Source: Anaerolineaceae bacterium (GTDB lineage Bacteria > Chloroflexota > Anaerolineae > Anaerolineales > UBA11657). From it: DNA of 33,028 nucleotides. Both the position numbers and the translations under genes were made by a program. The notes below the pieces were generated by a model. The model did no database searches, had not been told where the DNA came from, and saw only the letters and a program-made list of their open reading frames with translations. Location: contig BGOS01000004.1 of assembly GCA_003569365.1 (NCBI GenBank), positions 1-33,028 on the forward strand, given 5' to 3'. Of this stretch, positions 1 through 33,028 are shown piece after piece; the first letter of the stretch is position 1; each line of letters starts with the position of its first letter.

Positions 1-489
1 CATTGCGGCCCCGCAGCTGGCGGCAGCCACCAGGCTGAACTTTCCCGCCAAGCCGAGGCCAGCGACGAGCATGGAGCCGCCCGCGCCCGCCGATAGCAGC
101 ACCACGGCTACGCCCAGGCTTGCACCGGAGCTGATGCCAAGGATGTACGGGTCGGCAAGCGGGTTGCGGAATAATGTTTGCATCTGGGCGCCGCTGGCAG
201 CCAGAGCTGCGCCGGAGAGTGCGGCGGTGATGGCTTTGGGAAGCCGGATTGTGAGCACAATCAGTGTCCACGTTTCACTTGCGGGCGCAGCGCCCAGCGC
301 AATGCGGGCGATGTCGCCCAGCGGTATGGCAACTGATCCAAGCGCGAGACTGGCGCTGATTGCAAGCAACAGCGCCAGCACCAGCGCTCCAAACTGCGCA
401 GCGGTGAGAAGTTCCGCCGGCTGCGCCCCAAGCGGCTGCGGTTTTTGCGCGGTTGCGGCCGCAGCCCCTTGGGGCGGGTTGGTAGTCAT
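1..489 (-). CDS. btuC: FecCD/BtuC-family ABC transporter permease, partial (C-terminus off the window)
   Basis: Membrane permease of a cobalamin/iron-siderophore type ABC importer. Only the first 163 codons are present, because the frame runs open through position 1. After a short Ala/Pro/Gln-rich cytoplasmic tail (residues 1-28) there is a hydrophobic helix (about 30-55). The FecCD family signature follows: TLFRNPLADPYILGISSGAS at about residues 112-131, then a Gly/Ala-rich membrane stretch. The start chosen is the ATG at 489, 43 nt after the stop of the substrate-binding gene on the same strand, so the two are probably one operon. No clear Shine-Dalgarno sequence is visible. Assignment to vitamin B12 rather than iron uptake rests on the cobalamin riboswitch that leads the operon. 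An ATPase gene (btuD-like) would be expected beyond the left edge. Confidence 0.9.
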   Translation of the reverse strand, partial: MTTNPPQGAAAATAQKPQPLGAQPAELLTAAQFGALVLALLLAISASLALGSVAIPLGDIARIALGAAPASETWTLIVLTIRLPKAITAALSGAALAASGAQMQTLFRNPLADPYILGISSGASLGVAVVLLSAGAGGSMLVAGLGLAGKFSLVAAASCGAAM

Positions 490-532
490 CTGGTGCTGCA
501 GGTTGGAGCGCGGGCTGCTATTAGTTGCGGCT

Positions 533-1801
533 CTATTTCAACTGGCGGTAGTAGTAAAACTCGTGCCCGGGCATCTTGTCGGGATGCACAATTGCAACAA
601 GGTCAGCGAGCACCAGATCCGGGCGCACCACGGCGCTTTCGTAATAGTCGCTGCCGCCCGCAGCATTAGAGCGCAGGTCGTTGTTCCAGACGGCTCCTTT
701 TTTGTAGGCGTCAAAATCCGCAAAGCGGCTGTCCTGGGCCAAGAGCGCGGCGAGGTCGGGGACGAATGGCAGATTGATCCAGTACGCTGCGTCGCGCGTG
801 GTGCTGTACGCTTCTTCGAAGGATAGCGGCAAACTTGCGGTTGATGTGTCGGCTGCGTACGGGTAAGTTGCGCCGGCATCGCGGATAAGCTGCGCGGCGA
901 AGGAAGCGCCACCGGGTAGATACCACGTGCCTTGGTATGGCGTGCCGTAAGCCAGCTTAGGCGGGCTGCCAGCTTTGGCTGCGATTGCCTTCACCTTGGC
1001 GTAGCCGTCAGCAATTTCCGTGAACCAGGTTTCGGCTGCCGCTTCCTGGTTGAAAAATACGGCTATAAATTTTCCCCATTCGGCCCGGCCCAACGGTGAG
1101 GTGTCCAGCCACTCAGCGTTCAGCACCACTTTCAGGCCGGCTTCAAGCAGCTTGGGGTGTGAGTCAAAGTCAGTGGATCCGGATCCGAAGGTGATTATGA
1201 GATCAGGCTTCAACTCGATGGCCGCCTCCAGATTGAGGCCGGCTCCGCTTCCAATCGCCTTGAGCTTGCCGGCTGCAAACAGCTCAATGACTTTTTGGTT
1301 GTAGGTATACGTGGCATCGTCCACGCCCACCAGGCGGTCGAGCAGCCCCAGGTCGTCGAGTACCGACAGGTAAGTGGTGGACATGGCTACGACGCGCTTA
1401 ACAGGCACTGTAATAATTTGCGCAGGTTCGAAGCCGGCGGGTGGTTCTGTGCCACACTGCACAAGCACATAAGTTTGCGCCGCCGTGGCTCCGGGAGCCG
1501 GCGTTTTTACAGTGAGTAATTTGTATGTGTCGTGGTACTCAATGCTAAAGCCTTCGGTTTGGGTAATGATCGCTTTCGCTGGGAAGTAGTCCACGCCGGG
1601 AGTCGCATCGGCAACGCATGCGTCAGTTAGGTTTGCGGTTGGTGCGGGCAGCGAGGTTGGCGCAGGCGATGCGGTTGGTAGCGGCACGGCTGTTGGGTCA
1701 GCCACGGTTGGCACCACGGCAGGCGCTGTTGCCACGGGTGCGGCGCACGCTGCAAGCAATACTAGGCAAGCAATCAGGGTACGAAGGCGAAAAATTGACA
1801 T
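533..1801 (-). CDS. btuF: Cobalamin-type ABC transporter substrate-binding lipoprotein
   Basis: A 422-residue extracytoplasmic binding protein of the BtuF/FhuD (TroA-like, class III) type. It should capture corrinoid and deliver it to the neighbouring permease. Residues 1-19 form a lipoprotein signal with lipobox LAAC, placing the lipidated Cys at 19. A Pro/Thr/Ala-rich linker (about 22-55) and a region of unclear fold (about 60-120) follow. The binding-protein core begins near VPVKRVVAMSTTYLSVLDDL, and a typical hinge segment reads AAIELKPDLIITFGSG. The frame stays open upstream to 2029, but those 76 codons are the riboswitch and terminator, so the ATG at 1801 is used; GGAG lies 12 nt upstream. 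Family members also bind haem or ferric siderophores. The B12 assignment comes from the leader RNA. Confidence 0.88.
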   Translation of the reverse strand: MSIFRLRTLIACLVLLAACAAPVATAPAVVPTVADPTAVPLPTASPAPTSLPAPTANLTDACVADATPGVDYFPAKAIITQTEGFSIEYHDTYKLLTVKTPAPGATAAQTYVLVQCGTEPPAGFEPAQIITVPVKRVVAMSTTYLSVLDDLGLLDRLVGVDDATYTYNQKVIELFAAGKLKAIGSGAGLNLEAAIELKPDLIITFGSGSTDFDSHPKLLEAGLKVVLNAEWLDTSPLGRAEWGKFIAVFFNQEAAAETWFTEIADGYAKVKAIAAKAGSPPKLAYGTPYQGTWYLPGGASFAAQLIRDAGATYPYAADTSTASLPLSFEEAYSTTRDAAYWINLPFVPDLAALLAQDSRFADFDAYKKGAVWNNDLRSNAAGGSDYYESAVVRPDLVLADLVAIVHPDKMPGHEFYYYRQLK

Positions 1802-1833
1802 TGGTCTAATTGTCTCCGGAACTAAAATGCAAC

Positions 1834-1867
1834 AAAAAAACCTTTCGCCGGAACGGCAAAAGGTTTC
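1834..1867 (-). terminator. Rho-independent terminator in the cobalamin riboswitch leader
   Basis: On the minus strand a stem pairs AACCTTTTGCC with GGCGAAAGGTT around a short GTTCC loop, with one offset U. A run of seven T follows. It sits between the cobalamin aptamer and the btuF-like start codon, so it is the likely expression platform: ligand binding should favour this hairpin and stop transcription. Confidence 0.8.
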
Positions 1868-1924
1868 TAAAACGGCACTGCACGCGAGCAGCGGTTCTAC
1901 AAAACCCCTTGGCGCGAAGGGCGT

Positions 1925-2060
1925 TTGCAAAAGAACGGGGTGGGCGACCTGGCTTGGGCAAGCGATTTTGCCCTTACAGTTGCGCGACAGCGCCGGACTT
2001 TCACCGGCTTCGCCACCAAGGTGTGCCAATCGTTGGAGATCAGCACTTCCGCTCTGTTGG
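1925..2060 (-). promoter_or_regulatory. Cobalamin (B12) riboswitch aptamer
   Basis: The minus strand carries the conserved cobalamin aptamer core. A GCCGGTGAAAGTCCGGC hairpin lies at 2008-1992. CTGTCGCGCAACTGTAAGGG follows at about 1990-1971. The B12 box, AAGCCAGGTCGCCCACC, lies at 1955-1939. The peripheral stem between the core and the B12 box is short (GGGCAAAATCGCTTGCCC), so this is a compact variant. It is followed by an intrinsic terminator and the btuF/btuC genes, so it should switch transport off when B12 is plentiful. The aptamer ends are approximate. Confidence 0.92.
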
Positions 2061-2079
2061 AGTAGTATGTTGCAACCGA

Positions 2080-2108
2080 ATGTTACGTGATCAGGGGGCG
2101 ATTGTCAA
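2080..2108 (-). promoter_or_regulatory. Sigma70-type promoter for the riboswitch-btuFC transcript
   Basis: The minus strand has TTGACA (2108-2103), a 17-nt spacer, then TAACAT (2085-2080). Transcription would start near 2073, directly before the riboswitch, giving a leader of about 270 nt. The -35 box matches consensus exactly. Confidence 0.75.
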
Positions 2109-2181
2109 GCGATTAGCGTGTGCGGCTCGTGAGCGCGAGGTTGGAGCTTGAAAGGCAGCTGCCCCGGCTGCGGTGGACCGC

Positions 2182-2210
2182 TTGACGGTGCTAGGACCGA
2201 ACCGTAAAAT
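2182..2210 (+). promoter_or_regulatory. Sigma70-type promoter for the DUF1385 gene
   Basis: TTGACG (2182-2187), a 17-nt spacer and TAAAAT (2205-2210) lie on the plus strand. A start near 2217 leaves about 31 nt before the TTG at 2248, which has GGAG at 2238-2241. It lies back to back with the riboswitch promoter in the same divergent gap. The rest of 2109-2181 shows nothing recognisable. Confidence 0.65.
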
Positions 2211-2247
2211 CGTTTGATGTTGAGTACAGCTGGTGCCGGAGTGGTGT

Positions 2248-3132
2248 TTGGTTAATCCGTTGCCAGTGTATGGGGGGCAGGCACTGCTGGAGGGTGTGCT
2301 AATGCGCGGGCGGCACACGCTGGCGATTGCGGTGCGCGCGCCGGCTGGCGACATCCAGCTGCAGACGGAGCAGCTCGGCGCGCTGTACCAAAGCCGGTGG
2401 ATGCAAGTACCGTTCGTGCGCGGCGTGCTGGGGCTGTGGGATTCGTTGTCGCTTGGAGTGCGCGGCCTAAACTACTCCGCGCGGGTTGCAAATGGCGAGC
2501 CTGGGGATTTGCAACGATCTTCAGACTGGGGCAGCGTGGTGATTGGGATCGGGTTCGCACTTGCCCTGTTCTTTCTGCTGCCGGCTGGCTTATCGGCGCT
2601 GGTTGAGTTGTGGGTGCCGCTGGGCAGCTGGCGGGCCAATTTGCTTGAAGGGGTGCTGCGGCTTGCGATCCTGATTGGCTACATGCTGCTTGTAGGCTTG
2701 CTGCCGGAAATCGCCAGAGTGTTCGCTTACCATGGTGCAGAGCACAAGACCATCAACGCTTTCGAGGCTGGTGCGGAGCTTGTGCCAGAGCGTGTTGCGG
2801 AATTTTCGTTGTTGCACCCGCGCTGCGGCACGGCTTTTCTCTTGATACTGGTTGTGTTTTCTGTGCTGCTCTTTTCTTTGATCGGGCAGCAGCCGCTGCT
2901 GGTGCGGTTGGCAACCCGCATCGCATTTATTCCTGTGCTCGCGGGAGTGGCGTACGAGCTGCTGCGTTTTGTGGCGCGTAACTTCGGGCACCCGCTGGTG
3001 CGGGCGCTCGCTGCGCCGGGCTTGGCCATGCAGCGCCTCACCACCCGCGAGCCTGACGCTGAAATGCTGGCCGTAGCAATTGCTGCGTTTGAGTGCATGC
3101 GCGCGGGAGAGGCGGCCGCGGTTGGGCGCTAG
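2248..3132 (+). CDS. DUF1385 (YqhQ-like) integral membrane protein
   Basis: This protein belongs to the DUF1385 family, named after Bacillus YqhQ, whose function I do not know. Family hallmarks are the N-terminal VYGGQALLEGVLMRG segment and the central AYHGAEHKTINAFE motif with its conserved His residues, followed by HPRCGTAFLL. About four membrane helices are visible: a GIGFALALFFLLPAG segment, a LAILIGYMLLVGLLP segment, one after HPRCGTAF, and one near IAFIPVLAGVAYELL. The start is uncertain. TTG at 2248 has GGAG six bases upstream and is preferred. An in-frame GTG at 2233 would add five residues but lacks a ribosome site. The conserved His/Cys cluster next to the membrane hints at metal or substrate binding, but that is inference. 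Confidence 0.88.
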   Translation: MVNPLPVYGGQALLEGVLMRGRHTLAIAVRAPAGDIQLQTEQLGALYQSRWMQVPFVRGVLGLWDSLSLGVRGLNYSARVANGEPGDLQRSSDWGSVVIGIGFALALFFLLPAGLSALVELWVPLGSWRANLLEGVLRLAILIGYMLLVGLLPEIARVFAYHGAEHKTINAFEAGAELVPERVAEFSLLHPRCGTAFLLILVVFSVLLFSLIGQQPLLVRLATRIAFIPVLAGVAYELLRFVARNFGHPLVRALAAPGLAMQRLTTREPDAEMLAVAIAAFECMRAGEAAAVGR

Positions 3133-3141
3133 GTGGGCGGT

Positions 3142-3164
3142 CGTGCGCACCTGAGGTGCGTGCG
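3142..3164 (+). terminator. Stem-loop after the DUF1385 gene, possible weak terminator
   Basis: CGTGCGCACC pairs with GGTGCGTGCG around a TGA loop, giving ten pairs including two G-U. The trailing sequence is only loosely T-rich (AGTTTGTAACTTCTTT), so it could be a weak terminator or a processing signal between this gene and mdh. Confidence 0.35.
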
Positions 3165-3197
3165 AGTTTGTAACTTCTTTGGATTGCGAGGAACTAA

Positions 3198-4138
<941 letters not shown>

Positions 4139-4141
4139 GGC

Positions 4142-4752
4142 TTGTCTGTCAGTGTGCAGCGGGTTCCAGGGTTGGGTGAATGTGCAGGTGGCGCGAGTGG
4201 GGCTGTTGTGACGGCAGGCGCGCGTGTGCCGGACGCGCATGAAACCAGTTGCCGCGCTTATTTGCGCGGCGGGGAATGCGCGCTGGTGCGCGGCTCTGGC
4301 GAGCTGGAGTTGGCGCGCGCCGGGGATCGAATTGTCGGGCCGCCGGTGTTTGTGCGCAAGGGTTTTCGCATGGTGACCAGTCCCGCGTTGTTTTTTCCGT
4401 CTCCGTGCTGTCTGACTATGGCGCTGCAATCGGCGCGGACGACGCGGCCGGTTGGATTGCGCGCAGCGGCATGGGGCATCCGCGCGCGGAAGCGCAGGGT
4501 GTGCTGGCCGATGGAAGCGGTGCTTCGTGTCTGCTGCGCGACTTGGATCTGTCCGAGCCGTGCCTGCTGTTTGCTGCTGTGAAGGCGGGTGATTTTCCCG
4601 GGATGCTGGTCGTTGCGGATCTGCGCGAAGCCGGCGCCAGCGCACATCCATTGGGTGAAATTCAAAACGCTGGTTCGTTAGTGCAGGCTGAAGATCAATT
4701 TCGCGTTATGGACAATGTTGATCAGATTTTTGCGGGGAGGCGTAACGCTTGA
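4142..4752 (+). CDS. Unrecognised protein directly upstream of era, apparently frameshifted near 4390
   Basis: I do not recognise this gene. The frame from 4142 reads as plausible coding sequence until a run of six T at about 4390-4395. Beyond it, coding character moves to another frame (SVSVLSDYGAAIGADDAAG and onward) that ends at the TGA at 4750-4752. One extra T would join them into about 203 residues with no membrane segment or known motif. The stop overlaps the era start (TTGA), so translation is probably coupled. The true start is unclear: TTG at 4142 lies only three bases after the mdh stop, and GTG at 4154 has AAGG 13 nt upstream. A pair of unrelated short genes is the alternative, but the shared context and codon use favour one broken gene. 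Confidence 0.55.
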
Positions 4753-5687
4753 ACGCAGTTAGCGATTACAAGTGCGGGTATGTTGCGCTTGTTGGGCGCC
4801 CAAATGCCGGCAAGTCCACGCTGCTAAATGCCTGGGTGGGGCAGAAGGTGGCGATTGTGTCCCCCAAGCCGCAAACTACCCGCTCAAACCAGCTGGGCGT
4901 GTTGACAACTGATAAGTGGCAAGTGGTGTTTGTTGATGCGCCAGGTATGTTGCGCGCAAAGCACGCGCTGGATCGCGTGCTGGTTGCCAGTGCGCAGCAG
5001 GCGCTGGTGGAGGCGGATGTGGTGTTGTGGGTGGCGGATGTGTCGCGCATGCCGGCGGCTGAAGATGAACGGCTGGCGGAGCTGGTGCGCAGCCGGATTG
5101 GCAACCGCCGGTTGTTGTTGGTACTGAACAAGGCTGACCACTTGCGGGCGCACCGCGTGTTGCCGAACACGGATGCCTACCGTGCGCTTGCACCGGAAGC
5201 AGAATGGATGCTGGTGTCCGCATTGCGGGGCGACAACTTGGATCGGGTGCTGGCGCGGATTGTGGAACTTTTGCCGGTGGGTCCGCAGCTTTTTCCGGAT
5301 GAGCAGATCACTGATAAACATTTGCGCGTCCTGGCTGGAGAGCTTGTGCGGGAGGCTGCGCTGTACTCGTTGCATGAAGAAGTTCCGCACGGATTGGCGG
5401 TGGTGGTGGAGGAGTACGACGAGAGTGATCCGGCACTGGTGCGCATTGAGGCCATGGTGTACGTTGACAATGACCGGCACAAGGGCATCGTGATCGGGCA
5501 GGGCGGGTCAATGTTGAAGGTGATTGGTTCGCGGGCGCGCAAGGAAATCGAGGAGCTGGTGGAGCGGCAGGTGTTTCTGGGGCTGCGCGTAAAGGTGCGC
5601 GACGGCTGGCGGACTGACGAGCGCGAAGTGGCGCGCATGGGATACGGTGACGCCCGCGAGTTGCGGTCCGGCGACGGGGACTTTTAG
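4749..5687 (+). CDS. era: GTPase Era, 16S rRNA/30S assembly factor
   Basis: Era couples GTP hydrolysis to late 30S subunit maturation by binding the 3' end of 16S rRNA. The GTPase domain shows G1 GRPNAGKS, G2 TTRSNQ, G3 DAPGM, G4 NKAD and a G5-like SAL. The C-terminal half holds the KH domain with GIVIGQGGSMLKVIG, followed by ARKEIEELVERQVFLGLRVKV, both typical. Its 312 residues match the usual length. The start is the TTG at 4749, which overlaps the upstream TGA and has a very strong GGGGAGG site eight bases before it. Later ATG codons would cut into the P-loop domain. It ends 43 nt before the convergent thyX. Confidence 0.96.
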   Translation: MNAVSDYKCGYVALVGRPNAGKSTLLNAWVGQKVAIVSPKPQTTRSNQLGVLTTDKWQVVFVDAPGMLRAKHALDRVLVASAQQALVEADVVLWVADVSRMPAAEDERLAELVRSRIGNRRLLLVLNKADHLRAHRVLPNTDAYRALAPEAEWMLVSALRGDNLDRVLARIVELLPVGPQLFPDEQITDKHLRVLAGELVREAALYSLHEEVPHGLAVVVEEYDESDPALVRIEAMVYVDNDRHKGIVIGQGGSMLKVIGSRARKEIEELVERQVFLGLRVKVRDGWRTDEREVARMGYGDARELRSGDGDF

Positions 5688-5730
5688 ATTACTGCAATAT
5701 GCTGGCATCCAGCGGCCGATTAATTTGGGT

Positions 5731-7155
5731 TTAGCAGGTTGAGGTGAAGTAGTCGGATTCGATAGACTGCCAAGCCGGGCGGTCGGTCCAGCGCATGAAG
5801 CCGGCAAGCAGCGGATGCACGGCGCTAATCATTTCGTGCATGCGCCCGGCCATGCGGCGCACAGCGAAGTGCGCGTTCGGCGCACTGCGCAGCTCGCACA
5901 GGTGAAATGCCTGGCGCAGGTTTAGCACCATCATGAAACGGCGGTTGAAGCCATTTGGCACCACATAAGCGGCAGCGTGCGGATGATCGCCAACCAGTGT
6001 GCTGTAGCAGCTGGCGGCGGCTGTCATCGCAGTGTTGTAAATTGCAAGGACATTGGCATCAGCCAGCAGCCGGGGTGTGGCAAACCCCAGTGCCGCGGTA
6101 AGAGCTTGTGGCGTCTGCGTCATCAAACGGTGGCGCTTGATTTCAAAATATGCACCTTGGTCAATGGTGCAGTCAAACGCATAGGACGCATGTTCAAGTT
6201 CCCGCAAAGGGTTGTCGAAGCGATCCATGCGGGCAAGCGCTGCCGCTGCTATCTCCGCCCGTTGCGCGGGGTTGGCCTGCACAATAACTTCCACTGCCTG
6301 TGCAAAGGGCATCTCGCCAAATGCATACAGGCTTGCTGCGAGTACTTTTGTCTCGGCGTCTTTTTCGTAATCTGTAAGTGTTAGCCAATCTGCGGGCCGG
6401 GGAGTGCCTGCCAGTGTGCGGGCACGCAGTTGGAGGTCCGCTCTGGTGTCAATCATAAATTGGCTTGGTGCTGCATATTTCACGAGTGTTGGCGTTTCGC
6501 GCAGCGCAACTGTTTTTACTTCCTCCCCAATCTCCTGTACTTCGGCGAGCGGGTGCGAAAGCATCTTCCGAATGGCACCTTCGAACACGCGGGCGTTGGC
6601 TGTCATGCCCACATTGGCAAGGGCACTGGCGGGCAGCAGGTAGCGCGCCACATCCACGTACATCGAGCGGATGCGCGCTTCGTAGCGCGTGGAACTCTCT
6701 TCTGTGCGGCGCGGGTGCTGTTCCGTTATCGCCAGCCGCAAGGGCGGCAGCACCTGTTCGTACGCTGCAAAAAGCGCATCGCAGGTGGCAGTGTAGAGTT
6801 TTCCGGATGACCCGGAGGATAATTCGACGGGAACATGGTATCCGTCTTGCGCCCAGGTTTGGTAGCGCGTGGATTTTTCCGTGTAGGACGCGAGGCGGTT
6901 GCTCTCGATGCACTCAATTGCCAGGCGCGAAACATTTTCGAGCGCAAGGTGCAGGACCGCATGTTCGGCAACTGATGCGTGGCCGTAGCCCACCACCCAT
7001 TTCTCGTGAAATTCAGCCGACGCGGTTGCGCTTAGTTCGGATGCTATTTCGTCAAAGCTTTTTGGGGAGCGCGAAGTTTTTGCAAACGCAACCGCGATCG
7101 TTTCCGGATCGTGCGCGCGTGGGCTTAGGAGGTAAATTCTGCGCTCGGCGGGCAC
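5731..7155 (-). CDS. thyX: Tandem-domain FAD-dependent thymidylate synthase ThyX family protein
   Basis: This is a ThyX-family protein of 474 residues, about twice the length of classical ThyX, made of two homologous domains. Domain 1 (about 1-235) has GHASVAEHA at 58-66 and the active-site-like SNRLASYTEKSTRYQ at 85-99, but lacks the leading RHR of the ThyX signature. Domain 2 (about 255-474) has EHASYAFD and an intact RHR at 341-343, followed by a degenerate LMTQTPQALT. The signature is therefore shared out between the halves. ThyX makes dTMP from dUMP using FAD, NADPH and methylene-tetrahydrofolate. The GTG at 7155 is well supported by CGAGGA seven bases upstream, which lies inside the end of ribF, so the genes overlap by 31 nt. 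Activity as a thymidylate synthase is inferred from family. Confidence 0.88.
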   Translation of the reverse strand: MPAERRIYLLSPRAHDPETIAVAFAKTSRSPKSFDEIASELSATASAEFHEKWVVGYGHASVAEHAVLHLALENVSRLAIECIESNRLASYTEKSTRYQTWAQDGYHVPVELSSGSSGKLYTATCDALFAAYEQVLPPLRLAITEQHPRRTEESSTRYEARIRSMYVDVARYLLPASALANVGMTANARVFEGAIRKMLSHPLAEVQEIGEEVKTVALRETPTLVKYAAPSQFMIDTRADLQLRARTLAGTPRPADWLTLTDYEKDAETKVLAASLYAFGEMPFAQAVEVIVQANPAQRAEIAAAALARMDRFDNPLRELEHASYAFDCTIDQGAYFEIKRHRLMTQTPQALTAALGFATPRLLADANVLAIYNTAMTAAASCYSTLVGDHPHAAAYVVPNGFNRRFMMVLNLRQAFHLCELRSAPNAHFAVRRMAGRMHEMISAVHPLLAGFMRWTDRPAWQSIESDYFTSTC

Positions 7156-8090
7156 GGTAAATCCTCGTTCGCCAGCAATTGCCTGGCTTGCTGAATGTCG
7201 CGGTCAATTTGGGCGCAGAGCTCGGTTACTCCGCTGAACTTTTGCTCTGGCCGCAGGCGCGCAGCGAATGACAAAATTAAGTTGTCCCCATAAAGATCTT
7301 CGGTGAAGTCCAGCAAATGCGCTTCAATGGTTAGCGCGCTGGCTTGTGGTTCAAATGTGGGGCGCATGCCCAGGTTTGCAACTGCCGGGTGCCAGCGCCC
7401 TTTGGCCCAGGCGAAGACGGCGTACACGCCGTTAGCGGGATATGCGCGCTCGTCCCAGATTTCAAGGTTGGCGGTGGGTATTCCAATGGTACGCCCGCGG
7501 CCTTTGCCGGTTATCACTTTGCCGGGCACGCGCAAGTTTTGCCCGAGGCAAATGCGAACCTCTGCCAGGTCGCCGCGCGCAAGTGCAGTCCGGACGCGAC
7601 TGCTGCTAACCACGGTGCCAGCTACTTCCAGCGGCATGTAAGTGTGCACTTTGTAACCAGCGGTCTGGCCGTGCTTTTGCAGCCACGGGACGCTGCCCTC
7701 GCGCGCGTGGCCAAGCGCGAAATCGGCGCCAAGCCACAACACACGCAAGTTGAGTGTGCGCTGCAATTGCGCCACAAATTCAGTGGCGCTAACTTTTGAG
7801 AGCGCAAGGCTGAAAGGCTCTGTAATCGCCAGGTCCAGCCCAAGTGTTTCAAAAACTTGGAGCTTTTCAACTGGCCTGTAAATATAGAACGATGGCCGCC
7901 GGCCGTTGAGTACCACAGAGGGATGCGGATAAAACGTGAGCACCGCGCTGCGCATGCCGTTCGCGCGCGCATATGCGCTCATGTCACGGATTAGCGCTTG
8001 ATGGCCAAGGTGCACGCCGTCAAACGCGCCAACAGTCAGCACGGTTGGTCGGTCGGGTTTGGCGGCGGAGAGCGCTGAGAGATGAATCAT
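7125..8090 (-). CDS. ribF: Bifunctional riboflavin kinase/FMN adenylyltransferase
   Basis: RibF phosphorylates riboflavin to FMN and adenylates FMN to FAD. The N-terminal nucleotidyltransferase domain shows GAFDGVHLGHQALI (about 22-35) and a SSSRVRTAL segment near its end. The C-terminal kinase domain shows GKVITGKGRGRTIGIPTANL, then NGVYAVFA and NLGMRPTF. Its 321 residues are a normal length. It follows truB with an ATGA overlap and itself overlaps thyX by 31 nt, so FAD synthesis is genetically tied to a FAD-dependent enzyme. Confidence 0.96.
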   Translation of the reverse strand: MIHLSALSAAKPDRPTVLTVGAFDGVHLGHQALIRDMSAYARANGMRSAVLTFYPHPSVVLNGRRPSFYIYRPVEKLQVFETLGLDLAITEPFSLALSKVSATEFVAQLQRTLNLRVLWLGADFALGHAREGSVPWLQKHGQTAGYKVHTYMPLEVAGTVVSSSRVRTALARGDLAEVRICLGQNLRVPGKVITGKGRGRTIGIPTANLEIWDERAYPANGVYAVFAWAKGRWHPAVANLGMRPTFEPQASALTIEAHLLDFTEDLYGDNLILSFAARLRPEQKFSGVTELCAQIDRDIQQARQLLANEDLPCPPSAEFTS

Positions 8091-8968
8091 TGCGGAGCAA
8101 GTACTTTGCGCGGTACCCAGTGGGTACCTGCGGCGTCGGCTTCCATGATCGCAATCAGGGAACCCGCCGGATTATATGCGCGCGCAACTCCATGCACGGC
8201 TTCAGCTGATACAGTCTGGCCGTGCATTACGCGCGCGGCTGCAGCACTGTCGAGGTCCAGTTTTGGCCACATTTGTAGCCCGGCATCGGCGGGCTGTAAG
8301 AGTTGCGCGCCTGCACCAGCAGCAAACTCCCGGTCAAGGTGTTCAACCGTGTGCGCGTCGGTCAGCAGGAAGGGCCCGGCCGCGGTGCGCTGTAGATCTG
8401 CGAGATGGGCGCCGCACCCTAGTAGTTGCCCAAGGTCGTGCGCCAGCGAACGGATGTAGGTTCCGGCGGAGCAATGCACCAGTATTGTGGCACGCGGCGA
8501 AACATATTCAATCAGTTCAATCGTGTGGATGGTAACGGGACGGGCAGCCAAGTCCGCGGGGCGGCCGCTGCGCGCCAGTTTGTAGGCGGGCTGGCCGCCA
8601 ACTTTCACCGCGGAGTATGCCGGCGGTGCTTGGCGAATTGTTCCAAGAAATGTCTGCAGAGCGGCGGCTACATCCGCATGCGTTGCAAGCACGGGCCGCT
8701 CCAGCGTTATGGGGCCTTCCGCGTCGTACGTGGTGGTACTCTGGCCCAGCTGCACCTGCGCGAGATAGCGTTTGTCGTGGCCCAGCAGGTATTCGCTGAG
8801 GCGCGTTGCGCGACCGAGGCAGAGTACCAACAAGCCGCTCGCCAGCGGATCCAGCGTGCCAGTGTGCCCGATGCGCGCCTCGCCCGAAATGCGCCGCATG
8901 CGCGCAACTACATCATGTGAGCTGGGACCGCGCGGTTTGTCGACCAGCAACAAGCCGTGAAGTGTCAT
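8087..8968 (-). CDS. truB: tRNA pseudouridine-55 synthase TruB
   Basis: TruB isomerises U55 in the T loop of tRNAs. Visible motifs are LLVDKPRGPSSHDVV near the N-terminus, GHTGTLDPLASGLLVLCLG with the catalytic Asp, the YDAEG segment, QAPPAYSAVKVGGQPAYK, and CSAGTYIRSLAHDLG. The 293-residue length fits the family. The frame is open to 9187, but those codons overlap the end of nrnA and show no homology. The ATG at 8968 gives the standard N-terminus. No strong ribosome site is seen. The stop overlaps the ribF start. The position between nrnA and ribF is the classic nusA-operon order. Confidence 0.96.
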   Translation of the reverse strand: MTLHGLLLVDKPRGPSSHDVVARMRRISGEARIGHTGTLDPLASGLLVLCLGRATRLSEYLLGHDKRYLAQVQLGQSTTTYDAEGPITLERPVLATHADVAAALQTFLGTIRQAPPAYSAVKVGGQPAYKLARSGRPADLAARPVTIHTIELIEYVSPRATILVHCSAGTYIRSLAHDLGQLLGCGAHLADLQRTAAGPFLLTDAHTVEHLDREFAAGAGAQLLQPADAGLQMWPKLDLDSAAAARVMHGQTVSAEAVHGVARAYNPAGSLIAIMEADAAGTHWVPRKVLAPQ

Positions 8969-9008
8969 GGAAAATTGTTTGTTGCGGGTTGGCTGTGGTG
9001 CGATGCGG

Positions 9009-10019
9009 CTAGCTGCTGCGCGAGCCGGCAGGTTGCTGTGACGTGGCTTGCTTCCATTCGCGAAGTGCTGCCGAGGTGCGGGCCAGCACCAGAGTGCGCG
9101 CGTCCGCGAGTGTGGTGTCAAGCAGGTTGGCCCCGGACGCAGCAGCGTGTCCGCCGCCGCCAAACATGGCTGCCACACTCGCGACATTGAAGCCGGTGTT
9201 TGCGCGCCAGCTTACTTTTACTTCGCGGCCCTTGTGCTCAACAAACACCACCGCGACGTCGATGTTCTCGAGCGCGGTGAGCAGAGTTACCACGTCTCCG
9301 TCACCGGTGCCACCATAGCCGTGCGTGGCTTTGGAGGCCAGCGTGACACTCGTGTGCACCAGTCCGTCGCGCTGTTCAATCTGCTGGATGCTGTCACCCC
9401 ACAAGCGCAGCGCTGCAAGCGAGCGCCGGTGCAAGGTGCGGTCGTAAATGTCCGCCAGGGGCGCGCCAGCTGCGATGAGCTGCTGGCTGATGGAGAGCGT
9501 GGCGGGTGTGGTGTTGGCGGTGCGGAAGCCAAGAGTATCGGTGACGATTCCGGCCAGCAAACAGGTGGCAACATCGGTTGTCAGCTCCAGCTTTAGGCCG
9601 GGCAGCAGTTCCGCCAGGTATTGCGCGGTTGCTGCAGAGCTGGTGTCGATGAGGTTTATGTTTCCGTAGCGCGTATTACTGAGGTGGTGATCGATATTGA
9701 GATGCACTTGCGAAATTCCTGCGCCTAGTTTGCCGAGGCGGGCGAAATCCGCAGCGTCAACCGCCACAAGAACGTCAGCGGAAGGTGGCACCGATGCAGA
9801 GATAGCTGCGCGGCCCGGCAGTGTGTCGAAGCGGGAGGCAATATCATCTGCAAGGGCGGCTGTTGCGGTTATTCCGGCGGCTTGCAGCGCCAGCGTCAAC
9901 CCAAGCATTGAGCCCAGTGCGTCGCCGTCCGGGTTGTGGTGGCTCATCACGCATACATGGCGCGCAGACGCGAGCAGATTGCGGGCTGCTGCTAAGGTCT
10001 GGTCATTGGTATCTGGCAT
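9009..10019 (-). CDS. nrnA: DHH/DHHA1 phosphoesterase, NrnA-type oligoribonuclease/pAp phosphatase
   Basis: NrnA-type enzymes degrade very short RNA oligonucleotides and dephosphorylate 3'-phosphoadenosine 5'-phosphate. The DHH domain shows SHHNPDGDALGS (about 26-37), VAVDAAD, the name-giving IDHHLSNTRYG and a GIVTDTLGFRT metal-site segment. The C-terminal DHHA1 domain ends in the substrate-binding FGGGGHAAASGA. The protein has 336 residues and starts at the ATG at 10019. The 67-nt gap after rbfA holds no recognisable signal. Placement between rbfA and truB is common in Gram-positive and Chloroflexota genomes. Confidence 0.93.
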   Translation of the reverse strand: MPDTNDQTLAAARNLLASARHVCVMSHHNPDGDALGSMLGLTLALQAAGITATAALADDIASRFDTLPGRAAISASVPPSADVLVAVDAADFARLGKLGAGISQVHLNIDHHLSNTRYGNINLIDTSSAATAQYLAELLPGLKLELTTDVATCLLAGIVTDTLGFRTANTTPATLSISQQLIAAGAPLADIYDRTLHRRSLAALRLWGDSIQQIEQRDGLVHTSVTLASKATHGYGGTGDGDVVTLLTALENIDVAVVFVEHKGREVKVSWRANTGFNVASVAAMFGGGGHAAASGANLLDTTLADARTLVLARTSAALREWKQATSQQPAGSRSS

Positions 10020-10086
10020 GCGAATTACTTGGTACTGGGCTACCGCATCAATTTGCCGGTTGCTGCGGAGCCAATTTCCGCAAGTT

Positions 10087-10449
10087 CTACGCGTGTGCGT
10101 CCGGCAGCGAAGCTATCAAATCTTCCATGTGGGCAGCATGGTCCGGTGCCGGATCCCAGCGGAAGCGCAGGGCGGGGATGCGGCGCAGGCGCACGCGGGC
10201 TGCAAGTTCGCGGCGCAGCAGCGGGCTGTTTTCGTCCAGCGCTGCCAGTATTTTGGATTGCAGGTTCGGCTTTCCAGCCGGAGCACACACCCACACCTCT
10301 GCTGTAGCCAGCGCCGCGTCAAGTGCCACGCTTGTAATCGTCACAAATTGCAGGCGCTCATCGCGCAGTTCCAAGCGCAGCAGGTCGGCCAGTACCTGGT
10401 GCAGGCCTTCTTGAATGCGTTGCTTGGAAATTTCGCGCGTGCGCGCCAT
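10087..10449 (-). CDS. rbfA: Ribosome-binding factor A
   Basis: RbfA is a KH-like cold-shock factor needed for 30S subunit maturation. The 120-residue protein begins with a typical RTREISKQRIQEGLHQVLADLL helix region and continues into VTITSVALDAALATAEVWV. It ends in LRRIPALRFRWDPAPDHAAHMEDLI, which matches the family's closing helix. The ATG lies one base after the infB stop, so the two are almost certainly co-translated. Confidence 0.95.
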   Translation of the reverse strand: MARTREISKQRIQEGLHQVLADLLRLELRDERLQFVTITSVALDAALATAEVWVCAPAGKPNLQSKILAALDENSPLLRRELAARVRLRRIPALRFRWDPAPDHAAHMEDLIASLPDAHA

Positions 10450-10450
10450 C

Positions 10451-12247
10451 TCACGGCACCTGTTCGTTAATCATGCATTCAAGGACGTCGCCGGTTTCGA
10501 ATGCGTCAAAATCTCCCAGCCCAACGCCAAACTCAAAACCCTGGCGGACTTCGCGCACGTCATCCTTTTCGTGGCGCAGGGACGAGACCGGCCCCTCATA
10601 CATCATTTGCTTGCCGCGGGAAACGCGCGCGCGTGCGTTGCGCCGGAATTCACCTTCCAGCATGTAGCTTCCAGCAATGAAGCCCATGTTTGGAATCTTG
10701 AATATTGCACGCACTTCTGCTTTGCCAATTACCACTTGCTGATACACCGGCCCGAGCTTGCCGCGCACTGCGCTTTCCACTTCTTCCAGCAGGCGGTAGA
10801 TGATTGTATGCAATTTGATGGTGATGTTGTCTTTTTGGGCGAGGCGCTGCGCAGCCTGGTCGGCCTGCACATTGAATCCAAGCACAATGCTTTGCGAGGC
10901 TGAAGCCAGCAGCACATCACTTTCGGAGATGTAGCCGGTTTCCGAGTGCACAATGCGCACGCGCACTTCGGGAGTGCTTAGTTTTTCAAGATTTGTGAGG
11001 ATGGGTTCCAGCGAACCTTGCACGTCTGCTTTTATGATCAGATTGAGCTCTGGGATTCCGCTCGCGGACATGCGCTCGAACACGTTCTCCATGTTGACGG
11101 CTTCCGGCCCGGTCTTGGCTTTGCGTGCATCTTTGTTGACCTGGGCAATGATGCGCGCCTCCTTCTCGCTTGCAGCCACATGAAAGAGGTCGCCGGCATG
11201 TGGAACTTCAGATAGGCCCAGCACTGAAACCGGTGTGGAGGGCGTGGCTGCACGCACGGGCGTGCCATTTTCATCAAACATGGCTTTGAGTTTGCCGGTC
11301 GCGGTGCCGGCCACAACTGCGTCGCCAATGCGCAGCGTGCCGTTTTGCACCAGCAATGTCGCCATCACGCCGCGGGATTTATCGACAGATGCTTCGAGCA
11401 CGGTGCCCATGCCTGAGCTGCTCGGATTTGCGCGAATGTCAGCGTGCTCTGCAACCAGCGTGAGCGCTTCCAGTAAGTCCACGAGCCCTGTCTTGCGCTG
11501 CGCTGATACCGGAATTACCATCGTAGTGCCACCCCAGTCATCCGGGGTCAGGCCGGCCTCGCTCAGCTGTTGTTTTACCAGCTCCGGGTTGGCATTGCTT
11601 CGATCAATCTTGTTAAGCGCGACGATGATTGGAACTTGCGCGTTTTTTGCATGCGCAATTGCTTCGCGGGTTTGCGGCATTACGCCATCATCGGCGGCCA
11701 CCACCAGCACCACAATGTCTGTTGTCTGGGCGCCGCGCGCGCGCATGGCAGTGAAAGCAGCGTGCCCGGGCGTATCCAGAAATGTGATCTTTTTATTGTT
11801 GTGTGTCGTTTGGTACGCGCCAATATGCTGGGTGATGCCGCCGGCTTCGCCACTCGCAACGTTGGCTTTGCGGATTGCGTCAAGCAGGGAAGTTTTGCCG
11901 TGGTCTACATGCCCGAGAATTGCAACGACCGGCGGCCGGATTATTAATTTCTCATCCGATTCTTCGCGGTTGAAATTGCGCCACTCCGGTTGCGGCCCAA
12001 GCACTTCTGCCGGTTCTGGTTCTGGTTCAGGTAAGCGGAGCTCGCAGCCGAGTTCGGAACCGATAATCTGGGCAGTTTCGTGGTCGATTGCTTGGTTAAT
12101 ATTTGCCAGTACACCGTTAGTCATCAAAAGTTTGATGATTTCAATTGGAGTTGTGCCGAGCAGGCCTGCGAGATCGCGTACGGTTAGGTCGGGAGAGACT
12201 TCAATTACTCGGGGCGCGTGTTTTTCCGCTGTTTCGTCTGCCATCAT
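10451..12247 (-). CDS. infB: Translation initiation factor IF-2
   Basis: IF-2 is a GTPase that brings initiator fMet-tRNA to the 30S subunit and promotes subunit joining. Residues about 14-70 form the IF2N domain (VIEVSPDLTVRDLAGLLG). A very short acidic linker (PEPEPEPAE) replaces the long, repetitive N-terminus found in many bacteria, giving only 598 residues. The G domain shows GHVDHGKTSL, DTPGHAAF and NKID. The remainder carries the usual beta-barrel and C-terminal domains, including IKADVQGSLEP and AEVRAIF. GGGAG lies just upstream of ATGATG, so either 12247 or 12244 could be the start. Confidence 0.97.
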   Translation of the reverse strand: MMADETAEKHAPRVIEVSPDLTVRDLAGLLGTTPIEIIKLLMTNGVLANINQAIDHETAQIIGSELGCELRLPEPEPEPAEVLGPQPEWRNFNREESDEKLIIRPPVVAILGHVDHGKTSLLDAIRKANVASGEAGGITQHIGAYQTTHNNKKITFLDTPGHAAFTAMRARGAQTTDIVVLVVAADDGVMPQTREAIAHAKNAQVPIIVALNKIDRSNANPELVKQQLSEAGLTPDDWGGTTMVIPVSAQRKTGLVDLLEALTLVAEHADIRANPSSSGMGTVLEASVDKSRGVMATLLVQNGTLRIGDAVVAGTATGKLKAMFDENGTPVRAATPSTPVSVLGLSEVPHAGDLFHVAASEKEARIIAQVNKDARKAKTGPEAVNMENVFERMSASGIPELNLIIKADVQGSLEPILTNLEKLSTPEVRVRIVHSETGYISESDVLLASASQSIVLGFNVQADQAAQRLAQKDNITIKLHTIIYRLLEEVESAVRGKLGPVYQQVVIGKAEVRAIFKIPNMGFIAGSYMLEGEFRRNARARVSRGKQMMYEGPVSSLRHEKDDVREVRQGFEFGVGLGDFDAFETGDVLECMINEQVP

Positions 12248-12263
12248 TCATTCTCCCGCTTGT

Positions 12264-12566
12264 TTAGCTTATTGCTGGTGCACTGGGCGCCAGCTTTTTC
12301 ATATGTGTTTCCATCCGCTGAATGTCTTCGGCGGAAATTTCGCAGCGCAGCGCCCGGCCTAGTAAATTGCGCTGCAGTGCAGTTTGCCAACAGTCAAGTT
12401 CTGCGCACAGGTAAGCACCGCGCCCCGCTTCCTTTCCGCCCGGATCTAACTCCACGCCGGATGCTGTGCGCACAAACCGGTGGAGTGCGCGCTTGCCTTC
12501 AGTTTTACGGCAAGCGATGCAGGTGCGCACCGGCACGCGCCGTGGTCTAGGCGGTTGCGTGCCCAC
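12264..12566 (-). CDS. rnpM: YlxR/RnpM family RNA-binding protein
   Basis: A 100-residue DUF448 protein. The family is represented by YlxR, recently described as an RNase P modulator (RnpM). The signature is RTCIACRKTEGKRALHRFVR near the N-terminus, followed by GRGAYLC. The start is a GTG at 12566, preceded by CGAGGGGAG. It sits between nusA and infB, the invariant location of this family. It starts 35 nt after the nusA stop. Confidence 0.92.
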   Translation of the reverse strand: MGTQPPRPRRVPVRTCIACRKTEGKRALHRFVRTASGVELDPGGKEAGRGAYLCAELDCWQTALQRNLLGRALRCEISAEDIQRMETHMKKLAPSAPAIS

Positions 12567-12601
12567 GGCTCCCCTCGCAGTTGCGCACAGTAAATACGCC
12601 T

Positions 12602-14455
12602 TTAGTCGAGGCGCGCATCCTCTTCGTTCAGGCCGGCTGCGCGCCCGGTAACAAACGTGTCGGCATCCTCGTCGTAAATTATTGTGCGACCGCGGCGGGC
12701 GCCCTTGTCTTTTTTCTTTTTCTTTGCTCCAGCTTTTGCCAGCATTCCTTTGCCTTCGCCGTCCTCATCGGGGTCTTCATCTTTGTCGACAACCCGTTCG
12801 GGTACCTCTGCGGCCGGCTGTGCGGGCGTTGTTGGAAGTTCCGCAGCCGGTACATCAGTGGCTGCAGTTGCAACCACTGGTTCCGGGGCAACAGTGCTTT
12901 CGAACTCTGCGACCGGAAGTTGTAACTCGGGCTCAGGTTCTGGATCAACTACGGGGATTGCCTGAGCAGTGGCTAGCAGCAGGTCGTGCAGATCCGAAAT
13001 AACTTTCGGGCCAACGCCGTCGAGCTTCAGGATTGCATCTTCGTCGAGCGCGAGTGTTTCAAGCACCGTGCCTGCGCTCGCAAATCCAGCCGCCAACAAT
13101 GTGGCCCGCAGCACCTCGTCAAGTTCCGGGATCTCTTCAAGCGTTAGGGCGTACGCAGCAGCAGGGAATGTTGCGCGCACGGCCGCAATCCGGGCTTCCC
13201 TTTCCGCACGGTCTGCTTTTTGCATGCTGAGTCGCAGCCGTTCCGTTGCATCCACAACCTTGTTAAGGAAGGCGTACTCTTCGGGCATGATCGGCCGCCG
13301 TTCTTCCATTTTTGCGATGGTTGCAGTGGCATGTTTCAATTCGCTCTCAAGAATTTGCTGCAGGTGGGCGTACGCGGGATCTTCGGCAATGCGCTTGATG
13401 GATTCGCGCGTGCATTCGGACAAACTCTTGATGTCAATTTTCCAGTGTGTGAGCTTGGCTGCCAGCCGGGCGTTCTGGCCATCGCGGCCGATGGCGAGTG
13501 AAAGCTGGTCATCCGGCACCACGACCGTTGCGTTGCGCATGTCCAGTCCGCCATCTTCAAGGTACACCGCGCCAACACGGGCCGGGCTGAGTGCCTTGCT
13601 AATGAAGACTGATGGGTCTGCGCTCCACTCAATCACGTCGATTTTTTCGTCGTGCAGTTCTTTGACGATTGATTGAATGCGCATGCCCCGCATTCCGACG
13701 CAGGCGCCGACCGGGTCAATGCCGGGGACTCCGGCGGCAACTGCAATTTTGCTGCGATGGCCGGGTTCGCGCGAGATGTCTTTGATCTCGACCGTGCCGT
13801 TGTAAATTTCGGGTACTTCCAGTTCGAGCAGGCGCCGCAGCATGTCTTTGTGCGCGCGCGATACCGTTATTTGCGGCCCACGGCCTTCTTTGCGGACGCC
13901 AATGCACAGCACGCGCAGCTTGTCGCCCTGGCGGTAGCGCTCGCCCAGCATCTGCTCCTTGCGGGGCATGGCGGCTTCGGCGCGGCCAAGCTGCAAAATC
14001 ACCGTGCCGCCGCTAACGGATTGCACGGTGCCATGAATAATTTCACCTTCGCGTTTGGCGTATTCCTCGTATTGGGAATCGCGTTCAGCTTCTTTAAGTT
14101 TTTGCAGCACCAGCTGCTTTGCGGCTTGCGCGGCGATGCGCCCAAAGTTTGGCGGAGTCGAATCTATCTTTACAAGATCACCAAGCTGTGCCAGCGGGTC
14201 AAATTGGCGCGCAAGTTCCAGCGTGGCTTCAGTGCGGTTGTCCTGCACTTCATCAACCACTTCTTTCTCGGCATAAATTAATACTTTGCCGCTGTTGACG
14301 TCGATTGTGGCGTTTACTTCTTGAGCGGTCGATGCATTTAACGCCTTGCGGTAGGCCTGCACAAGTGCGGCCTCAAGCGCCTCCAGAATCACGCTGCGCT
14401 CAAGTTTGCTCCGTTCGCCGATCTCTGTAAACGCCAGCGCAAACTCGGATTTCAT
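12602..14455 (-). CDS. nusA: Transcription termination/antitermination factor NusA
   Basis: NusA binds RNA polymerase and RNA, modulating pausing, termination and antitermination. The N-terminal polymerase-binding domain, an S1 domain (about 135-200, GEIIHGTVQSVSGGTVIL) and two KH domains (ACVGMRGMRIQSIVKEL and LSLAIGRDGQNARLAAKLT) are clear. A helix-hairpin-helix segment (LKLDGVGPKVISDL) follows. The long C-terminal tail switches from acidic/Pro-rich to Lys-rich (AKAGAKKKKKDKGARRGR). At 617 residues it is longer than a minimal NusA. GAGG lies eight bases before the ATG. rimP, the usual upstream partner, is absent. Confidence 0.96.
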   Translation of the reverse strand: MKSEFALAFTEIGERSKLERSVILEALEAALVQAYRKALNASTAQEVNATIDVNSGKVLIYAEKEVVDEVQDNRTEATLELARQFDPLAQLGDLVKIDSTPPNFGRIAAQAAKQLVLQKLKEAERDSQYEEYAKREGEIIHGTVQSVSGGTVILQLGRAEAAMPRKEQMLGERYRQGDKLRVLCIGVRKEGRGPQITVSRAHKDMLRRLLELEVPEIYNGTVEIKDISREPGHRSKIAVAAGVPGIDPVGACVGMRGMRIQSIVKELHDEKIDVIEWSADPSVFISKALSPARVGAVYLEDGGLDMRNATVVVPDDQLSLAIGRDGQNARLAAKLTHWKIDIKSLSECTRESIKRIAEDPAYAHLQQILESELKHATATIAKMEERRPIMPEEYAFLNKVVDATERLRLSMQKADRAEREARIAAVRATFPAAAYALTLEEIPELDEVLRATLLAAGFASAGTVLETLALDEDAILKLDGVGPKVISDLHDLLLATAQAIPVVDPEPEPELQLPVAEFESTVAPEPVVATAATDVPAAELPTTPAQPAAEVPERVVDKDEDPDEDGEGKGMLAKAGAKKKKKDKGARRGRTIIYDEDADTFVTGRAAGLNEEDARLD

Positions 14456-14504
14456 ATGTGTGCCTCTTTTAGATCAGTTGGATTGCGTTTGTGCAGTCCG
14501 CTAT

Positions 14505-14530
14505 AAAACAGAAAAGTGGGCGGCGCCCAC
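14505..14530 (-). terminator. Intrinsic terminator-like hairpin in the nusA leader
   Basis: On the minus strand GTGGGC pairs with GCCCAC around a GCC loop (14530-14516), followed by TTTTCTGTTTT. It lies 50 nt before the nusA ATG and downstream of the putative nusA promoter. It may terminate transcripts from the thioredoxin operon or act as an attenuator of nusA. Confidence 0.6.
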
Positions 14531-14564
14531 TTCCCAAGTCCACCCGCTCCACCCGAACACGCAA

Positions 14565-14593
14565 AGTATAGCACCGGGCCTAAAGCCCGGCAA
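14565..14593 (-). promoter_or_regulatory. Putative sigma70 promoter of the nusA operon
   Basis: TTGCCG (14593-14588), a 17-nt spacer and TATACT (14570-14565) lie on the minus strand, directly after the thioredoxin stop codon. The spacer contains an inverted repeat, CCGGGC/GCCCGG (14590-14574), which has no U-run and so is unlikely to be a terminator. It could be a protein site or a chance palindrome. Confidence 0.55.
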
Positions 14594-14594
14594 G

Positions 14595-15077
14595 TCAGGG
14601 GGCGGTGAGTGCCGCGCGGAATTCCGCCGCGTTTGGTACGCCGTATTTTCGCCACTGTTCCTTTCCGGTGGCGTCAAAATATACAAACTGCGGTGTGCCG
14701 CGCAAGCCGTATTGTTGCGCTATGGCATAGCCGTCAGGCTCGATTACATTGACCGAGACGAATGTTACGCGGTCAAGCAAGGTTGTGCGCAGCCCGTCAA
14801 CGACAGGCTTGGCCATCAGGCACCCGAGTCAGAAGGGTGATTGGAACTCTACCAGCGTTGGCTTGCCGGAGCTAAGCGCGGCCTCCAGTGCGAGTGCGGG
14901 TGGAACTGCGCTTGGCGGCGGGCGCATGATCCACCAGCCGGCAACGAGCGTGCCGCCCAGCGCGGCGGTGGCGAGCCACTGTGCAGGAGCGATTGCTCTG
15001 AAGCCGCGTGAACCCAGCAGCACGAGCATTATCATCGCGCCGATCATGGGGTACGAATAGAAATTGATTGAGCTCAT
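14595..15077 (-). CDS. Membrane-anchored thioredoxin-like protein with in-frame TGA at the CxxC motif (candidate selenoprotein)
   Basis: Read through one TGA, this is a 160-residue thiol-disulfide oxidoreductase. Two hydrophobic N-terminal segments (about residues 9-25 and 31-52) should anchor it. The thioredoxin fold then starts at TLVEFQSPF. The next codon is TGA (14831-14829), followed by LGC, so the active site reads U-L-G-C instead of C-L-G-C. The frame continues in register with AKPVVDGL, VTFVSVNV, QQYGLRGTPQF including the cis-Pro, and YFDATGKEQW, up to a TGA at 14597-14595. No base needs adding or removing. The ATG at 15077 overlaps the upstream peptidase stop (ATGA). Selenocysteine is an inference. 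The alternatives are a TGC-to-TGA mutation, a base-call error, or two separate short ORFs. Confidence 0.8.
14791..14809 (-). promoter_or_regulatory. Candidate bacterial SECIS stem-loop
   Basis: On the minus strand AGCCTGTC pairs with GACGGGCT in eight consecutive pairs (one U-G) around a GTT loop. The stem begins 19 nt, and the loop 27 nt, after the in-frame TGA. Bacterial SECIS elements are short hairpins inside the coding region just downstream of UGA, with a G at the start of the apical loop, and this fits. The primary sequence need not be conserved, so the call is tentative. Confidence 0.45.
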
Positions 15078-16447
15078 TGGGCGGCATTGCTGAAGAAGTG
15101 CACAAACGTTTCGATGCCACGCCAGAATGTGGGAATATGCTGTTTTTCATTCGGGCCGTGAATGCCGTCATCGTGCAGCGCAAATCCCAGCATCACTGTA
15201 TCTATGTTTAAGTGGGTGCGCATCAAACCCACAATGGGCACGGATCCGCCTTCGCGCACCAAGACCGGCGCCTTGCCGAAGACGGTGTGCATTGCGCGGA
15301 CGGCAGCCTGCATGCCAGGCGAGTTGCGGTCGACCACGGCTGGATGCGCGCCGGACAGCAGGTTGAGTGTCCAGCGCACGGAGGGTGGCGCATGCTGCGC
15401 GAGGTATGCGCGCATCTGGGTTGCCACCTTGGCGGGATCCTGGTTGGGTACGAGGCGCGTGGAAATTTTGGCCATGCTTTTTGCCGGGAGTACAGTTTTG
15501 CTGCCTTCACCGGTGAAGCCGGAGAGCATGCCGTTCACATCGAGGGTTGGGCGCGCGCCAATTCGCTCTGCGCTGCTAAATCCGCGTTCGCCGTAAAGTT
15601 GCGGCGGGTTGGCGGCAGCTGCCAGCACGTCGGCATCCGTGTACGGGGTTGCGGCGAGCACCGCGCGCTCAGCCGGGTCCAGTGTCACCACGTCGTCATA
15701 AAAGCCGGGAAGTAAAATATGGCCATCGGAGTCGTGCATGCCGGCGATCAAGCGGGCAAGCACATTGGCGGGATTGTGCACTACGCCGCCAAACATGCCG
15801 GAATGCAAATCTGTTTGCGGGCCCTGAACCCATAGTTCAAAGTACGCGAGGCCGCGCAGGCCATAGACGATGGACGGAATATCGGGTTTGAGGATGCCGC
15901 TGTCTGCGCTGACCATATAGTCGCACTGCAGCCGGCTGGCGTGCGCGGGAATGAACTTGGACAGGCTGGGCGACCCGATTTCCTCTTCGCCCTCAATCAG
16001 GAACTTTACATTGACCGCAAGGCTGCCGGCTGCCAGGAGTGCGCCCACGGAGCGGATGAGCGTGAGAACCTGCGCTTTCATGTCGGATGCACCACGCGCA
16101 TAAAGGTTGTCCCCGCGCTGGGTGGGCGTGAAGGGATCCGTGTTCCACTCTGCCAGCGGGTCAGCCGGTTGCACGTCGTAGTGGCCGTAAAGCAAAATGG
16201 TTGGCTTGCCCGGGGCGTGCAGCCAGTCCGCATACACTACCGGATGGCGGTCGGTCTCGAAGAGCTGTGCGTGCTCCATGCCAATGCTGTTCAGTTTGGC
16301 GACGACCCATTGCGCAGCGCGCCGCGTATCCGGGTTGCGTTCGCTGAGCGTTGAGATACTGGGTATCGCGCTGAATTCGATCAGGTCCGCGAGGGCTGCG
16401 GATTGCTGGCTTGTGACAGATGCAAGGGCGGCGTCTAGGTGCTTCAT
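15074..16447 (-). CDS. M20-family metallo-dipeptidase
   Basis: A 457-residue cytoplasmic zinc peptidase of the M20 family, closest in layout to CNDP-type/PepV-like dipeptidases. Metal ligands and catalytic residues are visible in order: LLYGHYDVQPADP (His ligand plus catalytic Asp), ARGASDMKAQ (bridging Asp), IEGEEEIGSPS (catalytic Glu then ligand), VSADSG and HGPNEKQHI near the C-terminus. The dimerisation lid domain lies between about 210 and 350, with the conserved DLHSGMFGG. The start is the ATG at 16447. Its stop overlaps the thioredoxin start. The exact substrate cannot be told from sequence. Confidence 0.93.
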   Translation of the reverse strand: MKHLDAALASVTSQQSAALADLIEFSAIPSISTLSERNPDTRRAAQWVVAKLNSIGMEHAQLFETDRHPVVYADWLHAPGKPTILLYGHYDVQPADPLAEWNTDPFTPTQRGDNLYARGASDMKAQVLTLIRSVGALLAAGSLAVNVKFLIEGEEEIGSPSLSKFIPAHASRLQCDYMVSADSGILKPDIPSIVYGLRGLAYFELWVQGPQTDLHSGMFGGVVHNPANVLARLIAGMHDSDGHILLPGFYDDVVTLDPAERAVLAATPYTDADVLAAAANPPQLYGERGFSSAERIGARPTLDVNGMLSGFTGEGSKTVLPAKSMAKISTRLVPNQDPAKVATQMRAYLAQHAPPSVRWTLNLLSGAHPAVVDRNSPGMQAAVRAMHTVFGKAPVLVREGGSVPIVGLMRTHLNIDTVMLGFALHDDGIHGPNEKQHIPTFWRGIETFVHFFSNAAQ

Positions 16448-16736
16448 CTTGTTTGGTTTGCTAGGGGTTTAGTTGGCGTGAAGAATAGAAAGTTCTGTAT
16501 TGCGGTATTGTTTTTCGGCGGGTTCGGTTCAAACACGAACCTGACTCTTAGTATTTTAGCATCTCTGAAGGGACATAAAGTGTGGCAAGTGCCGCGCTAG
16601 AAAAATCAAATCGGAGTAACGTGTTCATTATTTCTGCTGGGTTTCTGTGGCGGCGGCAGTCTTCAGCAGTATTGTGAGTCCGGACTGATGTGCAGTACGT
16701 TGGGAATTGTTGATAGCAGGCTTTAGAATTGCAGTT
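16448..16736. other. Divergent intergenic region between the M20 peptidase and mutS
   Basis: These 289 bases hold no convincing gene. An inverted repeat GGTTCG (16521-16526)/CGAACC (16536-16541) includes GTTC-N6-GAAC and may be an operator. A TATTCT (16487-16482, minus) could be the -10 box of the peptidase gene, without a good -35. The mutS promoter lies at the right end. An 18-codon ORF at 16621 with GGAG upstream has nothing further to support it. Confidence 0.4.
16700..16729 (+). promoter_or_regulatory. Putative promoter of mutS, leaderless arrangement
   Basis: TTGGGA (16700-16705), an 18-nt spacer and TAGAAT (16724-16729) lie on the plus strand. The GTG at 16737 begins seven bases after the -10 box, where transcription should start, so the mRNA would have no leader. 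No Shine-Dalgarno sequence precedes the GTG. Confidence 0.55.
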
Positions 16737-19337
16737 GTGAAAACGGGTGACGATAAAGCCAGTCCGGTGCGCGCGCAGTATTTGCGCATTAAGCGCCAGT
16801 ATCCGGATACGCTTGTGCTCTTTCGGCTGGGTGATTTCTACGAGGCGTTCGATGCGGATGCCGAATTGGCTGCGCGTGAGCTGGATATTGTGTTGACGGC
16901 GCGGCCGGTTTCGAAAGGTGTCGCCGTGCCGATGGCGGGTATTCCATACCATGCGCTGGAGGGCTATTTGGCGGTTCTGATTGGGCGTGGCCACCGCGTT
17001 GCAATTTGCGAGCAAATTGGATCTGTGCCGGTAAACGGGCTGGTGCCGCGTGAGGTCGTTCGCGTTGTCACGCCCGGCACGGTGGTGGAGACTGGTTTAC
17101 TGGAGGATGCGCGGAACAATTACCTTGCTTGTTGTGTATTCGATGGGACGCAAGCGGGCTTCGCTTTCGTGGACATCACAACTGGAGAGTTCAAAGCAGC
17201 GGAGTTCAGGACGCCGGATTCTTTTCAAGTGGTGGCGCGTGAGCTGGCGCGCATCCGCCCGGCAGAGGTGCTGTTGGCGGAGGAAGCTGCGCAGATTGCA
17301 CCGGAGATGGGTCTGCATATACAGCGTGTGCCGGCGTGGAAATTCGAATTGGGCATCTGCCGGGAAAATCTCACTGGACATTTTCAAGTAGCAACGCTTG
17401 CGGGCTTTGGGCTTGCGGATGCTCCACTAGCGCTGCGCGCCGCCGGTGTGATTGTGGGCTACCTGCGTGAGATGCAGCCCCCGGCGTTGCGGCTGCTGAC
17501 GGGCGTCGCGGTTTACCACCCGGGAACCTTTATGCAGCTTGATGCATCCACGCGGCGCAACCTGGAGCTCACAGAAACAATTCGAGGCGGATCCGTGCGT
17601 GGTTCGCTGCTGGGCCTGCTGGATTGCACTGTTACGCCAATGGGCGCACGCTTGTTCCGGCAATGGTTTCAACTTCCATTACTGGATGTGGATCAAATAT
17701 GCAGCCGGCAGGCCGGGGTTTGGGCGGGCCGGTCGGATGGCGTGCTGCGCGCGAACGCACGCAAGTGCTTAAAGATTTTCGGCGACTTGGAGCGTTTGGT
17801 AAACCGGGTGCTGGGCGGCACAGCAACCCCGCGGGATGTGGGTGCAATCCGGAGCGCGCTGCGGGGACTGCCTGCATTGCGTCAGTTGTTGAGTGCGGAT
17901 GCGCCGGAGCCGTTGAACGCTTTTGCTGCGCGCCTTGCCGGTACACCCGAGTTGCTGGCGGTGCTGGAAAGTGCTTTGGTGCCAGAGCCGCCGGCTGGCG
18001 CTGGTAGCGGCGGTATTGTTGCAGCGGGTTGGAGCGCGGAGCTGGATGGGATTGTTGAATCTTCGCGGGCAGCCCGCGAGTGGATTGCCGGCTTGGAGCC
18101 TTCGGAACGGCAGCGCACTGGCATCCGCACATTGCGCGTGGGCTTCAATCGGGTCTTCGGTTACTACATTGAGATTAGCCGGGCGGCTGCAGTGCAAGCA
18201 CCGGAGAACTATGTGCGCAAGCAGACGCTGGTCAACGCCGAGCGCTTCATCACGCAGGAGTTGAAGGAGTACGAGACGCTTGTCCTGAACGCGGAAGAGC
18301 AAATCAATACTTTGGAGCAACGCCTGTTTGTGGAAGTGTGTGAACGGATTGCGGCGGAGGCTCCGCAGCTTTTGTTAACTGCGCAGGTGCTGGCGGAACT
18401 GGATGCATTGCTGGCGCTGGGCGAGGTTGCATCGCGGCACAATTTTGCGCGGCCGCAGGTGGTGGTGGATGATGTGTTGGAGTTGCGCGGCTGCTGGCAT
18501 CCCGTGGTTGCGGACATGCTGTCTGACGGGCAGCGGTTTGTTCCGAATGATTGCAGCATGCCGGAGGCAGAGCGCATCTGGGTGTTAACCGGCCCCAATA
18601 TGTCCGGCAAGAGCACCTTTCTGCGGCAAGTGGCGCTATGTGTGTTGCTCGCACAAGTGGGCAGCGGTGTGCCAGCCGCCAGTGCGCGGATTGGTGTGGT
18701 TGATCGGATCTTCACGCGCATCGGCGCGCAAGACGAGATCTATTCGGGTCAGTCAACATTTATGGTTGAGATGGTTGAGACCGCAAATATTTTGCAGCAT
18801 GCCACTGCGCGTAGCTTGCTGGTACTTGATGAGGTGGGGCGCGGAACCAGCACCTATGACGGGTTGTCGCTGGCTTGGGCTATTTTGGAGTTTGTGCATA
18901 ACCGGCCAGGCCTGCGGGCTAAGACCTTGTTTGCAACTCACTACCATGAGCTCACTCAGCTTTCAGAGCAACTTGAGGCAGTCGCGAACTACAACGTGCG
19001 GGTATCAGAAGAACGCGGCGAGGTTGTGTTCACGCACACAATTGCGGCGGGCGGCGCGGACCGGTCGTACGGAATTCATGTGGCGCAGTTGGCTGGCATT
19101 CCGCGTTTGGTAATACAGCGGGCGCAGGAAATACTTTCCGCATTGGAGCTGGCAGCGGGGCGCGGCCCGGCGCCGCTGCCCGCCGGCGTGCGGCAGATGT
19201 CTATGTTCAGCGGGCATAGTCCGCTCTTGGACGAAATTGATGCGCTTGATTTGGCGGCAACTTCACCGCTGCAGGCATTAAATATTCTGTCGGAGTTGCA
19301 GCGGCGCTTAAAAGCTGCGGGTGCGGGGAAGTTCTAA
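16737..19337 (+). CDS. mutS: DNA mismatch repair protein MutS
   Basis: MutS recognises base mismatches and small loops and starts mismatch repair through its ATPase. The 866-residue protein shows the mismatch-contacting FYE in LGDFYEAF, the IPMAGIPYHALEGYL-like segment (here VPMAGIPYHALEGYL), and AICEQIG. It also shows the core and clamp domains, Walker A TGPNMSGKSTFLRQVAL, Walker B LLVLDEVGRGTSTYDG and FATHYHELT. The GTG at 16737 is chosen because the MutS N-terminus begins right there and the -10 box fits. The frame extends to a TTG at 16707, which would lie upstream of the expected transcription start. No mutL is present in the window. Its stop overlaps that of the convergent amidohydrolase. 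Confidence 0.97.
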   Translation: MKTGDDKASPVRAQYLRIKRQYPDTLVLFRLGDFYEAFDADAELAARELDIVLTARPVSKGVAVPMAGIPYHALEGYLAVLIGRGHRVAICEQIGSVPVNGLVPREVVRVVTPGTVVETGLLEDARNNYLACCVFDGTQAGFAFVDITTGEFKAAEFRTPDSFQVVARELARIRPAEVLLAEEAAQIAPEMGLHIQRVPAWKFELGICRENLTGHFQVATLAGFGLADAPLALRAAGVIVGYLREMQPPALRLLTGVAVYHPGTFMQLDASTRRNLELTETIRGGSVRGSLLGLLDCTVTPMGARLFRQWFQLPLLDVDQICSRQAGVWAGRSDGVLRANARKCLKIFGDLERLVNRVLGGTATPRDVGAIRSALRGLPALRQLLSADAPEPLNAFAARLAGTPELLAVLESALVPEPPAGAGSGGIVAAGWSAELDGIVESSRAAREWIAGLEPSERQRTGIRTLRVGFNRVFGYYIEISRAAAVQAPENYVRKQTLVNAERFITQELKEYETLVLNAEEQINTLEQRLFVEVCERIAAEAPQLLLTAQVLAELDALLALGEVASRHNFARPQVVVDDVLELRGCWHPVVADMLSDGQRFVPNDCSMPEAERIWVLTGPNMSGKSTFLRQVALCVLLAQVGSGVPAASARIGVVDRIFTRIGAQDEIYSGQSTFMVEMVETANILQHATARSLLVLDEVGRGTSTYDGLSLAWAILEFVHNRPGLRAKTLFATHYHELTQLSEQLEAVANYNVRVSEERGEVVFTHTIAAGGADRSYGIHVAQLAGIPRLVIQRAQEILSALELAAGRGPAPLPAGVRQMSMFSGHSPLLDEIDALDLAATSPLQALNILSELQRRLKAAGAGKF

Positions 19338-21316
19338 ACCAAATCGGGAAAGTCTTCGCGCACTGTTTGGTTCAGGTCCGCGCCAAGCAGCTGCAGCAGT
19401 TCATCAATCAGTGAGGCTTTGTCGTCGGCATCGCGGCGGCTCCACGTCCGGCTTTTAACTTCGAGAAACAAGCCCAGTTCGGGGTCGCGAACTTCATCAA
19501 TGTTGACGTAAAACTGGACGCCGCGGAATGCAACCTGCCAGCGCTGGCGGTCTTTTTGAACATGCGTCTCTGCAGCCGGCTTGAAATACTCCCGATAAAA
19601 GCGCGGTGTGTGGTTTGAGGGAGCAATGTAGCGCGAGCGCGAAAGCAAGGCGCTAGCTGGCGCGTGGCGGCCGCCGGCGGGTCCGATTAGCGTCAGTCGG
19701 TAACGGATTTGGGTGGTGGGTTCGCCAGTGTCAGAGAGTGCGACATCTTCCCGGACGCGCAACCGGTCCGATTCGGGTGGCGCAAATGCGAAGTATGTGT
19801 CGTACTGCCGGTAGCGCACGTGGCGCAATATGGTGATCGCGCTGTTGCGCAGGGCATGTATGACTAATTGCGGGTCGCTGATGCGCACCTTTACCTGAAC
19901 CTCAAAGCTTTCCTGCTGCTGGATGTCGCCGATCGCAAGCAGTTTTAGCAAAACACTTTGTTCGCGTTCAATCAGGAAGTTATCAATGTCGCGGGCGATT
20001 TCGCTGGCGCGCGCTGTGACTGCAGCTTCGTCCACAGTGAGCAGGTTGCGCGCTTGCAGCAGCCACTTTCCGTTCACCATAACGTCGCAGATGTCACTGC
20101 CTTTGGCGGCATAAACTATTTGCGCGTATATCGCATCTTTATCGCGCTTGAATCCGGGCGTGTTGTGCAGCGTGTTGAGCTCGAGCACGCTGATGTCCGC
20201 GCGCTTGCCAGGCTCAAGTGAGCCGGTGATGTCCCCGATATGCAGCGCACGTGCGCCCATGATGGTTGCCATGGCAAGCGCCTGGCGCGCAGGCAGTACT
20301 GTTGGGTCATTGTTGGCTGTCTTGGCGAGCAGCGCAGCGAGGCGGGTTTCCTCAAGCATGTCGAGGTCGTTGTTGGAAGCCGGGCCATCGGTGCCGATTC
20401 CCACGTTCAGGCCGGCATTCAGCATTTCCACCACGGGCGCGATACCCGATGCCAGTTTTAGGTTGCTCGTCGGGTTGTGCGCGATCCCGACCCGGTGGTT
20501 GTGCATCGTGCGGATCTCGCCCGCGTCGATATGCACGCAATGCGCTGCGAGAACCTTGGCTTCAAACACATTTTGCTTTTTCGCCCAGGGCACGACAGGC
20601 ATATTGTGCAGGGCGCGGTTTTCGGTGACCTCGCGCGCCGTTTCGGCGATGTGAATGTGGAGTGGCACATCAAATTCGCACGCCAGCGCGCTGCACGCTT
20701 GCAGTACCTCTGGCGGGCAGGTGTATGGTGCGTGCGGCCCCACGGATGGCAGGATCAACTCGTGATTTTTCCAGCGCTCGATGAAAGAGCGGGCAAGCGC
20801 AAGTCCGTCTTCCCAGCTGGCACTGTCCGGCGTTGGAAACTTCATTACAGTTTGCGAGCACAATGCCCGCATGCCAGCTTCGGCTGCGGCCGCTGCCACG
20901 TCTTCCTCAAAGTAGTACATGTCAGCAAAGCACGTTACACCGGACCGGATCATTTCCGCGCAGGCCAGGAGTGTGCCGATTCGGCAAAACTCCGGATTTA
21001 CAAAGGCGCGTTCCACCGGCATCATGTAGCCCAGCAGCCAAACGTCGAGGCGCAAGTCATCTGCCAGGCCGCGCAACAAAGTCATCGGCACATGCGTGTG
21101 CGCATTCACCAAACCGGGGATGAGAGTTTTGCCGCTGAAGTCTTGCGTGGATTCAGCCTGGTAAGTGGCGCCAATCTCCGCTGCGGGGCCGACCGCAACT
21201 ATTGTGGTGCCAGTGATGGCAACGGCGCCGGGCGAAAATATCTGCCATTGCGCATCCATCGTGATCACTGTTGCATTGGCTAGGATGCGGTCAACTTGGG
21301 TTTTGGACTTGGTCAT
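19334..21316 (-). CDS. Amidohydrolase (SAH/MTA deaminase-like) fused to a C-terminal CYTH-type domain
   Basis: Residues 1 to about 455 form a complete metal-dependent deaminase of the MtaD/SsnA type, likely acting on S-adenosylhomocysteine, methylthioadenosine or a related adenine/guanine compound. Metal-site residues are visible: His73-x-His75 in NAHTHVPM, His220/His222 and Glu225 in PLHIHIAE, His259, and Asp310 in GIGTDGPAS. Residues about 468-650 form a second domain resembling CYTH (class IV adenylate cyclase/triphosphatase). It has FEVQVKVRI (the ExExK-like start), RQYDTYFA, LRVRED, IRYRLTLIG, a VNIDEV strand and LGLFLEVKSRTW, with LLQLLG near the end. The first acidic motif is ExQxK rather than ExExK, so activity may be altered. 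The CYTH call is made by motif reading only. Total length is 660, about 200 more than a single deaminase. Confidence 0.85.
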   Translation of the reverse strand: MTKSKTQVDRILANATVITMDAQWQIFSPGAVAITGTTIVAVGPAAEIGATYQAESTQDFSGKTLIPGLVNAHTHVPMTLLRGLADDLRLDVWLLGYMMPVERAFVNPEFCRIGTLLACAEMIRSGVTCFADMYYFEEDVAAAAAEAGMRALCSQTVMKFPTPDSASWEDGLALARSFIERWKNHELILPSVGPHAPYTCPPEVLQACSALACEFDVPLHIHIAETAREVTENRALHNMPVVPWAKKQNVFEAKVLAAHCVHIDAGEIRTMHNHRVGIAHNPTSNLKLASGIAPVVEMLNAGLNVGIGTDGPASNNDLDMLEETRLAALLAKTANNDPTVLPARQALAMATIMGARALHIGDITGSLEPGKRADISVLELNTLHNTPGFKRDKDAIYAQIVYAAKGSDICDVMVNGKWLLQARNLLTVDEAAVTARASEIARDIDNFLIEREQSVLLKLLAIGDIQQQESFEVQVKVRISDPQLVIHALRNSAITILRHVRYRQYDTYFAFAPPESDRLRVREDVALSDTGEPTTQIRYRLTLIGPAGGRHAPASALLSRSRYIAPSNHTPRFYREYFKPAAETHVQKDRQRWQVAFRGVQFYVNIDEVRDPELGLFLEVKSRTWSRRDADDKASLIDELLQLLGADLNQTVREDFPDLV

Positions 21317-21406
21317 CGCTGGTTATTGTTTCGGTGCTATTAAGTATTTTGCGCGGAGCCTAGCTTTCGATATCGCTTGGATGCTTTACTTTTAGTTCTT
21401 CAATGT

Positions 21407-21425
21407 TATCACGCTTGAAGTGATA
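21407..21425. repeat. Inverted repeat between ipk and the amidohydrolase gene
   Basis: TATCAC (21407-21412) and GTGATA (21420-21425) flank seven bases. They lie in the 150-nt gap 21317-21466, which otherwise shows no gene. There is no T-run after it on either strand, so an operator is more likely than a terminator. Nothing identifies a regulator. Confidence 0.35.
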
Positions 21426-21466
21426 CCTCGGTCGATCGAAGCAAACATTCGGTTGCATGGCGGTTG

Positions 21467-22270
21467 TCATGCATGGACCAAAGCGGTTCCGGTGGATCCT
21501 GTTCCAACCAGGTGCTCGTATACGCTGCCGGTTTCGGCACCGGAAAATATTTGGATGGCAAGCGTCGGCTGGATCTGGAGGAGTGAGAACATCTGCTGTA
21601 CTTTTGATGCCATTCCACCGGTTACGTCCGGGGCCTGCGATGCTTCGACTTGCGCCGCGCGGGATGCAAGCATTGAAGGCGTTAGGCGGGGTAGGACTGC
21701 GCCAGTTGGGAATGTATCCAATACGCCGGGATCTGAGCCGGCGAGCAGAATTTGCGCCGGATTCAGCTCGGCGGCGAGAAATACAAAAACGTCTTCGGTC
21801 GACACGATTGTTGCGCCGCGTTGCGTATCGATGGCTACGTCACCGCACACCAATGGCACGAGGCCATTGCGCAACGCAACAGTGATTGGTGCGAATGCTA
21901 GTGCGTGCAACGTCCCATCTGTGCACACTGCCGAAGCCGACGGTCTTAAATTTATGATCGGCACTCCCGCGGCGCGCAAGGCATCTTCTACCAGCCGGTT
22001 CAACTTTCCGGCTGCGATAGCCACCTCTGCGAACCCGCGCCATTGCGCAGGAGTGTGCGCGCCAGCGCGCGTGTTGTGGCGCAGGGCAGCGCTGTGGCCA
22101 AAGGAGCCGGACCCGTGGCCAATCAGGAGCTGTAATTGCGGCCGTGCTTTCAAGGCGCGCGCAATCTCGCCTGCCAACCGTGCGAGCACTTCGGGGCGCG
22201 GTGTGTCTGCCTGATGTTTTGCGGTGATTAGCGAGCCACCCAGCTTCAGGAAAACCAGTGGGTCGGTCAT
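21467..22270 (-). CDS. Isopentenyl phosphate kinase
   Basis: Member of the amino-acid-kinase fold, phosphorylating isopentenyl phosphate to isopentenyl diphosphate in the alternative mevalonate pathway. Motifs are FLKLGGSLIT at the N-terminus, the IGHGSGSFGHSAA loop with the IPK-specific catalytic His, VCTDGTLHA, LLAGSDPGVLDTFPTGAVLPRL, and DVTGGMASKVQQM, the family hallmark. The 267-residue length is typical. The start ATG at 22270 overlaps the mevalonate kinase stop (ATGA). Its partner, a phosphomevalonate decarboxylase, is not in the window. Fosfomycin-resistance-type and glutamate kinases share the fold but lack the GSGSFGH/TGGM combination. Confidence 0.92.
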   Translation of the reverse strand: MTDPLVFLKLGGSLITAKHQADTPRPEVLARLAGEIARALKARPQLQLLIGHGSGSFGHSAALRHNTRAGAHTPAQWRGFAEVAIAAGKLNRLVEDALRAAGVPIINLRPSASAVCTDGTLHALAFAPITVALRNGLVPLVCGDVAIDTQRGATIVSTEDVFVFLAAELNPAQILLAGSDPGVLDTFPTGAVLPRLTPSMLASRAAQVEASQAPDVTGGMASKVQQMFSLLQIQPTLAIQIFSGAETGSVYEHLVGTGSTGTALVHA

Positions 22271-23228
22271 CTTGTCGTGGACTCCAGTGTAGTGATTGAC
22301 GCTGATTTGGCGCCGGCTGCGAGCAGTGCTTTTTGCACTTTAGGTGCGCCTGATTTATCCACCAGTGCAATCATGCACCCCCCGGTGCCTGCGCCAGTGA
22401 GCTTGGCACCGTAAGCACCAGCTTGAATTGCTGCGGCGCACAGGGCGTCGAGCAACGCGGTTGAAACGCCGATAGCCTGCAGCAAGCTATGGTTTGCATT
22501 CATTAGCGCGCCGAGCATTTCATGCTTGCCGGCTTCAAGCGGTGCCCGTGCACTGAATGCTAGTGCTCCAATCTCCGCAAAGATACTTGAAAAGCGGTCG
22601 GGGCTATCACTGTGAAGTTTCCGCACTGCATTTACTGCTTCGCGCGTGGAGCCGGTTAATCCGGAGTCGGCAATCACGAGCTCCAGGCTCGAGTGGGGGT
22701 AAATGAATTCTGGATCCTTGTTTTTTGTGAAACAGATTGCCGCATGGTGGGCAATCACGGTCGGGTCAATTCCGGAGCTGTTCCGTGGTGAAGATGTTCA
22801 ACGGCTGAGGCAATCTGAGCCGCTGCGGTGGCGGGGAGTTCGGTGGCGAAGCACGCTGCCAGCGCGCGGGCTATGGCAATTGTGATGGCTGCGCTGGAGC
22901 CGAGGCCGGCAGCAACTGGCAGTGCGGAGTGTACGCGCAGCGTGCCGCCAGGTGCCTCAGAAATGTTCAGGGTGCGCATTGTTTCCAATATGGCAGCTGC
23001 CAGCGGATGGTCTTCAGCCAACTTATCGAAGCAGGTATGCATTGCAATGCCGGGGGCATCGACTACCAACTTTTCTAAAGAGTGTCCGGCTGCAGTGATA
23101 GTTGCAGTGGCGCGCAAATTATTTAGTGGAACTGCGATGGCAGGCTGTCCGTAAACGACTGCATGCTCGCCGAACAAAATTACTTTACCGGGAGCACTGC
23201 CGGTGGAGATTTGCGGCAGCGGCGTCAC
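22267..23228 (-). CDS. mvk: Mevalonate kinase, interrupted by a one-base frameshift near 22776
   Basis: GHMP-family kinase converting mevalonate to phosphomevalonate. The N-terminal frame shows GSAPGKVILFGEHAVVYG and the ATP loop LPVAAGLGSSAAIT. It then reads HLHHGTAPELTRP and stops. The other frame supplies GIDPTVIAHHAA, the GSTREAVNAVR segment and the C-terminal KLTGAGTGGCMIAL. Restoring one base in GCTCCGG (to GCTTCCGG on the coding strand) gives HHGTASGIDPTV, the exact family motif, in a protein of about 320 residues. The GTG at 23228 overlaps the ubiA stop (GTGA) and fits the family N-terminus. The break is probably a sequence error, since the downstream pathway enzyme is intact. Confidence 0.9.
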
Positions 23229-24100
23229 GCGAGATAAAGCACAAGCACAGCGGCGAGCGCCCAGACAAATACTGTGGCCAGCAGCGGGCGGTCCTCCAAG
23301 AGCAGGTCTTCCGGTGCGCCGCCTTTGCCGGCAACATGCAGCAGGTACAAGTAGCGCAGCGTGCCATACCAAACCGGTGCGATAGTAAGCATCATCAAGT
23401 GGTTTGCGGGCATATTGGGCGCGCTAAATGTGTACAGCGAATAAGCGATCAGGATGGCAGCGGCAGCCATGTTGATGGCCAGGTCCAGAAATGGCAGCGT
23501 GTATTCCTGCAGTACGCTGCGGTGGGTTGAAGCTTGCGCTTGCATAAGCGTCAGCTCATGGCGGCGTTTCCCAAACCCGACCAGGAGCGCACCGAGGCCA
23601 ACGCAGATAAACATCCACGGGGAGAAGCGTTCAACATTTACCAGCGTTACTCCGGCGCCCAGCCGCAGCAAAAATCCTGTGGCAACAACCATCACATCGA
23701 GGATGACGATGTTCTTAAGGCGGTACGAGTACAAGAGGTTTTGCACCCAATAGACTGCTGCCAGCAGGCCAAGTAATGGTTTTATTGCATAGGCAGCCGG
23801 AAGGGCGAGCAGGGGAAGCATCACCGCAGTTATGACTGCGCTGCGCGGTGTGATCAGCCCGGCCGCAATCGGGCGGTTCTTTTTTGTTGGGTGCAGGCGG
23901 TCGGCCTCGGCGTCGAAAAGATCATTGATGAGATACACGGAACTTGCGAGGGCGCAGAAAACTCCGAAGGCTAATAAGCTTGGTACCAGATACTGCATCT
24001 GGAGCAGTTTTACGTCGAACACCAAAGGAACGAGGATCACTAAGTTCTTGATCCATTGCCGCGGGCGCAGGGCTCGGATCAGCGCTGCAATATCTGTCAC
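23225..24100 (-). CDS. UbiA-family prenyltransferase, decaprenyl-phosphate phosphoribosyltransferase-like
   Basis: A polytopic membrane prenyltransferase of 291 residues. It begins LIRALRPRQWIKNLVILVPL and carries the Asp-rich substrate motif NDLFDAEADRLHPTKKNRPI near residues 59-78. This form is typical of decaprenyl-phosphate phosphoribosyl (DPPR) synthase relatives. A second, weaker Asp motif (NIVILDVM) and about eight hydrophobic helices follow. It would transfer a group to or from a polyprenyl phosphate. The polyprenyl substrate links it to the mvk and ipk genes that follow with 4-nt overlaps. The start is a GTG exactly six bases after a TATAAT box. Menaquinone-type acceptors are an alternative. 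Confidence 0.88.
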   Translation of the reverse strand: MTDIAALIRALRPRQWIKNLVILVPLVFDVKLLQMQYLVPSLLAFGVFCALASSVYLINDLFDAEADRLHPTKKNRPIAAGLITPRSAVITAVMLPLLALPAAYAIKPLLGLLAAVYWVQNLLYSYRLKNIVILDVMVVATGFLLRLGAGVTLVNVERFSPWMFICVGLGALLVGFGKRRHELTLMQAQASTHRSVLQEYTLPFLDLAINMAAAAILIAYSLYTFSAPNMPANHLMMLTIAPVWYGTLRYLYLLHVAGKGGAPEDLLLEDRPLLATVFVWALAAVLVLYLA

Positions 24101-24106
24101 GCGATG

Positions 24107-24112
24107 ATTATA
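24107..24112 (-). promoter_or_regulatory. -10 box of the ubiA-mvk-ipk operon, leaderless arrangement
   Basis: A perfect TATAAT (24112-24107, minus) is followed by six bases and the GTG start at 24100. Transcription should begin at the start codon. No good -35 box is visible. Confidence 0.6.
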
Positions 24113-24140
24113 AACGCGCGGTTGAGCACTGGCGGAATGT

Positions 24141-24146
24141 TAGAAT
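24141..24146 (+). promoter_or_regulatory. Possible -10 box of tlyA
   Basis: TAGAAT is followed by nine bases and the TTG start at 24156, leaving at most two or three leader bases. It lies back to back with the ubiA -10 box in a 55-nt gap. No consensus -35 box is seen. Confidence 0.4.
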
Positions 24147-24155
24147 CAAGTTGGT

Positions 24156-25010
24156 TTGAAACGCGAACGGCTTGATAAGTTGGTGCATGAGCGCGGTTTG
24201 GTGGAATCATTGGACTCTGCCCGGCGCTACATTATGGCGGGTCAGGTGCGGGTGGGTGGCGTGCGAATGGACAAACCTGGCACTGCGGTTGATGCGAATG
24301 CCAGCGTGGAGGTGGTAGAAGGCCGGCGCTTTGTGAGTCGTGGTGGCGTGAAATTGGAGGGCGCCCTTATCGAGATGGGGCTGGTGGTGCAGGGGCTGGT
24401 GTGCGCAGATGTTGGCGCTTCGACCGGTGGTTTTACGGACTGTTTGCTGCAGCGCGGCGCCGAACGGGTGTACGCAGTTGATGTCGGGAAAGGTCTACTT
24501 CATTGGAGACTGCGCAACGATGCGCGGGTTGTGGTGGTTGAGGAGACGAACGCCCGGCTCTTGAGTGCCCTTGCCGAGAGTGTGGATTTGATTGTTGTCG
24601 ATGCGGCTTTTATATCACTGCAGCTTCTACTGCCGGTTGTGGCTGGTTGGCTACGCCCGGCTGGCGGCCGAATGCTGGCCCTAGTGAAGCCGCAGTTTGA
24701 AGCTGAGCGCAGCCAAGTGGGTCATGGGGGTGTTGTGCGCGACCCGGCGGTGCATCGCCACGTGTTGCTGGCAGCGGCCGAGTTTGGCGCAGCGGCTGGA
24801 TACGGTGCAACGCAAGTTAGTGCGTCGGTTTTGCGCGGCCCGGCCGGCAACGTGGAGTTCTTTGCGCTGTTTGAAAGCGGACCAGTGTCTGCGGATATAG
24901 CGGCGCGGATCGAGCTGGCTTTAGGCAATGCCAGCGCGCAGTCTAGCCCAGCTCATCAAGCAAATGAAATTCAACGCGGGGATGCTTCTCCTGCAAGTGA
25001 TGCAGCGTAA
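24156..25010 (+). CDS. tlyA: TlyA-family 16S/23S rRNA 2'-O-methyltransferase (hemolysin A family)
   Basis: TlyA methylates cytidine 2'-hydroxyls in rRNA, using S-adenosylmethionine. The N-terminal S4 RNA-binding domain spans about residues 2-60 (RLDKLVHERGLVESLDSARR, then GQVRVGG). The FtsJ-like methyltransferase follows with SRGGVKLEGAL, the SAM-binding VCADVGASTGGFTDCLLQRG, AVDVG, and LVKPQFE. The TTG at 24156 begins the standard KRERLD N-terminus. The last 22 codons overlap the end of the convergent prfC and are low complexity, so the natural end of homology is about residue 262. Length is 284 residues. Confidence 0.92.
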   Translation: MKRERLDKLVHERGLVESLDSARRYIMAGQVRVGGVRMDKPGTAVDANASVEVVEGRRFVSRGGVKLEGALIEMGLVVQGLVCADVGASTGGFTDCLLQRGAERVYAVDVGKGLLHWRLRNDARVVVVEETNARLLSALAESVDLIVVDAAFISLQLLLPVVAGWLRPAGGRMLALVKPQFEAERSQVGHGGVVRDPAVHRHVLLAAAEFGAAAGYGATQVSASVLRGPAGNVEFFALFESGPVSADIAARIELALGNASAQSSPAHQANEIQRGDASPASDAA

Positions 25011-26547
25011 AAGCTGAGCGGAGCAGCGCAACAATGCGGCCGTTTTGGTCCTTCGTGCGCAGCAGGCCGTGGCGCCATGGCAGCTCATCAATCGCAGCTT
25101 CGGTGCCGTTTAACCAGCGCGCCACTGTGTAGTCACATGGTTCGAGCGTAGTTTGGACGCCATACTCCTCTTCCATGCGCGCGCAGACGACATCTAGCTG
25201 CAGCATTCCAACCACCGCCAGAATTGGGGCGCGGCGCAGGCTGTCCGTCTCGTACAAAACCTGCATTGCGCCCTCGCTTTCCAGTTGGGAGAGGCCGCGC
25301 TGGAATTGTTTTTGGCGGCTGATGTCGGTGTTGAGCAGGCGCTGGAAGTATTCGGGTTGAAAGCGCGGCAAGGTTGCAAAACGCAGGCCCGCACCGGTAC
25401 TGAGTGTGTCACCGATGGCAAAGCCGTTATTGGGCAGTCCAACGATATCGCCGGCGAAGGCTTCATCAAGGACCTCGCGGTCTTCCGCAAAAAACTTGTA
25501 TGGGCGCGGCAGGCGCAGACTACGCTCTGTTTGCGCGTGCCAAACTTCCATATTGCGCTCGAAGCGCCCGCTGCAGACGCGCACGAAGGCGACGCTGTCG
25601 CGGTGGCGCGGGTTCATGTTAGCCTGAATCTTGAAGATGAAACCGGTGAACGGTGTGCTGTACGGGTCGACGATACCAGTTTCGGTGAGGTAGGCAGCCG
25701 GGTGCGGAGCATGATCCACGAAGGCATCGAGAAACAGCTGCACCCCGAAGTTGGTGAGCGCGCTGCCAAAAAACACGGGTGTTTGCCGCCCCTGGCGGGT
25801 GCTAACGGGATCAAACTCAAGTTCGAGAGTGTCTAGCATCTCGAGCGAGTTGGTGAGTTCAGCAAACGCCGTTGCGCCGATCGTGGCGCTCAGGCGCCCA
25901 TCGCTTAGCGGATGGATGCTTTCAGGGCTCATCTTTTGGTTGTGCAGTGTGCGGTCGTAGAGGTGCACGTTGCGTGTGCGCCGGTCCACCACGCCGCGGA
26001 ACTCGGGGCCGTCACCGATCGGCCAATTTAGCGGAACAGGCTGCATGCCAAGCACGCGCTCCACTTCATCTAGCAGTTCGAGTGGATCGAGTGCCGGCCG
26101 GTCCATCTTGTTGATGAAAGTAAAAACGGGCAAGTGCCGCCGCCGGCACACTTCAAATAGCTTGCGTGTCTGCGGTTCGACGCCCTTTGCGGCATCAAGC
26201 ACCATCACTGCACTATCGGCGGCCATCAGGGTGCGATAAGTGTCCTCGGAAAAATCCTGATGGCCGGGCGTGTCGAGCAGATTGATGACGCAGTCGCGGT
26301 ATGGAAACTGCAGCACGGTGGAGCTGATGGAAATACCGCGCTCGCGTTCGATTGACATCCAGTCCGAGCGCGTATTGCGTTGGTTGCGCCTGGCTCGCAC
26401 ACTTCCAGCAAGGTGAATGGCGTTGCCATAGAGCAGTAATTTTTCTGTGAGCGTGGTTTTGCCCGCATCCGGGTGGGAGATGATTGCAAAAGTACGCCGT
26501 GCGTTGATCGCGGTGGTGATGGGCGATGGTGCAGGTAAAGTGGCCAT
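24943..26547 (-). CDS. prfC: Peptide chain release factor RF3
   Basis: RF3 is the GTPase that removes RF1/RF2 from the ribosome after termination. The 534-residue protein shows G1 SHPDAGKTTLTEKLLLYG, SDWMSIERERGISIS, G3 DTPGHQDFSEDTYR and G4 NKMDRPALDPLEL. The RF3-type domains II/III follow, with VFFGSALTNFGVQLFLDAFV and YKFFAEDREVLDEA. The length fits the family (about 529), which separates it from EF-G and tetracycline-resistance GTPases. It starts at the ATG at 26547, with no clear ribosome site. Its 3' end overlaps tlyA by 68 nt on the opposite strand. Confidence 0.96.
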   Translation of the reverse strand: MATLPAPSPITTAINARRTFAIISHPDAGKTTLTEKLLLYGNAIHLAGSVRARRNQRNTRSDWMSIERERGISISSTVLQFPYRDCVINLLDTPGHQDFSEDTYRTLMAADSAVMVLDAAKGVEPQTRKLFEVCRRRHLPVFTFINKMDRPALDPLELLDEVERVLGMQPVPLNWPIGDGPEFRGVVDRRTRNVHLYDRTLHNQKMSPESIHPLSDGRLSATIGATAFAELTNSLEMLDTLELEFDPVSTRQGRQTPVFFGSALTNFGVQLFLDAFVDHAPHPAAYLTETGIVDPYSTPFTGFIFKIQANMNPRHRDSVAFVRVCSGRFERNMEVWHAQTERSLRLPRPYKFFAEDREVLDEAFAGDIVGLPNNGFAIGDTLSTGAGLRFATLPRFQPEYFQRLLNTDISRQKQFQRGLSQLESEGAMQVLYETDSLRRAPILAVVGMLQLDVVCARMEEEYGVQTTLEPCDYTVARWLNGTEAAIDELPWRHGLLRTKDQNGRIVALLRSAFTLHHLQEKHPRVEFHLLDELG

Positions 26548-26562
26548 GATGGTGAAAAGCGA

Positions 26563-26591
26563 ACGGCCACGCGCACGAGCGCCGTGGCCGT
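26563..26591 (-). terminator. Strong hairpin between the nuclease gene and prfC
   Basis: ACGGCCACG pairs with CGTGGCCGT (nine pairs) and three more pairs form inside, across one bulged G, around a TCGT tetraloop. TTTT comes four bases later. It could terminate the nuclease transcript or form the 5' end of the prfC mRNA, since a TATACT box lies just upstream. Confidence 0.5.
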
Positions 26592-26597
26592 GGGAAA

Positions 26598-26603
26598 AGT
26601 ATA
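26598..26603 (-). promoter_or_regulatory. Possible -10 box of prfC
   Basis: TATACT on the minus strand lies in the 93-nt gap after the nuclease gene. The expected start (about 26591) falls on the first base of the hairpin at 26563-26591. The -35 region is poor. Confidence 0.4.
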
Positions 26604-26640
26604 TCAGCGTCGCAGTGGATTTTGGCGACGATTTACCGAT

Positions 26641-27342
26641 CTACTTTGCTGGCAATGCCTCGCAGGATTTTCCGTCACGGTTGCCGTCGAGGTTGGTGTA
26701 TCCCTGCGCCAGCGCAAGGTTTGCGGCGGCTTGGGTCTTAAAGTCGCTGCAGGTGATTTTTCCGTCGTGGTTGTTGTCGAAGTTTCCTTTGGGTATTGTT
26801 TTGGACGGCGCAGCGGGAGTGGAGATTGTTCCATTGCAGGTGGTGCGGTTCCACAGCCCCCGGCCGTTTGCACGGGCGTCTGATTGCGCGGAAGAAAAGT
26901 CGCTTGAATAGCGATATGCCGAGTTATAGGTGTACTCGCGAGCGTAGCCCTCCAGTATCGAGACGTAGTTGTACATTTGTCCGTCCGGCAGCCAAACGTA
27001 GCGCAGCATGCGCGAGTATTTGTCCAGCTCACCTTGTGATTTGTCTGTTTCGAGGTAGACGGTTTTGTTGTTTAGCAGGCGCTTTGCAAAGCTGCTGGCT
27101 TCGGGGCCGTAGCATTGCACTGCCTTGCGCGGGTCCAGGGTTTCGGGTGTGTCCATGCCAATCAGGCGCACAGTGTATGTACGCCCCTGCAACCGGACTT
27201 TTATCGTGTCGCCGTCAACAACCTGGACAACTTGCGCTGCAGGGAGGCCGGGTGGTTGAACTGGAGCTAAGCGGATAGCCGAGCTGCCGCTGCCCAGGCT
27301 GGTGGCGATGGCAACGGTAAGCGCGAGCAGTAAGGCGCGCAT
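26641..27342 (-). CDS. Secreted thermonuclease (SNase) with C-terminal calcium-binding repeats
   Basis: An exported nuclease of the staphylococcal nuclease family. Residues 1-22 form a signal peptide. The SNase domain (about 36-166) keeps every catalytic position at the canonical spacing: Asp45, Arg59, Asp64, Glu67 and Arg111, matching Asp21, Arg35, Asp40, Glu43 and Arg87 of the Staphylococcus enzyme. After a Thr/Pro linker, a C-terminal module (about 186-230) contains an EF-hand-like DNNHDGKITCSDF and an Excalibur-like DGNRDGKSCE with paired Cys. These suggest calcium binding outside the cell. Length is 233 residues. The start ATG at 27342 has no clear ribosome site. Confidence 0.93.
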   Translation of the reverse strand: MRALLLALTVAIATSLGSGSSAIRLAPVQPPGLPAAQVVQVVDGDTIKVRLQGRTYTVRLIGMDTPETLDPRKAVQCYGPEASSFAKRLLNNKTVYLETDKSQGELDKYSRMLRYVWLPDGQMYNYVSILEGYAREYTYNSAYRYSSDFSSAQSDARANGRGLWNRTTCNGTISTPAAPSKTIPKGNFDNNHDGKITCSDFKTQAAANLALAQGYTNLDGNRDGKSCEALPAK

Positions 27343-27362
27343 AGCTCAAATGCGGATGCAGT

Positions 27363-27857
27363 CTAGGGAGTCGCTAGCGCAGTTTCAAGCACCAATTCAA
27401 CGCGACGGGCAAATTCTGGCTCGAGTCCGGATATGAAAATCTGTTCGCCGCGGAATTTGCAGCGGTTGTTGTCCCACGGAAAAAATATTTGCACATCGAA
27501 TTCAACAGCTTCGCCCCGCGCCTCGAATTGCAGCCATTTTGCGCGGTGGGTGCCTGTAACGCGGGCTTGCTCCCAAACACCTTGCGGCCCGATGACTATG
27601 TTCTTCAGGTCGAAGTGGATGTCTGGAAAAGCAGCGAGCATCTCAGTGTAGAAGCTGGTGGCTCCGGGCTTGCCGTGCCAAATCGCACCCCACTGGTTAA
27701 TTTCGTAAACACAATCGTCTGTAAGGGTGGACATGAGCCCGGGAATGTCGCGGCTGTCCTCGGCCACAGAGTGCGCAATCCACTCGCGCCGGATGTTGGC
27801 GTGCTGCGCCGCGGTGGGGTTGAGGCGCAGCAGTGTGCGGATGTTAGCGTGAGCCAT
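27363..27857 (-). CDS. SnoaL-like (NTF2-fold) protein
   Basis: A 164-residue protein of the SnoaL/NTF2-like alpha+beta cone fold, a family holding polyketide cyclases, isomerases and many uncharacterised small-molecule binders. Visible family features are HSVAEDSRDIPGLMSTLTDDCVYEI, then WHGKPGATSFYTEMLAAFPDIHFDL, and the later VTGTHRAKWL and GEAVEFDVQIFFPW. The frame is open to 28052 but homology begins after the ATG at 27857, and the upstream codons run into the divergent MFS gene. No catalytic residues can be assigned and no pathway neighbours point to a substrate. Confidence 0.8.
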   Translation of the reverse strand: MAHANIRTLLRLNPTAAQHANIRREWIAHSVAEDSRDIPGLMSTLTDDCVYEINQWGAIWHGKPGATSFYTEMLAAFPDIHFDLKNIVIGPQGVWEQARVTGTHRAKWLQFEARGEAVEFDVQIFFPWDNNRCKFRGEQIFISGLEPEFARRVELVLETALATP

Positions 27858-27874
27858 TAGTTTCTCACGCTGAA

Positions 27875-27880
27875 AGTATA
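27875..27880 (-). promoter_or_regulatory. Possible -10 box of the SnoaL-like gene
   Basis: TATACT on the minus strand would give a leader of about 11 nt before the ATG at 27857. It lies in the 66-nt divergent gap to the MFS gene. No good -35 is visible. Confidence 0.35.
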
Positions 27881-27923
27881 CTGCAGCTGATGAGAATACC
27901 TGATGTGAGGGTGGCAAATTCGA

Positions 27924-29285
27924 ATGCGTAGCAAAAGCCATGTCTCGGTGGTGCTCGGTGTTCTGATTGGTTATGTGCGGCGGTTGTGGCGCGCAGGGTT
28001 TGCTGCGGCACCGTTTTCGGTGTCCGCTGCGGAGCAGGCAAACTACGCGCATCTGTATTGGGACAGTTTTGGCTTTGGGGTGCTGTCCGGCAGCACGATC
28101 TCTTTTGTTGCAATCTATGCAGTGCGCGTGGGGGCGGGTGCGCTGCAGGTTAGCTTGTTATCAAGTGGCCCGGCGGTTGTCAATTTGATGTTTTCGCTGC
28201 CGGCCGGGCGTTGGCTAGGCCGGCAGCAGCTTGGTCCGGCAACGTTTCGGGCTGGCGCGGTGGCGCGTCTCGGGTATTTGGTACTGTGTGCGCTGCCGTG
28301 GATTGCGCGTCCGGTATTGATGCCGATGGCATTGCTTGCATTGTTGTTGTTCGTGGCAGTGCCGAACACGTTTTGGGCGGTTGGGTTCAACGCGCTTTTT
28401 GCGGACACCGTGGCGCCGGAGCATCGCGGGTTTGTGGTCGGGCGGCGGAGCGTAATCTTGGGTATCAGCCAGGTACTGGTTTCTTTGTTGTGCGGTGCGG
28501 TGTTGTCGCGGCTGGTGTTTCCACTTGGCTATCAGATTGTTTTTGTGCTTGGCGCGGTTGGTGGTGGATTGAGTATCTACCATTTGGGTCGGGTGCAGTC
28601 GGATGATGTTCCGCGCGTGCGAGTGGGCAGTGCGGCGCAGCTCACAATTGGCAGCGAAGTTCGGTCCGGGGATGCGTTCGGTGGAGGCACGGCGCTCCGG
28701 TTTCTTACGCGCGCGCAGCAAACGCCGCTGCTAAAGCTCGCGTTACTGCGTGGCAGTTTCGGATCTTTCATTGGCGCGTATTTTTTGTTTTATACAATTC
28801 AATTCATCACTGTGCCGCTAATCCCATTGTATGCGGTGCAGACTCTACGCCTGCCCGATAGTGTGGTGAGCATTGGCAGTGCGTTGTTTTTTATTGGGAT
28901 GGGGCTGAGTGCAACGCTGCTTTTTCGGTTGAGTGTGCGGTGGGGTCATCGGCTCGTGCTCGTGGGCGCGGCGCTTTTATATTTGTGCTATCCGCTGTTG
29001 AATGCCGTGGCGCGCGGACCGCTCATGTATTATGCGGCGCACCTTGTGGGCGGCGGAGTGTGGGGTGTTTTGAATGCTGCGCTGCTCAACCGCTTGATGG
29101 AACGCGTTCCGGAGGATGACCGGCCGGGACATATGGCATTGCACAATATTGCGCTGCACCTTGGTATTCTGTGCGGTTCTAGTTTGGCTCCGGTGCTGGC
29201 CGGAGCTATGGGTGTGCGAGAGGCGCTGTTCGCTGGCGCCGGTTTGCGGGTGGTGGCGGGAATTGTGTTTTGGCTTTACGGCTGA
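27924..29285 (+). CDS. Major facilitator superfamily transporter
   Basis: A 453-residue membrane carrier with roughly 12 hydrophobic segments. The first transmembrane region starts with FGFGVLSGSTISFVAIYAVR, then VNLMFSLPAGRWLGRQ resembles the MFS loop 2-3 region. A hydrophilic linker of about 45 residues (QSDDVPRVRVGS to FLTRAQQTP) separates the two six-helix halves. The ATG at 27924 is preceded by GAGGGTGG nine bases upstream. The first 40 residues are basic and outside the core fold, so a later start is possible. The substrate cannot be told. Confidence 0.85.
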   Translation: MRSKSHVSVVLGVLIGYVRRLWRAGFAAAPFSVSAAEQANYAHLYWDSFGFGVLSGSTISFVAIYAVRVGAGALQVSLLSSGPAVVNLMFSLPAGRWLGRQQLGPATFRAGAVARLGYLVLCALPWIARPVLMPMALLALLLFVAVPNTFWAVGFNALFADTVAPEHRGFVVGRRSVILGISQVLVSLLCGAVLSRLVFPLGYQIVFVLGAVGGGLSIYHLGRVQSDDVPRVRVGSAAQLTIGSEVRSGDAFGGGTALRFLTRAQQTPLLKLALLRGSFGSFIGAYFLFYTIQFITVPLIPLYAVQTLRLPDSVVSIGSALFFIGMGLSATLLFRLSVRWGHRLVLVGAALLYLCYPLLNAVARGPLMYYAAHLVGGGVWGVLNAALLNRLMERVPEDDRPGHMALHNIALHLGILCGSSLAPVLAGAMGVREALFAGAGLRVVAGIVFWLYG

Positions 29286-29363
29286 GCCAGCAGATAGATA
29301 ATTCGGTTGAGGTTTGGACCCGGCGTGCGATTGGATCGGTATGGTTGGTCCGGGCTCGGCGTG

Positions 29364-30995
29364 TTACTCGAGGCCTTGTGCGCAACCGTCGGCGCGGGGG
29401 TCGCTGCCGCCCCATAGCACTCCGTCCGGCTGGCGCACAATGATCTGGCCGCGCCCGAACAGGCTGCGGCTATAACCGTGCACACTGCGCGTTGTGTGCC
29501 CGAAAGTTTCCAGGCCGGCAATTGTTTGTAGCGGAGTGCCAGCCTCAAGTGCAACGTCACCCCCGCTGGCGCCATCCGTGATGCAAAAACGCGGTTGATC
29601 CAAGGCTGCCTGCGGGTCAAGGCCGTCATCAACAAGCGAGACAACAACTTGCAGGTGGCCTTGCGGCTGCATAAAGCCGCCCATCACGCCAAACGGCGCA
29701 AGCAGGCTGCGGTCTGCTGCGCGCGTGAGCATGCCAGGAATAATTGTGTGATACGGGCGCTTGTGCGGCGCGACGGCATTGGGATGGCCCGGCTCGAGGC
29801 TGAAGTTGTGGCCGCGATTTTGAAGCGTGAAGCCGCAGCCAGGCGGGACGAGGCCCGTGCCAAAACCGGAATAGTTGCTGTTTATGAACGAGCATGCGTT
29901 GCCGGCTTCGTCCACAGCGCAGAGATAAACAGTGTCGCTGCTGCTGGTGGGCGTGCCGCGCGCCGGCGCTGTGTTGGCTCGCAGGGTGTTGATCAAGCTG
30001 CGGCGCCGCGCAGCATAGTGGGTTGAAAGCAGCTCAGCCATGGGCACTGTGGTGCAGCGCGGGTCCGCAACATACCAACGCGCGTCCGCAAAGGCAAGCC
30101 GCAGCGATTCAATCATGAGATGCCAGCGCTGTGCGCTGTTGGCATCTGTGGCCCTGACGTCGAAGCCGCTTAAGATGTTAAGCGCAAGCAGGGCCGTAAT
30201 TCCCTGGCCGTTGGGTGGACACTCCCACACATCCACATTGCGGTAGCGCGTGTGGAGTGGTGTGTCCCAGGTGGACGAGTGCCCGGCAAGATCCGCTTCT
30301 GTGAGCATGCCGCCGTCTTCTTGCACCGTGCGCGCGATTGCTCTGGCAATCTGCCCATGATAGAACGCGCCGGGTCCGTGGGTTGCAATTTGGCGCAGCG
30401 TGTTGGCCAGGGTTGGATTGCGAAAAACCTGCCCGGCGCGGGGAGCCTGCCCATCAATTAACAGTTCTGCGCCGGCCGCATTGCGGTGCAGCTGGCGAAG
30501 CGCACCGGCGGCCCATGAATGCGCCGTGATTGGTGCAACTGGAAATCCGCGTTCGGCCAGCTCGATTGCCGGAGCGAGGACAGCCGACATGGGTTGGCGG
30601 CCGTGCCGCGCTACTAGATCGCACCAGCCAGCGCAAGCGCCGGGTACGGTTACCGTGTGGGCGTGCAGTTCTGGCAGTGCCTCGCCAAAGCCCTGCGCTT
30701 GCAAGAGCTCAAGCGTGAGTGCGGCAGGGGCGCGGCCGGAACCATTCAATGCGGTTACATTGCCTGTGGCCGCATCAAAATAAAGTGCAAAGCAGTCTCC
30801 GCCAAGGCCGGTGGAGCAGGGTTCGGTAACGTTGAGGACTGCGGCAGCTGCGACGGCCGCGTCGGCGGCGCTGCCGCCCGCGCGCAGCAGCTGCACACCG
30901 GCAGCTGCTGCCTGAGTTTGGCTGGCTGCCACCATGCCGCGCGTGGCCAGCACCGGTGAGCGCCGCGAGTTGAACTCAGGTTCGTTAAAAATCAT
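29364..30995 (-). CDS. ggt: Gamma-glutamyltransferase family protein
   Basis: An N-terminal nucleophile hydrolase of 543 residues. Members cleave gamma-glutamyl bonds (glutathione and relatives) after self-cleavage in front of a catalytic Thr. The N-terminal part shows GMVAASQTQAAAAGVQLLRAGGSAADAA and STGLGGDCFALYFD. The predicted nucleophile is the Thr in SSSDTVYLCAVDEAGNACS, followed by NSNYSGFGTGLVPPGCGF and GVMGGFMQPQGHLQV. No signal peptide is present, so it is probably cytoplasmic. The ATG at 30995 comes six bases after a TACAAT box. The 17 further codons upstream (to 31046) would run through that box. Confidence 0.93.
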   Translation of the reverse strand: MIFNEPEFNSRRSPVLATRGMVAASQTQAAAAGVQLLRAGGSAADAAVAAAAVLNVTEPCSTGLGGDCFALYFDAATGNVTALNGSGRAPAALTLELLQAQGFGEALPELHAHTVTVPGACAGWCDLVARHGRQPMSAVLAPAIELAERGFPVAPITAHSWAAGALRQLHRNAAGAELLIDGQAPRAGQVFRNPTLANTLRQIATHGPGAFYHGQIARAIARTVQEDGGMLTEADLAGHSSTWDTPLHTRYRNVDVWECPPNGQGITALLALNILSGFDVRATDANSAQRWHLMIESLRLAFADARWYVADPRCTTVPMAELLSTHYAARRRSLINTLRANTAPARGTPTSSSDTVYLCAVDEAGNACSFINSNYSGFGTGLVPPGCGFTLQNRGHNFSLEPGHPNAVAPHKRPYHTIIPGMLTRAADRSLLAPFGVMGGFMQPQGHLQVVVSLVDDGLDPQAALDQPRFCITDGASGGDVALEAGTPLQTIAGLETFGHTTRSVHGYSRSLFGRGQIIVRQPDGVLWGGSDPRADGCAQGLE

Positions 30996-31001
30996 GCTAG
31001 G

Positions 31002-31007
31002 ATTGTA
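31002..31007 (-). promoter_or_regulatory. -10 box of ggt, leaderless arrangement
   Basis: TACAAT (31007-31002, minus) is followed by six bases and the ATG at 30995. On the plus strand the overlapping TTGTAA (31003-31008) could be the -35 of the divergent hydrolase gene, with GATAAT (31027-31032) as its -10 at 18-nt spacing. Confidence 0.5.
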
Positions 31008-31033
31008 AGGCATTTGGTTGGTGTTAGATAATC

Positions 31034-31602
31034 GTGGGTAGCGCACTTCTTATCATTGACGTCCAACAAGCACTTTGCTCAGGCAAGTTGGAAGTGTTCG
31101 AAGCAGCGCGCGTGATTGACACAGTTAATCTTGTGGCTGCGAAGGCCAGGGCTGCGCGGGCACTTGTTGTACTCATTCAGCACGAGACTGATGACGGGCT
31201 GTTTGTTTACGGCTCGCCCGGATGGGGACTTGCTGATGGCCTGGTTGTTGGCGTGGGCGATTTGCGAATTCGTAAGCGCAGTCCGATTCTTTTCACAACA
31301 CTGAGCTGAAGAGCCTGCTTGACCATTACGCTGTCGACCAGCTCGTAATCTGCGGGCTCCAGAGCGACTTCTGTGTTGATACCACGACGAGGCGTGCGCT
31401 TGCCCTTGGCTATCCGGTGATGCTTGTGTCTGATGGGCATTCGACGGCACGCAACAGAGGGCTCAGCGCGGCGCAGATCTCAGCGCACCATAACGAGACG
31501 CTATCCAACATCACCAGCTTTGGGCCAAGAGTTGCGCTGGTACGGGCGCGCGAGCTGCAGATTGATGCAAGCGATTTTGTGCCGCACGCGCGGGCCGGCT
31601 GA
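31034..31602 (+). CDS. Isochorismatase-family cysteine hydrolase, interrupted by a one-base frameshift near 31285
   Basis: An amidase/hydrolase of the isochorismatase fold (relatives include nicotinamidase-like and N-carbamoylsarcosine-type amidases). The first frame gives ALLIIDVQQAL with catalytic Asp9, and VLIQHETDDGLF, then loses register after LRIRKRS. The other frame continues DSFHNTELKSLLDHYAVDQL and VICGLQSDFCVDTTTR with the nucleophilic Cys, ending at the TGA at 31600-31602. Adding one G to TCCGATTC (giving TCCGGATTC) yields RKRSPDSFHNT, including the catalytic Lys region, in a protein of about 189 residues. The GTG at 31034 fits the family N-terminus. The break is probably a sequence error. 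The substrate is unknown. Confidence 0.87.
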
Positions 31603-31645
31603 GCGTTACCGACAGCGGTTATCCATCGAAGGAAAAAGGAAAGCT

Positions 31646-32923
31646 ATGCCACAGAAGTTGCTCGAGCGGTTCTTGCGATACGTGCAAATTGATACAACCA
31701 GCGATCCGGATTCGACAACGTACCCCTCAACCGCGAAGCAGTGGGATTTGCTGCGGTTGCTGGCCAGTGAGCTGCGGGAAATTGGCGCTGATGTAACGCT
31801 GAATGCGCATGGGTACGTGATTGCTGAAGTGCCCGCCTCGGTTGGGTGTGAAGATGTGCCAGTGGTGGCGCTACTGGCACATGCAGACACTGCGCCGGAT
31901 TTTAGCGGTACGGATGTAAAACCAATTGTGCACCGGAACTATCAGGGTGGTGCCTTGCGTTTGCCGGATGCCACGGATCAGGTGATTGATCCAGCGGATA
32001 CAAGATACGCGGACTTGCTTACTGCAGTTGGCAAGGATGTTGTGACTGCTAGCGGCAAGACGCTGCTGGGCGCGGATGACAAAGCTGGCGTGGCCATCTT
32101 GGTTACGCTTGTGGCGCGCCTGCTGACGGGACCCGCGCCAGCGCACGGCCGCATTCGGATCTGCATTACACCGGATGAAGAGGTTGGACGGGGCGTTGAG
32201 CATTTGGATTTGGATGAGTTGGGCGCAGTTGTGGCTTACACCATTGATGGAGGCGCTGTCGGCCGCATTAGCTGGGAAACTTTTTCCGCGGATGGGGCTG
32301 TCGTGACTATCCGCGGCGTGGCGACTCATCCTGGTGATGCGCGGCGCTACGGTATGGTTAACGCGGTGCATCTGGCGGGTAAACTGCTTGCGCTTTTGCC
32401 GCGTGAGACTGCGAGCCCCGAGGCAACTGATGCCCGCCAGGGATTTATTCATCCGCTGCGCATTAGCGGCAACGCCGCTGAGTGCAGTGTGCATTTGATC
32501 CTGCGTGACCACGACAATGCGCTGCTGGCGGGTAAGGGCGCAGCGTTGCGTGCAATCTGTGGCGCACTGGAAGCTGCGCATCCGGGCGCGCGCATCGAGT
32601 GCGCTGTGACCCAGCAATATCGCAACATGGGCTATTGGCTGCGCGATAACATGCTTGCAGTCGAGTTGTTGCGCGAGGCTTGCGAGGGGGCGGGTGTGGT
32701 GCCGGTAGATGATCCGGTGCGCGGCGGCACAGACGGCAGCCGGCTTACCGAGCGCGGCCTGCCTACGCCAAATATTTTTACCGGTGGCCATAATGCGCAT
32801 GGCCCGCTGGAGTGGGTGGCGGTGCAAGACATGCAGGCCGTGGTGGAAGTGCTGCTAATACTTTTGGGCAAATGGGTTGAGCGCGGATCAGAGTTTGGCG
32901 GCTATCGGTCACAAGCCAATTAA
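31646..32923 (+). CDS. pepT: Peptidase T (tripeptide aminopeptidase, M20B)
   Basis: A dinuclear zinc aminopeptidase of 425 residues that removes the N-terminal residue of tripeptides. In order it shows FLRYVQIDTTSDPDSTTYPS, the LLAHADTAPD metal/catalytic site, LLGADDKAGVAIL, ITPDEEVGRGVEHLDL with the catalytic Glu pair, YTIDGG, and GGTDGSRLTERGLPTPNIF. The final ligand is the His of NAHGPLEW. The ATG at 31646 has AAGGA five bases upstream. The 74 extra open codons before it overlap the hydrolase gene and are not homologous. Confidence 0.94.
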   Translation: MPQKLLERFLRYVQIDTTSDPDSTTYPSTAKQWDLLRLLASELREIGADVTLNAHGYVIAEVPASVGCEDVPVVALLAHADTAPDFSGTDVKPIVHRNYQGGALRLPDATDQVIDPADTRYADLLTAVGKDVVTASGKTLLGADDKAGVAILVTLVARLLTGPAPAHGRIRICITPDEEVGRGVEHLDLDELGAVVAYTIDGGAVGRISWETFSADGAVVTIRGVATHPGDARRYGMVNAVHLAGKLLALLPRETASPEATDARQGFIHPLRISGNAAECSVHLILRDHDNALLAGKGAALRAICGALEAAHPGARIECAVTQQYRNMGYWLRDNMLAVELLREACEGAGVVPVDDPVRGGTDGSRLTERGLPTPNIFTGGHNAHGPLEWVAVQDMQAVVEVLLILLGKWVERGSEFGGYRSQAN

Positions 32924-32973
32924 TATCGGAGTTGGCGAAAAAGTTTTGAATTGAGTGCGATACAAAGGAAACT

Positions 32974-33028
32974 ATGAACGAAGATAAGGGCGTTGTTTCG
33001 GTTGGGAGCGAACAGGTTGCGGCTGTGA
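32974..33028 (+). CDS. Start of an unidentified gene, partial (runs off the window)
   Basis: An ATG at 32974 with AAAGGA five to ten bases upstream opens a frame without stop to the window end (18 codons, MNEDKGVVSVGSEQVAAV). It follows pepT by 50 nt on the same strand. Too little is present to suggest a function. Confidence 0.55.
   Translation, partial: MNEDKGVVSVGSEQVAAV

Follow-up and report, generated by a model that had tools for sequence, protein, structure and literature searches.

A probable membrane-anchored selenocysteine thioredoxin with a conserved bacterial SECIS hairpin in Anaerolineales

Introduction

Selenocysteine (Sec) thioredoxin, which carries the PF00085 domain and a UxxC motif, is among the prokaryotic selenoprotein families listed as verified by experiment (PMC9312934, PMC13188914). 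For the bacterial SECIS hairpin (bSECIS), the published limits are a loop of 3–9 nt, a stem of 4–16 bp, a G in the first two loop positions, a spacing of 16–37 nt and an MFE no higher than −7.5 kcal/mol (PMC13188914). In selenophosphate synthetase, Sec is known to occupy a UxxK motif (reviewed in PMC9312934 and PMC13188914).

Here, we analysed a 33,028-nt stretch of Anaerolineaceae DNA (contig BGOS01000004.1, hereafter the window), which belongs to a 2.63 Mb genome in a 30-contig assembly (G000), and searched 101 genomes for homologues of one of its genes. A first-pass annotation had proposed that this gene encodes a membrane-anchored Sec thioredoxin. With a probability that we put at about 0.96, the gene encodes a selenoprotein, in which SECIS-directed Sec would be inserted at UGA 14831–14829 of a two-helix, probably extracytoplasmic U-L-G-C thioredoxin.

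Results

Direct reading of the minus strand, on which all features of the gene lie, reveals a frame that starts with ATG at 15077 and ends with TGA at 14597–14595 (161 codons). As the first-pass annotation had reported, this frame is halted by TGA 14831–14829 and continues beyond it without an indel, this triplet being the sole internal stop. When the TGA is read as U, the 160-residue product is MSSINFYSYPMIG...EFQSPF-U-LG-C-LMAKPVVDGL...GTPQFVYF..., with U-L-G-C at residues 83–86. The codon thus occupies the place of the nucleophilic Cys of CxxC, as had been claimed, and homologues have either Sec or Cys there. The read-through translation, the PF00085 match and an 80%-identical same-genus homologue with the same TGA delimit the putative selenothioredoxin gene at 14595–15077 (160 residues plus the final TGA stop, Sec at residue 83). 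Its in-frame TGA (14829–14831) would specify U83, while the resolving cysteine C86 (TGC, 14820–14822) falls in an invariant alignment column.

The product matches Thioredoxin PF00085 over residues 69–154 (window 14616–14873) with 36.3 bits against a cut-off of 23.5 (E = 6e-9), and also Thioredoxin_2 PF13098 with 34 bits against a cut-off of 27. Both U83xxC86 and P129 are conserved in the homologue alignment, P129 being the cis-Pro that had been noted in the C-terminal part. An AlphaFold model built on the 30-sequence alignment (mean pLDDT 82.9) contains a confident thioredoxin domain, which Foldseek matched to many thioredoxins with TM-scores up to 0.84 by target length. The same model has helices at residues 8–23 and 31–51, and these are predicted to be transmembrane segments (15009–15056, with additional support from hydropathy, and 14925–14987, respectively). 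The earlier description as a TlpA/thioredoxin-like protein stands for thioredoxin but, by sequence, does not extend to TlpA proper. The curated thioredoxin equivalog TIGR01068 gave 35.7 bits, below its cut-off of 96.8 bits, and therefore the product is not filed as a classical soluble thioredoxin; none of the NCBIfam models reaches its own cut-off for this protein.

The positive-inside rule relates positively charged loops to the cytoplasmic side of the membrane. Across the family, the loop between the two helices has a positive net charge (mean +1.7) and the flanks are near neutral. Because of this, the thioredoxin domain is probably extracytoplasmic.

Among the 30 best loci, this gene included, the first position of (U/C)xxC is encoded by TGA in 25 and by TGC in five, and never by a codon for another residue. 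TGA at exactly this codon is found in this gene, in its same-genus homologue and in 23 others across the order; the additional TAA reported for one of these loci (L028) is the terminal stop of that gene. The nearest public relative, with 79% identity, comes from an Anaerolineales bacterium (Chloroflexota).

Downstream of the TGA lies a candidate bacterial SECIS hairpin (14791–14809), in which 14809–14802 pairs with 14798–14791 around the loop GTT (14801–14799). This hairpin, AGCCTGTC-GTT-GACGGGCT, has 8 bp including one G·U and a predicted energy of −11.0 kcal/mol; its 5' arm follows a spacer of 19 nt, and the loop G is nucleotide 28 after the TGA, which corresponds to a spacing of 27 nt. The 8-bp stem with a G-first triloop described in the first-pass annotation is therefore real, and its loop, stem, spacing and energy all lie within the published bSECIS limits. 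Several relatives fall outside the energy limit when scored as a simple unbroken stem. It should be noted that an equally stable hairpin occurs in the same range behind 22 of the 811 TGA triplets of the window. Given that such structures are so common, the hairpin of this single sequence is weak evidence and was rejected as an argument of its own.

We then turn to the relatives. The best hairpin occupies the same place in each of the 25 TGA genes, with its loop 26–27 nt after the TGA and its pairing around CC(C/T)(G/A)TC-GTN-GA(C/T)(A/G)GG, across the codons for K-P-(V/I)-V-(D/N)-(G/R/E). Over 24 sequences aligned without gaps, 89.6% of the paired cells were complementary, compared with 46% or less when the partner was slid by 1–3 columns, and the covariation score was 0.322, higher than in any of 500 shuffles (mean 0.171). 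For example, in 24 of 25 genes the wobble base of the Asp/Asn codon tracks its pairing partner, the first position of the Val/Ile codon (Fisher p = 4.9e-6); the Pro codon likewise has a wobble base that tracks its partner (p = 2.2e-4), both p-values ignoring relatedness. Since these compensatory changes include synonymous positions, protein constraint alone cannot explain the pattern. The TGA genes keep 5–6 of the six core pairs, whereas only 1–3 are left in the degenerate counterparts of the five Cys genes on which the Sec/Cys comparison within the order rests. The conservation and covariation of the hairpin are well beyond chance.

The first-pass annotation had named the Sec machinery of the source genome as a check. 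Profile searches of G000 identified SelB (C23:79356–81248; 310.6 bits, cut-off 242) and SelD (364 bits, cut-off 125), as well as SelA, which exceeds its cut-off with 310 bits in one frame (model positions 2–253) and 192 bits in another (252–449). The selA gene is broken by one frameshift in G000 but lies unbroken in a single frame in nine relatives of the genus and family (G001–G009; the match in G001 is cut by the contig end). Because of these nine relatives, and in view of other split genes in the window, the frameshift is probably an assembly error. Moreover, selD (C23:196969–197907, L053) has a TGA of its own in the context CAG-U-ASK, at the classic site, followed by a hairpin of −10.4 kcal/mol whose loop lies 20 nt on; a second gene therefore points independently to Sec use in this genome.

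The split genes of the window are malate dehydrogenase (3198–3854, plus strand), where most of the C-terminal domain is missing in frame, and GHMP kinase (22267–23372, minus strand), whose N- and C-terminal halves are divided over two overlapping ORFs. Both breaks look like single-base assembly errors.

SelA, SelB and SelD are thus encoded; tRNA-Sec is not in the assembly, and its usual neighbour tRNAs are missing too. Neither Rfam nor a covariance model trained on 13 tRNA-Sec sequences from the order found it in G000, these searches returning only other tRNAs (e.g., Ser, Leu, Tyr, Gly and Met), and it was not seen around selA, selB or selD, nor in two other, incomplete genomes of the genus. 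In most of the order, tRNA-Sec scores over the cut-off. It has a UCA anticodon in three genomes of the same family, where it and a tRNA-Phe(GAA)-Gly(GCC)-Cys(GCA) cluster lie in head-to-head orientation, an arrangement also found in a genome of another family (G038). In G005, from another genus of the same family, tRNA-Sec is truncated at the contig start with its UCA anticodon loop intact. ARAGORN, applied to the tRNA-search loci of G000, recovered 36 tRNAs, among which tRNA-Phe, tRNA-Cys and tRNA-Gly(GCC) are all absent; four further matches outside this set are of the long kind (82–84 nt). tRNA-Cys and tRNA-Phe are indispensable. As they are missing along with tRNA-Sec, the cluster and selC most likely fall in an assembly gap.

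Directly upstream of the thioredoxin gene lies an M20 dipeptidase gene (15074–16447, minus strand; NF006053, 504 bits), and direct reading of the letters shows that its stop overlaps the thioredoxin start (ATGA). This overlap makes co-translation of the two genes probable. The nusA gene comes after the selenothioredoxin gene. The position behind the dipeptidase gene is that seen in the genus of the window, while in most other members of the order the gene lies beside divergent elongation factor G-like and methyltransferase genes; across the order, the methyltransferase gene beside the thioredoxin gene is paired with a metalloenzyme gene (L191–L210 for both). These neighbours, named from sequence alone, are presumably an elongation factor G-like protein, a methyltransferase, a metalloenzyme and an AMMECR1-like protein, and no functional partner was found among them. 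Elsewhere in the window, a Cobalamin riboswitch (RF01482, 52.5 bits; 1895–2030, minus strand) stands at the 5' end of a periplasmic binding protein ORF and is ordinary B12 uptake control.

In a maximum-likelihood tree, the Cys/Sec label requires at least four changes, three of which are forced by well-supported branches. In one family (f12), the Cys members branch from within the Sec members, which makes replacement of Sec by Cys likely in that family. With weak support, this gene and its genus partner group apart from the other members of their family, and the history of this gene may therefore include transfer or paralogy. TGA versions of the thioredoxin also occur in metagenome-assembled genomes recorded as Myxococcales (L140) and Actinomycetes (L144 and L148), as labelled in the records. 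A second TGA thioredoxin type exists in Chloroflexota (L181, L183, L185 and L189), with the motif EFFAFW-U-PTC and a downstream hairpin as well.

Discussion

The membrane-anchored Sec thioredoxin put forward in the first-pass annotation gains support, at the sequence level, from the frame, the position of the codon and its counterparts in homologues, the conserved and covarying SECIS hairpin, purifying selection and the presence of genes for SelA, SelB and SelD. Actual Sec insertion, the topology, a reductase role and the electron donor are inferences. In the mechanism that we propose, SelB carrying Sec-tRNA would bind the mRNA hairpin at 14809–14791, and owing to SelB at this site the ribosome would read UGA 14831–14829 as selenocysteine. 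The product would then consist of two N-terminal membrane helices and a U-L-G-C thioredoxin domain that most likely lies on the extracytoplasmic side; there, Sec83 would act as the nucleophile on disulfides or oxidised partners, with Cys86 as the resolving thiol. Electrons may come from a DsbD_TM/CcdA-type protein, of which the genome encodes a single one.

Since TGA normally acts as a stop and other genes of the assembly are broken, the gene could be a decaying or truncated thioredoxin, either a pseudogene or the source of an 82-residue product. We regard this as very improbable: such a product would be left without the second catalytic Cys and the cis-Pro, and many species share this TGA in a gene that has no further stop and whose C-terminal half is intact. 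For the pair of species from the genus, dN/dS was 0.181 upstream of the TGA (81 codons) and 0.201 downstream of it (77 codons). Purifying selection is the same on the two halves, which contradicts truncation or decay; the homologues, where the first-pass annotation advised looking for such decay, display none.

Two further explanations seem even more improbable. Indel faults elsewhere in the assembly (selA, malate dehydrogenase and GHMP kinase) could lend credit to the view that the TGA is a misread or misassembled TGC or TGT, yet the genome G001, assembled independently, has TGA at the same codon of its 80%-identical gene, as do many others, and TGA genes have the hairpin whereas Cys genes lack it. 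A genome-wide reassignment of UGA to Cys, Trp or Gly, or its read-through by a suppressor tRNA, would fit the failure to find tRNA-Sec in this assembly. Against it, the gene itself and the overlapping dipeptidase gene both end in TGA, the internal TGA is confined to the catalytic position and tracked by the hairpin, and SelA, SelB and SelD are encoded. The pseudogene, sequencing-error and recoding readings were thus rejected on account of the homologue TGA codons, dN/dS, the hairpin and the terminal TGAs, in favour of a selenoprotein.

Annotation under table 11 yields a fragment of 82 residues that lacks a working active site, and the same would happen in every TGA relative. Reading the codon as Sec would extend the selenoproteome of an uncultured group by a membrane-anchored selenothioredoxin and a SelD that itself uses Sec, and the natural Sec/Cys pairs allow a comparison of what selenium buys outside the cytoplasm. 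We lean slightly towards a broader picture, in which these genes form an uncatalogued, order-wide family of two-helix extracytoplasmic selenothioredoxins, where the SECIS partly dictates the KPVVDG motif behind the active site and Cys revertants lose the hairpin while the motif drifts.

UxxC Sec thioredoxins as such are already known; the novelty lies in the Anaerolineales subfamily, with its two helices and probable extracytoplasmic position. Our literature search found no paper on Anaerolineales members of the Sec thioredoxins, and since no NCBIfam model reaches its cut-off either, we consider the protein a new membrane-anchored member of a known selenoprotein type. It shares with the Sec thioredoxin of PF00085 the thioredoxin fold, Sec at the first position of UxxC and a bacterial SECIS directly downstream, but differs in its two N-terminal membrane helices, its probable location outside the cytoplasm, a conserved NxYS N-terminus, its order-wide occurrence in Anaerolineales and the lack of a curated NCBIfam match at cut-off. 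The thiol:disulfide interchange selenoprotein (PF13098, UxxC) resembles it in its redox UxxC and in a PF13098 score over the cut-off, although PF00085 scores slightly better here and the likeness is one of domain match. Finally, Cys-type thioredoxins of cyanobacteria, which we take to be HCF164/TxlA-like, are among the nearest by sequence and have a related thioredoxin domain (about 29–43% identity); unlike the protein described here, they carry WCxxC with Cys and occupy a separate, well-supported side of the tree.
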